Shown piece after piece: positions 1 through 64,000 of a stretch of DNA of 64,000 nt. A program made the position numbers and the translations under genes. The stretch's first letter is position 1. Each line of letters starts with the position of its first letter. Below the pieces are notes generated by a model. That model was not told the DNA's origin. It searched no databases and saw only the letters and a program-made list of their open reading frames with translations. Source of the stretch: Isosphaera pallida ATCC 43644 (GTDB lineage: Bacteria; Planctomycetota; Planctomycetia; Isosphaerales; Isosphaeraceae). The DNA lies in contig NC_014962.1 in NCBI RefSeq assembly GCF_000186345.1, positions 2,294,001 to 2,358,000 of the forward strand, read 5' to 3'.

Positions 1-1461
1 TGCTCCATGTTCGATCAAATTGCGGTGCAATTCAAAGGCGCGGTCCAGATCGTGCCTCAAGTGGCCAACCCGCGCTCCGGCTAGATAGCCTCGCAGGTAG
101 TCCCGATAAGCCGGATGGGCGCAACGCTCGATCAACAACTCAGCCCGGCGCTCAGGAGCCACCCCCCTCAAATCGGCCAGACCATATTCGGTCACCACGA
201 TCTGCACCGAATGCTCGTTGTGGTCCACATGCGAACACATTGGCACAATCGCGGAGATGCGTCCCCCCTTGGCGACCGACGGGCACATGAAGAAGCTGAG
301 GAAGGCGTTGCGCTCGAAGTCACCCGACCCGCCGATGCCGTTCATGAGGTCGGTGCCGTGGACGTGGGTGGAGTTGACGTGGCCGTAGAGATCGACCTCG
401 AGCGCGGTGTTCATGGCGATGACCCCGAGTTGGCGGGCGACGGCAGGGTGGTTGGAGATTTCCTGGGGCCGCAGCACGATCCGCGGGGCGAAGAAATCGA
501 TTTCGTCGTAAATCGTCCTAAGCCCCGCCTTGCTCACCGCCAGCGCCGAGGCGCTGGCCCCCAGACAGCGTCCCCGACGCATCAGTTCGATCAATGCATC
601 CTGATAAACTTCAGTGTACATCAAAAAGGGAGGAAAGTCGGGGGATTCGCCCAGTTCACCCAAGACGGCGTTGGCGACATTGCCGACGCCGCTTTGGAGC
701 GGCAAGTCGGCGGGAAGCCGCCCTTGGGCCATTTGGTCGAGCAGGAAGGTGACCAAATGGCGGGCGATCTGGCGGCACACCTCGTCGGGGGGTGCTAAAT
801 CCACCGCCTCGTCCGGCTCGTTGGTTCGCACTACGCCGACGATCTTGGCGGGATCGACCTGAATGTAGGGCCGACCGATTTTGGTCAGGGGTTGCTCGAT
901 TGGGATAACCCCGCGATGGGGGGGCGGGGGGAGGGTCACGATGTCGGCCATCTCCCGCAACCGGGGGTGATGGGCCTGGTTGAGTTCGACCACCACCCGC
1001 GCGGCGAGGTCGCAGAAGGTGGGGCTCAGACCAATCGAGGTGGTGGGGTAAAGTTTGCCGTCGTGGGTCAATTCGGTTGCTTCGATCACGGCCCAGTCGA
1101 TCGCGCCATAGACCCCTTGCCCCAGCTGCTGAGCCACGTGGGACAGGTGCATATCGACGAATTCGACCTCACCGCGGTTGATTTGTTGGCGTAAGGTTTT
1201 GCTGGATTGATAGGGGGCGCGAAACGCGATCGCGTTGGCGCGGGCCAACGTCTCATCGACGCTGGCTCCGGTCGAGGCTCCGGCCAAGACCCGCAATCGA
1301 AAGGGGCGACCGGCTTGATGTTCGGCCTCAGCGCGGGCGGCAAGGGCGCGGGGGACCGCTTTGGCCGCCCCCGCGGCGGTGAACCCGCTGAAGGCCACGG
1401 TAGAGCCGTGAGGGATCATGGCCGCGGCTTCACCCGCGCTCAACTCGGTCCCAACCGACAT
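1..1461 (-). CDS. Acetyl-CoA hydrolase/CoA-transferase (class I), C-terminus cut by window edge
   Basis: The reading frame is open from the ATG at 1461 to the left edge (487 codons visible), so the protein is partial. An AAGGAG ribosome binding site lies 8 nt upstream. The protein resembles the acetyl-CoA hydrolase/succinyl-CoA:acetate CoA-transferase family: it has the glycine-rich GVGNVANAVL segment, followed by MYTEVYQDALIEL, whose Glu matches the family's catalytic glutamate that forms the CoA thioester, and later VTEYGLADLRG. Expected role: moving CoA between acetyl-, propionyl- or succinyl-CoA and a free acid in the cytoplasm. It is the last visible gene of the minus-strand run with epimerase and Na+-pumping decarboxylase genes, starting 78 nt after the beta subunit ends. 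That context suggests a propionyl/succinyl CoA-transferase, but acetate cannot be excluded. Family assignment is firm, substrate is inference. Confidence 0.9.
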   Translation of the reverse strand, partial: MSVGTELSAGEAAAMIPHGSTVAFSGFTAAGAAKAVPRALAARAEAEHQAGRPFRLRVLAGASTGASVDETLARANAIAFRAPYQSSKTLRQQINRGEVEFVDMHLSHVAQQLGQGVYGAIDWAVIEATELTHDGKLYPTTSIGLSPTFCDLAARVVVELNQAHHPRLREMADIVTLPPPPHRGVIPIEQPLTKIGRPYIQVDPAKIVGVVRTNEPDEAVDLAPPDEVCRQIARHLVTFLLDQMAQGRLPADLPLQSGVGNVANAVLGELGESPDFPPFLMYTEVYQDALIELMRRGRCLGASASALAVSKAGLRTIYDEIDFFAPRIVLRPQEISNHPAVARQLGVIAMNTALEVDLYGHVNSTHVHGTDLMNGIGGSGDFERNAFLSFFMCPSVAKGGRISAIVPMCSHVDHNEHSVQIVVTEYGLADLRGVAPERRAELLIERCAHPAYRDYLRGYLAGARVGHLRHDLDRAFELHRNLIEHGA

Positions 1462-1539
1462 GGCTCGATCTCCTTTGCGATGAGATGAGGTGAGATAGTC
1501 TCGACGCGCGGGGGAAACAAGCTAGGGGATCCCACTCAT

Positions 1540-3000
1540 TCAACCAAAGTAGGACAGCAAAACCCCGGCCGCGACCGCCGAACCGATCACCCCCGCGACA
1601 TTCGGTCCCATCGCGTGCATCAGGACAAAGTTCTGGGGATCCGATTCCTGAGCGACCTTGTGGGCCACCCGCGCGGCCATGGGCACCGCCGAGACCCCGG
1701 CCGCTCCAATCAAGGGATTAATTTTTGTCTGGCTGACCAGATTCATGAGTTTAGCGAACAGCACGCCACCTGCGGTAGAAAGGGCAAAGGCCACCATCCC
1801 TAGAACAAAGATCGAGATGGTCTGCCAGGTCAGGAACTCGCCAGCGCGGGTTTTGGCCCCCACGGTCAAGCCTAGCAGGATTGTCACGATGTCGATGAAA
1901 CTGGTCGAGGCGGTTTTGGCCAAGCGTTCGGTCACGAGGCTCTCACGCAACAGGTTGCCGAAAAAGAGCATCGACAGCAGCGGCAACGCTCCGTTGGCCA
2001 GGAAGGCGGTCAGCAAAAAGCCGACGATCGGGAAGGCGATCCGCGCGGTTTTGGAGACGGTCCCAGGTGGCTCCATGCGGATGCGTCGTTCCTCGGGCGT
2101 GGTCAGCAGCTTCATGATCGGCGGTTGGATGATCGGCACGAGTGCCATATAGCTGTAGCCGGCCAACGCCACTGCGCCCAGCAGGTTGGGGGCCAATTGG
2201 GTGCAGACGAAAATGGACGTGGGGCCATCGGCTCCGCCGATGATACCGATCGCGGCCGCTTCGCGGAGACTGAAGCCCAACAGCAACGCGCCGATCAAGG
2301 TGCCGAAGATGCCAATTTGGGCGGCGGCCCCCAGCAGGATGAGGCGGGGGTTGGCCAACAGGGGGCCGAAGTCGGTTAAGGCTCCGATCCCCAGGAAAAT
2401 CAGAGGGGGGAACATCCCCCAGGCAACCCCACGATAGAAGAACCAGTAAACCCCAGCATTCCAGGGGTCCATCTCCTTGGGAGTGACGACGGCCGGGTAA
2501 CGTCCTTCAGGCGAGGGCTCGACCGCCAGGATGCGCCGTCCCTGGCGAACTTCAAGGACGCCGGGACGCTCGACGGGTCCGGAGTAGGCGATCAGGCTCT
2601 TGGCGTGAACCATGACCGCGCGGCCCTGATCGACGAGATCCTTGGCCAAGTAGCGACGCGCGGGGGGATCGTTCGAGTCTTGGGGCGGAAAGAAGCGGGT
2701 CCAGGGCGGAACCTCCACCCCCTCGATCGTCACGGGTTGGTCGGTGGTGTAATACACTAATTCTTCTTCGCTCACCGGTCCGTCGGTGACGCCGATGCTC
2801 AGGTTGCTGACGTTGTAGGGCACGTTGCCCACCAGGATGCCGAACCCGATCGGCACCAGGAGCAACGGTTCGAAGCCTTTACGGATCGCCAGATAAAGGA
2901 ACAGCAGACCCACGCCGATCATGACGAGGTTGCCCCAGTAAGCCTGGGCGAAGCCGGAGGTCTCCCAAAAACGGACAAGCAATTCCCACATGGCGGCCAT
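1540..3000 (-). CDS. Na+-transporting decarboxylase beta subunit (OadB/MmdB/GcdB family)
   Basis: Integral membrane subunit that couples decarboxylation of carboxybiotin to Na+ export. Family hallmarks are clear: EPLLLVPIGFGILVGN near residue 45-60, FFYRGVAWGMFPPLIFLGIGALTDFGPLL near 190-215, and the signature IIGGADGPTSIFV with the conserved Asp in the ion path. About ten hydrophobic segments follow. At 486 aa it is longer than the usual 370-430 aa because of a hydrophilic insertion of about 100 residues (roughly 65-180) between the first helix and the GVAWG segment, probably outside the membrane. The ATG at 3000 has GAGG 5 nt upstream; an ATG three codons later is an alternative. The biotin carrier gene lies 61 nt upstream and the CoA-transferase downstream. 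Substrate (methylmalonyl-CoA) is inferred from the neighbours. Confidence 0.93.
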   Translation of the reverse strand: MAAMWELLVRFWETSGFAQAYWGNLVMIGVGLLFLYLAIRKGFEPLLLVPIGFGILVGNVPYNVSNLSIGVTDGPVSEEELVYYTTDQPVTIEGVEVPPWTRFFPPQDSNDPPARRYLAKDLVDQGRAVMVHAKSLIAYSGPVERPGVLEVRQGRRILAVEPSPEGRYPAVVTPKEMDPWNAGVYWFFYRGVAWGMFPPLIFLGIGALTDFGPLLANPRLILLGAAAQIGIFGTLIGALLLGFSLREAAAIGIIGGADGPTSIFVCTQLAPNLLGAVALAGYSYMALVPIIQPPIMKLLTTPEERRIRMEPPGTVSKTARIAFPIVGFLLTAFLANGALPLLSMLFFGNLLRESLVTERLAKTASTSFIDIVTILLGLTVGAKTRAGEFLTWQTISIFVLGMVAFALSTAGGVLFAKLMNLVSQTKINPLIGAAGVSAVPMAARVAHKVAQESDPQNFVLMHAMGPNVAGVIGSAVAAGVLLSYFG

Positions 3001-3061
3001 CGAACCTCAAAAGTCAAGTGGCGGTGCCAAGCCGATCCGGCGCTGCGAGCGATGGCGGGTC

Positions 3062-3454
3062 TTATTCGAACTCGACGAGTTCTTGACCCTGTTTGACCGA
3101 GTCCCGCTCCGAGACGTAGATCCGCTTGATCCGACCGGCCCGAGGCGCAGCCACGGCGGTCTCCATCTTCATCGACTCCATCGTCATCATCGGCTGGTTG
3201 AGTGCCACGCTGTCCCCCTCGCGCACCTTCACCTCCAAAATCACGCCCGGAATCGGTGCGCGGAAGATCCGATCGCCGCTCATCGCACCCACCGAGTCGG
3301 GCAAGGCGACCCGTTCGGGCGGAGCGGGCGGAGGCAGTGGCGTCGGAGCCACCGCCGTTGCAAGCGGCGAGGCCGTCTCGACTCGGGAGGACTCCTCTAA
3401 CACCTCCACTTCCACCACGTAGACAACACCTTCCACCGTAATTTTGAGCTTCAT
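3062..3454 (-). CDS. Biotin carboxyl carrier subunit (biotin/lipoyl attachment domain)
   Basis: Protein of 130 aa with a short N-terminal segment (MKLKITVEGVVYVVEVEV), a Pro/Ala-rich flexible linker (about residues 30-55) and a C-terminal biotinyl domain. The attachment motif reads MESMKMETAV; the central Lys is the biotinylation site, with Ser in place of the commoner Ala (ESMKM rather than EAMKM). This matches the gamma/delta carrier subunits (MmdC/GcdC type) of Na+-pumping decarboxylases, which move CO2 from the carboxyltransferase to the membrane pump. The longest frame begins 15 nt earlier at TTG; the ATG at 3454 gives the normal start of the family. It lies between the OadG-like and beta-subunit genes. 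Confidence 0.92.
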   Translation of the reverse strand: MKLKITVEGVVYVVEVEVLEESSRVETASPLATAVAPTPLPPPAPPERVALPDSVGAMSGDRIFRAPIPGVILEVKVREGDSVALNQPMMTMESMKMETAVAAPRAGRIKRIYVSERDSVKQGQELVEFE

Positions 3455-3522
3455 GGCTTGGCAACTCAAGATGTGATTAAAAAATCAAGACGTTCACTTG
3501 AACTTATTGGAATCAGCACGGT

Positions 3523-4011
3523 TCAACTGGTGGTCCGCCGTGACAAAGCATGCGACGATTGATGCAGCAGCCGGCCCTGATCGCGCCAAGCGCTGAAGGC
3601 CGCGGGATCGCCGAAGTGACGCACTGAGACAACCCGAACCGGTCGGCGGATCGCCACGAACGCCGCGGCGCTGAGCACCGCGAGCGTCCGCGGGTTCCCA
3701 TCGAAAGGGGAGGAGGGGTCGGACTCGGACTTCGACTTCGACGCGGCCAAAGCCGAGGGCGAGGGCGAAGGCGACGACGCTCCAGCCGAACGATGGGAGG
3801 ATTCTCCTGATGATTCGGGTCGTTCTTGAAACGCCGCGCTGATTCGGTTGATCGTCAGACCCACCAACGCCAGCGCCACAAACACCACCAACACCCCCAC
3901 CACCATCAAGGCGATCCCCTCGTCGAGACCGGCGATTCCCCGATCGGCCGCGTTGGCCCACACCAGGACCGGTCCCCTCCACGAAATGCACACGCTTGTC
4001 GAATGATTCAT
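3523..4011 (-). CDS. OadG-like small membrane subunit of decarboxylase
   Basis: Protein of 162 aa with one strong transmembrane helix (about residues 33-55, EGIALMVVGVLVVFVALALV) followed by a charged, Ser/Pro-rich cytoplasmic region. The helix with its preceding GLDEGI and following GLTINRI is the pattern of the oxaloacetate decarboxylase gamma / methylmalonyl-CoA decarboxylase delta family, which holds the soluble carboxyltransferase on the membrane pump. The start codon overlaps the stop of the upstream carboxyltransferase gene in an ATGA arrangement, so translation is probably coupled. The C-terminal half is low complexity and I recognise nothing in it. Confidence 0.82.
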   Translation of the reverse strand: MNHSTSVCISWRGPVLVWANAADRGIAGLDEGIALMVVGVLVVFVALALVGLTINRISAAFQERPESSGESSHRSAGASSPSPSPSALAASKSKSESDPSSPFDGNPRTLAVLSAAAFVAIRRPVRVVSVRHFGDPAAFSAWRDQGRLLHQSSHALSRRTTS

Positions 4012-5588
4012 AGAGGAATTAACCCATGTTTCTTTTCAGGACGATGATCCCGTTTGTTGCGCAGCGCCTCGAGTGAGACCGCCAGATAGCGTCGGGTTTG
4101 CGCTGGGTCGATGATGTCGTCCACCAGGCGTCGCGAGGCGGCCACGAACGGCGAGGAGAAGTTGGCGCGATAGGTTTCGATCAGTTCAGCGCGTTTGGCC
4201 TCGGGGTCGTCGGCCGACTCGATTTCGCGGCGGAAGACGACGTTGACGGCTCCCTCGGCCCCCATGACGGCGATCTCAGCGGTGGGCCAGGCGGCGACCC
4301 GGTCGGCCCCGAGTTCCTTAGCGCACATGGCCAGATAGGCTCCGCCGTAGGCTTTGCGTAGAATAACGCTGACCTTGGGGACGGTGGCGGCCGAGTAGGC
4401 GAAGAGCATCTTGGCCCCGTGACGGATGATACCGCCGTATTCCTGACGGATGCCGGGCAGGAAGCCGGGCACGTCCACTAGGTTGACCACCGGGATGTTG
4501 AAGGCGTTGCAGAATCGCACGAATCGGGCCGCCTTGTCGGAACTGTCGATGTCCAGCACCCCGCCCATGACAGCCGGTTGGTTGGCGATGATGCCCACCG
4601 GACGGCCCACGATCCGCGCGAAGCCGACGATGACGTTGGCCGCATAGTTTTCATGCACCTCCAGGAAGGTGCCAAAATCGACCAAACGCTTGATGATCGC
4701 CCGCATGTCGTAAGCCTGACGGGGGTTGACTGGCACCAGGTCGGCCAGGGTTGGATCGGGTTCGACTCGGCCGTCGTGGGGTCGAAGCGGCGGGTCTTCG
4801 GCGTTGTTGGAGGGCAGGTAGCTCAACAGGTCGCGGGCGATCGCCACGGCATGATGGTCGTCCTCCGCCACGAAGTGGGTCACGCCCGAATAATTCATCT
4901 GTGTGACTGCTCCTCCGAGCTCCTCGGCGGTGACCACCTCGCCGGTGGTCGCCTTGATGACCTGGGGACCGGTGAGGAACATCTGGGCTTTACGGGTTTG
5001 GATGGTGAAATCGGTCAGCGCCGGACTGTAGGCCGCTCCACCAGCGCAGGGGCCGCAGATCAAGGCGATTTGAGGAACCACCCCCGAGAGCAGCACATTG
5101 TGATAAAAGATGCGGCCGTAACCGGCCAGCGAGTCGATCCCCTCCTGCACCCGCGCACCGCCGGAATCGTTGAAGAAGATGAAGGGAGAGCCGGTTTTGA
5201 GCGAGTCCTTCATCACCTCCACGATTTTATCGCAATGCACCTCGCCAGCTGAACCGCCGGCCACGGTAAAGTCCTGTGAGGCGACGTGCACCAGACGTTG
5301 GGCCACCGCGCCGTAGCCGGTCACCACCCCGTCGGCGGGCAACTCCTTATCGGCCATGCCGAACAAAGTACAACGATGACGGGCGAACAAGAACATTTCC
5401 TGAAAGCTGTCGGGGTCCAGCAACGCCTCGATGCGTTCCCGAGCCGTCAGCTTGCCCTCGCTGCGATGTTTGTCCAAGCGGGAGGCTCCTCCTCCCTCCA
5501 TCACTTGGCGGCGTCGTCGATTCAACTCGGCGACCCGCTCGGCCATTCCTTGAGGAACAATCGGGTCACGGGCGGGGTCAGCAGACAT
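4008..5588 (-). CDS. Acyl-CoA carboxyltransferase/decarboxylase alpha subunit (MmdA/PccB-like)
   Basis: Protein of 526 aa in the biotin-dependent carboxyltransferase family (methylmalonyl-CoA decarboxylase alpha, propionyl-CoA carboxylase beta). Seen: N-terminal HRSEGKLTARERIEALLDPDSF, the oxyanion/acyl-CoA region GGSAGEVHCDKI then FFNDSGGARVQEGI, GPCAGGAAYSPALTDF, and the C-terminal half with VNLVDVPGFLPGIRQEYGGI and AYGGAYLAMCAKELGAD. The longest frame begins at a GTG (5645), but the ATG at 5588 gives the standard family N-terminus. Its stop overlaps the OadG-like start by 4 nt. Surrounding Na+-pump subunits and the epimerase favour methylmalonyl-CoA decarboxylase; no biotin carboxylase (PccA/AccC) gene lies in this run, which also argues for a decarboxylase, though one could be encoded elsewhere. 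Confidence 0.92.
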   Translation of the reverse strand: MSADPARDPIVPQGMAERVAELNRRRRQVMEGGGASRLDKHRSEGKLTARERIEALLDPDSFQEMFLFARHRCTLFGMADKELPADGVVTGYGAVAQRLVHVASQDFTVAGGSAGEVHCDKIVEVMKDSLKTGSPFIFFNDSGGARVQEGIDSLAGYGRIFYHNVLLSGVVPQIALICGPCAGGAAYSPALTDFTIQTRKAQMFLTGPQVIKATTGEVVTAEELGGAVTQMNYSGVTHFVAEDDHHAVAIARDLLSYLPSNNAEDPPLRPHDGRVEPDPTLADLVPVNPRQAYDMRAIIKRLVDFGTFLEVHENYAANVIVGFARIVGRPVGIIANQPAVMGGVLDIDSSDKAARFVRFCNAFNIPVVNLVDVPGFLPGIRQEYGGIIRHGAKMLFAYSAATVPKVSVILRKAYGGAYLAMCAKELGADRVAAWPTAEIAVMGAEGAVNVVFRREIESADDPEAKRAELIETYRANFSSPFVAASRRLVDDIIDPAQTRRYLAVSLEALRNKRDHRPEKKHGLIPL

Positions 5589-5702
5589 GGCGACACTCTC
5601 GACTCGCTCGACGCGGGGTTGAGGACCAGGCGAATCCGGCTCCACAACGCTAAGTCATGGAACCTGGTCATGGACCAACCATGACGGCGGCTTTGGGGTC
5701 AT

Positions 5703-6131
5703 TTACGCCGAAGCCGCGTGCGACCCAGCCGGCTGACATAGTTCGGTCAACACTCCCAAGCCCGCTTTGGGATGCAAAAACGCAATCGCCATCCCACGCG
5801 AACCGGCGCGGGGCGTCTGGTCCAGCAGCGCCACTCCCGCCTCCCGAAGTTCGGCGAGCTTCGCCTTCAAGTCAGTCACGGTGTAGGCCACGTGATGCAA
5901 TCCCTCGCCCTTCTTCTCCAAAAACTTGGAGATCGGCGAATCTTCGGCAGTCGGCTCCAACAACTCAATGTGGACCCCGCCCACCTTCAAAAACGCCACC
6001 CTCACCTTCTGGTCGGGCACCTCTTCAATCGACTCGAAGACCGCGCCCAGACACGTCTCATAAAATTGTCGATGTGCGTCAATAGAACGAACCGCGATGC
6101 CCAGATGGTTGACATCCTGAACAGGTTGCAT
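5703..6131 (-). CDS. mce: Methylmalonyl-CoA epimerase
   Basis: Protein of 142 aa from the ATG at 6131; a longer frame reaches an ATG at 6185, but family members begin just before the first strand as here (VNHLGIAVRSIDAHRQFYE). It is a vicinal-oxygen-chelate fold protein with the two-module pattern of methylmalonyl-CoA epimerase: metal ligands are expected at His in NHLGIAV, His in GLHHVAY and Glu in the IELLEP and TEL segments. It interconverts (S)- and (R)-methylmalonyl-CoA between the mutase and the decarboxylase/carboxylase. It is the first gene of the minus-strand run, 114 nt before the carboxyltransferase gene. A different VOC substrate is possible, but context and sequence agree. Confidence 0.9.
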   Translation of the reverse strand: MQPVQDVNHLGIAVRSIDAHRQFYETCLGAVFESIEEVPDQKVRVAFLKVGGVHIELLEPTAEDSPISKFLEKKGEGLHHVAYTVTDLKAKLAELREAGVALLDQTPRAGSRGMAIAFLHPKAGLGVLTELCQPAGSHAASA

Positions 6132-6584
6132 TATGTCCACCAGGTCACAAAGACTCGAACGAACGCGAAACCTCAGCCATCCCATCGAGTTGGGTCAACC
6201 CGATCGGTCGGTTCCGGCTCAAGCCAAGGGGAGAGGTCATTTCTAGTCTCCGACCCGTCCGCTTTGCTGTCAAGGGACTGCCCTGAAAATGCCCTCTCCT
6301 CCAGCCCATCGCCATCATTCATCGAAGTTTCATAATCTCAACGCTGGCGATCGGCATTTCGGACGGCTAGGATGAGATTGACTCGACGGCGACGTGGACC
6401 ACAGCGCGGGACGCATCCAACCGTCGCCGTGTTGGAAGGCGTGGGGTTCCCGGTGGTTATGACCGGAAGGCCGCTGTCGCCGGCTGGAATGGTCTTCTTT
6501 GAGCGGGGCGCGGGAATCCGTCGCCCGCGCTGGCACGGATGGGATCAGGTGATCGAGTTAAGTTGGCATTCACGGAGCTTTTCA
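6132..6584. other. Intergenic region between divergent genes
   Basis: About 450 bases between the epimerase (minus) and the phosphoesterase fusion (plus). Promoters for both should be here. I see no RNA gene or convincing small gene. The plus-strand frame that crosses it is only an upstream extension of the next gene. Confidence 0.5.
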
Positions 6585-9113
6585 ATGCAGAAACATTTGG
6601 ACGTTCGAGCGCTCACGCCCCCTCAGCGCGGCCGGACTTGGTTGGCCATGTGTTGGTCGGGGGCGTTGGGGATCGTAGCGGTGACTTCTACGGCGTTGGC
6701 GTGGGGACAACCTCCCGCCCCAGGGCAAGCGGTTGACGCGCCGGCTCCCTTGCGTCAAGTCAATCCCGAGCCAATCTGGCCGGGCATGAACAATTCAGGA
6801 AGCGTCACGCTCCCCAACGGCTGGTCGCTCAAGCCCGCAGGTGTTCAGATCGTGCTCGGGGACTTCCCAGTGATGATCGCCCCCCACCCGACCGCCAATC
6901 TTCTGGCGGTGCAACACGCCGGTTATGGTGAGCATGAAATCATGCTTATTGACACCAAAACCAACCGCAAAGTTTCGGGGGCAGTGATCTCCACCAGCTT
7001 CGCGGGGATTGTCTGGAGCGGCGATGGACGGCACCTGTTTGTCTCAGGTGGGTTCGACGACGTGGTTCACCGCTTCGACTTCGACGGCCGCGACGCCTTG
7101 ACCAATCGAACGACCCTGACTTACCCCGACCGAACGCGGCGGGTGCCCGGTGGCATGGCGATCACCTCCCAAGGCGAGACATTGGCCGTCGCCAATGTAT
7201 TCGGCCACTCGGTCGCGCTGTTCAACCTCAACGACGAAGGCGGAACCATCCGCGCTGAGATTCCCCTAGGCGAAGAAACCTATCCTTACACAACTCTATT
7301 TGACGAGCCACGAGGACGATTATACGTGAGTCTTTGGGGCGGGGCCAAGGTGGTCGCCATCGACCTCAACACCGCCAAAGTGGTCGGCGAGTTCACCACG
7401 CAGGAGCATCCTAATGAGATGCTCATGTCGCAAGACGGTCAACTTCTCTACGTTGCCAACGCCAACCGCAACACGGTAAGCGTGGTGGAGTTGGGTTCGG
7501 GACGGACGATCGAGACCATCTCGACGGCGATTGCGCCCAACACCCCCCCTGGCTGCAACCCAGGCTCGTTAGCGCTGGACGCCACCGGCTCGGTGCTTTA
7601 CGTGGCCAACGCCAACACCAACGACCTGGCGGTCATCAACGTCGAGACGCCGGGGCGATCCCGCCCGTTGGGCTTCGTGCCGACCGGCTGGTATCCCACC
7701 GCGGTTCGCCTGTCCAACGATGGCCAGACCCTCTACGTGACCAACGGCAAGGGCGGCTCCTCTCGCGCCAATCGCAACGGCCCCAACCCGTTGGTGCCGG
7801 GCCGCGACCCGACCCGCGAGTACATCGGCAAGCTCTTTCCGGGAACCTTGTCGATTCTGCCCACGCCGACTCCCCAGACCTTGCCCGAACTGACCAAAAC
7901 CGCGCTGGCGAATTGTCCGCTGCGGACCCCTCGGGTTGAGCGGGTTCCGGGTGGGCCGATCCCTCTCAAGGTGGGCGATCCCTCTCCCATCAAGTATTGC
8001 GTGTACATCATCAAGGAAAACCGCACCTACGATCAGGTCTTCGGCGACATCCCCGAAGGCAACGGCGATCCAGATTTGTGTCTGTTTCCCGAGGAAATCA
8101 CGCCCAATCATCATGCCCTGGCGCGGGAGTTCGTCCTGCTGGACAATTTCTACGTGGAGTCCGAAGTCTCCGCTGACGGCCATGAATGGACGATGGGGGC
8201 TTACGCGACCGACTTCGTCGAGCGGATTTGGCCGCTGGGCTACCGGGGCGACCGCCGGGTTCCCTACCCGGCCGAGGGGGCCTTTGAGATCGCCTTCCCT
8301 GCCGGCGGTTACCTTTGGGACAAAGCAGCGGAAAAGGGGGTCACCTATCGGAGCTACGGCGAGTTTGTCACCCTCGATGGCGAACCCAAGGTCAAATCGC
8401 TCATCGGCCACTTCGACCCCAAGTTCCCCACCTACAATCTGAACATCACTGATGTCCGTCGCGCGAATCGCTTTCTTGAGGAGTTGAAGGAGTTTGAAGC
8501 CGAGGGCAACGACCTACCCAGGCTCATCACCATGCGTCTGCCCAACGATCACACCGCGGGGACTCGTCCCGGCGCGCCGACGGTGCAGGCAATGGTGGCC
8601 GACAATGACCTGGCGTTGGGCATGGTGGTCGAGGGTCTTTCGCGGAGCCGTTTTTGGAAGGAACTGGCGATCTTCGTGGTCGAGGACGACGCCCAGAACG
8701 GCTCGGATCACGTGGATGCCCACCGCACCGTCGCCCTGGTGATTGGCCCTTACGTCAAACGCAGGGTGGTCGATTCGACGATGTATTCGACCTCCTCAAT
8801 GCTCCGAACCATAGAGTTGATCCTGGGTCTGGACCCGATGAGTCAGTTCGACGCGGCGGCCACTCCCATGGATCGCTCGTTCACCGCCGAACCGGACTTC
8901 ACCCCCTACACCTTGAGACCGGCGCGGGTTGATCTGGACGCCCGCAACACCGAAACGGCCTGGGGCGCGGCCACTTCCCTGAAGCTCAATCTCGACGAGG
9001 AGGACCAAGCCGACGATCTGCTGTTCAACGAGATCATCTGGAAAGCGGTCAAGGGTGCCGATTCGCCGATGCCACCCCCGGTGCGGGCGGCCTTCGTGTT
9101 GCCTCGGGAATAA
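6585..9113 (+). CDS. Secreted beta-propeller / phosphoesterase fusion protein
   Basis: Protein of 842 aa. The ATG at 6585 has GGAG 8 nt upstream and begins a Sec signal peptide (hydrophobic stretch about residues 18-38, ending near ALAWGQ), so the 71-codon upstream extension is rejected. Residues about 60-440 carry YVTN-type propeller repeats, for example LYVANANRNTVSVVEL and LYVTNGKGG. Residues about 470-800 are a phosphoesterase of the acid phosphatase/phospholipase C-like alkaline phosphatase superfamily, with IIKENRTYDQVFGD at the start, SEVSADGHEWTMGAYATDF, and VVEDDAQNGSDHVDAHRT near the end, which supplies the metal-binding Asp/His set. Probably periplasmic. The substrate cannot be told; the propeller may bind a partner or substrate. 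It faces the TolC-like gene across a terminator. Confidence 0.87.
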   Translation: MQKHLDVRALTPPQRGRTWLAMCWSGALGIVAVTSTALAWGQPPAPGQAVDAPAPLRQVNPEPIWPGMNNSGSVTLPNGWSLKPAGVQIVLGDFPVMIAPHPTANLLAVQHAGYGEHEIMLIDTKTNRKVSGAVISTSFAGIVWSGDGRHLFVSGGFDDVVHRFDFDGRDALTNRTTLTYPDRTRRVPGGMAITSQGETLAVANVFGHSVALFNLNDEGGTIRAEIPLGEETYPYTTLFDEPRGRLYVSLWGGAKVVAIDLNTAKVVGEFTTQEHPNEMLMSQDGQLLYVANANRNTVSVVELGSGRTIETISTAIAPNTPPGCNPGSLALDATGSVLYVANANTNDLAVINVETPGRSRPLGFVPTGWYPTAVRLSNDGQTLYVTNGKGGSSRANRNGPNPLVPGRDPTREYIGKLFPGTLSILPTPTPQTLPELTKTALANCPLRTPRVERVPGGPIPLKVGDPSPIKYCVYIIKENRTYDQVFGDIPEGNGDPDLCLFPEEITPNHHALAREFVLLDNFYVESEVSADGHEWTMGAYATDFVERIWPLGYRGDRRVPYPAEGAFEIAFPAGGYLWDKAAEKGVTYRSYGEFVTLDGEPKVKSLIGHFDPKFPTYNLNITDVRRANRFLEELKEFEAEGNDLPRLITMRLPNDHTAGTRPGAPTVQAMVADNDLALGMVVEGLSRSRFWKELAIFVVEDDAQNGSDHVDAHRTVALVIGPYVKRRVVDSTMYSTSSMLRTIELILGLDPMSQFDAAATPMDRSFTAEPDFTPYTLRPARVDLDARNTETAWGAATSLKLNLDEEDQADDLLFNEIIWKAVKGADSPMPPPVRAAFVLPRE

Positions 9114-9166
9114 CCCCTCTTCGGGAGAGTCTGGACCGTTCTCTCGACCTGGCCCGACAACCGCCT

Positions 9167-9216
9167 GACCCCCGCGGCCCCGCTTGCGGACAAGCGGGGG
9201 TCGCGGGGGTCGTTTT
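9167..9216 (+). terminator. Intrinsic terminator between convergent genes
   Basis: Strong GC hairpin (GACCCCCGCG at 9167-9176 pairing with CGCGGGGGTC at 9202-9211, with an inner CCCCGCTT/AAGCGGGG stem) followed by GTTTTG. It lies between the phosphoesterase fusion (plus) and the TolC-like gene (minus) and could serve the plus gene. Confidence 0.8.
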
Positions 9217-9272
9217 GCTGGCTGAGGAACGGGTTGGGCCGTCTGTCCGCCATGAGACGGACCAACTTACGT

Positions 9273-11663
9273 TCACTCCTTGGGAAGCGGCGGCAGCAGA
9301 ATGGGTGCCTCGCCGGCGGGCAAGGTCAAACCAGCGGAGGGCGTGCGGGGGGTGGGACGAGACGGCAACTCGATGGGAGGCGCGGAAGGAATGGCGTTGC
9401 TGCCAGGACCCCCGCCGATTCCGGCGGGCTGCACGTCGCGGTCGCCATTGATTGCGACCCGAGCCGGCCCCCCGCGGTCGCCGGGCAGGGGAGGTAGGAC
9501 GCCCGGCAGCGGCGACCCGCCGTTGTTGGTCAAGTCCGGTGGCAACGCCGCAGGACGCGCTGGCACGGTCGGTGCGGGAGGCGGTCCCAGAGTGCCTGCT
9601 GGAGCCGGCACGGGGAAGGGGGGGACCAGCGGATCGACCCCAGGAATCTTCACCGGAGGCAGATCGTCGAAGTTGGGCCGGCCCGTGACCGGTTGGGGAT
9701 TGTCGGGCAGATCGTCGCCGGTGGGGATGTAAAGGTGACCCGCCTGCTGATCGGCCGCTTGGGCGTAGGCTTGACCCGGCCAGGGCCCTTCGGCCACCGC
9801 AATGTTGTTGTAGGCCAGCAACGTTCCCTTGGCCTGCTCCAACGCGATGATTGAAATGTTGTACTGGGTCTTGAACCGGGCTTCGTCGGAAACCGCGTTG
9901 GCCCAAACGTTGACCGCTTCCAGATAGCGGTCGATCAGCACGTTGCCGACCTCGTACTTGGCCTTCTGAACTTCCAAACGGGTCAACGCCGCCTCGCGCA
10001 GTTCGCTCGCCGTCTTGAACAGTTTATAATTCGTGTCGATCTCCAGGAAGAACCGATGCAGCGAGTGGGCCGCCTGGTGGACGGTTTGTTGCAAATAGGC
10101 CCGTTGTTGCAACAGGGTGTACTGTGCAGTCTTGGTGTCGGCAATCGCACCCCGGAACCCAATTGGCATGGAGAAGGTCAACCCAACGTTCCAGTTCTCG
10201 AAGTTGCGGTAACGCCCTGGTTGGATATTCAACCCCGCGCTTTGCTGGGCGGCGGAGGCTCGGGGGTCGATCGCCTCTAAGGCCGAACCAAACTGAGTGC
10301 CCAGCGCCTGGTCGAGAAAGCGTCCTAGACCGTTGAAGCCATAAGCGGCCTGCAAGTCGAGCCGGGGCAGCAAACCATTGCGGGCCACCACCAGTTGCAA
10401 CTCCGCCACCCGCACGCCAATCTGACGGATCACAATGTCCGGCAGATAGGCCATCATCTGCGAGAAGCTGGCGTTCCAATCCACCTCGACCCGCGCTTCG
10501 ATCGGCGCGGTGGCGGGAACGATGCGGCGGTTGTCCGCCGGCGGCAGACCCATGACGTTACGCAGCTGGCGTTCGGTGTTAATCACATCGTACAACGCTT
10601 GGATGCGTTGGAGTTCAAAGCTTTTGAGGGTTTGTTCGGCTTCGGCGACGTCGGCGATCGTGCCGACGCCCGCGGCGAGTTCGGCTTGCTCCTTACGGAC
10701 AATTTCCTGACCGAGCTCAACGGCGGTCTCGCGCGACCAAAGCTGGACATGGGCCTGCGCCAGCGCCCAGTACTGTTGCTCGACCGAGCGGACATGTTCC
10801 ATGATCGAATTCTTGAACGACCAAACAGTGCGGTCCGAGTCCAACCGAGCAATCACGATAGGAGCGCGGTTGGCTTGGAGACCAGAAAGGCCGTTTTGAG
10901 TGTCGCCGCCCAACAAGGGATGCAGAAACTGGAATTGAAGGGTCGAGGTATAGTCAGATGGGAACGTGTTGAAAAGATTGTTAGTGTACGTGCGGGTGAT
11001 GTTCTGGCTGATCTGAAACAGGGTGCCGGTGGCCGCTCGCTTGGTCAGGGTGGCGTTGAACTGGGCGGTTCGATTGTCGGCGATGACGGGGAACCGAGGG
11101 CCGCCCAACACGCCGGCCTGGAAGCCCGCGTTGACTGGCAGCACGTTGCGCCCCCAGAGGATTTGGGTTTGGAACTGGGCATCGAAGACCGACAACGCCC
11201 GAGCGATTTGCGCCTCTTGGATCGCCGGGTCGTACACCGTTGCCAGGTTGCCCGCGCCCAACGCCTGACCTGCCCCACCGGTCCCCAACGGCGAGGGCTC
11301 GAAGCCTTGAACCGGGATCCCCTGAGCGCCCAGCGACGTGACCCGCACCGTTTCCAGGTTGTCCAACGAGATGCGCAACGCCTCTTCCAGCGTGAGTTGC
11401 CAAATCTCCTCGGCCTCGGGATTCTCGGTCGTGCGGGGTGGGGCCATCGCCGGTAGGTCGCTGAACATCGACAGAGGGTCTTCTTCCTCGAAGAACCCGG
11501 CCCGCTTGACTTCTCGATCCTCTTGCAGGATGGTCCCCAGCGCATCGTGAGGAACCGTCTTGGTTTGGTCGATGTAGGGCAGCCGGTGGCAACCCGGACT
11601 CAACGTCAGGCTCGCCGCCAAGGTCGCGCACGCCCAACGACGGCGCAGGGGGGTCAATCGCAT
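9273..11663 (-). CDS. TolC-family outer membrane efflux lipoprotein with proline-rich tail
   Basis: Protein of 796 aa. The ATG at 11663 opens a lipoprotein signal (MRLTPLRRRWACATLAASLT, then LSPGC), so Cys at about residue 33 would be lipidated; the longer frame to 11852 is rejected. From about residue 85 (LTLEEALRISLDNLETVRV) to about 630 there is the two-repeat alpha-helical barrel pattern of outer membrane factors, including EQTLKSFELQRIQALYDVINTE-type helices and KAKYEVGNVLIDRYLEAVNVWA. The last 160 residues are Pro/Gly-rich, low complexity and not part of normal TolC. No inner-membrane pump or adaptor gene is adjacent, so its partners are unknown. Likely role: outer-membrane channel for efflux or secretion. 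Confidence 0.88.
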   Translation of the reverse strand: MRLTPLRRRWACATLAASLTLSPGCHRLPYIDQTKTVPHDALGTILQEDREVKRAGFFEEEDPLSMFSDLPAMAPPRTTENPEAEEIWQLTLEEALRISLDNLETVRVTSLGAQGIPVQGFEPSPLGTGGAGQALGAGNLATVYDPAIQEAQIARALSVFDAQFQTQILWGRNVLPVNAGFQAGVLGGPRFPVIADNRTAQFNATLTKRAATGTLFQISQNITRTYTNNLFNTFPSDYTSTLQFQFLHPLLGGDTQNGLSGLQANRAPIVIARLDSDRTVWSFKNSIMEHVRSVEQQYWALAQAHVQLWSRETAVELGQEIVRKEQAELAAGVGTIADVAEAEQTLKSFELQRIQALYDVINTERQLRNVMGLPPADNRRIVPATAPIEARVEVDWNASFSQMMAYLPDIVIRQIGVRVAELQLVVARNGLLPRLDLQAAYGFNGLGRFLDQALGTQFGSALEAIDPRASAAQQSAGLNIQPGRYRNFENWNVGLTFSMPIGFRGAIADTKTAQYTLLQQRAYLQQTVHQAAHSLHRFFLEIDTNYKLFKTASELREAALTRLEVQKAKYEVGNVLIDRYLEAVNVWANAVSDEARFKTQYNISIIALEQAKGTLLAYNNIAVAEGPWPGQAYAQAADQQAGHLYIPTGDDLPDNPQPVTGRPNFDDLPPVKIPGVDPLVPPFPVPAPAGTLGPPPAPTVPARPAALPPDLTNNGGSPLPGVLPPLPGDRGGPARVAINGDRDVQPAGIGGGPGSNAIPSAPPIELPSRPTPRTPSAGLTLPAGEAPILLPPLPKE

Positions 11664-12249
11664 CACCAGACCGTCCTTGACTGGTTGGGGCTTGCCGCGT
11701 CGAAACGACGTGGCCGATTCCATCCGCCGTCGAATCCCCACGGCCCGTCCTCCCGGTTTTCCGTCGTCGTCACACCTCGAGCCCAGGCGCGGAAGGTTCC
11801 GGCCATCCTTGGCCGTGCCGAACCCGCCGAGAGTGAACATTCCCTGGTCCATCCTGGCCTCCCGAACGTGACGCCTCGCTTCACATCAGCCTGAGTCTGG
11901 TTCTCCAACCGCCGGAATCCCCCACGTCCATTTGGCGAGATTTCCAACGGACGACCCAGCCCGCTCCCGCATTCCCTCGCGTCCACACTTCCACTGTGAA
12001 CGCGCTCGCTTCACCTTTCGCGGATCGAACTCGAGACTCCGACAATGAGGCTCTCCCGCAACCCCTTATCGTCACCTCGTTCCATCCGGCTTCAACTTCC
12101 CTGACGGTTTTTCCGGCAAATTGAAATTTCCGGCAAGTGCGGATTCTCACGATTCGACGCACCAACTCTCATCCGCGACGGCTGTTCTCCGTCCGCGTTG
12201 AGTTCCCCTTCCATCCGATTGATTTCCAATTCACGCCAGCCCAACTCAA
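11664..12249. other. Intergenic region upstream of the TolC-like gene
   Basis: About 590 bases between the nrdJ terminator and the TolC-like start. The promoter for the TolC-like gene must be here. I see no RNA gene, no repeat and no credible small gene. Confidence 0.4.
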
Positions 12250-12294
12250 AACGGTCGGAGGGGGAGAGAAGGACGATCTCCCCCTCCGACCGTT
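12250..12294 (-). terminator. Intrinsic terminator downstream of nrdJ
   Basis: Perfect 18-bp inverted repeat (12250-12267 with 12277-12294; core CGGTCGGAGGGGGAGA) around a 9-nt loop. Read on the minus strand it is followed by TTTTGAGTT, so it is oriented to end transcription from nrdJ. Confidence 0.9.
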
Positions 12295-12372
12295 GTTCGA
12301 AGATCCGCCGCCAAACACCCCGACTGTTCTGGGCCGGTATCCTTTTGATTCAAGAACGCCACGCAATCAACC

Positions 12373-15300
12373 TCAACCGCACCCCATGCTATTGCCACAG
12401 TTGAAGCAGCGATAGCAGGTTCCGCAGCGAACCGTGAGCGCACCGCACACGTCGCACGAGGGCGCGTCGCTTTGGAACTGGGCGAACTGGCGACGCTGGA
12501 GCGCCATGTCCATCAAAAAGAAGCGTGGAGCGAGGATCGCGTCCTCAGCGATTGGCGTGCGGTGACCGCTGGTTTTAACCATCGATGCGCTGGACGGCTC
12601 CGCGCGAACCCAGGGGTCGGACGGCGACGGTGCCACAGGCCAACCTTGGGCCACGGGGGGCTCCAGCGCCGCGCCTGAAATCGACTTGGGAGCATGGAGG
12701 TCGGTCGGGACCGGCTCGTCGCGTTTTGGCGTGTTGGCTTCGCGATAGCCCGGGATAAACTGCATCCCAAGCCAGCGGAAGATATAGTCGGTGATGCTCT
12801 TGGCGATGGGAATCTCGGGGTTGCGGGTGAACCCGGAAGGCTCGAACCGACTATGGGCGAACTTGTTGACGAAAACCTCCAGAGGCACGCCGTATTGCAG
12901 ACCGATTGAGATCGCGGTTCCCAACACATCCATCAAGCCGCCGATGGTCGATCCCTCCTTGGCCATCGTGATGAACAGCTCGCCGGGTCGTCCATCGTCG
13001 TAAAAACCGACGGTGATGTAACCCTCGTGGCCTTGAATGTCAAACTTGTGGGTCAGGCTACGCCGGGTTTCAGGAAGGCGTTCACGACGCGGACCCAGAG
13101 CCCCCCCCGGAGCGGACGCGACAGTGGGAGGCGGGGAGGATGGCGAAACCTGGTGGGACGCTTCGCCAACCGTGGGCTTGGGTGGAGCGACGACTGTTGA
13201 ATTCTCGGCGAGCGTCCGATCGGTCTCGTGGTCCTTTGGGGAGACCGTGTCCAACCCCTGCTCCTTGCCCTTCTCCTCTTTGTGATTGTGAGAGGTCTCT
13301 CTGGAGGTGGTGAGTGGCTGACTCTCCTTGGAGCCGTCCCGGTAAATGGCGATCGCCTTGAGACCAAGCTTCCAGCTGGTCAAGTAGGCCCCCATCACAT
13401 CCTCCACGGTCGACTCGCGGGGCATGTTGACCGTCTTGGAAATCGCGCCTGAGAGAAACGGCTGAACGGCGGCCATCATCTTGATATGACCAAGATACGG
13501 AATGCTTCGCTGGCCGCCCGACGGCTTGAAGGCGCAGTCGAACACATCGAGGTGTTCGGGCTTGAGGTCCGGCGCTCCCTCCACGGTGTCGTGGGCGTCC
13601 ACGTGGGCCAGCACCCGTTTGATCTCTTCATCGTCGTACCCGAGCGTCTTCAACGCCAGGGGGACCGTGCGGTTGACAATTTTGAGCATGCCGCCACCGG
13701 CGAGGTTCTTGTATTTAACCAGCGCGATGTCCGGTTCAATCCCGGTGGTGTCGCAATCCATCATGAACGAGATGGTCCCGGTGGGAGCGATGACGGTCAC
13801 TTGCGAGTTGCGGAAGCCATGCTCCCGACCCATCTCCAGGCATTCCTTCCAGACGGCGCGGGCGGCCTCCAGCACATTGGCGGGACAAAGGGTCGGGTCG
13901 ATCCGTTCAACCGCGTCGCGGTGCATTTCCATGACTTTGAGCATGGGTTCGCGGTTGACCGCGAATCCCTCGAACGGTCCTAGGTGGGCCGCAATCCGGG
14001 CGCTGGTGAGGTTGGCCTCGCCGTGCATCACCGCCGTGATACCCGCCGCCAGAGCCCGACCGGCCTCCGAGTCGTAAGCCCGACCACTGGCCATGATCAG
14101 GCTGCCCAGGTTGGCATAGCCCAAACCCAGGGGACGGAAGCGATGCGAGTTCAAGGCGATCCGATCGGTCGGGTAACTGACGTGATCGACCAAAATCTCC
14201 TGGGCCGTCAGGTAGATGCGGCAGGCGGCCCGGAACCGTTCCACGTCGAATGTGCCATCCTCTCGGCGGAACTTCATCAGGTTGATCGACGCGAGATTGC
14301 ACGCCGAATCGTCAATGAACATGTATTCCGAGCACGGATTCGACGAGTTGATCGGCGCGGTGTTGGGGCATGTGTGCCAGCGTTGGATGGTGTCCTCGTA
14401 CTGCATCCCCGGATCGCCGCACTGCCAAGCGCTTTGGGCGATCCGCTCCATCAGGTCGCGGGCTCGGTAAACCCCCATTGGCTTGCCGGTGGTGACGGCG
14501 TAGGTGACCCATTCGCCATCCTCTTCGACAGCCCTGAGGAAGGCATCGGTGGCGCGGACGCTGAGGTTGGCGTTCTGGAACATCACCGACGAATAGGCCT
14601 CGCCATTGAAGTTGGCGTCGTAGCCCTGGCGGATCAAGGCGTGGGCTTTGCGCTCTTCCTTGACCTTGCACTCGATGAATTCCACAATGTCGGGGTGCCA
14701 AACCTTGAGGGTTTGCATTTTGGCAGCCCGGCGGGTTTTGCCGCCCGACTTGACCACCGAGGCAATCGCGTCGTAAACCTTCATGAAGCTTACCGGGCCG
14801 GAAGGGCGGCCGCCGCCGGCCAGCTTCTCCTTCGAGGAACGCAGGGTCGAAAGGTCGGTGCCGGTTCCTGAGCCATACTTGAATAGCATCGCCTCGGAGG
14901 TCGCCAGACGCATGATATCGGCCATGTCGTCCTGGACGCTCTGGATGAAGCAAGCCGAGCCCTGGGGGAACTCGTAGGCGGTGTTGGTCTGGACGACCGT
15001 GCGGGTCTCTTCGTCCCAACGCCAGTTGGTAGACGACCCGGCGATGCCGTACTGGTGGTATAGACCCACGTTGAACCAGACTGGCGAGTTGAACGACCCG
15101 TACTGGAACAAGCAAAGCGCGGTCAACTCGTCGTAGAACCGCTCGCCATCCTCTTTGGTCGCGAAGTAGCCGTCAGCGATCCCCCAGTCGGCAATGGTCC
15201 GGGTGACGCGATGGATCAGCTGACGGACGCTGCGTTCTCGCTCCGCCGTGCCGTTCTCACCATAGAAATACTTGCTGGCCACGACGTTGGTGGAGAGTTG

Positions 15301-15519
15301 GCTCCAGAACTTGGGAAACTCGCAGTCGGTTTGAGTGAAAAGCGGCTGACCACGATCATCCTTGATCTCGGCGGTGCGGATGTCCCACTCGACCTGATCG
15401 AAGGGACTGATCCCCTCGTCGCTGAAGACGCGCGGCACGGTCAATCCCTTACGGGCCGTCGTCGAACGAATCGCATCCTGGGTTGGGGCCGTGGGCGTGC
15501 GCTCGCCTACCGTTGCCAT
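12373..15519 (-). CDS. nrdJ: Vitamin B12-dependent (class II) ribonucleoside-diphosphate reductase
   Basis: Protein of 1048 aa that reduces ribonucleotides to deoxyribonucleotides using adenosylcobalamin. The ATG at 15519 (MATVGERT) has GGAG upstream; the extension to 15630 is rejected. Seen: FDQVEWDIRTAEI near the N-terminus, active-site NPCSEYMFIDDSACNLASIN near residue 390, and the barrel motif VTVIAPTGTISFMMDCDTTGIEPD near 590. A low-complexity linker (about 750-850) leads to a C-terminal TSCPD-like domain (YITVGFYDDGRPGELFI) and a Cys-rich tail (CGALTVRCGTCYRCFNCGN) like the redox/zinc tail of this family. Full length for NrdJ. No nrdAB or nrdD is nearby. A hairpin lies in its leader; I did not find a B12 riboswitch. 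Confidence 0.96.
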   Translation of the reverse strand: MATVGERTPTAPTQDAIRSTTARKGLTVPRVFSDEGISPFDQVEWDIRTAEIKDDRGQPLFTQTDCEFPKFWSQLSTNVVASKYFYGENGTAERERSVRQLIHRVTRTIADWGIADGYFATKEDGERFYDELTALCLFQYGSFNSPVWFNVGLYHQYGIAGSSTNWRWDEETRTVVQTNTAYEFPQGSACFIQSVQDDMADIMRLATSEAMLFKYGSGTGTDLSTLRSSKEKLAGGGRPSGPVSFMKVYDAIASVVKSGGKTRRAAKMQTLKVWHPDIVEFIECKVKEERKAHALIRQGYDANFNGEAYSSVMFQNANLSVRATDAFLRAVEEDGEWVTYAVTTGKPMGVYRARDLMERIAQSAWQCGDPGMQYEDTIQRWHTCPNTAPINSSNPCSEYMFIDDSACNLASINLMKFRREDGTFDVERFRAACRIYLTAQEILVDHVSYPTDRIALNSHRFRPLGLGYANLGSLIMASGRAYDSEAGRALAAGITAVMHGEANLTSARIAAHLGPFEGFAVNREPMLKVMEMHRDAVERIDPTLCPANVLEAARAVWKECLEMGREHGFRNSQVTVIAPTGTISFMMDCDTTGIEPDIALVKYKNLAGGGMLKIVNRTVPLALKTLGYDDEEIKRVLAHVDAHDTVEGAPDLKPEHLDVFDCAFKPSGGQRSIPYLGHIKMMAAVQPFLSGAISKTVNMPRESTVEDVMGAYLTSWKLGLKAIAIYRDGSKESQPLTTSRETSHNHKEEKGKEQGLDTVSPKDHETDRTLAENSTVVAPPKPTVGEASHQVSPSSPPPTVASAPGGALGPRRERLPETRRSLTHKFDIQGHEGYITVGFYDDGRPGELFITMAKEGSTIGGLMDVLGTAISIGLQYGVPLEVFVNKFAHSRFEPSGFTRNPEIPIAKSITDYIFRWLGMQFIPGYREANTPKRDEPVPTDLHAPKSISGAALEPPVAQGWPVAPSPSDPWVRAEPSSASMVKTSGHRTPIAEDAILAPRFFLMDMALQRRQFAQFQSDAPSCDVCGALTVRCGTCYRCFNCGNSMGCG

Positions 15520-15612
15520 ATTAAGCTCAGCTCCGCAACAAGAAGGATCGAAGTGGGATTTGTTACACCGGTCGTCGGTTGTATCCCTGGTCGTCTTATG
15601 TACCCTATCGAC

Positions 15613-15646
15613 TTTCCCCAAGACCTGCAAGAGGGACTTGGGAAAA
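15613..15646 (-). promoter_or_regulatory. Inverted repeat in the nrdJ leader
   Basis: TTTCCCCAAG (15613-15622) pairs with CTTGGGAAAA (15637-15646) apart from one bulged C, with a 14-nt loop. It sits about 95-125 nt upstream of the nrdJ ATG. It could be an operator or an RNA hairpin; neither the binding factor nor a riboswitch class is recognisable. Confidence 0.4.
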
Positions 15647-16060
15647 TCGAGCCGAGACGCTCGGGGTGGGGTCGGATTCGCAAATCGAAGCCGAGGAACG
15701 ACAGCGAGAGAATCCCGGCCCGGTTGAGTTCCGTGTCGCCGCCATGACTTACGCTAGGGGGAAAAAGGTTTCGACGAACGGAACACGCGGCCACGATGAA
15801 AACAGCCACCCAAGACCGAACCAATCGACTCCCTCGGAAGCATCGACCGGCGTTGGGGAGAGGAACACCGTCGCCAGTGGTATCCATATCGCGCAAGAGG
15901 ACAACGGCGACGGCGCGTGGTTCTGGAAATCACGAATAGGGTTCGTGTTCTACTGATTGAGCGAGTTCAAGCGATTGAGGGGTGATCGCGGGCTGAATTT
16001 TCCGGCGCGATCCGAGGGGTTTGAACGACGCGCGAGTGAGCCACTCTCGATCAACGCAAC
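15647..16060. other. Intergenic region between nrdJ and rplU
   Basis: About 410 bases with no gene that I can support. Both neighbours are on the minus strand. The nrdJ promoter should lie at the low-coordinate end. Confidence 0.4.
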
Positions 16061-16103
16061 GAGCCGTCCCGGAGTCATCGACGAGACGATTCCGGGACGG
16101 CTC
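16061..16103 (-). terminator. Terminator-like hairpin downstream of rplU
   Basis: Perfect 13-bp inverted repeat: GAGCCGTCCCGGA (16061-16073) and TCCGGGACGGCTC (16091-16103), 17-nt loop. There is no T-run on either side, so it may be a weak terminator or an RNA-stabilising hairpin at the end of the rplU transcript. Confidence 0.6.
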
Positions 16104-16205
16104 GGGGAGATTCCATGACGTTTCGTTCCAACGTCAACGCGACGTGGGGGAAGGGCAAAAGACAATCTCCCAGCGAGATTCGCGTGGAGACAAGCGCCCT
16201 CCTGC

Positions 16206-16526
16206 TCACGAGGTCGGGGCGACGATCCCGGTGATCAACACCTTGGTGTACCGCTGACGATGACCGGTCCGTCGCCGGTAGTTCTTTCGCCGGCGAAACT
16301 TCTGAATGATGATTTTCTTGCTGCGCACGGTTTTGATTACCTTACCGGTGACATGCGCGCCTTCCAGCACCGGAGCACCAATCAACGGGCCTGACTCGCC
16401 GGCGATTAACAGGACCTTGGAGAAGGTCACCTCATCGTCGGCCTCGGCGGCACGATGATCCACGATGATCTCGTCCCCCTCGCGGACCCGGAATTGGTGG
16501 CTGCCATCCTCAAAAATCGCGTACAT
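16206..16526 (-). CDS. rplU: 50S ribosomal protein L21
   Basis: Protein of 106 aa, the normal length. It starts at MYAIFEDGSHQFRVREGDEI and carries the family's C-terminal KKIIIQKFRRRKNYRRRTGHRQRYTKVLI, the 23S rRNA-binding basic stretch. The longer upstream frame to 16886 is low complexity and rejected. In many bacteria rpmA (L27) follows directly; here the downstream 680 bases contain no L27-like frame, so the pair is split. The gene is divergent from rpsB. Confidence 0.96.
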   Translation of the reverse strand: MYAIFEDGSHQFRVREGDEIIVDHRAAEADDEVTFSKVLLIAGESGPLIGAPVLEGAHVTGKVIKTVRSKKIIIQKFRRRKNYRRRTGHRQRYTKVLITGIVAPTS

Positions 16527-17002
16527 TGGTTTGATATCGTCAGATCGAAACGAAAGAGGTGAAGAGATGGGCAACGGGTCAAGCGTGCCCGACCCGTTGA
16601 AATCGTCGCCAACCTGGATTCCACCACGGCAGGCAAGACCACCGATTGTACCATCGGGCGGCCGATCCGAAAAGGCCGGAGCCCCAAGCGGGGGTTTTGG
16701 TTTTCGAGGAGCCAATGACCTCGCACACAGGCAAGGAAATCGCGTACCTGCTTCACGCAAGGCAATTTGACGCCACCCCGAAGCTTCGCTATGATACTGC
16801 TTCGACTCCGGGATGAGGTCCGTCCCGCGGGGGGACGGCAGGGGTGGCCTCGCTCCAATTGCAGCCAAGCCATCCTTCCCACTCATCGTTATTTCATCAT
16901 TTTCTGTCTCGTACCGGATCGCCGCGCGCCGTTCGCCCGCGGAGTGTCGATTCCGGAGAATTGCATTTCGACCGGACCATTCGAGTCCGGGAGGGTTGTT
17001 CC
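16527..17002. other. Divergent intergenic region rplU / rpsB
   Basis: About 475 bases between two ribosomal protein genes pointing away from each other; it must hold both promoters. I see no RNA gene. The GGGAGGG at 16989-16995, 7 nt before GTG 17003, is the rpsB ribosome binding site. Confidence 0.5.
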
Positions 17003-17926
17003 GTGTCCACGTTGGCGGTCAAGGACTTGGTTGAAGCTGGGGTCCACTTCGGTTCCCGCGCGCGGCGCTGGAACCCCAAGATGAAGCCGTATATCTACAC
17101 CAAACGCAACCTGATCCACATCATCGACCTGAAGGAGACGGTGCGAGGTCTGTTGCGGGCCAGCAAATATTTCCACCGGATCGCCGCTCAAAATGGTCTG
17201 ATCCTGTTCGTGGGAACCAAGCGTCAAGCCGCCGACATCCTGGTTGAGGAGTGTACCCGCTGCGGGATGCCGTATGTGACCGAACGTTGGTTGGGCGGCA
17301 CCCTCACCAACTTTCGCACCATCCGCAGCCGCTTGGAACGCCTGGAAGAGCTCGAGGCCATCCTGGACGGCGAACAAGCCGCCACCTACTCCAAGAAGAT
17401 GATCTCTACCCTCACCCGCGAACGCCGCAAGATCGAACGCAACCTCTCGGGCATCCGCCACATGACCCGCTTGCCCGAAGCGCTGTTCGTGGTGGACCCC
17501 AACCGGGAACACAACGCCGTCGTCGAAGCGCGCAAACTCGGCATCAAGGTCGTCGCGCTGTTGGACACTGACTGCGACCCTGACCTGATCGACCTGCCGA
17601 TTCCCGGCAACGACGACAGCATGAGGTCGATCGAACTTATCGTGCGACGGTTGACCGACTCCATCTTGGAAGGACGCCTCAGCGCCCCCGCCGAACCCGA
17701 TCCCGCTAGCCGCGGCGAACGCGCTCCCCGGGGCGAACGTGGTCCCCGCGGCGAACGCCGCGCGCCGCGCGGCGAGCGGGGCGCGCCCCCGCCGTCCGCC
17801 ACCGAGCCCGTCGCTCCCACCGCCGAAACCAACGCCGCCCCCGAATCTGACGCCACCGCGGAGTCCGACACTCCCCCCGCAGACGGCCCCCCCGCGGACG
17901 GCCTGACGCCCGAACCCAGCGCCTGA
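17003..17926 (+). CDS. rpsB: 30S ribosomal protein S2 with long C-terminal extension
   Basis: Protein of 307 aa starting at GTG 17003 ([18 protein letters not shown]), with GGGAGGG 7 nt upstream, so the 53-codon extension to 16844 is rejected. Residues 1-225 are canonical S2: [93 protein letters not shown] and IPGNDD. Residues about 227-307 form a low-complexity tail with five RGE-containing repeats ([20 protein letters not shown]) and then an acidic Pro/Ala-rich end. Extensions of S2 are known in several phyla; this one would be a flexible, first basic then acidic tail. First gene of the rpsB-tsf-pyrH-frr series. Confidence 0.97.
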
Positions 17927-18361
17927 TCCGGTCTCCTCCGAGCGTCTCGTGGTTCCGCCATCGCTCTCCGTCGGCTCCATCATGCGAATTTCACGCCGTC
18001 GGAGTGACTCGGGACCATCGGCTGTTGAATCCCGAAGCCGTTTCGGAATCGACTCGACCCAAACACCGTCTCCCGACGCCAGAGACGCCCGCGTTGAGTC
18101 GAGTTCATCTTGCCCGAACCGGTCTCGTGGCCTCATCCTCAGGGCAAGCGACTCGACTTGGACGGAAAGTCCAGGTTAGGCGGCGGGGTGAACGCTCGGC
18201 CCACTCACCAGACCAGCCGGTTGTTGGTTCTGTCGGCGCGGTTGCGCCCCCCTCCAACGAGTTGAACCCGTCCTATGAGTTTGTTCCCTCAGCGGTTTCG
18301 AGGATCGCTTGTCCTCCCCGCGTGATTCACTCCTCCGTTCGTCACGGGAGCTTGACCCGTC
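17927..18361. other. Wide rpsB-tsf intergenic region
   Basis: 435 bases where most bacteria have a short gap. No coding frame or known RNA is recognisable. GGGAG lies 12 nt before the tsf ATG. It may hold a promoter for tsf. Confidence 0.4.
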
Positions 18362-19288
18362 ATGTCCGAGATTTCGGCGAAAGTCGTCAACGAATTCCGT
18401 AAAGTGACCGGCCTGGGGCTGATGAAGTGCAAGGAGCTGTTGGCTCAAGCCGGCGGTGATATGGAGAAAGCGCTCACGCTCGCCAAGGAGCAAGGGGTCA
18501 AGGATGCCGGCAAGCGAGCCGGGCGGGCCACCTCGATGGGTCGCCTGGAATTCGCCTCCACCCAAGACGGCCGCGCCGGCGCGCTGGTGGAGGTCAACTG
18601 CGAAACCGACTTCGTGGCCCGCAACGATGAATTCAAGGCGTTCGCCCAGGATCTGGCCGCGCATGTGCTGGCCCACGCCCCCACCGGAGCCACCGACGAG
18701 GAACGAGTCGCCGCCCTGATGAGCCAGCCGTTCCGCGACGGCCGCACTGTGGCCGAAGAGGTCACCGCCGTCAACGCCCGCACCGGCGAGAACGTCTCGG
18801 TCTCGCGGGTTTGTCGGTTCGCCGTGGCGACCGGTGGTCGGGTCGAATGCTACATCCATCACGACTTCAAGTCGGGGGCCCTCGTCCAGCTTGACGTGGA
18901 CCAGGTCGAGGCGGGCAGCCATGAAGAAGTCCAGCACTTCGCCAAGGATCTCGCCCTTCACATCACCGCCTGCGCCCCGATCGCCGTCAGCCGCGATCAA
19001 ATCCCCCCCGAGGTGATCGCCGAGCAAAAACGAATCTTCATGGCCCAGCTCGCCGACAAGCCCGAGGCGATGCGCGAGAAAATCGCCGAAGGCAAGCTCC
19101 AAGCCTGGTACGCCGAAGGGGTTCTGCTCGACCAGGACTTTATCAAGGACATGGACAAGGAAAAGAAGCGCAAGGTCCGCGAAGCTCTGGCCGATCTGAG
19201 CAAAACCATCGGTGCCAATGTTACCATTGGGGGATTCGTCCGCTACGTCGTTGGTGAATCGCAGAAACCAGCCCCGGCCACCGAGTGA
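18362..19288 (+). CDS. tsf: Translation elongation factor Ts
   Basis: Protein of 308 aa, the nucleotide exchange factor for EF-Tu. Seen: N-terminal UBA-like domain (VVNEFRKVTGLGLMKCKELL, residues 9-28), the hallmark NCETDFVARNDEF at about residues 77-89, and the C-terminal dimerisation part with ACAPIAVSRDQIPPEVIAEQ. Length is normal. It stands in the conserved order rpsB-tsf-pyrH-frr, which supports the call. Confidence 0.97.
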   Translation: MSEISAKVVNEFRKVTGLGLMKCKELLAQAGGDMEKALTLAKEQGVKDAGKRAGRATSMGRLEFASTQDGRAGALVEVNCETDFVARNDEFKAFAQDLAAHVLAHAPTGATDEERVAALMSQPFRDGRTVAEEVTAVNARTGENVSVSRVCRFAVATGGRVECYIHHDFKSGALVQLDVDQVEAGSHEEVQHFAKDLALHITACAPIAVSRDQIPPEVIAEQKRIFMAQLADKPEAMREKIAEGKLQAWYAEGVLLDQDFIKDMDKEKKRKVREALADLSKTIGANVTIGGFVRYVVGESQKPAPATE

Positions 19289-19697
19289 GTTGCCCCCGCG
19301 CGTCGGATCACTTGACTCATCCGCCTCGGCTCAACCAAAACACCTCGGCCGGAGACGGAGACCCCGACCCTGTTGGAAACCGACCGAGGTTGTCTTCCCC
19401 CGCGAATCCTCCTAGACCATCTTGGCGGGTGGGTTCGACTCTGTTGGCAAGCAAGCCCGCAAATCAGATCGAACTGCCGCCATCGGCTCACCCCATCCCC
19501 ACGCTCCCGGCCCCGGATGGAAGGTGAGCCCCACCCCCAGGCTCACCCAGTTCAACCCCGCGTTCTCCAACAACGTCTCAACGATCGCTCGTCGCCTTGC
19601 CGCCTGTCTCGTTCTTCGTCCTCTTGCCACGTCGATCGGCGATCCTCACCCCCAAGGATCTCAGATCGGAGGTGGACCGGTCTCCGGAGTTCCGCCG
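19289..19697. other. Wide tsf-pyrH intergenic region
   Basis: 409 bases without a recognisable gene. The plus frame running through it is an upstream extension of pyrH with no family similarity. It may carry a separate pyrH promoter. Confidence 0.4.
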
Positions 19698-20483
19698 ATG
19701 GATGCCCCCGCACCAACGTCACCACCCACTCCGGTATTCCGCCGGGTGTTGCTCAAACTCTCGGGCGAGAGCTTCTGTAAGCCGGGCGAAGGTGGTTTGA
19801 GCGAGGAGGAAATCAGCCGGATCGCCCGTCAAACCGCCCAGGTGGCTCGGCTGGGAGTCAGTCTGGCGATTGTCGTCGGCGGCGGCAATATCCTCCGAGG
19901 TGCAACACTGCGCGGCTCGAAAGTGATCCGCGAAACCACTGCCCACTACATGGGAATGACCGCCACCATGATCAACGGCCTCGCGCTCCAGGACGCGCTA
20001 GAGGGTCAATCCATCCCCACCCGCTTGATGACCACCATTCGCATGGATGAATGCGCCGAGCCATTCATCCGACGCCGGGCGCTCAGTCATCTGGAGAATG
20101 GTCGGGTGGTCATCCTGGTGACCGGCACGGGCAGCCCCTATGTCACCACCGACACCGCCGCGGCGCTCCGGGGCAAGGAGTTGGAGGTGGAAGTCATCCT
20201 CAAAGCCACCAAGGTCGATGGGGTCTACTCCGCGCCACCGGAGAAGAATCCGCACGCCATCCGCTATGATCATCTCACCTTCGAGCAGGTGATGCAGGAT
20301 CAGTTGAAAATCATGGACATGACGGCGATCGGTATGTGTCTGGAAAACAAGCTGCCGATCCTGGTGTTCGACTTCAAAAAGGAAGGCAATATGATGCGGG
20401 CCATTCTGGGTGAGCCAATCGGCACCTGGGTTGGCTCCCATCCCCGGCCAACCGCGCGAACCGCCCATGCGACGGGTTCTTAA
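19698..20483 (+). CDS. pyrH: Uridylate (UMP) kinase
   Basis: Protein of 261 aa that phosphorylates UMP to UDP. The ATG at 19698 has GGAG upstream and places RRVLLKLSGESF (the family's N-terminal phosphate-binding segment) at about residue 15. Also seen: LAIVVGGGNILRG, HYMGMTATMINGLALQDALE, ILVTGTGSPYVTTDTAAALRGKE-type residues split around the UMP site, and IMDMTAIGMCLENKLPILVF. Normal bacterial amino-acid-kinase fold, no truncation. It lies between tsf and frr. Confidence 0.96.
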   Translation: MDAPAPTSPPTPVFRRVLLKLSGESFCKPGEGGLSEEEISRIARQTAQVARLGVSLAIVVGGGNILRGATLRGSKVIRETTAHYMGMTATMINGLALQDALEGQSIPTRLMTTIRMDECAEPFIRRRALSHLENGRVVILVTGTGSPYVTTDTAAALRGKELEVEVILKATKVDGVYSAPPEKNPHAIRYDHLTFEQVMQDQLKIMDMTAIGMCLENKLPILVFDFKKEGNMMRAILGEPIGTWVGSHPRPTARTAHATGS

Positions 20484-20617
20484 CAGTCAACCCCTTCATC
20501 ATCAATTCGCCATCGTCGCGTCCGACCAATCCCGTCCAAGATCGTCCCAACTCGGATTTCAACTCCACCCCGCACACGGTTCGATACCCTCCTCCCCGCC
20601 CGATCGAGACCACAGCC

Positions 20618-21178
20618 ATGACCTACGACGACATCCTCCTCGACGCCGAGGAACGCATGGAGAAATCGGTCTCCCTCTTGAGCGAGCAACTCAAGGGAGT
20701 CCGCACTGGACGAGCCACCACGGGTCTAGTGGATTCGATCCGGGTGGAATACTACGGCAACTCCACCCCGCTCAAGCAACTGGCCAACCTCAGCACGCCT
20801 GAACCTCAACAAATCCTAATTCGTCCTTTTGACCAACAAATCCTCGGCGACATCATCAAAGCCATCCAGGCGTCGGAACTGGGACTCAACCCGGTTTCCG
20901 ACAACAAAGTCATTCGAATCAACGTCCCTTCGCTCTCGGTCGAGCAACGTAAAAAGCTGGTGGCGCGGGTCAAAGACCTAGCCGAAGAAGCCCGAGTTTC
21001 AATCCGCTCCATCCGCCGCGACGCCAACAAACACGCCGACCAATCCATGACCGACAAGATCCTCACCGAAGATGACTGTGCCAAGTGCAAAGAGGAAATC
21101 CAAAACCTGACCAAAAAGTACGAAGGGAAGGTCAACGAACTGGCTGACAAGAAATCGGCTGAGATTCTCGAGGACTGA
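20618..21178 (+). CDS. frr: Ribosome recycling factor
   Basis: Protein of 186 aa, the family's usual length, which splits post-termination ribosomes with EF-G. Seen: EERMEKSVSLLSEQLKGVRTGRA at the N-terminus with the conserved RTGRA, STPLKQLANLSTPEPQQILI in the beta domain, and LTEDDCAKCKEEIQNLTKKY in the C-terminal helix. Last gene of the rpsB-tsf-pyrH-frr cluster, 134 nt after pyrH. Confidence 0.97.
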   Translation: MTYDDILLDAEERMEKSVSLLSEQLKGVRTGRATTGLVDSIRVEYYGNSTPLKQLANLSTPEPQQILIRPFDQQILGDIIKAIQASELGLNPVSDNKVIRINVPSLSVEQRKKLVARVKDLAEEARVSIRSIRRDANKHADQSMTDKILTEDDCAKCKEEIQNLTKKYEGKVNELADKKSAEILED

Positions 21179-21308
21179 GCGACCACCCTTCTCCCGCGGT
21201 GATCCACGGTGCTGGCCCCTCAAGCCAGCGTGACAAGTCCCGGGTCTCGACTCCCCAGCCGTTGTTTCCTTCAAACTCCAGAGAAACCAAACCCAACACG
21301 CCAGGGTC

Positions 21309-21337
21309 TTGACGAGCAAGGTTGTAACCCTTAGGAT
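21309..21337 (+). promoter_or_regulatory. Sigma-70-type promoter for tRNA-Val
   Basis: TTGACG (21309-21314) and TAGGAT (21332-21337) are separated by exactly 17 nt, and the -10 box ends 10 nt before the first base of the tRNA. This is a near-consensus arrangement seen directly in the sequence. Confidence 0.75.
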
Positions 21338-21347
21338 AACCAGGGTC

Positions 21348-21421
21348 GGGCGATTAGCTCAGTTGGCTAGAGTGCCAGCATGACACGCTGGAGGTCGCAG
21401 GTTCGAGCCCTGCATCGCCCA
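21348..21421 (+). tRNA. tRNA-Val (GAC)
   Basis: 74 nt cloverleaf: acceptor GGGCGAT/ATCGCCC, D-arm GCTCAGTTGGCTAGAGT, anticodon stem CCAGC/GCTGG with loop ATGACAC (anticodon GAC), T-arm GCAGG TTCGAGC CCTGC, discriminator A. CCA is not encoded. Confidence 0.96.
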
Positions 21422-21933
21422 TTTTCTTCAATCTGGTGTCCTAGAGGTCTTTACCGCTTGCAGGTTTGGTCAAGCGACAGGGGGAGGTCATCCTTCCCAA
21501 CGCGCAACCTCGTCTCCTACCATCCCGGTTGGTGGGACCGATTCCCCGTCCTTAGAGGGGTCGGGGATCACTGGGAAACCAATCGTTCAATCGTTGGGGG
21601 TCGGGTCCACCTTCAGAACGTGAACGATCCAGGGGATCGTCAAGACCGCCTGGTTGACGAGTGCGTCCGACCTCTGAACGCGTTGGGAGTGTCGGGAAGA
21701 TTTGATTTCTTCCCTTCCCTTGTGGTGACCAATTCGATTCCAAACAACGCATGAACTCGCCGGTTGGCGCTGCCGAGTCACCGCGGAGGTCGGTTGCTTT
21801 GACGGCTGACATCTGGTTCATTCGCCTTAAACCACGGACTACGGCTTGCGACCGAGTTTGTTTGATTGAGTCGGGATTCGAACCCAATTGAATCCTACCG
21901 ACCCCGTTGCGAGCCAAGAAAGGATCGAAGGCG
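21422..21933. other. Intergenic region after tRNA-Val
   Basis: About 510 bases. I see no further tRNA, no clear terminator and no supported gene. The promoter of the following molybdopterin-domain gene is expected at the distal end. Confidence 0.4.
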
Positions 21934-22518
21934 ATGAAGATCCCAAGCCGACACGATCTATTGCGACAGGTCTTGCTAACCGTGTCTGGGATTGTCGCGG
22001 TGACGTTGGCGTTGGCGGCAGGGAAAGCCGAAGGAGTGGTCTGGGCCGCGGCTCCCCAAGCCAAAGAGGAGCCGCCGGCGACCACGACGATTCGACTCCA
22101 AGTCAGGGGGGAAGTCGCCACTCCGTTGGATCTCGACGCCCAAGCCTGGGCGAAGTTGCCGCGCCACTCGGTCGAGGCGATCGACCGCGATGGAACCTCG
22201 GGACGCTACGAAGGGGTCGCCCTAGGCGAGTTGCTCAAACGGGCTGGGGTGCCCCACGGTGAAACCCTCAAAGGTTCGGCGATGAGCTTATGCGTGGTGG
22301 TCGAAGCATCCGACGCCTACCGCGCGGTCTTCGCACTGCCAGAATTGGACGAACTCTTCACGGATCGTATCATCTTGGTAGCGGATCGCAAAGATGGCGA
22401 GCCACTGGTCGCGCCGGCTGGACCGCTGCGAATCGTGGTCCCCGGCGAAAAACGCCAAGCCCGTTGGGTCCGCGAGGTGATCGCCATTCATGTCGTCAAA
22501 GTTGAGATTCCCGAGTGA
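21934..22518 (+). CDS. Exported molybdopterin-dependent oxidoreductase-like domain protein
   Basis: Protein of 194 aa. The ATG at 21934 follows AAAGGATCGAAGG and begins a basic N-terminus and hydrophobic signal (about residues 10-30), so it is probably exported. The rest matches the small sulfite-oxidase-type molybdopterin-binding fold (IRLQVRGEVATPLDLDAQAWAKLP, then YEGVALGELLKRAGVP, and LRIVVPGEKRQARWVREVIAI). The single Cys (SLCVVVEA) may not be a Mo ligand; stand-alone domains of this type often lack the usual cofactor residues, so catalysis is uncertain. 74 nt upstream of the DUF1559 gene. Confidence 0.72.
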   Translation: MKIPSRHDLLRQVLLTVSGIVAVTLALAAGKAEGVVWAAAPQAKEEPPATTTIRLQVRGEVATPLDLDAQAWAKLPRHSVEAIDRDGTSGRYEGVALGELLKRAGVPHGETLKGSAMSLCVVVEASDAYRAVFALPELDELFTDRIILVADRKDGEPLVAPAGPLRIVVPGEKRQARWVREVIAIHVVKVEIPE

Positions 22519-22591
22519 TCCACACCACCTTACAAAAATCGAGTTCACAATTAAGCAAACATAAGAATAACAAAACACAAGGATTTCTTCG

Positions 22592-23578
22592 ATGAGTCGA
22601 AGACCGCGTCACGGCGTCCACGAGGGTTTCACGTTGATCGAACTGTTGGTGGTGATCGCCATCATCGCCGTGTTGGTCGCCCTGCTGTTGCCGGCGGTTC
22701 AGGCCGCGCGTGAGGCAGCGCGTCGGGCGGAATGTCTCAACAAGCTCAAACAACTCGCGCTGGCCGCCCACAACTACGAATCGTCGATGGGGGTCTTTCC
22801 ACCGGGTCAAATCAAACTGACGTTTCCCACCATGCCCCGATTCCGCGGCTTCACTCTGTTCGTCAACATGTTGCCCTACTTGGACCAACAACCGCTCTAC
22901 AACCGTTGGAACTTTGCCGACCCTCTGTCCAACGCCGAAGGGCGGACCGCCAACACGTCCACCATTCTAAATATCTTTCTTTGTCAATCTGACGTGATCC
23001 CCACCAACCCAGTCTCCAACTCGACCCGTTGGTACGCCATCGCTAGCTACGGCGGCAACGGCGGCTCTCGATCCCACCCGCCTAACGCGCTGAGTTCCGA
23101 CGGCATCTTCCACGCGGTAGGGCCGGCCGCGCCCGGGTTCTCGCAGGTGCGTGTCGCGGAGGTCACCGACGGTCTCTCCAACACCCTGCTTTTTGGTGAA
23201 CGCAACCACGTCGATCCCAACTATGACACGTTTTTCTCTATTGGTTGGGTGATCGAGCCGATGTGGCAATGGGGTTGGTGGGCCGCCTCGGGTGGCAATT
23301 TCGCTCTTTCCGATGTGACGATGAGTACACATGGACCGATCAACTTTCGCCTAGGATTCAACAATGCCAACCGACCCAGCAACATCAATTCGGCCGCTGA
23401 CTTTGCGCCGTTCGACGCGCTTCGGGTCTGTGCCTTTGGCAGTCAGCATCCTGGCGGAGCCAACTTCGCCCTGGCCGACGGGTCGGGGCGGTTCCTGAAG
23501 GACTCGATCGCCTCTTCGGTCCTCCGCGCGCTCGGAACACGTTCGGGTGCGGAGGTGGTCTCGGGTGACGCTTGGTGA
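22592..23578 (+). CDS. DUF1559 pseudopilin-like protein
   Basis: Protein of 328 aa typical of planctomycetes. The N-terminus is a class III/pseudopilin signal: short basic leader, then [20 protein letters not shown] with the conserved Glu at +5 of the mature protein, so prepilin peptidase processing is expected. It continues with [21 protein letters not shown] and [12 protein letters not shown], both DUF1559 hallmarks, and ends with the H-x9-DG type motif [17 protein letters not shown] near residue 295. Such proteins occur in large paralogous sets and are thought to form surface or periplasmic pseudopilus-like material; the exact role is unknown. The leader upstream of the ATG is AT-rich with AAGGA as a ribosome binding site. 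Confidence 0.93.
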
Positions 23579-23724
23579 ACCGGAGCGGGCCTTTTCAAAG
23601 TCGGTGTAGCGTGCTCTACCGTCGATCTGCGGGTTGAGGGAGGAGGACGGCGATCGCACAGCTTGGCACGCGACCGTGGAGACGAGAGGTGCGTTGGAAA
23701 ACGACGTCGACGATTCGTGTTGAG

Positions 23725-23796
23725 AGGCGGCGCCCGGATTCGAACCGGGGAATAACGGATTTGCAATCCGCTGCCTTACCACTTGGCTACGCCGCC
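23725..23796 (-). tRNA. tRNA-Cys (GCA)
   Basis: Cloverleaf on the minus strand: acceptor GGCGGCG/CGCCGCC, D-arm GCCAAGTGGTAAGGC, anticodon stem CGGAT/ATCCG with loop TTGCAAA (anticodon GCA), T-arm CCCGG TTCGAAT CCGGG, discriminator U. CCA not encoded. Confidence 0.95.
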
Positions 23797-24175
23797 GCAA
23801 GAATGAAACGCGCAACCACACGGGCCGCGCGGGTTGTGAGTTATCCGAACGGTTTGACCTCGCTCAAGTCGGATCGGTCGTCGATTCAGGGAACTTTACC
23901 GAAGTCCGATCAGAACGGCAAGTCCAATCGCAACGAGGGTGGCGGGCAAAGTCGATCGGTCGGACTTGACCGAATGAAGGGGGTGGGTCAAACTCGCGTT
24001 GTCAAGTCTCCTGTTGGATTCGGGAACGGCGCAAACTCACGAGGTAAAACCAAAGTGGGTGAGTCGGCGTCGAATTCGTCGCCTCCTGATTGGGTGGAAA
24101 GAAAACTTTTGCCCCGAATCCGAGTTCTGATGCTTCGTGATCCGTTTTTGTTTTGGGTGGCGAGGAGGGTTGATC
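23797..24175. other. Intergenic region
   Basis: About 380 bases between tRNA-Cys (minus) and the next plus gene. Nothing recognisable apart from the strong GAGGAGGG ribosome binding site at its end. Confidence 0.4.
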
Positions 24176-25030
24176 GTGTCGCCGAGTCCACGCAGTTTGG
24201 ATGGTCGAGTCCCCGCGTTGACCTTGGCGGCGGGGTTGGTGTTGGCGATGACAGGTTGGGGGGGCGCGCCGATGGGCCTTCCGATCACCGCCGGGGCTTA
24301 CGCTCAGGACCAGGAGGATCCCGCCCTCCAGGAAGCCGAACCGAAAATGCGGCGGCCTTCGCCGCCAGAACTTCCCAAGCCGACCCCGGCTCCTACCCTC
24401 AAGACCATTCCGGTCAAGCGGGGCGCGTTGGGCTTCAACGAGATCGCAGTCGATTCAACTCGGTTGCCACGGGATCGTCAGGGAATCTGGATTCTCGACT
24501 TCGTTTTTAAGCCGGTGCGGATTCGGACCATCGAGGTGCCCGGACGCGGCCGCAAGCAAATCTATTACCTGTGGTATCGCGTGGTCAACCGGACCGGCGA
24601 ACCACGTTTGTTCGTGCCCCAGTTCTCGTTGGTTACCAACACCGGCAAGCGTTACGACGATGTGACCATCCCTCAAGCCATCCCGGTTATTCAAGCCCGC
24701 GAGGAGGGAATCCCTCTGCTCGGCGCGGTGTCGATCATAGGCCTGATTCCCCCCAGCACCCGCGAGGAGATTGACGACGCGGTGTATGGCGTAGCGCTGT
24801 TTGAAAATGTCGATCCACGCGCCACCTCGTTCAAAATCTACGTTCGCGGTCTGTCCGACGGTTATCAGGTGATCCCCGGCGATCCCAACGCCACCGATCC
24901 CAAAGGCACGCGGGAAATCGTCAAATACAAGACTTTGCGCATCGACTTCACCAAGCTAGGTGACGAGTTCCTCATCAACGAGAAGGAAATCCAACTGCAA
25001 GATCCACCTTACGAATGGATTTACTGGTGA
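24176..25030 (+). CDS. Secreted protein of unknown function
   Basis: Protein of 284 aa. I chose GTG 24176 because GAGGAGGG stands 6 nt before it; an upstream in-frame GTG at 24137 has no such site. A signal peptide is visible (hydrophobic residues about 15-45, ending near AGAYAQD), followed by a Pro-rich linker (PPELPKPTPAPTLKT) and a folded part of about 190 residues with IWILDFVFKPVRIRTIEVPG, YYLWYRVVNRTGEPRLFVPQFSL and VYGVALFENVDPRATSFKIYVRGLSDGY. The strand-rich pattern suggests one or two immunoglobulin-like beta-sandwiches. I do not recognise the family; similar secreted proteins of this layout are common in planctomycetes. Confidence 0.75.
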   Translation: MSPSPRSLDGRVPALTLAAGLVLAMTGWGGAPMGLPITAGAYAQDQEDPALQEAEPKMRRPSPPELPKPTPAPTLKTIPVKRGALGFNEIAVDSTRLPRDRQGIWILDFVFKPVRIRTIEVPGRGRKQIYYLWYRVVNRTGEPRLFVPQFSLVTNTGKRYDDVTIPQAIPVIQAREEGIPLLGAVSIIGLIPPSTREEIDDAVYGVALFENVDPRATSFKIYVRGLSDGYQVIPGDPNATDPKGTREIVKYKTLRIDFTKLGDEFLINEKEIQLQDPPYEWIYW

Positions 25031-25409
25031 GTTCAAGTTGGTCACGTGGATGGGTTAAGCCTCGTCGTCCCACTGAGCAGTCTGGTTCCTTGGTTGGGGC
25101 CGGTCTGCCCGTGGCCAACACGCGGATGCGACACGTTTGGTGGGATACTCAATCGGCGTGAACCGACCGTCTCTCACGGGGTTGAACCGCCCCGAATCAA
25201 GTCGGCCAGGCCATCGTGGGGTCTTGCGTTGGTTTGGAGCAAACGTGACACTAAGAGGTCGATACGCCGAGACTGACCCGGAAGCGAAGTGAGAACCACC
25301 CTTCGATTCGGCCGGTCTCAATCGATCGCAGCTCGACGCGCCGCCGGTGTGGTCCAGCTGCTGCGATCCGTCCCGGTTCCCGCGTCCCGACCAAGCGGGT
25401 TGATCCTCC
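25031..25409. other. Intergenic region
   Basis: About 380 bases before the kinase gene; no RNA gene or small gene that I can support. Confidence 0.35.
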
Positions 25410-28400
25410 TTGAACTCCCGGTGTCACGGCCACCTGGTTCGGTTCGATTGCCATCGCTGCCGTCGATCGATGGGATTCAACCTCGACGGCGCGTCGGTCA
25501 CGCCGTCATTTTGCCCATATTGCGGCGGCCCCCTAATCGCTTCGGGATTGATAAGGTCGCTCGAACAGATTGAGAATGATGTTGAAACGTCGTGGAGTCC
25601 CACCGCGCCGGACCACCCGAACCAGGCCGACGGGAACAGGCCAATCGTGGCAGTGGTGAATTTGGGAGCTGCCGCCGTTCATGATCCCCAACTCACGGTC
25701 GAGTTCGTAAGGAATCCGTCCGCCAATTCTGGCTCGCCCCGCCTGGCGCAGGGACGGGATCCCCGGGGTTGGGATTCGGAAGCTCCAGTCGAAGGCGTAC
25801 TCCCTCTCGACACGGGCAGCAATAGCCTGGCGTTTTGTCCGCGTATTGAACAAGCGGCGTTGGGTCTTTCCTCAACCAGCGCGTCGGGGAGTTTGGTCCA
25901 CGTCAGCGAGGCCGAATCGACGCGACTGGGTGGCTACCGCCTGATTCGGGAGTTAGGCCGCGGCGGCATGGGAATCGTCTACGAGGCCGAGGACCTGCGC
26001 ACCGGTCGTCGGGTGGCGCTGAAGCGTCTTAACGGCGATGTGAGTCCAGACGATCCGGCGATGGCTCGGTTCCGCCGCGAGGGACGGCTCGCCAGCGCCA
26101 TTGAACATCCCCGCTGCGTCTTTGTGCTAGCCGCCGAGGAGGATCATGGCCGCCCCTACATTGTCATGGAGCTAATGCCCGGCACTACCCTCAAAGACCG
26201 CGTCGAACGCGAGGGACCGCTCGGCCCTGAAGACGCTGTCGAGGCGATGCTCGACGTTCTAGAGGGACTGCGAGCCGCGCACCGTCTGGGCGTGATTCAT
26301 CGGGATGTCAAACCCTCCAATTGCTTCGTGGAATCCAATGGCCGGGTCAAAGTGGGCGACTTCGGTCTGAGCGTGCCGCTGAACCGGGAAGGACGGGTCA
26401 CCCGCACCAACGCCTTCGTTGGCACGCCGCTTTACTCGTCGCCCGAACAGGTCAAACGCGAGGATTTGGACGAACGATCCGACATCTATTCGGCGGGCGC
26501 GACCCTGTTTTTCCTGCTAACCGGACGCGCGCCATTCGAGATGGAGGACGCCGCGGCCGTGGTCGCTCGGATCGTTTCCGAGGACGCGCCTCGGTTGCGC
26601 GAGATCCGGCCAGACTTGCCCCGAGGTCTGGAACGCATCGTCGCCCGCTGCCTAGAACGGACTCGTGAGCGGCGCTTCCGCGACGTGGGTGAACTGCGGG
26701 CGCACCTGCTGCGCTACGCGACCGCCCGCCTCGCCACTGCGCCAGCCACGCCGCGGTTCCTCGCCTTTCTGATCGATCTAAGCGTCCCGGCCCTGCTGGG
26801 GCTAGCTTTCCTAATCACGTTGCCCATCCTGTCGGTTGTTCACCCGAGCATGAACTTTCTGGTTTCCCGGTTCACCATGCTCAGCGACACCACGCTTTGG
26901 GCCGGGTTTCTGGGTCTGACGGCGGCTTGGTTGATCCTGGGGGAGTCGATCCTGGGAACGACGCCGGGGAAAAACTGCTTCGGCATTCGCGTGGTGTCGA
27001 TGAACGGAGCGGGAACGCTGCCGGGAACGCAGGTGGTGACGCGGGTGATTCTCTTCACCGTGATCGCCCTGTCGCCCAGCTTGGCGGTGGTGGCCCTGGG
27101 GGGACTCGGGGGCTTGTTGGATCCGATCTTGATGTTCCTGGCGCTGGTGCCGCCGCAACTGCTGCTGTGGTCACGGGCGAGACGGGATCGCACATTCCGA
27201 GGCTGGCACGAAATCCTTAGCGGAACCCGGACCGTCGCCCCACCCTCGCCGCGGATGACCTTGGCTCGCTTGAAAGCGCGGATTTCGACCCGGCGGGAAA
27301 CCGCGCCCCTCTTGCATCCCATCCCACAGGAGGGTCTTCCCGACCAAATCGGACCTTATCGGATCAAAGGAGCGCTGGCCTGGTCAGAGATGCGGATGAT
27401 TCTTCTCGGGGTCGATCCCAACCTTCAGCGCGAGGTTTGGGTAGTGTGCCGTCGGGGTACAGAGTCCCCGACCACCCCGCCAGCCCGTCGCAATCTGGCG
27501 CGTTCGATTCGTACCCGTTGGCTCACTGCTGGCCTGGATGGTCAGCTCGCCTGGGACGCCTACCTCGCGCCCCGAGGCACGCCGTTGAATCGCCTGATCG
27601 CGGAACGAACCACCCTCACTTGGGCCGAGGCGCGCCACCTTTTGGAACGGCTCGCCTTGGAATATCAACGGGCTTCACTGGAAGACACGCTGCCGCCGGA
27701 GGTCTCGGTCAATCAGGTCTGGATCCTGCCCGACGGGACGGTTCAACTGGTCGATTACGCTTTGGAGGAGGGAGCGGCCGTTCTGGAGTCACCCCGAACT
27801 CGCCACGGTCCCGCCGTCCCCTCAACACACGCCTCTCCCAACGACTCCGCCCCCTCCCTCCGCGACCACGCCGCCACCGACTCGGGAATCCTCGAACGCA
27901 ACGAAACCCGATTTTTGAAGTTCCTCGGTGACGTGGTTCGACTGGCGTTGGACGGTCATCTCCCCAACGCCGCCGAATCATCCACCCAACCCCTCATCGC
28001 TAGCCCCGACCAGGGGATCAAAGCCGCCGTTCCGACCCATGCCCACGCGATGCTCGAACGGTTGCCGGGAGCCGGCTCGGGACGAGTCGCCCCTTATCAA
28101 AAACTCAACGAGCTGGTGGCTGATCTGGAACGCACCCGCGAGGCTCCCACCAGTTCGGGACGCCTGCAACGCGGGTTGCTGGCCTGGGGATTCGCCGCCT
28201 TGAAAACCCTCTTGATCCTGGTGATCCTCAACGCCTGGGATCAACTGGGCGAACTGGGACGTCTTGGGCTGGTGCTGGTGCCGATCCTCTGGGAAACCTG
28301 GGGACGCGGAGGTCTTCTCGCCGGTTTTCTCGGCGCGCGGCTGGTTCGCTCGTACAACCGACCTTTGAGCCGTCGATTCGCGTTAGTCCGTGCTTTGGCG

Positions 28401-28595
28401 TTTTGGATGCCCGCCCTCTTTCTTTTGGGGTTCGCCCGCGTCGCCACGATCGGGCTGATCGACGCGCACCTCGGCGAATTCCTTCAAACAACCGCCTTAT
28501 TGCTGCCCTGGATCTACGCGGTGCCCGCTTTGTTCAATCCCGGCGGTCTGTTGCATGACCGATTGCTCGGGGTCCAAATCGTTCCAAATGAGTGA
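25410..28595 (+). CDS. Ser/Thr protein kinase with tandem kinase-RDD and pseudokinase-RDD halves
   Basis: Protein of about 1061 aa. The first in-frame start is TTG 25410 (stop at 25401), needed to keep the N-terminal zinc ribbon (Cys14, Cys17, Cys34, Cys37: FDCHRC and FCPYCGG). Residues 173-435 are an active-looking Hanks-type kinase: ELGRGGMGIVYEA, VALKRL, HRDVKPSN, DFGLS and SSPEQV. Residues about 449-607 are an RDD membrane domain (RFLAFLIDL, several helices, TTPGKNCFGIRVV). Residues about 647-830 look like a second kinase (IGPYRIKGALAW, TVQLVDYALEEG) but lack the VAxK lysine, the HRD aspartate and the DFG motif. Residues about 920-1061 are a second RDD-like membrane region ending LLHDRLLGVQIVPNE. 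Both halves seem to come from one duplication. Likely membrane-anchored signalling; partners unknown. Confidence 0.9.
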   Translation: MNSRCHGHLVRFDCHRCRRSMGFNLDGASVTPSFCPYCGGPLIASGLIRSLEQIENDVETSWSPTAPDHPNQADGNRPIVAVVNLGAAAVHDPQLTVEFVRNPSANSGSPRLAQGRDPRGWDSEAPVEGVLPLDTGSNSLAFCPRIEQAALGLSSTSASGSLVHVSEAESTRLGGYRLIRELGRGGMGIVYEAEDLRTGRRVALKRLNGDVSPDDPAMARFRREGRLASAIEHPRCVFVLAAEEDHGRPYIVMELMPGTTLKDRVEREGPLGPEDAVEAMLDVLEGLRAAHRLGVIHRDVKPSNCFVESNGRVKVGDFGLSVPLNREGRVTRTNAFVGTPLYSSPEQVKREDLDERSDIYSAGATLFFLLTGRAPFEMEDAAAVVARIVSEDAPRLREIRPDLPRGLERIVARCLERTRERRFRDVGELRAHLLRYATARLATAPATPRFLAFLIDLSVPALLGLAFLITLPILSVVHPSMNFLVSRFTMLSDTTLWAGFLGLTAAWLILGESILGTTPGKNCFGIRVVSMNGAGTLPGTQVVTRVILFTVIALSPSLAVVALGGLGGLLDPILMFLALVPPQLLLWSRARRDRTFRGWHEILSGTRTVAPPSPRMTLARLKARISTRRETAPLLHPIPQEGLPDQIGPYRIKGALAWSEMRMILLGVDPNLQREVWVVCRRGTESPTTPPARRNLARSIRTRWLTAGLDGQLAWDAYLAPRGTPLNRLIAERTTLTWAEARHLLERLALEYQRASLEDTLPPEVSVNQVWILPDGTVQLVDYALEEGAAVLESPRTRHGPAVPSTHASPNDSAPSLRDHAATDSGILERNETRFLKFLGDVVRLALDGHLPNAAESSTQPLIASPDQGIKAAVPTHAHAMLERLPGAGSGRVAPYQKLNELVADLERTREAPTSSGRLQRGLLAWGFAALKTLLILVILNAWDQLGELGRLGLVLVPILWETWGRGGLLAGFLGARLVRSYNRPLSRRFALVRALAFWMPALFLLGFARVATIGLIDAHLGEFLQTTALLLPWIYAVPALFNPGGLLHDRLLGVQIVPNE

Positions 28596-28916
28596 AAAGG
28601 ACGCTCTAGACGGCACTCGAACCCGCCCTTGGACCCGTGGATTGGAGTGGGACACTCGAACTCGGTGGACCAATCATCCCGGGGCCGCTTGTCCAAAAGG
28701 TCGGAAACCAGGTCGCAACCACCGCCAAACCTAAGTGATTTCCTAGAAAAATCGTCCAATCCGCCCCGGACGGCTGGGCAAGATCTCTTCAAGGCGTGAC
28801 GGGTCTGATAGAATGGTCTGAGCCTGGTTCGCCCTTCCATCCCGACGCCCTGCGAGGCGGGCCGGGATCGTCGTTGATTCTTCTGTCCCCGAACCACCGC
28901 TCGGGAACCCAGTCTG
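28596..28916. other. Intergenic region
   Basis: About 320 bases between the kinase and the hibernation-factor gene. Nothing recognised. Confidence 0.35.
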
Positions 28917-29267
28917 ATGATTATCCAAGTCAATACCGACAACCACACCGACGGCGGCGCGCAACTGATCGACGAGGTCAAGTCGGTCGTCTCCGACGCC
29001 CTGGAACGCTTCGGCGAACGGATCACCCGCGTCGAAGTGCAAATCTCCGATGAGAACAGCCACAAAGGGGGCGACAACGACAAGCGGTGCGTCATGGAGG
29101 CGCGGTTGGCGGGTCATCAGCCGGTATCGGTGACGCATCGCGGCGCGACGGTCGATCAAGCCGTGGAAGGGGCGGCCCACAAGCTCCAGCAAATGCTCAC
29201 TAAGCTGCTGGATCGGCTCAACGACCCCAAGGGCCGCACCTCCTACGCGGGCGAACAGATGATCTGA
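28917..29267 (+). CDS. HPF/RaiA-family ribosome-associated protein
   Basis: Protein of 116 aa starting at ATG 28917 (MIIQVNTDNHTDGG). The beta-alpha-beta-beta-beta-alpha pattern of the ribosome hibernation factor family is visible: LIDEVKSVVSDALERFGERITRVEVQISDENS, then KRCVMEARLAGHQPVSVTH and a final helix VDQAVEGAAHKLQQMLTKLLDRL. It lacks the long C-terminal dimerisation domain of long HPF, so it is the short type. Members bind the 30S decoding region and inactivate ribosomes in starvation. A clear terminator follows, and no operon partner is adjacent. Confidence 0.85.
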   Translation: MIIQVNTDNHTDGGAQLIDEVKSVVSDALERFGERITRVEVQISDENSHKGGDNDKRCVMEARLAGHQPVSVTHRGATVDQAVEGAAHKLQQMLTKLLDRLNDPKGRTSYAGEQMI

Positions 29268-29341
29268 CCTCATTGCCTCGCCGCAGCCCACCGTCTTGAT
29301 CCGAACCTGCAAAATCCGACCGCCACCGATGACGGTCCAAG

Positions 29342-29390
29342 GACGAGCCGCACTCTCTCTTCCAAGGGAGCTGCGGCTCGTCGTGTTTCA
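29342..29390 (+). terminator. Intrinsic terminator between convergent genes
   Basis: GACGAGCCGCA (29342-29352) pairs with TGCGGCTCGTC (29372-29382); the 3' flank reads GTGTTTCATTTTCTT. It ends the hibernation-factor gene and faces the ELWxxDGT gene. Confidence 0.85.
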
Positions 29391-29412
29391 TTTTCTTCAC
29401 ATACTCAACTCC

Positions 29413-32400
29413 TCAGACTAGCTTGCGATTCGGCCTCGACACGGTCACATAAAACGAGTCCCTGCCGACCGCGCCGGAGTCGTCAATCGCGGTGATCACC
29501 ACCTCGTGACGTCCCGTCGGCAGCTTGGGCAGCCTCAGCAGAATGGTGCCATTGGGCCTCACCCCGCCTGGAACACTCAAAGGCTGGCCGTTGATCGTGG
29601 CCTCGATGGTTCGCAGCTCGCGGTTAGCAGCCTTGCCAACCCGAATCGCTTTGGTGGCGGTTTGACCGGGTCGCAAAACCAGGTCGGCTCCGGCTATCAC
29701 TCGGGGTTGGGGTACTGCCTTGGAACCAACCATGCCGGGGCGTGCATTCGTTCCCACGCGCGAACCACGGTCCACCACGCCGGAGGGCGGCTTGGGTGTC
29801 GGCGACGCCTCGGGACCCCGAGACCGCGAAGCTGGAACCCCCAAAACGCGCCGAACGATCGGCCGGGATTTCGGCGGGCCGGAACGGCCAGTTGAGGGAA
29901 CCGACGGACGCGACCCGCCCGCATTTGGTGGCGAGGAGGGAGTCGCCGTCGAGGATCCAATACCGCCACCATTTCTCCGAGTCCCGCCTTGAACCGCCGT
30001 GCGAACCGCCGCCGAATCGGCCAGCATTGGATCATTCATCATCTCTTCAGGGTTGGACTGATCGTTGAGGTCGGCGAGCATGATCGTGCCGCTCGCAGTG
30101 CCGTCGCTGACCCAGGGCTCCTCGCCGTGGCGATCATCCTGAGCGTGGAACACCACGCGGTCGCCCAGCGCAGTCAGGTCGCGGGGGTTGGACGAGTTGC
30201 CGCCGGGGTTGAGGTCGGCCACTTGCACCGCCACGCCGTCCTGAACCTTCCACAACTCGCGTCCGGTCGCGCCGTCGTCCTGCACGAAGAACAAGGTCGA
30301 ACCGACCCCTTCGAGTTCGCTTAGCCCATTCCACCCCCATCCCCATTCCGAGCCAGCGCTGGCAACCGGATTCTCGACCGGACGAGTGCCCGCGGCGGTG
30401 CCGTCGCTGATGTACAGAGTCGCGGGTCGATCTCCTTGGATCAGGACGAATCCCAAGCCACGCTCGCCTAGAGGGGTGATCTCGGTCAAAGAGGTCCAGC
30501 CGCTCGAATCACCCCAACGAGGCGCTTCGGCCTGGAACAGCCTCTCAGCGCGACCGCCTTCGACCTTCCAAAGCTCGACCCGCGTTCCATCGAATTCTCG
30601 CACAACGATCAGAGCGTCGCCCACGACGCGGGTCTCGCCGATCCAACCGCCGTCTCCCAGTCTGACTGGAACCGCCCGCCCCTGGGACCATTGCCAAAGC
30701 GTCGGACCAACCTGGGGATTCGAAGTCACCAGGAAGAGCGATCCGCCCGCCGCGAGCACGCGGTCGATCGATCGAGATATCTCGACGGGCAACCCGGTCG
30801 GGAGTGGTTCGAGCCTCTGGCCGTCGGTGAACCAGACCTGTTGAGTGCCCGACTCATCGGGAGCGAAAACCACCGCGCCACCATTCCAGGGAGTGAGGTT
30901 ACTGACAGATCCGAACGTCGGCATCACTGCAATCGAAGCGTCCTCTTGGATCACCGCCATTCGCGCAGAGGACGCCGCCGTGCCAAACGCGCGGGTTGCC
31001 GCGTTGAGAGGGGTCTTCATTCGCTCCGACACGGCGGTTCGGGCGAGTTGGGAATCCGCAGCGGGTTCGGCTATTGGCCTGGGCAGGAAGACCGGCGTTC
31101 CGTCAGTTCGGAACGAGTGCAGCGACCGGGTTCCCTCGGCGGTGCCGTCCGTTGTCCAAAGCTCGACCCGCTCGCCGCCTCGATCGACCAGGAACACCGC
31201 GCCTCCAGCCGTCGGAGTCAATTCGCGGGTCTGGACGAACATTCCCTCTTGTTCGGATGGAAAGGATTGGATGAGCGCGGTTCGACCGTTGGCCTGGCCG
31301 TCGCTGCGCCAAAGGTCTACCGCGCCCTGGGAATTGCGGGTCAGGAAGAGGATGTCGCCGGTGGCCCCCAACGGCACGATATTGAACGGGTCGGACCCAG
31401 CCGGTCCAGGCTGGAGATCGGCGACCCGCCGGGTTCCGCCTGGCGTGCCGTCGGTGCGGTAAAGTTCCCGACCGGTCTCGGGATGGTAAGCGGTGAAATA
31501 AGCGTTGTTCCCGACCACAGTGAAGCCGGATGGCATCGAGGTCGGCACCCCCGAGTGGTCGAACTGAGCCACGATTCGAGTCGTGTCGCCCTCGAACGCC
31601 ACCAGCGCGACATGGTGAGGATGCCGGGTCGTGGTCAGGGTCATCAAGGGACCGTCCGGCGTAAGACGCCATGCCTTTTCGGCGTCGAACCATTGTCCCG
31701 GCTCAACGCGGGCGAGCGATTGGATCGCCCATCCGGTCGGCTCCGCAGTCGAAGCGGTCACAACGAGCAGGTGGGCCAAGTCGTCTCGTCCCCGAGCAAC
31801 CACCCGCAACCCGTTGGTGTCGGGGTCACGGACCAAGCGTTCTAGACGGAACTCGCCTCCTAGCACCGTTCCGAGATCCAACGTGGTTGCGGTCGCCTGG
31901 GCGTCGTCCGAAACAATCACGAGACGATCGGACGTGGCACCGTGGATCACTACCCCCAGACCATTGGCGAACCCGACGACCGCGCCGGGATGATCCTCGC
32001 CGCTCAACCCCAGACGCTGGCCGCCGATCACGTCCAAACGATCCGAACCAGGTGGGGCCGTCATCAAACAGACTCCGTCGGCCCCTGAAACCGTCAGCGT
32101 CACCCGGCCACCAAACACATCGACATTCGTGATCCATTCCGATGGTTCAAGCCGGATCAGAGGGCGGGTGGAGTCGCGGTCGCCTCGACTGGTCCACAGT
32201 TCCAGACGTCCCTCGTGAGTTTGCATGGTGGTGAAGACCACCGAGCCGTCGCCACGATCGCGCGCTTCGATCACCTGAGTGTTCGCGTCAAAGTTCGTCA
32301 GCGCGACGGGCGAGCCACCCTCACGCAGCAGCGCCAGAAGGTTGGCGTCGTCGCCTTGTGGTCGGGCGGAACTAATCCAGAGGAGGCGATCCCCCAGTGC

Positions 32401-33099
32401 TATGAGGTTGCGCGGGGCTTGATGGGTACTGGTCGTGATCGGAAGCGGGATGGTGCCGGCCTCGGAGCCGTCGCTGACCCAGATGGTTGGGCCGTTCCGC
32501 GACGCGCGGGCGACAAACGCCAGACGGTCGCCCCAGGCGATGGCCTCAGTGGGGTCCGAACCGTTCGAGCCGGGGACCAAATCGCGGACCCTGCGGATCT
32601 GATTCGACTCGATCACCCAAAGTTCGCGGCCGGTCGATCCGTCGTCGGCGCTGAAAAACAGACGATCGCCGACTTGAACAAAACCGCCGGGCCGGGAATC
32701 GTTGGCGTGAGGATTGATGTCCAACGCGCGCTGGGTTCCCCCCGAGGTGCCGTCGCTGGACCAAAGTTCGATACCCGACGTGGGGTCGCCCGCGGCGAAC
32801 CAAAGACGCCCATCATGGACCGCAATCTCGGACATCGGACCCAAACCGGGATTGGGGTAAACCGAGATCCGTTCTACGTCGGCGGCCAAGCCTGCTAGCG
32901 AGGGAGTTGTGGACAGAAGGAGACGGGATTCCAGGCTTTCCAACCTCATCGCGCTCGAGCGTGAGCGACGATGGGTCGCTTCGCGCAATCTTCCCGCGCG
33001 GTTGCGGCAACGCGAGGCCGCTGCCCCAGCACGCCGAGACGCAAGTGCGATGTCGTGGGTGGAGTCCGTCGAGGACTCGATGGATTGATCGGCCGCCAT
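29413..33099 (-). CDS. Giant ELWxxDGT-repeat surface protein with LEPR-type N-terminus
   Basis: Protein of 1228 aa. ATG 33099 has AAGGAAGG upstream. A basic N-terminus leads into MRLESLESRLLLS (about residues 51-63), the LEPR-XLL-type motif found before the mature part of many planctomycete surface proteins. Residues about 75-1020 are built of ELWxxDGT-type repeats, for example ELWSSDGTSGGT, ELYRTDGTPGGTRRV, VELWTTDGTAEGTR and EPWVSDGTASGT, alternating with VGDRLFFSADDG strands, which suggests one or more beta-propellers. After a Pro/Ser/Arg-rich linker (about 1035-1130) a final domain of about 95 residues (LRPGQTATKAIRVGKAANRE to SFYVTVSRPNRKLV) looks Ig-like. Probably exported and cell-surface; ligand unknown. 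The gene stands alone between a terminator and a FecR/HEAT-like gene. Confidence 0.88.
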   Translation of the reverse strand: MAADQSIESSTDSTHDIALASRRAGAAASRCRNRAGRLREATHRRSRSSAMRLESLESRLLLSTTPSLAGLAADVERISVYPNPGLGPMSEIAVHDGRLWFAAGDPTSGIELWSSDGTSGGTQRALDINPHANDSRPGGFVQVGDRLFFSADDGSTGRELWVIESNQIRRVRDLVPGSNGSDPTEAIAWGDRLAFVARASRNGPTIWVSDGSEAGTIPLPITTSTHQAPRNLIALGDRLLWISSARPQGDDANLLALLREGGSPVALTNFDANTQVIEARDRGDGSVVFTTMQTHEGRLELWTSRGDRDSTRPLIRLEPSEWITNVDVFGGRVTLTVSGADGVCLMTAPPGSDRLDVIGGQRLGLSGEDHPGAVVGFANGLGVVIHGATSDRLVIVSDDAQATATTLDLGTVLGGEFRLERLVRDPDTNGLRVVARGRDDLAHLLVVTASTAEPTGWAIQSLARVEPGQWFDAEKAWRLTPDGPLMTLTTTRHPHHVALVAFEGDTTRIVAQFDHSGVPTSMPSGFTVVGNNAYFTAYHPETGRELYRTDGTPGGTRRVADLQPGPAGSDPFNIVPLGATGDILFLTRNSQGAVDLWRSDGQANGRTALIQSFPSEQEGMFVQTRELTPTAGGAVFLVDRGGERVELWTTDGTAEGTRSLHSFRTDGTPVFLPRPIAEPAADSQLARTAVSERMKTPLNAATRAFGTAASSARMAVIQEDASIAVMPTFGSVSNLTPWNGGAVVFAPDESGTQQVWFTDGQRLEPLPTGLPVEISRSIDRVLAAGGSLFLVTSNPQVGPTLWQWSQGRAVPVRLGDGGWIGETRVVGDALIVVREFDGTRVELWKVEGGRAERLFQAEAPRWGDSSGWTSLTEITPLGERGLGFVLIQGDRPATLYISDGTAAGTRPVENPVASAGSEWGWGWNGLSELEGVGSTLFFVQDDGATGRELWKVQDGVAVQVADLNPGGNSSNPRDLTALGDRVVFHAQDDRHGEEPWVSDGTASGTIMLADLNDQSNPEEMMNDPMLADSAAVRTAVQGGTRRNGGGIGSSTATPSSPPNAGGSRPSVPSTGRSGPPKSRPIVRRVLGVPASRSRGPEASPTPKPPSGVVDRGSRVGTNARPGMVGSKAVPQPRVIAGADLVLRPGQTATKAIRVGKAANRELRTIEATINGQPLSVPGGVRPNGTILLRLPKLPTGRHEVVITAIDDSGAVGRDSFYVTVSRPNRKLV

Positions 33100-33610
33100 G
33101 CCGTACCCCTTCCTTGATCTTCGGCGTCAGGATGATTTGCCGGCGGGCTCGCAAACCTGCGAACCACGCCGCTTATGAACATCAAGAGTCCGGTGTCATC
33201 GGACATGGGTAGGTTCTCCCATAACCTAGCTCTCTTTTTCGACTTGCGAATCACGAGGGGCCTGGTGTCGTGGGAGGAACCATCTTGACTTTAGGAACCG
33301 ACACGCAAGCGTGGCACGATCACGCCGCGGGGTCAAGACGAGTCGGCATCGGTCGCGTTTGTAATTCTCACGGCCGACGCATTCCGACCAGCCTTTGCGC
33401 CATCCATCCACTGGAGGAAGACACAACTGTTCAACCTTAACCTTGAAACGACTAGGACGGAGCTGACACCTGGTTGACGTATCGGATTTGGCTCGATTGA
33501 CAATCACGCCAGGAGGATCAGCTCGTTGGAAATGATTCAACATACTGAAACATCGCGCGGATTGGAAGCGACTGGAGGATCGAACCTGATCTGGTCGCGA
33601 CGTGTTGAGG
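33100..33610. other. Intergenic region with promoter-proximal motif
   Basis: About 510 bases upstream of the ELWxxDGT gene. It contains, about 124 nt before the start, a GAGCTAGGTT element with a GGTT/AACC inverted repeat that recurs upstream of the gene starting at 37926. No gene seen. Confidence 0.45.
33210..33231 (-). promoter_or_regulatory. GAGCTAGGTT...AACC element upstream of ELWxxDGT gene
   Basis: Read on the minus strand: GAGCTAGGTTATGGGAGAAC followed by CTACC. A GGTT/AACC inverted repeat with a 7-nt centre is embedded. Nearly the same element lies upstream of the LEPR-motif gene at 37926 (positions 38020-38038). Confidence 0.45.
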
Positions 33611-35632
33611 TCAACGCTGATTGATCAGCGCTCGCCACTGGACAATCGCCCGATCGCTGGGGTTGTCCGGTTCGTATCCCATCGCGTCGCGCTGAAAGAC
33701 GCTCATGAGGACATCAAGCGCCAGCTCCCGAAGACCCAGGGGTTGGGTGGGTGCCAGTCCCTCGACGGCGGCGTTTAAGAACGCAACACGTTCACGAGGG
33801 GCGGCGGGGATACTGCCGTCGAGCAACCGAACCATCAGGTCGGTTTGATCGGCGAAACGGGAGCGGAGTTCCTCGATGATCCGATGACGGCGCTCCAGGG
33901 ACCGTGCCATGAGGCGTCGCAGGGTGATGATCGCTTCGCGGCGTTCTAGAGGATCGTCGGGCTTGTCGAGGGTCTCGACGACCAAATCATCCAGGCCGAC
34001 CAAGCCCAGGTTGTGAACCGCCGCGGCTCGAAGAGGGGGCGAGGGGTCGTCCAGGGCAACCACGAGGGAGCGCGTCAGGTCGTTGGGATCAACGAGGATG
34101 ACCAGACGGGCCACGAGTTCCCGATCGGCCGGTTCCAGCTGGGTCTGGGAGACCCATCCGGCCACCGGCTCCTCGAGTGGGGACAAGGTGGGCGAACCGG
34201 TGGTCAAACGTCCCACCGGGTTAGACATCGGGGAGAGGGTTTCAATCTTGCCGGGGGCAGTGGTCACTTCAACCTCGCCTTCGGCTACCGAGATCACCGC
34301 GGCGACGGCCCCCAGTCCCAAACGCTCGATCCCCACCACCGAACCGGGGGCGAGGGACAGCTTGAGAGTCAACCCTTGCAGGTCAATCTCGAAGGAGCGA
34401 ACCGGGGCGGGTCCAACCAGCGCGAGCCGTCCATCGTTCAGTTTGAGGCGAACCAGTGTGGGATTGACAGTGACGACCGACCATTCGGCCCCCCCCCAAA
34501 CCCTCACCTCGACACCGGAGAGATCCAAACGTTGGATCGAAGGTTCGAGACTGATGTGGGTGACGTTGGGAACCAATAGGGAGTTGGCCGCGATTGGTTC
34601 CAGACGATTGGGCGCGAGTCGCCGAAACACGAACCCAGTCGATTCGACCAGCCGCAAACCGCCGACCGCGGGACGATTCCCCCCCAATAGCTTGGGGGTA
34701 TCCGCTTCCTTCGCGTCGATCGGATCGGCTTTCGGCTCACCAGAGGCGGCTTGAGGTTCTTCGGTGGCGGCCACCGCGGGGGGAGACACGGCGGCGGGAT
34801 CCATTGGAGTCGTTGGAGTCGTTGGAGTCGAAGGCTTCTCAGGGGTCCGTGCCTTGGCGTCCGCGGGGAGACGAACACCGCCTCCCTCGCCACTTCCCAT
34901 CGGTGCCGCAACTGGGAAGGCTCGACTGCCATCGGCGTTGCGCACGATGCCGTCGCCCCGCGCGACGTTGTCCAACCCTGCTGCGGCCAAATTCGGCGCG
35001 GTGGGCGGAGCCATCAACATCGCCACCGAACGCAGCGACTCGCGTTGGGCAATGAGGATCATGCCAGCCAACGCCAACAATCCACCCACTCCCACCAGAA
35101 TCGGATTCCAGCGTGACCCCGCGGCACCGGCATTTTCCTCCGCGATCACCTCAAGGTCGGCGTCCGCCTCCTCCTGGTCGCGACGCGGAAGACGCTCAAC
35201 CACCACCCCGGTGTCGGTCGGGGTGCGGGTGGCCCCGCCGCGGGGTGTGTCCTGTCCCTTGATGAGCAGATCGAGCCGATACTTGGCGTCAGCCGGCACC
35301 TTGGCCTTCTGACCTACCAAACTCATGATCTGATGAACACTGGCGATCTCAGCAAGCAGCACGTCGGAGGCCAAACACTTGCGTTCAAACTCGACCACCG
35401 CCTCGGGCGACAGTTCATTCTCCAGGTACATCGCTACCAGGTTGGGGTCAACTCCTTGAGGACCGTCATCCTCCGGCACGGTCAACCGACGCATGCGGGT
35501 GACTTTTTTGATGCGCTCGGCAAGCTCCTTGACTGAGGGATTGGACCGCACTTGTTGGGAGATGGTCACGGTGTCGGCCGGCGAAAGCATATCGTCAAGC
35601 CAACCCAGCAGAGATCGCAACGTCAGTTTCAT
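33611..35632 (-). CDS. Membrane protein with anti-sigma-like N-terminus, FecR-like and HEAT-like regions
   Basis: Protein of 673 aa from ATG 35632 (MKLTLRSLLGWLDDMLSPAD); the longer frame to 35821 is rejected as low complexity. Residues 1-120 are helical and include VAMYLENELSPEAVVEFERKCLAS, the pattern seen at the start of planctomycete anti-sigma/zinc-finger-like proteins, but without a His-Cys zinc motif. One transmembrane helix lies at about 175-195 (ILVGVGGLLALAGMILIA). Residues about 355-450 have a FecR-like beta pattern (VEVRVWGGAEWSVV, VISVAEGEVEV). Residues about 530-600 resemble HEAT repeats (DDPSPPLRAAAVHNLGLVGL). It looks like a membrane-bound regulator with a large periplasmic domain. 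No sigma factor gene is adjacent. Function unproven. Confidence 0.75.
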   Translation of the reverse strand: MKLTLRSLLGWLDDMLSPADTVTISQQVRSNPSVKELAERIKKVTRMRRLTVPEDDGPQGVDPNLVAMYLENELSPEAVVEFERKCLASDVLLAEIASVHQIMSLVGQKAKVPADAKYRLDLLIKGQDTPRGGATRTPTDTGVVVERLPRRDQEEADADLEVIAEENAGAAGSRWNPILVGVGGLLALAGMILIAQRESLRSVAMLMAPPTAPNLAAAGLDNVARGDGIVRNADGSRAFPVAAPMGSGEGGGVRLPADAKARTPEKPSTPTTPTTPMDPAAVSPPAVAATEEPQAASGEPKADPIDAKEADTPKLLGGNRPAVGGLRLVESTGFVFRRLAPNRLEPIAANSLLVPNVTHISLEPSIQRLDLSGVEVRVWGGAEWSVVTVNPTLVRLKLNDGRLALVGPAPVRSFEIDLQGLTLKLSLAPGSVVGIERLGLGAVAAVISVAEGEVEVTTAPGKIETLSPMSNPVGRLTTGSPTLSPLEEPVAGWVSQTQLEPADRELVARLVILVDPNDLTRSLVVALDDPSPPLRAAAVHNLGLVGLDDLVVETLDKPDDPLERREAIITLRRLMARSLERRHRIIEELRSRFADQTDLMVRLLDGSIPAAPRERVAFLNAAVEGLAPTQPLGLRELALDVLMSVFQRDAMGYEPDNPSDRAIVQWRALINQR

Positions 35633-35931
35633 CGGAGCGGGACTCGGGGTAAGAAGCCGGTTGACCATCCGCGACGCCGCGTCACGTCGCGCCATCCCAC
35701 CTGGTCGAACGCAGGATTCCTGCCGACGGGTTGCGGCCACGGGAACGAGCTCGCTCGGCGATGGTGCGTGATTTGCATGACGTTCGAAGGTCGAACCGGA
35801 TCGGGATAGGAACCGAGACATTCACCACGTTCATCAATAATGGTGTCCCGACGGGTCCCGATCCGGTCACGCGGCTCTAAAAAATCCTCGGGACGCTCCC
35901 GTTCCAACCGCGATCTTCGTCAATGTCGAGC

Positions 35932-37926
35932 TCAGATCACATCCATCCCACCGAAGAACCCCGAGGGGTCGGAGGCGTCGTTGCCGCGTCCGGTCGAGGT
36001 CGTCGCCGGGTTAGTCGGAGTGGTTGAGGCGTTGGAACCAAGATCGGGGTAAGACATGGTTGCCCCGGCGGTGGTGGATGAGGCGGCCTGGGTGAACGGA
36101 TCAAGCGGCTCGGGGGAGGTGGTTGGGGTGGAGGTGGTGACGACAGCGCTGGACGTGGCGGCCTCTTGCTGACGCGACAGGGTCGCAGCCAGGTCGATGG
36201 CGGCGGCGTTGGTGGAATCGCTGGCCGTATTGGGATTGGTCGGTCGATTGGCGTTCAACGACCGAACGTTGCGGATAGACAGCGGCCCCTGAAGGTTGGC
36301 TTCGAGGCGGGGACCGCCTCTGGCCAACCGGCCTGGGAACTTGGATTGGGGCCCAAAGGCGCTGGTGGGTGTCCCGTCGAGCCGAGGCGTGGCCCGAGAG
36401 GCTCTCACCACCGGCACCCCTAGCGAACGGGGTCGGGGCAGGGGTCGGGAATAGGGAGGCTCGTTGACTTTGGGCGGCACCACGGGGCCGCGTTCCAGGC
36501 GAACGCTGGAGGCGAAGAAGGCCTTGTCGGGGGCGAGCGGCACTACGTCGCTGTTGTTAATCGGACCGGCCACCTTGGCGTCGATCGCCGCCAGAGGAAT
36601 CACCAGATCGGCTGAGGTGCCGAAACCCGAGTCGCGGGGATTGTTCGGGTCGCTGAAGCTCTGAGGCTCGACCGACGCGGCGAAGATCGAGTTGCGGATC
36701 TCTCCGCCGACCAGCACCGTCATGCCGCCGCCGATTTGGGCCCGAATCTGACCGCCGGGCAAACCGCGGTAGCCCGTGTAAATTTCGGTGTCAATCACGT
36801 CACCGCCGAACGTGGCCCGGCCAATGGTTCGACTGACCACCACCTTCGAGTTGATCGCGCCGCGGTTGGCTTCCAGATTTTCAATGACGTGGGTGCCCAA
36901 CAGCACTGTGTCCATGCCGCGGCCGAACCGCACGTTGCGAATGCCCGACGGCGTGGTGACGGTCACATTGGTCGCCTCGCCGCCCACGAAGAATGTGTTG
37001 AGCCGCTCCACCCCCGCGCCCCGACCCAACTCTTGCTGGAAGGTGTCGTTGGGAGTGGCGAACAAGCGGGCGGTGAAGTTGGTCGCGTCACCGTTGACCC
37101 GAATTTCGCCGGCGGCCGCGGGGATGTTCCCCACCGTGGGCAGGACCGTCAAGTTGGTGCCGCCTTCGCCGGAAAACGGCGTGGGAGGTCGCTCGGCGTC
37201 GCCTCGAATCCGATTGGCTTCAAACAAGTTGAGCCGTCCACTGACGTTGAGATTCACCGTATCCTGAATCACCGTGGTTTGGCCGACGTTCGATGTGCCG
37301 TCCTGGGCAGAGGTGATGATCTCGTCCACGATGATCGAGGTGCCCACCTTGTTGGGCAGCCCCAGGCTGATCGTGAACCGATCGGCCTGACCGTTGGAGT
37401 CCAACCGAAGATTGGGGTTGGAACCGAAGAACGCGGTCGTGTCCACCCCGCCGAACCTCAGCGTCACTACGCCGTCGGGGATCGCAATTGACCCTTGTTC
37501 GCCCCCTGCGGTCGGTTCGGTTCGGGTCGTACCCAGCCAGAAGTTAGGCATGTCGATCGCCAACAACCCAGCCTGACCGTTGATCAGCTGCGTCTCGCCG
37601 CCGAACTGCTCCAGCTGCTGGAAAAACACCTTGCCGTCACCGTTGGGACCACGCTCGACCACGCCCACCAAACGACTCACCAAAGGGTTGGTTCCTGTCA
37701 CCCGGATCGACTCGATCAACGCCGGTTCACCCAGAGGAACCTCGTTCCCGTCCGCGTCCAACTGGTTGACAACCTGGAGATCCCCCGCCCCCTGAACCTG
37801 AAGCACCCAGCGGTCGCCATCGAGGTCCACCCCAGACAGCTGAGCCGCCAGCAACCACCGTCCCTCCAGATGCTCGCCCCCCGGCTTGCAACCCCGAGAG
37901 ACCCGACGGCGCGACCGACTCGACAT
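35932..37926 (-). CDS. LEPR-motif exported protein with beta-rich repeats
   Basis: Protein of 664 aa. ATG 37926 has GGAGGAGGG upstream, so the 25-codon extension is rejected. The N-terminus is basic (MSSRSRRRVSRGCKPGG) then EHLEGRWLLAAQLSGVDLDG, a LEPR-XLL-type motif. The middle (about 100-470) is rich in short strands and turns, such as VTLRFGGVDTTAFFG, VIENLEANRGAINSKVVVSR and IRAQIGGGMTVLVGGEIRNS, suggesting a beta-helix or beta-roll. The C-terminal 150 residues are Pro/Ser/Thr-rich. Probably a secreted or surface structural protein. No enzymatic motif is visible. It is divergent from the HTH gene at 38397. Confidence 0.8.
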   Translation of the reverse strand: MSSRSRRRVSRGCKPGGEHLEGRWLLAAQLSGVDLDGDRWVLQVQGAGDLQVVNQLDADGNEVPLGEPALIESIRVTGTNPLVSRLVGVVERGPNGDGKVFFQQLEQFGGETQLINGQAGLLAIDMPNFWLGTTRTEPTAGGEQGSIAIPDGVVTLRFGGVDTTAFFGSNPNLRLDSNGQADRFTISLGLPNKVGTSIIVDEIITSAQDGTSNVGQTTVIQDTVNLNVSGRLNLFEANRIRGDAERPPTPFSGEGGTNLTVLPTVGNIPAAAGEIRVNGDATNFTARLFATPNDTFQQELGRGAGVERLNTFFVGGEATNVTVTTPSGIRNVRFGRGMDTVLLGTHVIENLEANRGAINSKVVVSRTIGRATFGGDVIDTEIYTGYRGLPGGQIRAQIGGGMTVLVGGEIRNSIFAASVEPQSFSDPNNPRDSGFGTSADLVIPLAAIDAKVAGPINNSDVVPLAPDKAFFASSVRLERGPVVPPKVNEPPYSRPLPRPRSLGVPVVRASRATPRLDGTPTSAFGPQSKFPGRLARGGPRLEANLQGPLSIRNVRSLNANRPTNPNTASDSTNAAAIDLAATLSRQQEAATSSAVVTTSTPTTSPEPLDPFTQAASSTTAGATMSYPDLGSNASTTPTNPATTSTGRGNDASDPSGFFGGMDVI

Positions 37927-38019
37927 GACGAACCCTCCTCCATGACTGACCACGACCGCACGTTCCTCGGCCTTCCTTATTTTCGACACAATCGCTTCCA
38001 CCCTTCAATTCCGTCGGTG

Positions 38020-38038
38020 GTTTTCCCCAAACCTAGCT
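38020..38038 (-). promoter_or_regulatory. GAGCTAGGTT...AACC element upstream of LEPR-motif gene
   Basis: Minus strand reads GAGCTAGGTTTGGGGAAAAC then CACC, about 104-115 nt before the start codon at 37926. It shares the first ten bases and the GGTT/AACC symmetry with the element upstream of 33099. Confidence 0.45.
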
Positions 38039-38174
38039 CGCTCTCCAACCTATTCCCTATTTCTCAAGCCATAGTTCATCTCAAGCAACTCCATTTCTTG
38101 GAATTGGATCTTCATCCCTCAGACCTCAAAATCCTCTTGATTCCGAAGTTCGGAAAATTTTTCTTCGGGATGAA

Positions 38175-38218
38175 ACAGAGGTTGTCATTTTGCGAATTGT
38201 CAGTCACAATTCCTCTGT
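38175..38218 (+). promoter_or_regulatory. Nested palindrome upstream of HTH gene
   Basis: GAATTGT (38194-38200) and ACAATTC (38206-38212) form a 7-bp palindrome with 5-nt spacer; outside it ACAGAGG (38175-38181) matches CCTCTGT (38212-38218). It lies about 180-220 nt before the HTH gene and in the shared divergent region, as expected for an operator, or for an RNA hairpin. Confidence 0.5.
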
Positions 38219-38396
38219 CCGCATGATTTGTCCCAAAACTAGCATCGCATCGGACGTGGTTCGATCGTTGCTTGACGTGCAATGCGATGACCCTGACGAT
38301 CGGCGCGGCGTCGCAACCAAGGACGAGATCAAACGGGCGGCTTCGGGGGAACACCGGAGTGTGGGCAGAGGAACAGACTGGGGAGGTGAACGACTC

Positions 38397-38900
38397 ATGG
38401 CCAGATCGGCGACTGCTCGGCGACGTCCGTCGGTGAGCATTTCGATGAATCGGGCGGCGCGGCTGCATCGCCTGGTGAAAATTTTGTCGCGGGAGGCGCT
38501 GGCGAGGGACGAGGTATTGGAGCGGTTGAACTTAGGACTACGCACTTTCTACCGTGAACTGGAGTTGCTTCGTCGTTGTGGGATCAAAATTCGCTTGGAG
38601 AAGCGACGGTACATGTTGACCTCGACTCCCGAAGAGGCCGAGGGCAAGCTGCCGTTCCCTGACCCCCAACTGAGCTTCGCCGAGATGAACGAATTGGCTC
38701 AAGGGGAGGGTCCGGCAGCGCGACGATTGGCCCAACTGCTCCGCGAGGTGCTTCAGATGGAGGAACACCCGTCGCGGAATCGCTCCGGACGCCCTTCCTC
38801 ACGCTCCTCACGGGAGCGCTCGATCATCACACCCAAAACCCGCGAGCCGCAGGAAAATGGAGGCGAGCGTCGCGTGACAATGGCCGTCCACGTCGAATGA
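38397..38900 (+). CDS. Small HTH (DeoR/WYL-type N-terminal domain) regulator
   Basis: Protein of 167 aa from ATG 38397 with GGGAGGTGA 8 nt upstream. Residues about 17-70 (RAARLHRLVKILSREALARDEVLERLNLGLRTFYREL then LLRRCGIKI) match the winged-helix HTH that begins DeoR- and WYL-type regulators. The effector domain is missing: after residue 75 there is only a short helical segment (FAEMNELAQGEGPAARRLAQLLREVLQ) and a charged tail. It may bind DNA as a dimer without a ligand domain. A palindrome upstream could be its own operator. Divergent from a LEPR-motif gene. DNA-binding role is likely, target unknown. Confidence 0.75.
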   Translation: MARSATARRRPSVSISMNRAARLHRLVKILSREALARDEVLERLNLGLRTFYRELELLRRCGIKIRLEKRRYMLTSTPEEAEGKLPFPDPQLSFAEMNELAQGEGPAARRLAQLLREVLQMEEHPSRNRSGRPSSRSSRERSIITPKTREPQENGGERRVTMAVHVE

Positions 38901-38994
38901 CGGAGGTTGAATCGGGGACACCCGATCCAATCAACACCGCGACATAAGTTCGTCTGTGCAGAGCCGGTCCAACAAGCGTTATGTTATGCAAAAG

Positions 38995-39033
38995 ACCCTC
39001 GGAATCGCGTTCAACCGAGACGATCCCGAGGGT
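38995..39033 (-). terminator. Terminator downstream of tRNA-Lys
   Basis: ACCCTCGG (38995-39002) pairs with CCGAGGGT (39026-39033), and ATCG with CGAT inside after one mismatch. On the minus strand it is followed by CTTTTGC. Positioned 44 nt after the tRNA-Lys 3' end. Confidence 0.7.
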
Positions 39034-39076
39034 AGGACGGATAGGTGAAATCATTGACGAGATGGACGAGGTTGAG

Positions 39077-39474
39077 TGACCGGGGTGGGGCTCGAACCCA
39101 CGACCAACGGATTAACGTACCTCATCGGCTTTCACCGACCGAAAGGAAACACGTCCTTTCGTTGAAAGTCTGGACTCTCTCTTCGCCATCACAGGCGTGT
39201 CGCGTAGAGTCTCTGAGGCTGACGCCGTTGAAGCCAACGGGGTCTTGCCTGCTGATTACCCAATCCCTCGCGCTTTTCAGCCGTCACGCTTGCCGTCTCC
39301 AGCGACGTTGTGGCGGCGGGGGCTCTCAGGGCGTTCCAGCATATAGCGACATGCACTCGTCGCGGTTCGGTTTCTTCCCGCGGGAGGCTCCTTGGAACCT
39401 TGAACTTCGAGGGCGGTCGAAGGTTAAGGTGAGGTGTTTGAAGTCCGTTGCTCTACCGACTGAGCTACCCGGTC
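39077..39474 (-). tRNA. tRNA-Lys (UUU) interrupted by an intron in the anticodon
   Basis: 5' exon 39474-39441 and 3' exon 39115-39077 on the minus strand. Joined they form a normal cloverleaf: acceptor GACCGGG/CCCGGTC, D-arm GCTCAGTCGGTAGAGC, anticodon stem ACGGA/TCCGT with loop CTTTTAA (anticodon TTT), 5-nt variable loop, T-arm GTGGG TTCGAGC CCCAC, discriminator A. The intervening 325 nt split the anticodon after its first base. The alternative reading of the unspliced 5' exon as a TCA anticodon fails because the 3' side of the loop would then not end the intron at G. Confidence 0.93.
39116..39440 (-). ncRNA. Group I self-splicing intron in tRNA-Lys
   Basis: 325 nt with no open reading frame of its own. 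On the minus strand: the 5' exon ends in U (39441) and the intron ends in G (39116), the group I boundary rule. Core elements in order: GGTAATCAGCAGGCAAGACC (39260-39241, P4/P6-side Q-type segment), CCTCAGAGACTCTACGCG (about 39218-39201, R-type) and GAGAGTCCAGAC (about 39178-39167, S-type); GACTC (39211-39207) pairs with GAGTC (39177-39173) as P7. A P9 hairpin CGAAAGGA/TCCTTTCG follows. A candidate guide, GAAGTTC (39408-39402), can pair with the 5' exon end GGACTT. Subclass not determined. Confidence 0.88.
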
Positions 39475-39539
39475 GGTGATGAGAAGAGTGTATATCAGGG
39501 GGTCGCGAAAGTCCAGGGGTTGCCCTCCCGGAAATCAAA

Positions 39540-40355
39540 TCAAAGGGGGGAACCTTGGGTGGGGGGATCGTGGGGGACGATCAACCGGGTGGGTTCGGCC
39601 CGATGACGACGGCGTTCGGTCAACGCGCCGCCGAGGCGGCGGTCCAGCGCGTCGATGGCGGCGTCCAACACGCCGCGGGCGGTGTCCAGGTGATGCGGGC
39701 GCAACGCGTAAGGATCACGCGGTAGACCGGTTTTGGGCAATCTCAATCGATCGGCTGGAATCTCCAGACTCTCGGGAATCTCGTGCGGTTCCATCGGCTC
39801 GAATTCGTCGGGACGGTCGGGACGCGATCGGTAATACGCGCGACGGGCGGGTGGAGGGCCGGGATAGGCCCAGGCGGTCCGTAGCGCCAGCAACTCGCTG
39901 AATTGAGGCCACGGGGGAGCAGTCGGGTCGAATCGGTGATTCGCCGCTGGCGACTCGGCGACGATCGCGGGCAACAGTCGCCAGCATTCCGCCAGGGGCA
40001 GGGGGCGGCTGGGATCGGCCACCATGGGCCACAACTCGGGACGACCGAGCTCCACCGCCGCTTGATGCACCAATGCTTCCGCGGCCGACAAGTACAACAC
40101 AAACGCCGCTCGCGCCAGTCGCGATGCCTCCAATTCCGAGCGCGTTTGTCTCAACTGGCTTTCAGCGTGGAAAAACAGGGCGTCCTGATAAAGGCAATGG
40201 AACGGACTAACGACGGTTTCCAGCACCAAGCTTCGATGCTCCGGTTCCGTCCACGCCGTCTCGGCCAACGCCGAAGGAGCCGTCCCGAAAGACGCCTGGT
40301 GGGACTGCGGACCCGACGAACGCGCAGCGTCACTCTCCCCGCTCGGCTTGGTCAT
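39540..40355 (-). CDS. Hypothetical helical protein
   Basis: Protein of 271 aa from ATG 40355 (MTKPSGESDAARSSG), with GGAG 8 nt upstream; the longer frame to 40604 is rejected. After a disordered N-terminus, residues about 40-130 are strongly helical (SPFHCLYQDALFFHAESQLRQ, ASRLARAAFVLYLSAAEALVHQ). The spacing loosely recalls HEPN-type helical bundles, but I cannot confirm that. The C-terminal third is Arg/Pro-rich with a final helix (TARGVLDAAIDALDRRLGG). Family not recognised. The bases around the start codon are identical over 17 nt to those of the Calx-beta gene. Confidence 0.65.
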   Translation of the reverse strand: MTKPSGESDAARSSGPQSHQASFGTAPSALAETAWTEPEHRSLVLETVVSPFHCLYQDALFFHAESQLRQTRSELEASRLARAAFVLYLSAAEALVHQAAVELGRPELWPMVADPSRPLPLAECWRLLPAIVAESPAANHRFDPTAPPWPQFSELLALRTAWAYPGPPPARRAYYRSRPDRPDEFEPMEPHEIPESLEIPADRLRLPKTGLPRDPYALRPHHLDTARGVLDAAIDALDRRLGGALTERRRHRAEPTRLIVPHDPPTQGSPL

Positions 40356-40876
40356 GGTCGGGTCTCCACTTCGAGTTAAGGAATCCTCTCGGAAGAATCT
40401 CAAGGCTGCCGAATGACGCACGACCGTTTTCAACTTACCACAGAATGAACAACGCTCGGCGCGCACGAAAGCCCTCGAGCTGAAACGCCCATCGTCATTG
40501 TAGCATGTCGCCCAGTCCCTTCCCAAGCAGCCCTCAGCGATTCTGAGACGAATTCCCGACTCTTTCTCGGTTGCGCTGACCAAAAATTGCAAACGATGTT
40601 TCAAAAAACCAATCCTTTTCCCGCCTCCAACACCATCGTGACCTAGGTTCTTGATGAGTTCGGTTGAATCCTCCAGAAGGGCTGGCGACTTGGTTCACAA
40701 GACAACCAACGAAATGGTATCGTGTTGAGAGCGACCCCGAGGAGAGAGGCGGGCGATCACTTCCCCCCTATCCCATTGCGGTCGTTCTTCAGCCTGCCCA
40801 CGTCTTACGATTGCTTTCATTTCGGATTGAAAGCAACACCTCATCTCGCTGTGTTCAGACCCCAGGATTCCACTCC
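40356..40876. other. Intergenic region upstream of beta-helix gene
   Basis: About 520 bases, partly AT-richer than the surroundings (around 40570-40625). A CTAGGTT sequence occurs at 40643-40649, like the core of the elements upstream of 33099 and 37926, but without the AACC half. No gene seen. Confidence 0.4.
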
Positions 40877-43800
40877 ATGTTTCGAAGCTTATTGATGTGT
40901 TCCCGCGCTCTGCGTCGGGAGCACCGGAGCGCGCGCCGTTCGCCACGTTGGCGTCCTGAGATGTTCCTAACCGAATTGGAGCTCCGTCAACTGCTGGCCT
41001 TGTGGTTTGTCGCGCCCTATGGCAACGATAACGCTGCCGGCAGTTTGGCCGCGCCGTTCGCCACCATTCAGCGTGCTGCCGATTTCGCCCAGCCGGGCGA
41101 CACGGTCTTCATCCGGGCGGGAACCTATCGGGAGACCGTCACCCTGCCGCGCTCCGGTACCCCGGACAATCCCATCGTGTTCCGTCCCTACAATAACGAA
41201 CGAGTGATCATCAGCGGGGCCGACGTTGTGACCGCGCCGTTTGCGGCGGTCCCCGGCCAACCCTACTACGCCGCGGCCGGCGTGGAGGGCTGGACCAGCG
41301 CGTTGGGTCAGGCCGATCAGGTCTTCGTCAACGGTCGGATGATCAACTGGGCGCAAACCCCCAACACCGGGCTGGATCCGTCGCGGCCCAACGTCTGGAC
41401 GATTCCCCAAGGTGGCGTCACCGCACCAGTGGGCGTTGGCGGGACGCTCTACGAGTTCACCATCACCGACCCGGCTCGGCTCAATCATCCCAACGGTCAC
41501 TTCGTCGGCTCGCACGTCCAGGTTATTATGAATGGGTTGGCGGGCGTTTCCGGCACGGTGGTCGCCAGCGGCTCCAACTCGATCACGGTGCGCTACGACG
41601 CCAACGGCACGCCAGGAAGCTATACCACCCCCAAGGTCGGCGACCGCTACCGCCTCTCGGGAACCCTACCGCATCTGGACGCCCCCGGGGAATGGTTCCG
41701 CGACCCCAACACCAATACCTTGTACCTGCGCACCCCCACCGACTCTGATCCCAACGCCGAAACCATCGAGATCAAGCGACGCGATTACGCCTTCCTGATC
41801 AACACCCACAGCGACATCGTGATCCGCGATCTGGAGATCTTCGCAGCCACCATCTCCACCGAAACGGCCGGAGGCAACCTCCGGCAATTTCAAACCAGTC
41901 CCTCCCGGCGAGTGGTTCTCCAGGGGATTAATGCCAAATATGTCAGTCATTTCGTTGATCAATCCAAATTTCTTTTCAGTCAATGGTCCAACACCTCGGG
42001 AATCATCCTTTCCGGGGCTGACCATGTGCTGCGCGACAGTGTGATTCACTATTCCGCCGGCAACGGGGTAAGCGTCTTCGGCCAGCGCAACCTGGTCACC
42101 AACAATGTGATCCTCGACACCAACTACCGCAAGATCGAAGGCGGCGCGATCAGCACCGGATTTGGAAACACGCAAAACCTCGACCACACGATCACCTTCA
42201 ACACCATCGTCAACACCGGACACGCCGGCATCCTGATTCGGTCGCTGACCAGTTCCAACCCAGCCAATCCAGCTCAAGTCGCCTACAACGACGTGTCGCG
42301 ATACGTGCTTCAGGGCCACGACATGGGCGGCATCTACACTTGGAACAACGACGGCAACGGCACCCGCATCCACCACAACACAGTTCACGACGCCTCCACC
42401 TTTGGCTACGGCTTCGGCTCGCCTTCGATCTACATCGACGACGGGTCGCGTAACTACGTTCTGGACCACAACGTGGTCTGGAACGCCGATCGTCCCAAGA
42501 TCAACTCCAACACCAACAACATCCGCATCTACAACAACACGATCGTTGACCCCACCGGCGGCTTGGCCTTCGGCTCCAACCCCACTCACATTGATATCCG
42601 CAACAACATCATTCCCGCCGGAATCATCGGCTCCCCCTCGGGAACGATCTCCCACAACCTCATCAACCAAGATCCCCTCTTCGTCAACGCCTTGGCCGCC
42701 CACTTCCAACTGCAAGCCGGGTCGCCCGCGGTTGACGCCGGCGCAACGATCCCTCCTTACACCGATGGATCGGTCGGCGCGCCCGATCTCGGAGCTTACG
42801 AGCGCGGAACGACCCCGTTCCAAACCGGCGCGACGATCCCCTCGCCTTTGCCCGCAACCCCCACGAACTTGACCGCCACGCCCAGCCCCGGTTCCCCCAC
42901 CCGCGTTCTCTTGAATTGGTCCGACAACGCCAATCAGGAACGCTCCTACATCATCGAACGTGCCACCCGCGCTGGATCGCACGGCGCGTTCGTGGAAATC
43001 GCCCGCGTTCCCGCCAACACGACCAGCTTCATCGACCCCGCACCTCCTGGCGGCCCGGTCTTCTATCGCGTTAGGGCCGATGAGTCGCACTACTCCAACA
43101 TCGCCACCCTCACCCTCCCCCGCCTGGCTCAGTCGATCCTTCCGGCTTCCAGTTTCAACGCTCAAAGCGGTGGTCTCTCGGTATTCGGAACCGCGGTTGG
43201 CAACACCTCGCCGGGATCGTGGTTGCGGTTCGACAACATCGACTTTGGCGCGCCCGGCGCGGTCACCGGATTCTCGGCCCATCTGGCCACTCCGTCCTCG
43301 AACAATCAAATCACCGTGCGGCTCGACGACCCGGTGAACGGTCCCATCATCTCGAACCTGACGACCACCTCTACCGGCGGCTTCAACAACGCTCAAACCC
43401 AGAGCGCCCCGGCCAATGGACCGGGCGGGACGAGGACGATTTACGTCGTCTTCTCCCAGTTCGGAACCGCCAACCTCCATTGGATCCGCTTCACCGGCGG
43501 CCTCTCCACCACCACTCCTGACGCCCCCGCCAACCTCGCCGCGACCCCCGATGGTCCCACCCAGGTCAACCTCACCTGGAACGACGTGGCGGGCGAAACC
43601 AACTACCTGCTCGAACGCTCGTTGGATTACGATTTGTTTGTCCAAGTCGCCGTCATTGATCCCGACGTCACCCAATTTACCGACCTCGACTTGAGTCCCG
43701 ACACCACCTATTTCTATCGCCTCCGCGCTGTCAATCCCGGCGGCGTTTCGGCTCCCTCCAACGTCGTTCGGGTCCGAACCAGCCCCCTGCCAGCCCCCGA

Positions 43801-44305
43801 GCCGCCCACGGTCGAGGCGATCGTTATCAACAACGGCGCGGTCCAGCGGTCCCGCGTGACCGAAATCCGGGTCGAGTTCTCCACGGCGATCCTGTTCGAT
43901 CCCGGAGCCTTCGTAGTCCGCAACCTGACGACCAACCAAAACGCCGGAGTCGTCGTCTCTGCCTCGTTGGTCAACGGCAAAACCCGCGTCATTTTGACTT
44001 TCAACGGGGCCGCCACCGAGTTCGGCAGCCTGGCCGACGGGTCGTATCGCCTCACCATCGACGCCACCAAAATTCGTGAGGCGGTCAGCGGTCACAATGT
44101 GGCAATGGCCGAGGATCGCCAGGAAACCTTCCACCGCCTCTTCGGCGACACCGACGGCGACCGCGACGTGGACAACTCCGACCTCCGCATCCTCCGCTTG
44201 GCGCTGGCGGGAGCCTACGTGGCTTGGCTCGATTCCGACGACGATGGCGACCTCGATTCCAACGACGTCGCCCGCTTCCGCGCTAACTTGGGCCGTCGGT
44301 TGTAA
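40877..44305 (+). CDS. Beta-helix surface protein with FN3, CBM6-like and dockerin-like regions
   Basis: Protein of 1142 aa from ATG 40877. Domains in order: a LEPR-like N-terminal motif FLTELELRQLLALWFVAPYG (about 30-50); a DUF1565-type opening (GSLAAPFATIQRAADFAQPGDTVFIRAGTYRETV) and right-handed parallel beta-helix to about residue 640, with Asn-rich turns such as YNNTIVDPTGGLAF; FN3 (about 655-755); a CBM6-like domain (about 755-875, GSWLRFDNIDFGAPGAVTGF, LHWIRFTG); a second FN3 (about 880-975); a CARDB/Ig-like segment; and a C-terminal calcium-binding pair DTDGDRDVDNSDLRIL and DSDDDGDLDSNDVARF like type I dockerin. It probably binds or cleaves polysaccharide outside the cell. Catalytic residues cannot be assigned. 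Confidence 0.87.
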   Translation: MFRSLLMCSRALRREHRSARRSPRWRPEMFLTELELRQLLALWFVAPYGNDNAAGSLAAPFATIQRAADFAQPGDTVFIRAGTYRETVTLPRSGTPDNPIVFRPYNNERVIISGADVVTAPFAAVPGQPYYAAAGVEGWTSALGQADQVFVNGRMINWAQTPNTGLDPSRPNVWTIPQGGVTAPVGVGGTLYEFTITDPARLNHPNGHFVGSHVQVIMNGLAGVSGTVVASGSNSITVRYDANGTPGSYTTPKVGDRYRLSGTLPHLDAPGEWFRDPNTNTLYLRTPTDSDPNAETIEIKRRDYAFLINTHSDIVIRDLEIFAATISTETAGGNLRQFQTSPSRRVVLQGINAKYVSHFVDQSKFLFSQWSNTSGIILSGADHVLRDSVIHYSAGNGVSVFGQRNLVTNNVILDTNYRKIEGGAISTGFGNTQNLDHTITFNTIVNTGHAGILIRSLTSSNPANPAQVAYNDVSRYVLQGHDMGGIYTWNNDGNGTRIHHNTVHDASTFGYGFGSPSIYIDDGSRNYVLDHNVVWNADRPKINSNTNNIRIYNNTIVDPTGGLAFGSNPTHIDIRNNIIPAGIIGSPSGTISHNLINQDPLFVNALAAHFQLQAGSPAVDAGATIPPYTDGSVGAPDLGAYERGTTPFQTGATIPSPLPATPTNLTATPSPGSPTRVLLNWSDNANQERSYIIERATRAGSHGAFVEIARVPANTTSFIDPAPPGGPVFYRVRADESHYSNIATLTLPRLAQSILPASSFNAQSGGLSVFGTAVGNTSPGSWLRFDNIDFGAPGAVTGFSAHLATPSSNNQITVRLDDPVNGPIISNLTTTSTGGFNNAQTQSAPANGPGGTRTIYVVFSQFGTANLHWIRFTGGLSTTTPDAPANLAATPDGPTQVNLTWNDVAGETNYLLERSLDYDLFVQVAVIDPDVTQFTDLDLSPDTTYFYRLRAVNPGGVSAPSNVVRVRTSPLPAPEPPTVEAIVINNGAVQRSRVTEIRVEFSTAILFDPGAFVVRNLTTNQNAGVVVSASLVNGKTRVILTFNGAATEFGSLADGSYRLTIDATKIREAVSGHNVAMAEDRQETFHRLFGDTDGDRDVDNSDLRILRLALAGAYVAWLDSDDDGDLDSNDVARFRANLGRRL

Positions 44306-44334
44306 ACCAAGCCCGGCCACCTCGGTCGCTCGGG

Positions 44335-44355
44335 GTTGAATGAATTTCATTCAAC
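44335..44355 (+). terminator. Hairpin after the beta-helix gene
   Basis: GTTGAATGAA and TTCATTCAAC form an almost perfect palindrome 30 nt after the stop codon. Read on either strand there is only a weak T-rich flank, so it is a candidate terminator or protein-binding palindrome. Confidence 0.45.
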
Positions 44356-44378
44356 GAACCAACCGCTCCACCTCTCAG

Positions 44379-44408
44379 CCCTTCCCGGCAACGACAGGCC
44401 GGGAAGGG
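44379..44408 (+). other. Stable hairpin upstream of PEP-CTERM-like gene
   Basis: CCCTTCCCGGC (44379-44389) pairs perfectly with GCCGGGAAGGG (44398-44408), 8-nt loop. It lies 62 nt before the next start codon and could be the end of the upstream transcript or a 5' leader structure. Confidence 0.5.
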
Positions 44409-44469
44409 ATGTTCCCCGACGTTCATGCGCGCCCGTACCCGCTCGCGCTCAAGAGGATTTGATAGGATC

Positions 44470-45201
44470 ATGACATTCTTGTATTCGAGAGCACTTCCGT
44501 GGATTGTGACGGTCTTGACGGTTCTGGCAAGTATGGAGACACGCATCGCGCGTGGCGAGTTGATCTTCGAGTTCACACCGTCGAACGCGGTCATCAACGT
44601 GGGCGACACAGTGACCGTAGCGGTGGAACTAGTGCAAACCGGTCCCACCACGTTACTCACCGACGAGGGGTTGGATTCTCTTGGGGTGGTGCTGACCTGG
44701 ACCGGGGGACCGGGCACACCCTCGTTCGTGGGTGCCGCAGGCGACATCCTGCCCAATTCCGCCTTCGATTTCGAGATCGAGCGCGACGTGGTGGGCAACT
44801 CCGCCCGCTTGAGCGTGGCGGTGCTGTTCAATTCCACTGTCTTCCCGGCGATCGGGTCGGATCGCATCCCGTTGGGCCAGTTCATCTTTCAGGCCGGAGC
44901 GGCCGGGTCGCTCACCACGATCGTCGCCTCCGACCCCAACCCCGACCCCACCTTTGACGACTTGGTGAGCGGCGCGGGCACCGTACTGGATTCGCTGGTG
45001 TTCAATCGTCCGGTCTCTGAACGATCCTTTACGATTACCGTCAACCCCGCCAATGGAGACGCCGGCATTTCCGAACCGGGAACCCTGGCGCTGAGCTTGA
45101 CCATTGTCATCGGCGGAGCAGCAATAATAGCGCAACGAACCGCCCAGCGGCGACGAATTATTGAGGGGGTTGAACCCGCAGCTCCAATGACGACGGCGTG
45201 A
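44470..45201 (+). CDS. PEP-CTERM-type exported protein
   Basis: Protein of 243 aa from ATG 44470. An N-terminal signal peptide (FLYSRALPWIVTVLTVLASM) leads to a beta-rich domain (ELIFEFTPSNAVINVGDTVTVAVELVQTG) of about 170 residues that resembles cohesin-like or Ig-like folds. The C-terminus has the tripartite sorting signal SEPGTLALSLTIVIGG, hydrophobic helix, then RTAQRRR, the pattern of PEP-CTERM proteins processed by exosortase. The acidic/disordered tail after the basic cluster (about 14 residues) is longer than usual. No exosortase gene is in the window. It follows the dockerin-containing gene; a cohesin-like fold beside a dockerin would be suggestive but is not proven here. Confidence 0.75.
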   Translation: MTFLYSRALPWIVTVLTVLASMETRIARGELIFEFTPSNAVINVGDTVTVAVELVQTGPTTLLTDEGLDSLGVVLTWTGGPGTPSFVGAAGDILPNSAFDFEIERDVVGNSARLSVAVLFNSTVFPAIGSDRIPLGQFIFQAGAAGSLTTIVASDPNPDPTFDDLVSGAGTVLDSLVFNRPVSERSFTITVNPANGDAGISEPGTLALSLTIVIGGAAIIAQRTAQRRRIIEGVEPAAPMTTA

Positions 45202-45246
45202 GCCGACCCAGCCTGGACCTGAGGGTTCCACTCACGCTGTACCGCG

Positions 45247-45264
45247 TCCCATCCGATGATGGGA
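45247..45264. terminator. Small hairpin between convergent genes
   Basis: TCCCATC and GATGGGA around CGAT, between the PEP-CTERM-like gene (plus) and typA (minus). Short and without a T-run, so only a candidate. Confidence 0.35.
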
Positions 45265-45301
45265 ATCAAACCCCTGACGAGTCCTGTCGTGGTGGGTGGA
45301 C

Positions 45302-47134
45302 TCAGCCCGCCACGACCATTGACTTGTCACCCCGTTCGGAACGACGGCGACCTTGTTCGGTGAGATGACGTTTGCGCAAACGGATCTTCGAGGGCGTCAC
45401 TTCCACCAGTTCGTCCGACTCGATGTATTCCAGCGCGATTTCCAGGGTCAGTTGGCGAGGCGGCTTGAGCAAGATATTCTTGTCAGATCCAGCGGCCCGG
45501 ATGTTGGTCAGCTTCTTTTCCTTGCAGGGATTGACCAAAAGATCCTCCGACCGCGCGTTCTCGGCGATGATCATGCCCTCGTAGACTTCGTCGCCGGGAG
45601 AGACGAACATGGTGCCGCGCTGTTGGAGATGATCTAACGCATAGGCGACCGCTTGTCCGCGGACCATGCTGACCATCACGCCGTTGACCCGACGGGGAAT
45701 CTCGCCTTTCATCGGCTGATAGCCATGAAAATTATGGTGTAGGATCGCCTCGCCCTGGGTGGCGCTCAGCAAGCGAGTGCGCAACCCGAGCAGCCCCCTG
45801 GCGGGAATGGTGAATTCGAGGTGGGCGTAGGCTCCTTTGACATCCATTTTGACCATCTCGCCCCGCCGCGCGCCGACCAGTTCCATCACCGGGCCCATTT
45901 GGCCCTGCGGCACATCGACGACGAGATACTCGTAGGGTTCGTGAAGCACCCCGTCGATCCGCTTGAGGATCACTTCGGGCTTGCCGACGGTCAGTTCGTA
46001 ACCTTCGCGTCTCATGGTTTCGATGAGGACCGAGAGGTGAAGCAAACCGCGGCCCGAGACCCGGAAGGCGTCCCGTTCGTCGGAAGGTTCGACCCGCAGT
46101 GCGACATTCGAGATCAACTCGCGGTCCAGACGTTCCTTGAGGTGGCGGGTGGTCAAAAATTGACCCTCACCCACCAGCGGACCATCATTGACCCGGAAGT
46201 TCATGCTCAGCGTCGGCTCGTCTACCTCGATGCGGGGCAGGGGAGTGGGATCGTCTGGCACCGTCACGGTGTCGCCAATGTCGATGGCGGGCACCCCCAC
46301 GATCGCCACGATCTCGCCGGCCGAGGCGGACTCGACTTCGACCCGGCCCAGTTTGTCAAACACCAACACCTGGTCGGCCGCGCCGTTGGCGATCACGCCG
46401 CCGGCCTTGACGATCGCCAGCTTGGTCCCACGCTTGACCGAACCGGAGTGAATCCGTCCAATGGCGATCCGGCCTACATATTCGGAGAAGTCCAGCGATG
46501 TAACCAACAACTTGAACGGGCCGTCGGGGTTGACTTCAGGACCGGGTACGTGGCGCAGAATTAAATCGAGCAGTGGTTGGATCGTTCCTTCGCGGGCCTG
46601 GGGATCGTGCGAGGCGAAGCCCGCTTTGCCCGAGGCGAAAATGTAGGGGAAATCGGCTTGCTCCTCGTTGGCCCCTAGTTCAATGAAGGTGTCGAAGATT
46701 TCGTTGAGGACCTCGTCGGGCCGCGCGTCGGGCCGGTCGATCTTGTTGATGACCACGATCGGCTTGAGTTTGCGTTCGAACGCTTTGCGTAACACGAACT
46801 TGGTCTGAGGCATCGGCCCCTCGAAGGCGTCGACCAGCAGCAGCGCCCCGTCGGCCAGGCCGAGGGTACGTTCGACCTCGCCGCCGAAATCGGCGTGGCC
46901 GGGGGTGTCGATGACGTTGATCTTGGTGCCGCCGTATTGAATTGCAATGTTCTTGGCCAAAATGGTGATACCGCGTTCGCGTTCCAGGGCGTTGGAGTCA
47001 AGGATCTGCTCACCCTGAAGCTGACTGGCGCGGAATTGACCGCTTTGGCGGAGCATGGCGTCAACCAAGGTGGTCTTGCCGTGGTCAACGTGGGCGATGA
47101 TGGCGATATTGCGGAGGTCGTCGCGTCGGATCAT
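45302..47134 (-). CDS. typA: Ribosome-associated GTPase TypA/BipA
   Basis: Protein of 610 aa, normal for the family. ATG 47134 ([23 protein letters not shown]) puts the P-loop AHVDHGKT at the start as usual; the 25-codon extension is rejected. Seen: [13 protein letters not shown] (switch I region), [24 protein letters not shown], the beta-barrel domain II, and the C-terminal [25 protein letters not shown] and [17 protein letters not shown]. It binds ribosomes and affects 50S assembly and stress growth. Stands alone, convergent with the PEP-CTERM-like gene. Confidence 0.96.
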
Positions 47135-47399
47135 AGAGGCGGGCCACTGGGGTCCAATCGAACGGGCTGAGCCAAGCGGCGAAGTGGCTTGGGAGGCGAA
47201 CGGCGACAATCCGTTCCGCGACCTCCGAAGCCCTCCAGCCCGGAAAAACAGCGCGGCGTCTCACGATGCGGCTCGATTGGGAGTCGTTCCCAACGAGGCG
47301 CGCAGCCTCACCGCCGACCGTCTCTTCTCTCGTTATAGGGCATCGCCCTCCCTCAGGACAAGGCGAGTTGTCCTTCTCCGACGAGTTGGAGACGGTTCG

Positions 47400-48605
47400 T
47401 CACTCCGAACCCAGCCAGGATTCATGAAACACGGCGTGGCGTATCGTTTCGCCGCGGTGGGCTTTGCCGGCGGTGTAGAGGACGTGAATTTGGCCGTCGC
47501 GGGTTTGCAGGATCGAGGGGTAATGAAACGCCCCCTGGTCCGGAGGCTGACGTTCCAGGAAGCGAGGCGGGTTCCAGGTGCGGCCTTCGTCGTTGGAGAG
47601 CGCCACGGCTAGCGAGTGCCGGCCGATTTCGGTGTCGTTGTAAACCAGGACGAACTTGCCCGAGGCCAGACGAATCGCGTCCACCCCTGCGCCGGGGTTG
47701 GGCAAGGTCGTCTCGATCGCTTCGCTCCAGGTCACGCCGCCGTCGTTGGAAGTCGCCGACAGAATCCGCCGACCGGCCCCGGCGTTGCGGCAGTAGGCCA
47801 CCAGCGAGCCGTCGCTACGCTCCACCACCGCGGGCTGAATCGCGAAAATCCCCGGGATCATCCGCCCAGTGTTCCAGGTGGCCCCGCGATCGTCCGAATA
47901 GGCCATCAACGACACCGAATAGGTGTCGGTGTAGAGTGGCAAAATCCATCGTCCCGTCGAGAGAATGACCGGACGGCAGCGGGGCATCCAACCCAGACGC
48001 TGATACAACTCGTCGTCGCGGCGGGCGTCCACCTCGTCGAGATAACCGCCCAACCGAGGATGGGCGCGAATCTCTTCGGGCAGCCGATCTAGGCTGGCCT
48101 GAATCGCCTCGCTCAGACCGACCGGGGTGAGGTGCAGGACCCCCTCGCGGTTCCAGACCGGCGCGGCATCCCCCTCAGGGCAGGCGTCGGCCCGGGCGAA
48201 CTTGAGCAACGCCCCTTCCCAGCGGTGATCCAGAATGGTGGGCCGGAAGACCCAAAACGAGCCGTCGTCGCCCACCAACAACGCGGGGTTGCAATCGGGG
48301 TAGCCCGGCGTGTCGATCAGAGGGAAAACCGGTCCCCAGGTGGTCTGCCCCTTCTTCAACCGCGCCGCCAGGATTTCCACATCGTCAGCATCGCGCTCGC
48401 CCGACCCCCGATACCACGCCACCAAAAGATCGCTGTTTGGACATTCGACCACACATGACGCATGATTATGATAAACGGCATCGTTGGCGAACAGGTCGCG
48501 CTTGACCGGTGCGTTCGGTTCATCGGCCCGGGCCGCCGCGAGTAATCCAGCCGCGCCCCATGCCAGGGTCAACCATGCCGCGGAATCCCTCCATTTTCTA
48601 AACAT
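47400..48605 (-). CDS. Exported exo-alpha-sialidase-like protein (BNR/Asp-box)
   Basis: Protein of 401 aa. ATG 48605 has AAGGAG 8 nt upstream and starts a signal peptide (WLTLAWGAAGLLAAARAD), so it is exported. The six-bladed propeller is indicated by Asp-box motifs SDDRGATW, SNDGGVTW and SNDEGRTW, together with ASCVVECPNSDLLVAWYRG, which resembles the N-terminal part of planctomycete sialidase/BNR proteins. Arginine-triad residues may be present but cannot be assigned from sequence alone, so the activity is inferred. Could act on sialic-acid-like or other glycan ends, or be a binding propeller. Gap of about 265 nt to typA, same strand. Confidence 0.83.
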   Translation of the reverse strand: MFRKWRDSAAWLTLAWGAAGLLAAARADEPNAPVKRDLFANDAVYHNHASCVVECPNSDLLVAWYRGSGERDADDVEILAARLKKGQTTWGPVFPLIDTPGYPDCNPALLVGDDGSFWVFRPTILDHRWEGALLKFARADACPEGDAAPVWNREGVLHLTPVGLSEAIQASLDRLPEEIRAHPRLGGYLDEVDARRDDELYQRLGWMPRCRPVILSTGRWILPLYTDTYSVSLMAYSDDRGATWNTGRMIPGIFAIQPAVVERSDGSLVAYCRNAGAGRRILSATSNDGGVTWSEAIETTLPNPGAGVDAIRLASGKFVLVYNDTEIGRHSLAVALSNDEGRTWNPPRFLERQPPDQGAFHYPSILQTRDGQIHVLYTAGKAHRGETIRHAVFHESWLGSE

Positions 48606-49017
48606 CAAACTATCTCCTTGGTGGTGGGGAGGATTGACGGAGGACCACTTAGGATGCCTCAGCGCGACCGGGACGGTCTACGGTTCTCATCCTGCCATGA
48701 TGGTTTGGCCCTGTCACTGGGGTCGCGTCCAACCGAGAGGCATGTTCGGTCGCGCTTGGGGTTCCCCCATTGATTCGGCGGCGGACCTGGGCCAAACTCC
48801 AACTGCCCGCGTCACCCCAAGCGTCGCGGCGGTATTTTGGGAGCTCCTCCTCTTGGCAAGGCCGACGAATCCTCACCCCCAAGGGCCAACCGTCGTGTCT
48901 ACACTCATGGGGAGATCGTCTGACTTGGCTCAAAAAGACGAGGTTCCCTAACGCGGCGTGGATTCCGGCTACCCCGATGGCGGCCTGACAAACGCGCATC
49001 GCCTAGTGCGTTTTTCG
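48606..49017. other. Intergenic region upstream of sialidase-like gene
   Basis: About 410 bases between the sialidase start and the transposase remnant. No credible gene; it should hold the sialidase promoter. Confidence 0.35.
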
Positions 49018-49195
49018 TTACTCCGTAGTAGAGGGGCGATGCCCCGGCAGTCGGGGCTCGATCTGGCCGTTCTCACGCCGTCGTTGCTTGAGCCTGCGTA
49101 CCCAGGCGGGAGGAACTGACGTCGTACTTCTCAGCGACGACCCTGGTGGGGAGACCCGAATCGCCGTCCTTCAGGACGCGGATCCGCAAATCCAT
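49018..49195 (-). pseudogene. IS630-type transposase N-terminal fragment, frameshifted
   Basis: From ATG 49195 the minus strand reads MDLRIRVLKDGDSGLPTRVV and AEKYDVS, then after a one-base frame change PAWVRRLKQRRRENGQIEP, ending at TAA 49018-49020. This is the helix-turn-helix start of IS630/Tc1-mariner-type transposases (typically MDLRIRVL..., VAEKYxVSPAWVRRLKQRRR). Only about 59 codons remain, the frame is broken, and the DDE catalytic part is absent, so it is a dead scrap. No terminal repeats were identified. Confidence 0.75.
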
Positions 49196-49492
49196 TGAGT
49201 ATGACCACATCGCAAGCCTTCGTAAGGGTTGCTGAAGTCATATCAAATGCGATCGCGTGGCGCTAGATGGTTCTGGAATCTGCGCTAAACGATCACGCAA
49301 ACCGAAACCAGTCTTTCCAAAACGCAACTCATCACTCAAAATCCCGCACACTTCCGCCCAACGCGGCGACCCGGAACCGAGGCGGCCTCTGGGTGCTGGG
49401 TTGCAACGAGACTGGATTCGCCGGCGACGGAACGGAGCCGAACCCCACGCGCGGGCGGCCTAGCGAGCGCATTTTGTTGAGTCAATCGCGGA
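49196..49492. other. Region after transposase scrap
   Basis: About 300 bases with no gene recognised. One end of the former insertion element may be here, but I could not find matching terminal inverted repeats. Confidence 0.3.
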
Positions 49493-49918
49493 ATGCTTGA
49501 CAACGATCTCGACGACAACTTCAGCGTTGGATACGAGGATGGATCGGATGAGACCAACACCAACTCTGGCGGCGCGATTCCCGAAGTTCGCCGCCGCTTG
49601 GCAATCCTGGCGCGGGTTCTTGATGGACGCGACCTGGGCGGGCTTCGGCCCGATGCCACGGTGATTATTCGGGCCGAGGGAGTCGGCTCCTGGGCTTTGA
49701 GCGAACCAGGCCGTCGGCTGGCCGCCTACCTCGAAGGACGCGGACCGGCCCGCTTGACTCTGGACTTGACCAAAGGACGCTGGAACGCCCAATGGGTTGA
49801 TCCCCACACCGGCGACCTCGTCGGCTCCGCGTCGCTCGACCATCCCGGCGGGGCGCTTCAGATCGAAAGCCCCGTCTTTGAACAGGCCATCGCCCTGCGG
49901 ATGACGAGAGGATGCTGA
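49493..49918 (+). CDS. Small hypothetical protein
   Basis: Protein of 141 aa from ATG 49493. After an acidic, disordered start (DNDLDDNFSVGYEDGSDETN) it has a compact part: WALSEPGRRLAAYLEGRGPARLTLDL then KGRWNAQWVDPHTGDLVGS, and LDHPGGALQIESPVFEQAIALRM. The spacing of Trp, Gly and the WVDPHTG turn recalls the small putative collagen-binding C-terminal domain found on some glycoside hydrolases, here alone. That is a weak resemblance. A long frame on the opposite strand (49460-49933) is judged a shadow. The weak ribosome binding site keeps confidence moderate. Confidence 0.5.
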   Translation: MLDNDLDDNFSVGYEDGSDETNTNSGGAIPEVRRRLAILARVLDGRDLGGLRPDATVIIRAEGVGSWALSEPGRRLAAYLEGRGPARLTLDLTKGRWNAQWVDPHTGDLVGSASLDHPGGALQIESPVFEQAIALRMTRGC

Positions 49919-50100
49919 GTTGAACCAATCCATCCTCGGCGAAACGTCCTCTCCCTCTCATCTTACGAAGGCTCGCGGGTCCGGAAAACGATCGGAGCCT
50001 CTCCGCCAAGGCGAGGCGCAAGAGGCTCGGATTCGTTCGACCCGGAAATCGGCTAGGATGCATGACACGCCGGCGTCGCGTTGGTCAACGGATGATCTGA

Positions 50101-53100
50101 TCAACGGTCGAACAGCGCATCGATCGCCGCTGGTCGGAGCGGAGCCGGCTTGATGGCGAGCGGACGAGACGTGGCGAGCGTGGCCATTGGCACCCGGCGG
50201 CGGGCGGCGGCCAGGGTCCCGGCGCTCTTGATATGGACATTGACATTGGACGGGCGGGACATAACTGGACCGGCGGAGGAGGAGTTGGTGGTCAAATTCA
50301 GGCGATGGGTCACCAGACCCAAGCCGTCCATCCGCCCGAAGACCATCCGACCATCACTCCCAGGCGCTGAACGCAGCGACCCCACTAAAACCCCGCGGCG
50401 ACCTGCCGGAGCGTTGACGATCCGCAGACGCTCTGGATCGTCCAAGTCGCTGGAGACCACCTCGAAGAGTCCGCCGTTGAGCAGGCTCACTAGCGCGCGG
50501 TCGCCGTCGCGGTCCTGAACCGTTAGGCGATCGCCCAGCGCCAAGCGGGACGCCCGCGCCACGCTGCCCAGACCGTCTCGCACCTCGACCCTCACGAACT
50601 GGTTGAGCGGCAGAGGGGCGAACGGAACCAGTCGCAAGGTGTTAGCGGCGGGGTCAAACTCGGTTCGGGTCGGCACGATCCGGTCGTCGGGGGTTCCGAA
50701 GCGGCCATCGGTCCCGGCGGTCGTCACGCTTGTCAGAGCGTTCAAGTGAGCGGCTAGCGTCGGGGCCGTCGGCCCGACCAACGCCACTTCGAACGCCGTC
50801 AGACCCACCCGGCCTCCCAGAACCCGGATGTCACTCACCCGCAACGGTGACGGTGACACCGAAGGAACCGGAGCGGGCGCGGGATTCGGCGTCACCACCA
50901 CGGGCTCGGGCATGGGAGCCGGTTCGGAAACCGCAGGCGGCGGGACAACCACGACGGGCTGATGACCAGGTGACGGGGCCGGGGTAGGCTCGAGATCGGC
51001 AGGCGGCGGGACAACCACGACGGGCTGATGACCAGGTGACGGGGCCGGGGTAGGCTCGAGATCGGCAGGCGGCGGGACAACCACGACGGGCTGATGACCA
51101 GGTGACGGGGCCGGGGTAGGGTCGAGATCGGCGGGCGGTGGGTTGGACGAACTCGCAGGCGGGTTGAGTCCCTGGAACGCGGGCGTGACGTTCAGAATCG
51201 AGACGGTCAACACACTCGGCTCGCCCAAGGTCGCGCCATTGGTAGGGTTGGAAAGGATGACCTGAAGGGTTTCGGTCGGCTCCACGACCAAATCGGGGCG
51301 AATCCCGAGCAACACGGTTTGAGTGGTCTGCCCAGCAGCGAAGGTGACAACCCCATCAATTGCCGTGAAGTCCTCGCCCTCCACGGCCGTTCCCGAGACA
51401 GTGCGGAGCCGCACGCTCACCGCGCCGTCGGACCCATTGACCCTTGCCAGGTTGATGACCAGCACGCCGGCGTCCTCGGACACGGTCACGGTATCGGTGG
51501 TGAACTGAATCGCGCCGCGTTGGGGCAGGTCGTTGTCCTCGATTAACACGGTGGCAACCACCTGGTTACCCAGGGTTGCGCCGCCCGTGGGGGTGGAGAG
51601 GATGAGTTCGAAGGTTTCGTCCCCCTCCACCAGATTGTCGTTGAGGATGGTGACGGGGACCACCTGGCGGGTGACGCCGTCGCCGAAGCGCACGACCTGG
51701 GAGACCGCCACAAAGTCGAACCCGGCCAGGGCCGTCCCGTTGCGGCTCTGAAGCGAGACGGCCACCTCGCCCGCGCTGCCGCCGATTCGTTCAAGGACGA
51801 CTTCGGCCCGACCGGCTCCCTCGGAGACTCGAAACAGCGGCGAAGCGAATTGGATCTGGCCGCGGAGCGCCGGTTGGTCGTTGTCGATGATCGTTACGAC
51901 CGCGGAGGCGGGGGAACTCAGAGTGGCTCCGCCGGTGGGGTTGACCAGCGTGAGGGTGAAGGTTTCGTTTCCTTCGATCAGTGAATCGTCGAAAATGGGG
52001 ATTGCGACGACCTGACGATCGACTCCGTTGGGGAAGAGGACCAGGCCGTTGTTGGGCACCGGGCCGTAATCTTCACCGGGGCGGGCGGAGCCGGTCGCGG
52101 CTGAGGTGGAGGAGGCCAGGAGTTGGACCGTCGCCTCGCCATCGGTGCCACCCACCCGTTCGATGGTCACCAGCAGGGGACCGGCTCCTTCGTTGATCGA
52201 CAGGATCGCGCTAGTCAATCGGAACGCGCCGCGTTGGGGGGGCGGATCGTTGTCGGCGATTGTTACCAGGAGCGAGGAGGGTTCGGCCAAGGTCGCGCCG
52301 TTGGTGGGACTGGTGAGGACCAGGGTGAAGGTCTCGTCGCCTTCGAAGAGGTTGTCGTCGATGATGGCGACCAGGAAGGTCTGCGAGGTTTCACCGGGCG
52401 CGAAGGTGAGGCTGCCGCCGACGAAGAGGAAATCGTCGTTGGGGCGGGCGGTGCCGGCGACGACGGTGTAGGAGACCGAGGCGACGCCGTCAAAGCCGTT
52501 CAGACGGTTGACCGTGATCGCCACGTTGCCCGCGTCCTCGTTGACCCGCAGCGTCGCGGCCGCAAAGGCGAAGGAGCCGGGGCGGGGTTCGGGGTCGTCG
52601 TCGAGGATCGTCAAGACGCCCGAGGAGGGGTTGCCCAGAATGGCCCCGCCGGTGGGCGAGGAGAGGGCAAAGGCCACCGTCTCGTTCCCCTCGAACACCG
52701 CATCGTCCAGAATCGGAATCCGCACGGTTCGACGGGTGACGCCGTCGCTGAAGGTAAGGACCTCGTTGACGCTAATGTAGTCCAACCCGGCGGTGGCGGT
52801 ACCGTCCAGCGTGGCGAAGACCACTGACACCGGACCGTCGGCCCCGTCGATCCGCTCGACGACCACCTCGGCGAAGCCGGCGGTTTCGTTCACCTCCAGA
52901 ACCGGGTTGGCGAGGACGAATTGACCACGACGCGCCGGGTCATTGTCCAGAATGCCCACTTCGGTAGTCGAACGTCCGCCCAAGGTGGGCCGGATTTCAG
53001 GGAAGTCCAACCCGCCTCGGGGGTCAGAAAGAACCACCCGGAAGGTCTCGGGCACGGTCCCCTCGTGAATCGCATCGTCGATGATGGGGATTTCGATAGT

Positions 53101-55242
53101 TTGACGGGTCACGCCTGGTCCAAAAACCAGGCGGCCCGAGACTGGCGTGAAGTCGAGGTTGGGGGTCGCGGTCACCCCCTGGGTGGCGAATGCGACTGAC
53201 ACTTCCAGGTCCGCGCCCTCGATCCGTTCGACCACCACGGCGATTCGCCCGGCCCCTTCGTCCACCAGTTGGGAGGATTGGGCGAATTGCAGCCGACCGA
53301 CCCGCGGCGCGGGGTCGTCGTCGATGATCGTCACCGAGGCCCGAGGCGTCGCGCCCAATCGCGCACCGCCACCGGGGTTGCTCAACACCACGTCGAAGGT
53401 TTCGTCTCCCTCAAAGACCGTGTCCTGACGGATCGGCACCCGGAAGGTCAAGCGGGTCACGAACTCGTTGAACACGAGGGTACCCGAAACCGGCTCGAAA
53501 TCCTGACCGGGGGTGGCAGTGACGCCAACGGTTTGGTAATCGACCGAGACCACGCCGTTGCCGCCGTCGCGGCGCTCGACCACGATGGTAACGAACCCGT
53601 CTCCTTCGTTGGCCGCGAATCGCTGAGCGGCGAATGAGAACCGACCCGGAGGCGGCGGCTCGTCCTCCACGATGGTCAGGGTCGCTCGGGTCAGTTCGCC
53701 CAGCACCGCGCCGCCCTGGGGTTCACTGATTGCCAGATTGAGCTGACGGTTGCCTTCGAAGCGATCGTTGTCCAACACGGGAATTGTCACCGTGGCCCTG
53801 GTCTGTCCCGGCGCGAAGGTCACCCGGGTCGAGGCGGACGCTTGGTAGTCCACGCCGTTGCGTGCGGTGCCGTCGGTGATGTTGAGCGTCACCGAGGCGG
53901 CCCCGGCTGCGCCGCGCACCCGGACCAGTTCGATCACCGCCCCGCTCCCGTTTTCGGCCACTTGGAAGGTGGTCGAACCAAATTGGATCGCGCCGCCGGG
54001 AGGCGGATCGTCGTCGCGGATCGTCACCGTGGCCCGAGGCGTGGCCAGCACCGCGCCGCCTTTGACGTTGAAGAACTCGACGAACAGGACTTCGTCCCCT
54101 TCGAAGAGGCTGTCCTGAAGGATTGGCACCACCAAGGTTTGCCGGGTGGTGCCGTCGGCGAAGCCCAAGACGCCCTCGACATGGCGGTAGTCGCGGGAAA
54201 ACTCGGCGGTCCCGGCGACGGTGCGGTAACCCACTGTGACGCTGCCCGCGGAGCCGCCCAGACGGTCCAGCGTGATCGTCACTCCACCGTCCCCCTCGCC
54301 GACGGTCAAATTGGTCGCGGCCAGGGTCAGCACACCCGCGGGTGGGGCTGGGTCGTTGTCCTGAATCACCAGGAAGCTGGTCGCGCGGATTGGGTTGATG
54401 GTCGCCCCGCCCTGGGGATTCTCTAAGGTCAAGGCGACGGTGCGGTTGGGTTCATGAAGGTCGTTGTCCCGAATTGGCACCGTCACGGTCCGTTCGGTCT
54501 GACCAGGGTTGAAGGTCAGGATCTGCGAGACCGGCTCGAAGTGGAACCCCGCCCGCGCGGTCCCCTCCGAAGCGCTGACCCGCACGCTCACCGTGCCATC
54601 GGCCCCCCCCGTGCGAACCACCCGCACCAGAGCCTGACCGGCTCCTTCCGAAACGATCTGCTCGGCCACGGTGAAGCCCAGCGCCCCGAATTGGGGAACC
54701 GGCTCGTCATCCAAGATGCTCAACGCGGCTTCGGCGAAGGGTCCTAAGGTCGCTCCCCCTTGAGGATTGCTCAGACGCAACCCTAACCACTCCGTCCCCT
54801 CGAAGACCGCATCCTGCAAAATCGGCAGATTGAAACTCTTGCGGGTTTCCCCCGGTCCAAAGGTCAGCGTGCCGCTGACCGCCTGGTAGTCCTGACCGGC
54901 GGTCGCCCGCCGCAAACTATTGCCCACCTCGGGCAGCGTGAAGGTCGCGTAGTTGACGCTCACCTCGCCCAACGACGAAAACAACCGCTCGACCGTCACC
55001 TCGAACACGCCAGCGTTTTCCGTGGTCGTCAGTTCCCGCGCGATGAAGTTCAATTCGCCCGCGAAGAAGTTCGCCGCCAGCAACCGCCGCTCCTCCAGCG
55101 TCTCCAGCTGACTCCAACGACGCATCGATCTCCTGCGCCGCTCGCTGATCCTTCGCTCCTGGGACACGGACTCCCCCGTGCGCGGCAGGTCCCACCCGTC
55201 CCGATCCTCCCCCCCTCGGGACCGCGTCGCTGGCTTGGTCAT
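50101..55242 (-). CDS. Giant Calx-beta repeat surface protein
   Basis: Protein of 1713 aa from ATG 55242 (MTKPATRSRGGEDRDG); the 16-codon extension is rejected. The N-terminus carries SQLETLEERRLLAANFF (about residues 45-60), a LEPR-XLL-type motif. Then come 11 Calx-beta repeats of about 105-115 residues, each with a pattern such as ENAG...VTVERL, VSVxY, a DD/DN calcium-type loop and EGxExFxxxLxxPxGGAxLG ending in DDDP or DND. They are followed by a Pro-rich linker with three copies of a 22-residue unit (PADLEPTPAPSPGHQPVVVV) and a C-terminal domain of about 260 residues with VRVEVRDGLGSVARASRLAL. Probably a calcium-binding adhesin-like or matrix protein at the surface. Confidence 0.9.
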   Translation of the reverse strand: MTKPATRSRGGEDRDGWDLPRTGESVSQERRISERRRRSMRRWSQLETLEERRLLAANFFAGELNFIARELTTTENAGVFEVTVERLFSSLGEVSVNYATFTLPEVGNSLRRATAGQDYQAVSGTLTFGPGETRKSFNLPILQDAVFEGTEWLGLRLSNPQGGATLGPFAEAALSILDDEPVPQFGALGFTVAEQIVSEGAGQALVRVVRTGGADGTVSVRVSASEGTARAGFHFEPVSQILTFNPGQTERTVTVPIRDNDLHEPNRTVALTLENPQGGATINPIRATSFLVIQDNDPAPPAGVLTLAATNLTVGEGDGGVTITLDRLGGSAGSVTVGYRTVAGTAEFSRDYRHVEGVLGFADGTTRQTLVVPILQDSLFEGDEVLFVEFFNVKGGAVLATPRATVTIRDDDPPPGGAIQFGSTTFQVAENGSGAVIELVRVRGAAGAASVTLNITDGTARNGVDYQASASTRVTFAPGQTRATVTIPVLDNDRFEGNRQLNLAISEPQGGAVLGELTRATLTIVEDEPPPPGRFSFAAQRFAANEGDGFVTIVVERRDGGNGVVSVDYQTVGVTATPGQDFEPVSGTLVFNEFVTRLTFRVPIRQDTVFEGDETFDVVLSNPGGGARLGATPRASVTIIDDDPAPRVGRLQFAQSSQLVDEGAGRIAVVVERIEGADLEVSVAFATQGVTATPNLDFTPVSGRLVFGPGVTRQTIEIPIIDDAIHEGTVPETFRVVLSDPRGGLDFPEIRPTLGGRSTTEVGILDNDPARRGQFVLANPVLEVNETAGFAEVVVERIDGADGPVSVVFATLDGTATAGLDYISVNEVLTFSDGVTRRTVRIPILDDAVFEGNETVAFALSSPTGGAILGNPSSGVLTILDDDPEPRPGSFAFAAATLRVNEDAGNVAITVNRLNGFDGVASVSYTVVAGTARPNDDFLFVGGSLTFAPGETSQTFLVAIIDDNLFEGDETFTLVLTSPTNGATLAEPSSLLVTIADNDPPPQRGAFRLTSAILSINEGAGPLLVTIERVGGTDGEATVQLLASSTSAATGSARPGEDYGPVPNNGLVLFPNGVDRQVVAIPIFDDSLIEGNETFTLTLVNPTGGATLSSPASAVVTIIDNDQPALRGQIQFASPLFRVSEGAGRAEVVLERIGGSAGEVAVSLQSRNGTALAGFDFVAVSQVVRFGDGVTRQVVPVTILNDNLVEGDETFELILSTPTGGATLGNQVVATVLIEDNDLPQRGAIQFTTDTVTVSEDAGVLVINLARVNGSDGAVSVRLRTVSGTAVEGEDFTAIDGVVTFAAGQTTQTVLLGIRPDLVVEPTETLQVILSNPTNGATLGEPSVLTVSILNVTPAFQGLNPPASSSNPPPADLDPTPAPSPGHQPVVVVPPPADLEPTPAPSPGHQPVVVVPPPADLEPTPAPSPGHQPVVVVPPPAVSEPAPMPEPVVVTPNPAPAPVPSVSPSPLRVSDIRVLGGRVGLTAFEVALVGPTAPTLAAHLNALTSVTTAGTDGRFGTPDDRIVPTRTEFDPAANTLRLVPFAPLPLNQFVRVEVRDGLGSVARASRLALGDRLTVQDRDGDRALVSLLNGGLFEVVSSDLDDPERLRIVNAPAGRRGVLVGSLRSAPGSDGRMVFGRMDGLGLVTHRLNLTTNSSSAGPVMSRPSNVNVHIKSAGTLAAARRRVPMATLATSRPLAIKPAPLRPAAIDALFDR
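50935..51138 (-). repeat. 66-bp tandem repeat within the Calx-beta gene
   Basis: Three head-to-tail 66-bp units (starting about 50935, 51001 and 51067) almost identical at the DNA level, differing at only one or two bases (for example GGCTCGAG versus GGGTCGAG). They encode 22-residue Pro-rich units. The near identity points to recent expansion or slippage; copy number probably varies between strains. Confidence 0.93.
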
Positions 55243-55614
55243 GGTCGGATTCCCCTCGTCGCTGTCAATCTCGCATGGTGCCGCCGTCAACCACGTCTTC
55301 CCCTCCTCTCATCCCCCCTCACGCCCGCAACCAGACGCCAACCAGGAAGTGGGCCGCCTTCAACATTCCGGGAATGGTGCCACGCCAAGGCGTTAGACTG
55401 GAAAGAATGGGAAAACGGGGAAGTTTGACAAATTGTGACGGATCGCATCGAGCCGCGTCAAGCGTCAAACATGGCGAGCTGCGCGCGAACCGCACTCTAG
55501 CTTAGGCCATGCTTGGCGATTTAGGTGAGATGGGAAATTTCGGGGAACTTTTTCGTGTAATTCGGGAAAATCATTTCGCTTTCTGAACCAAGTTGGCTTT
55601 GGCCGACATGAACT
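55243..55614. other. Intergenic region upstream of Calx-beta gene
   Basis: About 370 bases including the Calx-beta promoter region; AT-richer around 55520-55610. No gene or RNA recognised. Confidence 0.35.
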
Positions 55615-55651
55615 GATCGCCTCGGGGCCAACGGGTTGGTCCGAGGCGATC
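55615..55651 (-). terminator. Terminator-like hairpin after the epimerase gene
   Basis: GATCGCCTCGG (55615-55625) pairs perfectly with CCGAGGCGATC (55641-55651), 15-nt loop, 60 nt after the stop of the epimerase gene (minus strand). No T-run follows. Confidence 0.55.
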
Positions 55652-55711
55652 TCGTAAGACATTCAACAAATCTAAGGGGTTTGATTTAGTGGTGAGCGGG
55701 CGGTGGCGGGA

Positions 55712-56782
55712 TCACGAGGCCAGCGCCGGTTGGGGGTTGAGGGTCAAAAGGGTTCGCAATACGTCGTCCACGATGTCGTCGAGGTCGTGGTGAATCGACC
55801 ATTCGGGATAGTGCGACTTGAACTTAGCGAGGTTAGAGATATACACTTGATGATCGCCAACCCGGGGGGTTTCCACATAGTCGCGGGGAATGGGCCGACC
55901 GACGAGTTGTTCGAAGCGGTCGAGCAATTCCAGAAGGGAGGCGGCGTTGTCGCGTCCGCCCCCGAGGTTGTAGACCTCGCCAGGCCGGGGGTTGGCGGCG
56001 AAGCATTCGAAGGCGCGGATGACATCTTCGGAGTGGATCTGGTCGCGCACCTGCTTGCCTTTGTAGCCGATGATAGTGTAGGTATCCCCTTTGACGGCGA
56101 CCCGGGCCATGTAGTTGAGGAAGCCGTGGAGTTGGACGCCGGAGTGGTTGGGGCCAGTCAGGCAGCCGCCGCGGAAGATCCCGGTCTTGAGGCCAAAATA
56201 GCGACCGTATTCCTGGGCCATCACGTCGCCGGCCAGCTTAGAGACACCGAAAAGGCTATGGGTGTTTTGGTCGATGCGGCATGATTCGTCGATCCCTTGG
56301 AAGTCGGTGGGGTCGGCGTAGTCGTAGCGGGTCGCCAGCTCGACGAAGGGTTTTTCGTTGGGGGCGTCGCCGTAGACCTTGTTGGTGCTCATGAGGATGA
56401 ACACCGCCTCGGGGGCGTGCTTGCGGGTCGCTTCGAGCAGGTTGAGGGTACCGCCGGCGTTGACGTCGAAATCGTCGAAGGGCCGGAACTTGGCCAGGTC
56501 GTGGCTGGGTTGGGCGGCGCAGTGGATGATGAGGTCGGGTTGGATATCGGCCACCACTCGATCCATCGCCGCGCGGTCGCGGATGTCCAGGTGACGATGC
56601 TCGAACCGCCGACAGGTGGCCTGGAGCCGTCGCAGGGTCCAGGTGGTGTCGCCGTCACGTCCAAAGAAGTCGGCCCGCATATTGTTGTCGATGCCGTAGG
56701 TGCGGGCTCCTTTGCGGTCGAAGTAGGCCACCGCTTCCGAGCCGATCAGGCCACTGCTGCCGGTAATCAGGATGTTGCGCAT
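55712..56782 (-). CDS. CDP-paratose 2-epimerase-like NAD-dependent sugar epimerase
   Basis: Protein of 356 aa. I chose ATG 56782 ([18 protein letters not shown]) because GGGAGGG stands 8 nt upstream; ATG 56788 is only 2 nt from it. It is a short-chain dehydrogenase/reductase of the extended type: NAD-binding [13 protein letters not shown], then [19 protein letters not shown], a segment highly typical of CDP-paratose 2-epimerase (tyvelose epimerase), [26 protein letters not shown], and the YxxxK pair (here [11 protein letters not shown], with Phe where Tyr is usual). Also seen: [13 protein letters not shown] and [13 protein letters not shown]. The product would be a deoxyhexose or similar nucleotide sugar for surface glycan. 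Exact substrate is inferred. Confidence 0.85.
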
Positions 56783-56966
56783 CCGCATCGCCCTCCCTGG
56801 CGTCAAAGGTGTGGAGTCTGGTCGATCAGATCAGGTCGGATCGAATCGGATCCGATGGGATCCGTTTGGGAATCCGAGAATTCCCCCGTGGCGTCCGAGT
56901 CGCTGGGGTTCCCGGAGTCAACCTCGCCCGTCGAACCCTCCGCGCCGACGCTGGCGAGTCGCCTCG

Positions 56967-58271
56967 TCATACCGGATTGGGCGGCCGCCGGCAAGACGAG
57001 TTGGGCTCAGATGTGGCAGGATCGGGGTTGGGTCCGCGATCCTCGCGGTGGCGACGCCGCATCGCGCCCGGCGGCCAATCTGGTTCTTGAAACAACGCGA
57101 GCAACACGACGAGCATGACCAAGTCGATCACGGTCGGCACCCAAAAGATCATCCGCGCGCGTTCCCCCAGCAGATCAGCGGTCAAACCGGCCAAAAGACT
57201 GCCCCCAAGGGCTCCCAGACCCGAGGAGATCACCACGTTGAGCGCTTGGGCCGAAGCGCGGCGGGTTCCAGGCGCTTGATGATCCATATACATCTGCCCG
57301 ACGATCGAAAAATTGGCCACCGCCACGCCATGCAGCAGGTTGCCCACGATCGCCGCCCAAAGCGGCACTCCCAGGGCCAGGCTGCCGTAGCGTGCGATCC
57401 AGGCGAGGATTCCCAGCGCCATTGTTCCCCGGAAGCCGAATTGGGAGAGCAACCAGGGCGTCGCGGCCAGTGCGGCAATTTCAGGAAGTTGTCCCAGGGT
57501 CAACGCGGTGGGCACCCATTCCTGGGGAAGTCCGGCCTGTTCTAAGTAGGGCGGTACCGCTTGAAACATGAACGGCGTGGTCAGACTCACCCCGAACCCG
57601 CAAATCAGATAAACCAACGTGGAGCGATCGCGGATCAGGTCGAGGAAAACGCGGGCCTTTGGACCGTTGGACTCGGGACCCTCGGGGGTGGTCCGTGGGG
57701 TGAAGGGCGATCGGCGATCGAGCGGTGGCGTATGAGGCAAGGTCAGGCAAAACGCGGCCGTTCCCAACGCAATTAGCGCCGCCAGTCCGAAGGCGATTGA
57801 CACTCCCTCGCCGGTGCGGCTCATCAGAAGCGTCACCAACCAGCCTACCCCCATCCAGCCCACAGTGCCCCACAGCCTCACGTGACCAAAACGCTCCGTG
57901 GGCCGATCGAGGTTGCGCATCGCCATCGTGTTGGACAGGCCATAGAGCGGAGCCATAACCAACCAATAGGTCAACATCAACCCCAACCAGACCGGGAAGC
58001 CCGAACCCGCCTCGTCCGCCGCCGCCAACAAGATCAAAACGATCCCGCCCGTCAAACACCCCCCCGCCAAATAGCGCTGGATCGCGACGAAACGATCCAC
58101 GAGACGACCTACCCCCAACGAGGCGATCACCAGCGCAATGGGCAGACAGCCGTAAATCCATCCCCGCTCCCAGCCACTGAAGCCCCGCTCGCGGAGATGG
58201 ATCGCCAGCAGGGGCCACCACGCCCCTTGAATCGCATACAACAACGCCATCATCGCCGACAGCCGGATCAT
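56967..58271 (-). CDS. MFS transporter (nucleoside:H+ symporter / LacY-like type)
   Basis: Protein of 434 aa from ATG 58271 (MIRLSAMMALLYAIQGAWWP); a GTG two codons earlier is possible. About twelve transmembrane helices in two halves, with a hydrophilic loop near the middle (PLDRRSPFTPRTTPEGPESN). The first helix and LAIHLRERGFSGWERGWIYG fit the MFS subfamily of NupG/XapB nucleoside:H+ symporters and related planctomycete transporters, including NTMAMRNLDRPTERFGHVRLWGTVGWMG. It likely imports a small solute by proton symport. The peptidase-like gene lies 187 nt upstream on the same strand, so co-transcription is possible. Confidence 0.83.
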   Translation of the reverse strand: MIRLSAMMALLYAIQGAWWPLLAIHLRERGFSGWERGWIYGCLPIALVIASLGVGRLVDRFVAIQRYLAGGCLTGGIVLILLAAADEAGSGFPVWLGLMLTYWLVMAPLYGLSNTMAMRNLDRPTERFGHVRLWGTVGWMGVGWLVTLLMSRTGEGVSIAFGLAALIALGTAAFCLTLPHTPPLDRRSPFTPRTTPEGPESNGPKARVFLDLIRDRSTLVYLICGFGVSLTTPFMFQAVPPYLEQAGLPQEWVPTALTLGQLPEIAALAATPWLLSQFGFRGTMALGILAWIARYGSLALGVPLWAAIVGNLLHGVAVANFSIVGQMYMDHQAPGTRRASAQALNVVISSGLGALGGSLLAGLTADLLGERARMIFWVPTVIDLVMLVVLLALFQEPDWPPGAMRRRHREDRGPNPDPATSEPNSSCRRPPNPV

Positions 58272-58458
58272 AACCACGCGCCAAGAGAGGGGAGAAGGAA
58301 AGGATAAGCACGGAGGACACGACGCTGGGTTGCGTTCGGCGGGTGCAGCACCGTGGCGTCAAGCAGCTCGGCTCTTCACCGTGATCTTGCCACGATTGAT
58401 CGTTGCGTGAATCGAGGGGAATCCAACTGGATCGGATCGCAACCTCGTAGGAACGTGG

Positions 58459-59961
58459 TCAAGGACGATGGGATTCCAGCCGGCCGAGACGCTGTCGGGT
58501 CGCCTGGCGCCAACGGGTCTCGAAGTGCGGCAAGGTCTCGGCGTCGAACATGGTCCGCCATAGGTCGTAACGCTCGGTCTGGGACGCGGGACGTTGCGAC
58601 CGGGTTAGGTCGATGAAGTCGCGCAGGTCGGCGGGCCGTTCCAGCCAAAGATAGTCCACCAGCGACCAGGCTTGAGCGTAACGAATCAGCGCGTGGGCGT
58701 CGGACTTCTCGAAACCCTCGTCCCGCAACAGACCAGCGAAGGGGGCGATGTCGGCGGGCGAGGCGTCCCAAGCGCGCCAAATCGCGGCACGGGCGGCGGG
58801 AATCGCTCCCACGCCGCTCCAACGACCATCCTCCACCGTCTCGAACAGCATCGCCAAGCCTTCGTGGAACCACTGAGGAAACAAGCCCGGGCTCGGCTCG
58901 AAGCCCGTCAAGTCAACAAGTTGATGGATGGTTTCATGCGCTGCCGCCGAATCGACGACCCGACGACGCTCGATCTCGGCGAGCAGACGGCGCAGCCGGG
59001 TCGCGTCGTTCACCACGATGGAGTCGCCGCCGAATGTTTCGCTTCCATCCCGACGCCCCTCGGGGGTTTCCCCGACCTTCGCGCCCCCTGCGGCGTGGGT
59101 AAAGGCGACTCGCCGGCGGGGGTCGTAATACCCTTGAGAGCCGATGAAGCGGGACGCGCCAAGCGTCTCCAGGGCGCGACGGTAGGCCGCGGCGTCCGGC
59201 AGGATGAGATGGACCGCCTTGCGTGTGGGGATTGTCACTTTGAGGTCCCAACCGGCCCAGACGCCGAGAAAGGTGGCCCCCACCCGGTCCAGCAAATCCA
59301 GACGACGGCGCGCCTCGGCGTGCCAACCGGCGGGGTGCAACACCACGAACCGCTGTCCTTCGAGACGTTCCAATCGTTGCGAGCCGCTTGACAAGGGTCC
59401 CAAGACTGCGGCGAGCGTGTCCACGACGGTTTCGTCAGTAGGTTGGGACTCCTCCTGAAACCAGGTTTCGAGAGTTCGCGCGATGCGGACGGCTGGAGGG
59501 TGGTCGGGGTCGATCCGCAGGGTTTGGGTCAACCCTTCGCCCGCCCAATCAGGACGTCCGGCTGTCAACGACCGCCACGCCCACTCGTACCAAAGTCCGG
59601 CGTCAGACTCGTCCGCCCTGGGGCGGACCCGCTCCAGAAGCTGGTCCGGGGTGGCGACTTCACGGACCTCCGCGACCAAACGGCCCGACACCTTCGCTTC
59701 AATCGAACCTGGGGCACCCCGCGGTGGCCCCTGAAGCTCCAGCCAGCCGCGCTGGGGGTCCCGCCAACGCGCCTCGATCCGAAGACGCCCACCCTCCGTG
59801 AACACCACGTCCTCGGCGTGGGCGCGGCAGGCCGCAGTCAGCGTGGTCACGATCCCGCCAAGGAGGACTCCCATCCACGCGCGACCGATTTGACGCCCAC
59901 CTGCGATCCGTGACGGGCGGGCGCAGGTGAGGTTTGGCGTCCCCCTCACCATCCCGGTCAT
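58459..59961 (-). CDS. Exported HExxH peptidase-like protein (DUF1570 type)
   Basis: Protein of 500 aa. ATG 59961 overlaps the stop of the P450-like gene in an ATGA arrangement, which supports this start; an ATG three codons later is possible. A hydrophobic segment (about 30-50, MGVLLGGIVTTLTAACRAHA) suggests export. Residues about 200-330 form the DUF1570-like core (RFVVLHPAGWHAEARRRLDLLD). The zinc motif AAHETIHQLVDL at about 375-386 gives HExxH, followed by PQWFHEGLAMLFE about 22 residues on, where Glu would be the third zinc ligand of gluzincins. Probably a periplasmic zinc peptidase or a related non-catalytic protein. Coupled to the P450-like gene. Confidence 0.8.
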   Translation of the reverse strand: MTGMVRGTPNLTCARPSRIAGGRQIGRAWMGVLLGGIVTTLTAACRAHAEDVVFTEGGRLRIEARWRDPQRGWLELQGPPRGAPGSIEAKVSGRLVAEVREVATPDQLLERVRPRADESDAGLWYEWAWRSLTAGRPDWAGEGLTQTLRIDPDHPPAVRIARTLETWFQEESQPTDETVVDTLAAVLGPLSSGSQRLERLEGQRFVVLHPAGWHAEARRRLDLLDRVGATFLGVWAGWDLKVTIPTRKAVHLILPDAAAYRRALETLGASRFIGSQGYYDPRRRVAFTHAAGGAKVGETPEGRRDGSETFGGDSIVVNDATRLRRLLAEIERRRVVDSAAAHETIHQLVDLTGFEPSPGLFPQWFHEGLAMLFETVEDGRWSGVGAIPAARAAIWRAWDASPADIAPFAGLLRDEGFEKSDAHALIRYAQAWSLVDYLWLERPADLRDFIDLTRSQRPASQTERYDLWRTMFDAETLPHFETRWRQATRQRLGRLESHRP

Positions 59962-61634
59962 CCTCGGTCTTGCCTTCCCCACGGTTCATGCCTTTCAGCA
60001 CGCGGCTGGACGCGCCAGGGAGCATCTGGCTCCAGAGATTCGGGCGCGAGCCGGAAACGGGGCGCGAGGACCATCAGAACCAGACTCGCAACGTCGGCCA
60101 GAAACTCGTCACCCAGGGTCGGCTCGCCCAAAACCTCGGGAGTCAACACCGGCAGAGGATGAGTCGAAGAGGGTGGCGCTGAAGAGGGGGCTTGCTCCGG
60201 CGTCTCCAATCCAATCAACCACCGCTCGGGCACGAATCCTTCGGGATCCGCGAACCAACGGGGATCGCGGTGGGTGAGCCAAGGGCAGATGAGCACCGTC
60301 GCGCCGTCGGCCAACCCTGCGCCTTGAGCCTGGGGCAGGGGACCACCGATCACCCGACGCGCGACCAGAACCCGGGCGGGGTGGAGGCGTCGGGCTTCAT
60401 GGACAATCGCCGCGCTCCAGGGACCGCCGGGTTCGGGAAAGCCATCGGGCTGATCGGCGGAGGACTCCACCGCCTCTGCGATGAGGTGACTTTCCAGTTC
60501 TGGCGCGAACGCCAAATGCCCCCAGGCGGCCAGAGTCGCTCCCACGATTTGGCTGACCCCGTCCAGCAGAACCGCCAGGCAACGCTCGCGGGCCGCTTCG
60601 GGACCAAGCGGGTCTTTCCTCACTGATCCGTCCGGACGGGACCAAGGACAGGGACCCTCGAATCCAAAGAGGGATCCCATCTCGAACGTCCTGGTCTGGT
60701 GGGAATCCTGAAAAGCGCCGCGGCCAAAATCAAAGCCCCAACCCAGTAGGTGGGACAACAGATCGTCGCGCGGGGTTGAAGTCGCGCGGGACCGCCGATC
60801 GATCTCGCCATCGACCGCCGAACGCCATTCCTGAGCCGCCTTGCGAATCCTCCAAGCCCGAGGCAAGATCACTGACGCGGCCCCGGCGGGAAGCAACCGT
60901 CCCCAAGAGGATGGAGACCGTTCCGACCGCGTTGAGCGACCAACGACCGCTTGGGATCGTGCACCGGGGTTGATCGTGTCGAGTCGCACCGGCTCGGCGT
61001 CGAACCAAGCTCGAACCAAGGCGGCGGAGCGGGCAAACAGTTCGATTCCTTCCACGTCGGTTTCAACACTCGCGCCCAACACGATTCGGGCGACCAGTTC
61101 CAGAGCCAGGCGGATCAGGTCGTTGACGGGGTCGGCCCGTTCGGGTCGCTCATCCCAAACGACCAGAAGCCGCCGGGTCGCCTCAAAGGCGTCGATCAAG
61201 CCCTGAGCGTGTCTGGAGGGCGTGAGAAACTCCCGACAGCGTAAACTTGCCGCCCAACCCACTGGAATCGGATCGTCGTCGGCGATTGACGACCCTGCTC
61301 CGCCTCGCCAAGCCCGCTCGATTGGTGAGGCCGCCACCCAGTCGAAATGGTGGCGATCCCGTCCTAACACGCATTCCAACGCCTCCGGCGTCGCCGCCAT
61401 GACGCAGGAGGACCATCCCCATTTGACTGGAAGGAAATCTAACGCCCAAGTTCGCGACGCCGCGACGCTGGTCGCAGCGACGACCGGAAAGTGAGGTCCA
61501 GCGCCGGTACGACCGTGACCCTGGGAAACGGACGCCCCCTCGGGGAATCGGGCACGGTTGCTTGGTTCCGCGGCAACACGCGAGACCCCGGCCTGCGGCT
61601 GCGAATGATTTGGACTCGGACCCGCCGTGGTCAT
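59958..61634 (-). CDS. Cytochrome P450-like protein lacking the haem-cysteine motif
   Basis: Protein of 558 aa from ATG 61634 with GGGAG 8 nt upstream (longer frame to 61820 rejected). The P450 fold is indicated by the K-helix VHEARRLHPARVLVARRVI (ExxR), the PERF segment DPEGFVPERWL, ATVLICPWLTHRDPRWF before it, and the L-helix GDEFLADVASLVLMVLAPRFRL. The Cys-ligand loop FxxGxRxCxG expected between PERWL and the L-helix is absent: that stretch is ETPEQAPSSAPPSSTHPLPV then LTPEVLGEPT, with no Cys. The I-helix (LLDGVSQIVGATLAAWGHLA) also lacks the usual AGxxTT. So it is a degenerate P450 relative or a non-haem derivative. Translationally coupled to the peptidase-like gene. Confidence 0.82.
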   Translation of the reverse strand: MTTAGPSPNHSQPQAGVSRVAAEPSNRARFPEGASVSQGHGRTGAGPHFPVVAATSVAASRTWALDFLPVKWGWSSCVMAATPEALECVLGRDRHHFDWVAASPIERAWRGGAGSSIADDDPIPVGWAASLRCREFLTPSRHAQGLIDAFEATRRLLVVWDERPERADPVNDLIRLALELVARIVLGASVETDVEGIELFARSAALVRAWFDAEPVRLDTINPGARSQAVVGRSTRSERSPSSWGRLLPAGAASVILPRAWRIRKAAQEWRSAVDGEIDRRSRATSTPRDDLLSHLLGWGFDFGRGAFQDSHQTRTFEMGSLFGFEGPCPWSRPDGSVRKDPLGPEAARERCLAVLLDGVSQIVGATLAAWGHLAFAPELESHLIAEAVESSADQPDGFPEPGGPWSAAIVHEARRLHPARVLVARRVIGGPLPQAQGAGLADGATVLICPWLTHRDPRWFADPEGFVPERWLIGLETPEQAPSSAPPSSTHPLPVLTPEVLGEPTLGDEFLADVASLVLMVLAPRFRLAPESLEPDAPWRVQPRAERHEPWGRQDRG

Positions 61635-62336
61635 CCTCGCACTCCCTCGCCTCGCCGGACCTCCCTTGGCCGTGGTTGAACTGGTTCGCCCAAGGCCGCG
61701 ACAGGGTACGGCCTGCTCGTCCCGCGTCAAGTCCACTCCACCACACCCAACCCAAGGGCGACGCAGAACCAAGGCCCCACGCCTTCTGACTTGAGACCGC
61801 GTTCCGGCGACGACACTCAAGCCGCTTCGTCAGAATTGCGTCAACCCCCACAATCCATTCAGCCCGAGCAATCGGGAGTCGAGTCCCGATCTTCGCGCGA
61901 TCACGGCGTTGTCGTCAGAGCGGGCAACCGATGAGGAACAACAACGTCAAGGAGTGGCGTGACGCGAAGCTGGACTCGAAACCGTGCCGAAGGGTGGGTG
62001 ATTCCTCCGTTTTTGGATGGTTTCGCGTCGGCTTCGATTGCTTCTCTCGGTCAGTCGGCGAAACACACGAACGTCATCAAGATCGTTCCGATCAACTCCG
62101 CCGACCGGACGGTTCCGGTATGGCTTGGGTCGCCCACCACGGCCGTTCTGGACCCGAGCGGTCATCGGGTGGAAAGCGATCCAAAACGATCGGGTGTACG
62201 CTTGGGCGAGGTTGAAGTCCCCTCCATCAGACCAACCACGCCCATCGATACGATCATGGTGACTTCGCCCCTCCCGATCCGTGGATGGATTGGGTGGCGT
62301 CGTGGGTGATTCAGGAATCGGCAGGAGGCCGGAACG
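61635..62336. other. Divergent intergenic region
   Basis: About 700 bases between the P450-like gene (minus) and the TolC-like gene (plus). Long spurious frames cross it on both strands, but none shows family motifs or a good start. AGGAGG at its end serves the next gene. Confidence 0.4.
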
Positions 62337-64000
62337 ATGTGCGGACAGGGACGTTGGCCGCGCGGCCTGACCGCGTTGGGGCTGCTCGTCAGTCTCGGCG
62401 GCTGTACGATGACGGCGACCGAATCCAGAATCGCCTCCTACTCGCATCCAGCGCTCGATCGAGTTGCCGCGCCGGCGGTGGATCGAACATCGAAGGATTC
62501 CTCCCCGAACGCGCCCGTGACACACGGCATCATTCCGACCCGACTCGACTCAATCACCCTCCGCGCGCAGTCGCCGACCGCGACCCACAGCGCAGCATCG
62601 CGGTCGGGTTCGCTTCGCCCCCGTGCCGACGAGCCCGCCGCGGAGTCTTCTTCCGTTTCCACCGCCGTCACCGATCCCGGTCCGGCGGCTCGGTCAGCCA
62701 ACCTCGCCCTCGCGCCGGAGGTCAAGCGAACGCCTCCAAGCTCCCCACCGGTTCGTTCGGGCGGAGTCGCTACCGTGCGTTCGGCTCAAGACGGGCGGGA
62801 GGTTTGGGAGGCTCCATCCCCCCAAACCATTCACACCCACCTTCCCGCTGCCCTGGACTCCTCGTTGGTCGGCGGTGCCGAACCGTCCCGAAAAGCCGAC
62901 GAGGCCGATTCGGACCGGGAGGCCTGGACTCTCGATCAGTTGATCGAGCGCGCGAAGACGGAAAATCGGGAATTGGCCGCCGCAAGGGCTCGGGTTCAGG
63001 CGTTGGGAGGAATGGAGGCCGGCGTGCGGTATCGGCAAACCGGCCAATTCCTAGGCATCCCGATCGTGGAGTCGGTTCCATACGTGGCCGACTCGACCGA
63101 ATTGCAACGTCGCCTCTGCGAGATGGCTCGCCGCGAGCAAGCAGTGGTGGCCGCGGTCAAAGCGGCAGTGGCAGAACTCCTCTACGCTCAACGGGGTCTG
63201 GCCGAGTTGAAACTCAGTCACGACGAGGCGAAACGGGTGGTCGAAGACGCCCGCCGACGCCTGCCCAACGGCTCCGACGCCTCCTCCGACCTACTTCGCG
63301 CTGAGGTCGCTCTAACCGAGTTGGATCACGAACGTGCCGAACTGGAGCGCGTCCAGCGTCACGCCCGCGCTCGTCTGGCAGCTCTGCTGCACTGGGACGA
63401 CCCGGACCACCTTCGTCTGGCCGATCACGACCCCGGGTTGATCACCCGCGACGCAACCGATCCCCAGGCGTTGTGTCAGGAGATCGAGCGGTTGGTCGCC
63501 CAGGTGGCCGACACCAACCCCGGCCTCCAGGCCGCCGCCTGGATCGCCCACAGCCCCGCCACCGCCGCCGGCGGTGCCGCGGCCCTGATCGCCGCCACCC
63601 TCGATTACGAGTCGGCCCGCGACGGTTCGATCATGGCCATCCGCGCTTTGGGAGCCGAAGCCCTCGCGCTGGCTCACCGTCTGGAATCCACTCGTCAACG
63701 GATCCTCCCCCGCGTCGCCCAAGCCTGGACCTTGGCTCGGGAGGACTACCTCAACGGCTCGATTGAATATCAGACCCTACGCGATACCCAAAACGAGTGG
63801 CATCGCGCGCGGTTGAACCACCATCGGCTCGACGCCGATCTGAGCATCGCCCTGGCTCGTTTGGAGCAAGCCGTGGGCCGCGAACTCGACACCCGCGCCT
63901 TGGGGCTCCGTCTGCTGAACGACGCCTCCTCCCCCGACACCGAAGCCCAGCGCGACCTCGGGCGGAAATCGTCCACAACCGATTCCAGCAGCTCCAGCGG
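62337..64000 (+). CDS. TolC-family outer membrane lipoprotein, C-terminus cut by window edge
   Basis: The frame is open from ATG 62337 to the right edge (554 codons visible). AGGAGG stands 8 nt upstream. The N-terminus is a lipoprotein signal (MCGQGRWPRGLTALGLLVSL then GGC, lipobox Cys about residue 23). A long Pro/Ser/Ala-rich linker (about 30-190) precedes the coiled-coil outer membrane factor domain: WTLDQLIERAKTENRELAAA at about 197, then RRLCEMARREQAVVAAVKAAVAEL-type helices and LRAEVALTELDHERAELERV, and the second repeat LEQAVGRELDTRAL. This is the second TolC-like gene in the window. The upstream Pro-rich linker mirrors, in the opposite position, the Pro-rich tail of the first. Partner pump not visible. 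Confidence 0.87.
   Translation, partial: MCGQGRWPRGLTALGLLVSLGGCTMTATESRIASYSHPALDRVAAPAVDRTSKDSSPNAPVTHGIIPTRLDSITLRAQSPTATHSAASRSGSLRPRADEPAAESSSVSTAVTDPGPAARSANLALAPEVKRTPPSSPPVRSGGVATVRSAQDGREVWEAPSPQTIHTHLPAALDSSLVGGAEPSRKADEADSDREAWTLDQLIERAKTENRELAAARARVQALGGMEAGVRYRQTGQFLGIPIVESVPYVADSTELQRRLCEMARREQAVVAAVKAAVAELLYAQRGLAELKLSHDEAKRVVEDARRRLPNGSDASSDLLRAEVALTELDHERAELERVQRHARARLAALLHWDDPDHLRLADHDPGLITRDATDPQALCQEIERLVAQVADTNPGLQAAAWIAHSPATAAGGAAALIAATLDYESARDGSIMAIRALGAEALALAHRLESTRQRILPRVAQAWTLAREDYLNGSIEYQTLRDTQNEWHRARLNHHRLDADLSIALARLEQAVGRELDTRALGLRLLNDASSPDTEAQRDLGRKSSTTDSSSSS

What the first reader, a model, noticed from the sequence alone, without database searches (positions are those of the whole stretch)
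39077..39474. tRNA-Lys(UUU) gene split inside the anticodon by a 325-nt group I intron
Joining the flanks restores a perfect tRNA-Lys cloverleaf, and the intervening sequence has group I boundaries (U before the 5' splice site, terminal G) and a P7-type GACTC/GAGTC pair with R/S-like elements. The insertion point, between anticodon positions 34 and 35, is the same as the classic cyanobacterial tRNA-Leu(UAA) intron, but the host tRNA is Lys with a short variable loop. Bacterial tRNA introns are well described in tRNA-Leu, -Ile, -Arg and -fMet; I know of few or none in tRNA-Lys. If this is the only UUU tRNA-Lys, decoding of all AAA codons depends on self-splicing.
Basis: partly seen in the sequence, partly recalled or inferred. 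Interest (0 to 1): 0.85.

Follow-up and report, generated by a model that had tools for sequence, protein, structure and literature searches.

The report
Self-splicing intron inside lysine tRNA gene
In the bacterium Isosphaera pallida and most of its family, the only tRNA gene that can read the lysine codon AAA is cut in the middle of its anticodon by an RNA that must splice itself out, and large phages carry related introns in the same spot, one of them with the gene for an enzyme of the kind that helps introns spread.

Summary
Window 39077-39474 (minus strand) is a tRNA-Lys(UUU) gene split between anticodon positions 34 and 35 by a 325-nt intron (39116-39440). Joining the flanks gives a perfect tRNA-Lys(ttt). 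The window belongs to Isosphaera pallida (genome sizes identical to the published ones); no intact tRNA-Lys(UUU) exists there, only tRNA-Lys(CUU). Rfam Intron_gpI hits the intron at E=3e-8 but below its cut-off (38 vs 50 bits); the orthologue in another genus passes (54 bits). An alignment of 32 orthologues supports P1-P9: 27 pairs with compensatory changes, 98.8% of cells paired, slid controls 31-45%.

The intron is at this site in 36 of 45 Isosphaeraceae genomes (19 of 21 genera); four genomes of one genus have the exact empty site. It is one lineage, distinct from the tRNA-Ile(CAU) intron of the same genomes. Relatives lie at the same site in another planctomycete family and in at least four viral contigs. 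A further one in a 180-kb viral contig carries a PD-(D/E)XK endonuclease gene. A second lineage occupies the same position in tRNA-Lys and tRNA-Leu(UAA) of large phages.

It is a new variant of a known kind: a group I tRNA intron in a tRNA for which I found no credible earlier report. Splicing is untested.

The parts
39441..39474 (-). 5' exon of tRNA-Lys(UUU), tRNA positions 1-34 (through U34 of the anticodon)
   Evidence: Sequence; joined exons give a perfect cloverleaf tRNA-Lys(ttt); identical or nearly so in Isosphaeraceae
39116..39440 (-). 325-nt group I intron, no homing endonuclease ORF
   Evidence: Rfam RF00028 E 3.4e-8; covariation over 32 orthologues; all three sense frames read
39077..39115 (-). 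3' exon of tRNA-Lys(UUU), from U35 to the discriminator (CCA not encoded)
39388..39390 (-). internal guide sequence GAG, pairs with 5' exon C32 U33 U34 (U34.G wobble at the splice site): P1
   Evidence: invariant in all 32 orthologues
39356..39386 (-). P2 stem-loop
   Evidence: 5 of 9 pairs with compensatory changes
39346..39351 (-). P3 5' strand (partner 39198-39203)
   Evidence: 3 of 6 pairs with compensatory changes
39250..39341 (-). P4 (39336-39341 with 39250-39255) and P5 with its extended, multi-helix P5 domain
   Evidence: P4 invariant; all four extra P5 helices show compensatory changes
39217..39249 (-). P6
   Evidence: 5 of 11 pairs with compensatory changes
39207..39213 (-). P7 5' strand (GAGACTC), partner 39172-39177 (GAGTCC); guanosine-binding helix
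   Evidence: A-U to C-G compensatory change in 6 sequences, 100% paired
39184..39203 (-). P3 3' strand (39198-39203) and P8 stem-loop (39184-39197)
39172..39177 (-). P7 3' strand
39124..39139 (-). P9-region hairpin with GAAA tetraloop just before the 3' splice site
   Evidence: 99% of cells paired, one compensatory pair

Best explanation
[quoted passage not shown] After transcription the RNA folds into the P1-P9 ribozyme, the 5' exon end CUU pairs with the internal guide GAG, external guanosine bound in P7 attacks after U34, and the freed U34 attacks after the terminal G, joining the anticodon halves. This is the cell's only tRNA for AAA, so AAA decoding depends on splicing. The intron entered tRNA-Lys(UUU) once, before the radiation of Isosphaeraceae, has been inherited mostly vertically, and was lost or never gained in one genus. 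Its lineage also lives in tRNA-Lys of large phages, where one copy carries a PD-(D/E)XK endonuclease gene, so an endonuclease-bearing mobile ancestor is the likely source. Shown: structure, conservation, uniqueness of the tRNA, empty sites, clade with viral copies. Inferred: splicing in the cell, single entry, direction of transfer, homing.
For: Perfect joined tRNA. Rfam hits. Covariation of P2, P3, the P5 domain, P6, P7, P8 with 0/500 shuffles as high and slid controls at 31-45% paired. U34.G, the guide and the terminal G are kept in the orthologues. The only other Lys tRNA is CUU. AAA is 22 of 76 lysine codons in six window ORFs. Present in 36 of 45 family genomes; exact intronless gene in four g18 genomes. 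One clade with viral and other planctomycete tRNA-Lys introns, 98/97. Endonuclease-bearing copy in L365: PF11645 E 2.3e-18.
Against: No splicing data. The Rfam score of this copy is below the curated cut-off. P1 has only three pairs next to the splice site. The tree rests on 291 aligned columns with long inner branches, so the link to the viral copies is a grouping, not a proven direction of transfer.
Confidence: 0.9

Rival explanations
1. The locus is a decayed copy and AAA is read by another tRNA.
For: Rfam score of this copy is below the cut-off.
Against: No other tRNA-Lys(UUU) in a 99.97% complete, two-contig genome; exons perfectly paired; splice signals and core conserved over 36 genomes with compensatory changes; AAA codons in use.
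Confidence: 0.02
2. The intron is a group I ribozyme in structure but needs a host protein for splicing in the cell.
For: Short P1 next to the splice site; some group I introns, fungal mitochondrial ones above all, need proteins (PMC3984707).
Against: Well-formed core with covarying P3-P8, an extended P5 domain and a GAAA-capped P9 hairpin; the best-studied bacterial tRNA introns splice alone in vitro (established knowledge).
Confidence: 0.2
3. The tRNA-Lys intron is a copy of the tRNA-Ile(CAU) group I intron present in the same genomes.
For: Both introns occur in I. pallida and in many genomes of the family.
Against: Different insertion position (34/35 against 36/37); separate clades with 100/100 and 98/97 support on long branches.
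Confidence: 0.03
4. The intron lineage was passed from bacteria to phages and is not of phage origin.
For: The family-wide bacterial copies look old; phages often pick up host tRNA genes.
Against: The only endonuclease-bearing copy seen is in a viral contig; viral copies of this lineage have their own tRNA bodies, unlike the planctomycete one.
Confidence: 0.3

Closest known systems
[quoted passage not shown]
   Same: Same insertion point between anticodon positions 34 and 35; same 5' exon end CUU; group I ribozyme (position from established knowledge)
   Different: Host tRNA is Lys with a short variable loop; extended P5 domain. No cyanobacterial intron was available here for direct comparison
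tRNA-Ile(CAU) group I introns (Azoarcus, Burkholderia, Acidovorax; here also Isosphaeraceae)
   Same: Group I intron in the anticodon loop of a sole essential tRNA; tRNA finders miss it (PMC8450103)
   Different: Inserted at 36/37; separate clade in the tree
tRNA-Arg(UCU) and tRNA-Leu(UAA) introns of Beggiatoa/Thiomargarita
   Same: Missing tRNAs explained by putative group I introns (PMC4853749)
   Different: Other tRNAs
Reported group I intron in tRNA-Lys of Gloeocapsa (PMC5733544)
   Same: tRNA-Lys host is claimed
   Different: The reported introns are 22-49 nt, too short to hold a group I core, so I do not count it as a precedent
Synechocystis tRNA-fMet intron with the PD-(D/E)XK endonuclease I-SspI (enzyme class from memory; Bonocora and Shub cited in PMC3984707)
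   Same: tRNA anticodon-region intron carrying a PD-(D/E)XK endonuclease, like the viral relative L365
   Different: The I. pallida intron has no endonuclease; the target is tRNA-Lys
Plant chloroplast trnK-UUU intron (from memory)
   Same: Same host tRNA
   Different: It is a group II intron with matK, unrelated

Membership tests
Group I catalytic introns | P1 with U.G wobble at the 5' splice site and an internal guide | tested here: met
   C32 U33 U34 / GAG invariant in 32 sequences
Group I catalytic introns | Terminal guanosine at the 3' end of the intron | tested here: met
   G before the 3' exon in all orthologues
Group I catalytic introns | Core P3, P4-P6, P7, P8 with the P3/P7 pseudoknot | tested here: met
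   Covariation, 98.8% of cells paired, 27 covarying pairs
Group I catalytic introns | Score above the Rfam RF00028 gathering threshold | tested here: inconclusive
   This copy 38 of 50 bits, E 3.4e-8; orthologue L062 54.1 bits; g9 orthologues no hit
Group I catalytic introns | GTP-dependent self-splicing | not testable with these tools
   Needs in vitro transcription
tRNA anticodon-loop introns of the compact (IC3, Azoarcus/Anabaena) type | Compact P5 without an extended domain | tested here: not met
   Four extra covarying helices beyond P5; grouped apart from the compact phage introns. Formal subgroup assignment was not made; the definition of the type is from memory
tRNA-Leu(UAA) intron family | Insertion between positions 34 and 35 | tested here: met
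tRNA-Leu(UAA) intron family | Shared sequence lineage with cyanobacterial tRNA-Leu introns | not tested
   No cyanobacterial sequence fetched; phage tRNA-Leu(UAA) introns fall in another clade

The most novel reading that the evidence does not exclude
A mobile intron family centred on tRNA-Lys(UUU), carried by large tRNA-rich phages and sometimes armed with a PD-(D/E)XK endonuclease, entered Isosphaeraceae tRNA-Lys and became fixed, so most of a bacterial family decodes AAA only through a phage-related ribozyme. A second intron lineage in phages converged on the same anticodon position. A possible benefit to phages is that the intron hides tRNA-Lys(UUU), the known target of the anticodon nuclease PrrC (PMC10264068), until splicing; nothing here tests that.
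Probability: 0.4. Interest if true: 0.78.

Novelty: new variant of a known kind. Interest (0 to 1): 0.62.

Why it matters
Bacterial tRNA group I introns are textbook cases for tRNA-Leu, -Ile, -Arg and -fMet. Here an essential single-copy tRNA for another amino acid depends on a ribozyme across nearly a whole bacterial family, and automatic annotation easily overlooks it because tRNA finders and the Rfam cut-off both miss it. The phage copies matter too: a 2014 review states that all phage introns known then lay in protein genes (PMC3984707), yet tRNA-Lys and tRNA-Leu introns are present in public phage sequences, including the cultured Agrobacterium phage Atu_ph07. Natural empty sites and an endonuclease-bearing relative make gain, loss and homing directly testable.

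Tried and rejected
The first genome-wide DNA pattern mostly returned intact tRNA-Thr(UGU) genes; it yielded one true tRNA-Lys intron (L133) and two candidate tRNA-Thr introns. L133 is labelled Alphaproteobacteria, but its SufB is 94% identical to Isosphaeraceae genomes, so it is most likely a misbinned planctomycete contig and not evidence of a proteobacterial host. A phylum search with a pattern ending CTTYAA gave 1 of 392 genomes; this is an underestimate, since it missed G268, whose intron starts TGA, and the sample held few Isosphaeraceae. Origin from the tRNA-Ile intron of the same genomes was rejected by the trees. Most of the 49 viral hits with the 3' exon showed no matching 5' half and are probably attachment-site fragments. 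BLAST of the whole window gene against phages found only exon matches, and against plasmids only one intron core.

Full report
What is there. On the minus strand of the window, 39474-39441 is the 5' half of a tRNA-Lys (34 nt), 39440-39116 is an intron of 325 nt, and 39115-39077 is the 3' half (39 nt). ARAGORN sees nothing in the unspliced stretch and a perfect tRNA-Lys(ttt) in the joined exons. The split between U34 and U35 is the one with U before the 5' splice site and G at the intron end that restores the tRNA.

The organism. G000 has 5,529,304 bases with a chromosome of 5,472,964 bases, exactly the figures published for Isosphaera pallida IS1B (PMC3072084). That paper's text does not contain the word intron.

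It is the only such tRNA. Rfam finds 47 ordinary tRNAs in the genome; two lie in the window (Val-GAC, Cys-GCA) and the other 45 were typed. The only other lysine tRNA is CUU, which by wobble rules does not read AAA. AAA makes up 22 of 76 lysine codons in six window ORFs. Another tRNA missing from the ordinary set, tRNA-Ile(CAU), is also split by a group I intron (L001).

It is a group I intron. Rfam RF00028 matches end to end with E 3.4e-8. The score of 38 bits is below the curated 50, but the orthologue of G022 scores 54.1, while orthologues of genus g9, obvious by alignment, give no Rfam hit at all, so the model under-detects this type. On 32 distinct orthologues (alignment A1) the group I structure, with P3 and P7 written as a pseudoknot, pairs in 98.8% of cells, with 27 pairs showing compensatory changes (shuffled mean 11.9, 0 of 500 as high); sliding partners by 1-3 columns drops pairing to 31-45%. 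P7 has a clean A-U to C-G exchange in six sequences. P1 (CUU with GAG, U34.G) and P4 never vary. The P5 arm is extended by four further covarying helices.

How widespread. In Isosphaeraceae, 36 of 45 genomes carry it: 20 by the first pattern, 12 more by 3'-exon search and inspection, and 4 of genus g9. That is 19 of 21 genera. Four genomes of genus g18 have the exact intronless gene: the pattern hits all four, three were read in full. Five genomes are undetermined, four of them under 90% complete. The introns are 281-338 nt long and cluster largely by genus in the tree, which fits vertical inheritance.

Relatives outside. A planctomycete of another family (G268, L467) has a 223-nt intron at the same site. 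Viral contigs L428, L439, L340 and L351 have 233-241-nt introns in tRNA-Lys(UUU) at the same site, with different tRNA bodies. All these form one clade with the Isosphaeraceae introns (98/97). L365, from a 180-kb viral contig beside a ThyX gene and several tRNAs, has a tRNA-Lys(UUU) intron of the same look with an inserted 164-aa PD-(D/E)XK nuclease gene (Pfam PF11645, E 2.3e-18); it was not in the tree. A different, compact lineage sits at 34/35 in tRNA-Lys of L204, L323/L326 and L324/L325 and in tRNA-Leu(UAA) of a 735-kb phage (LR756501, L391) and Agrobacterium phage Atu_ph07 (L393); in the tree the Lys and Leu copies are mixed. So two lineages occupy this tRNA-Lys position, probably because the exon end CUU is shared by tRNA-Leu(UAA) and tRNA-Lys(UUU) and matches the guide (inference).

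Known or new. The papers read name tRNA-Leu, -Ile, -Arg and -fMet hosts. The one paper claiming tRNA-Lys reports 22-49-nt introns, too short for a group I intron. The literature library holds only openly licensed papers, so an earlier report elsewhere cannot be excluded.

Limits. Splicing was not tested; the direction of transfer between phage and bacterium is open; tree branches are long and the aligned core is short. Viral contigs are metagenomic calls; one (L434) carries an Isosphaeraceae copy and may be host DNA. Few neighbouring proteins of the viral contigs matched phage families.

Noticed in passing
L001:1401-2000 (G000:C2:4790483-4790827) and L039-L061: tRNA-Ile(CAU) is split at 36/37 by another group I intron in I. 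pallida and many other Isosphaeraceae; no intact tRNA-Ile(CAU) was seen in I. pallida, so AUA decoding would also depend on splicing there.
   Followed up: partly
L469 (G003), L470/L472 (G051), L471/L473 (G049): Stretches of about 6, 35 and 74 kb lie downstream of the intron-bearing tRNA-Lys, with a phage-integrase gene next to the tRNA and a second copy of the 3' exon at the far end, like integrated elements; in two cases the repeat reaches several bases into the intron's 3' end.
   Followed up: partly
L393 (Agrobacterium phage Atu_ph07, MF403008), L391 (LR756501), L326:12747-12981: Group I introns in phage tRNA-Leu(UAA) genes, not annotated as such in the records seen; a 2014 review says phage introns were known only in protein genes.
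   Followed up: partly
L083:3290 and L132:49 (Clostridia MAGs): tRNA-Thr(UGU) genes interrupted after anticodon position 36 by roughly 230-nt group I-like introns (AGACT/AGTCC core, terminal G) with no Rfam hit at E<=0.01.
   Followed up: no
L192, reverse strand near 6522 (viral contig IMGVR_UViG_3300018493_000099): A tRNA-like sequence appears nested in the anticodon loop of another tRNA.
   Followed up: no
L326:1997-2228 and L323:160-391: A 239-kb viral contig with 23 tRNAs, a permuted tmRNA match (82.7 bits) and two tRNA group I introns in the stretch held.
   Followed up: no
L038 (G000:C2:2598950-2599400): Row of three weak tRNA-like genes in I. pallida (Cys-like, one with a two-base anticodon, Leu-CAA-like).
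   Followed up: no
L392:962-2012 (Nitrosophilus labii plasmid NZ_AP022827): A group I intron core similar to the I. pallida intron (74% over about 100 nt) beside an integrase-like gene, with an ORF of unknown function between two Rfam matches.
   Followed up: no
window 39045-39479 (+): An open frame antisense to the tRNA gene (144 aa, containing GGARTHDQ), probably a spurious ORF.
   Followed up: no

Follow-up and report, generated by a model that had tools for sequence, protein, structure and literature searches.

A P450-like protein of Isosphaera pallida without the haem-ligating cysteine, a candidate haem-free pseudoenzyme

P450 homologues that lack the Cys ligand and are inactive as P450s have been described in Streptomyces and relatives, namely EryCII, DesVIII, AknT and DnrQ (PMC3391682, PMC10054333). 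EryCII and its kin stabilize and activate a glycosyltransferase (PMC3391682; AknT in PMC10054333), and where a role is proven for a haem-free P450 homologue in the literature found, it is that of a glycosyltransferase helper of this type. A P450 homologue that likewise lacks the Cys is encoded in a window of 64,000 nucleotides of the Isosphaera pallida ATCC 43644 genome (contig NC_014962.1, positions 2,294,001 to 2,358,000), the whole stretch of DNA analysed here, from whose first letter all coordinates are counted. I. pallida is a hot-spring bacterium, and a search of its genome returned this 558-aa protein as the sole P450 match, which would allow a clean test by single-gene knockout. The reading preferred here, with a probability of about 0.52, is that the protein is a haem-free pseudoenzyme of P450 fold with a binding role, one that the Isosphaera lineage would have derived from the family's normal P450.

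P450 homology and the replaced catalytic motifs

The open reading frame lies on the minus strand (59958..61634), where 558 uninterrupted codons run from an ATG at 61634 to a TGA at 59960–59958; the intact 558-aa frame of the preliminary description was thereby borne out. Upstream of this ATG the frame stays open as far as an in-frame TTG at 61820 (61635–61820, minus strand). The true start could precede ATG 61634, yet the base composition of 61635–61820 is not gene-like.

Pfam p450 (PF00067) matched residues 409–473 (E 8.9e-10, 38.4 bits against a cut-off of 22.8), the top PDB sequence match was 7wzl (CYP184A1, E 4.7e-10), and an alignment with 35 normal planctomycete P450s covered the protein over its full length, the homology starting at the N-terminal beta sheet and continuing beyond helix L. 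In this alignment E413, R416, R426, P464, P469, R471 and helix L (TLGDEFLADVASLVLMVLAPRFRL; residues 509–523, 60066..60110, minus strand, also seen in the predicted structure) are kept. The K-helix ExxR reads EARR (residues 413–416; 60387..60398, minus strand). The segment previously reported as PERF is present at residues 469–472 (60219..60230, minus strand) and reads PERW, with R471 completing the E-R-R triad (E413, R416, R471) expected of a haem-thiolate P450. Also kept are W127 and R134, aligned with the conserved C-helix Trp and Arg, and R426, the Arg after the K helix. Relative to the 35 normal relatives, 36/77 near-invariant positions are retained, as are 16 of the 28 positions that are conserved in a set of 68 diverse P450s, including all three residues of the triad. 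The earlier assignment as a P450 homologue, with ExxR and L-helix segments in order, was thus confirmed by full-length alignment.

Both catalytic motifs of the relatives are gone. At the I-helix site, where relatives have AGHETT, the protein reads DGVSQI (residues 358–363; 60546..60563, minus strand, by alignment) and departs from the A/G-G-x-D/E-T-T pattern of haem-thiolate P450s. Where the relatives have the FPFGGGPRxCIG loop, there is instead an unrelated stretch rich in Pro and Ser (residues 473–508; 60111..60218, minus strand, by alignment, frame check and predicted structure), in which Thr506 (60117–60119) occupies the position of the proximal Cys of FxxGxRxCxG. Losses cluster in these two regions, where 5 positions are kept and 16 lost, while the rest of the protein keeps 31 and loses 25 (Fisher p 0.02; 0.008 with similar residues scored as kept). 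The absence of both motifs had been reported in the preliminary description together with the claim that a normal haem-thiolate enzyme is impossible; both losses support that claim and, judged from its sequence, a haem-thiolate reaction by this protein is excluded.

Structure prediction had been proposed earlier as a check, and AlphaFold (AF2), run with an alignment of 68 relatives, returned a P450 fold (mean pLDDT 72.9, pTM 0.79, core helices about 85–96) that is partly carried by the normal P450s in that alignment. The haem-loop segments 476–479 and 493–502 were of low confidence (pLDDT <50), as were residues 1–48; the first predicted helix spans residues 50–60. When the model was compared with PDB structures, the listed matches were all P450s (top Z 32.6, rmsd 3.0, 399 residues); EryCII was absent among them, which carries no weight either way. 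A normal relative modelled as a control with the same alignment rows gave a mean pLDDT of 94.6, rising to about 97 across the Cys loop, so the unmodelled loop is a property of the P450-like protein. The model makes a P450 fold plausible for this protein and a haem pocket not. As fold and ancestry, the protein qualifies as a cytochrome P450 (PF00067), being over the curated cut-off and predicted to adopt the P450 fold.

Relatives and selection on the reading frame

The haem-loop Cys was present in all relatives read (123/123), a set made up of the top P450 match from every genome of the same family and class that yielded a locus (36 loci representing 35 distinct genes) and a further 88 loops from planctomycetes, other bacteria and archaea, with only some of the weaker second matches of the family search read for Cys. 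The preliminary description had suggested a search for Cys-less family members, of which these 123 contained none, and had held that homologues all carrying Cys would speak against it. All of those read do, and the observation stands as a loss in a single lineage on a very long branch, not as a Cys-less family. P450 matches were found in 34/45 family genomes; the normal Isosphaeraceae P450s have the Cys loop in 35/35 cases and, by a strict pattern, an AGHETT-type I-helix in all but one, the planctomycete sets having been gathered by similarity and being fair samples for I-helix conservation. A GTDB scan with the P450-like protein alone as query returned no relative. A rescan by the AGHETTA pattern is blind to motif-less relatives and returns only those with an intact I-helix, so the I-helix conservation of that set follows from the pattern itself. 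No second Cys-less copy was seen among the matches of a phylum scan of 392 genomes with at most three candidates scored per genome. On plasmids there was no DNA match to the gene, and protein matches were distant, partial and, by their annotation, mostly P450s. In another Isosphaeraceae genome (G004), short fragments of P450 genes lie on contigs C196, C222 and C510, several in all and one of them interrupted by an internal stop; they suggest decaying or assembly-split P450 genes.

Normal relatives are about 57% identical to one another, and the P450-like protein is about 28% identical to them. Its branch measures 4.05 changes per site and its placement in a free tree was without resolution; the tree grouping it with the Isosphaeraceae clade was 21 log units better and was accepted by the AU test (p-AU 0.82), from which alone membership of the family clade is taken. 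We infer vertical descent with strong acceleration. From the same identities, identity to the functional ancestor was estimated at roughly half. In neutral simulations to 50% identity with the ancestor, means of 4–13 in-frame stops arose, about 6 being typical and the spread depending on composition and start, and the probability of no stop was at most 0.03. The gene itself has no stop, and its indels relative to the relatives, about 21, are every one in frame, the loops of the protein being enlarged by insertions. Together, these two features indicate that selection held the frame open through most of its divergence, as read from a single Isosphaera sequence. The frame has outlasted far more change than neutral decay permits, in support of the earlier view that it is not an obvious pseudogene.

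The main rival, less probable than a pseudoenzyme although a serious possibility, is a late-stage relic in which the need for a P450 was lost and selection relaxed, with recency or chance accounting for a frame that is still intact. The very long branch and the loops swollen by insertions would suit a relic, as would the status of the gene as the last P450 in its genome in a family that mostly has normal ones. Codon usage points the same way. The P450-like frame alone of the six at the locus gave a positive codon-usage score, but this score was below those of 15/15 comparison genes in the window and ranked in the lowest 10% among 115 long ORFs from across the genome, which also counts against a pseudoenzyme, and GC3 was 0.67 against a median of 0.74. 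This low codon bias fits weak or relaxed constraint on the gene, and constraint on the protein is taken to be weak or recently relaxed. Neutral decay to the same divergence, however, would have left about 6 stops and broken the frame at most of the indels, and the structural triad is unbroken. If a relic, the gene would be an instructive P450 in mid-decay and a caution that a Pfam p450 annotation does not imply an enzyme.

Gene neighbourhood and the lesser alternatives

The TGA of the P450-like gene overlaps an ATG of the next gene as ATGA (59961–59958), a classic sign of translational coupling, and the coupling described earlier is thus real in form. The downstream gene (58459..59961, minus strand) encodes a zincin-like DUF1570 protein by sequence and domain match (HETIH...WFHEG); its N-terminus is signal-peptide-like, and the protein looks exported and need not be a partner of the P450-like protein. 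DUF1570 relatives occur in 42/45 family genomes. The idea that family members share this downstream peptidase found no support, the two genes lying apart in 13/13 neighbourhoods tested, and 0/13 neighbourhoods of either gene shared a second neighbour with the I. pallida locus. Farther downstream lie genes for a nucleoside-symporter-like MFS protein and an epimerase; the upstream side has an OEP/MMPL efflux pair, encoded on the opposite strand. Elsewhere in the window (50101–55290, minus strand), a 1729-aa protein carries 11 Calx-beta domains as well as a LapA-like match. Close to its C-terminus, 3.2 copies of a 66-base unit (50933–51142; 97% identity) form a Pro-rich linker, and the number of copies may vary.

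The ATGA overlap would also be expected if the frame were open merely to bring ribosomes to the coupled DUF1570 start, and a scan of the region for one promoter type found no promoter-like site, which is weak evidence in the same direction. This explanation is improbable: it would not keep E413, R416 and R471 or the P450 core, and 558 codons are long for a leader. It is slightly more doubtful still that the protein binds haem through another axial ligand, for example His492 in the replaced loop. The retained W127, R134 and R426 would be in keeping with a haem protein, but His492 lies 14 residues off the Cys position and adjoins a low-confidence stretch, the Thr506 site and its flanks hold no His, Cys, Met or Tyr, and the oxygen-activating residues of the I-helix are likewise lost. 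A sequencing error or frameshift concealing a normal haem loop can be dismissed, as a CxG loop was absent from the other two frames of the same strand across the haem-loop region, the I-helix motif was independently lost, and the I. pallida genome was sequenced at 109x Illumina plus 31x 454 coverage (PMC3072084).

Proposed role and comparison with known systems

For the haem-free pseudoenzyme, the ancestor would be a normal P450 of the family, whose thiolate loop was lost in the Isosphaera lineage along with the oxygen-activation motif. The protein would still be made and folded into a P450 core without haem and, having no iron, would act by binding. Like EryCII with its glycosyltransferase, it may serve as a scaffold or partner, or it may hold a hydrophobic ligand in the former substrate cavity. 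The ligand-binding or regulatory role suggested in the preliminary description is likewise a proposal. Against such a role, no conserved neighbour or partner was found in the 13 neighbourhoods, and the surviving identity could date from a haem-binding past. It is conceivable, though somewhat short of an even chance, that the P450 fold was here turned, independently and for a second time, to haem-free use as a binding or scaffold protein, in this case outside antibiotic glycosylation and by a species that has given up catalytic P450s. If true, the planctomycete case would mean that the P450 fold is reusable without its cofactor.

Like the normal Isosphaeraceae P450s (nearest solved CYP184A1, 7wzl; CYP97A3), the I. 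pallida protein shows homology over its whole length; unlike them, it lacks the Cys loop and AGHETT, at about 28% identity. In EryCII the N-terminal A'' helix is long and the C helix missing, whereas in the I. pallida protein residues 1–48 are unmodelled and a C-helix equivalent is predicted at residues 125–136. EryCII and DesVIII work with a glycosyltransferase, encoded by an adjacent gene, whereas the neighbours tested at the I. pallida locus (DUF1570, MFS symporter, epimerase and efflux genes) include none. By this neighbour comparison the protein would not be a member of the EryCII group and would resemble it at most in kind, as a P450 fold that binds without haem. As in EryCII, DesVIII, AknT and DnrQ, a Cys-less P450 homologue combines a best-kept C-terminal I-K-L core with a haem region that is mobile or disordered.
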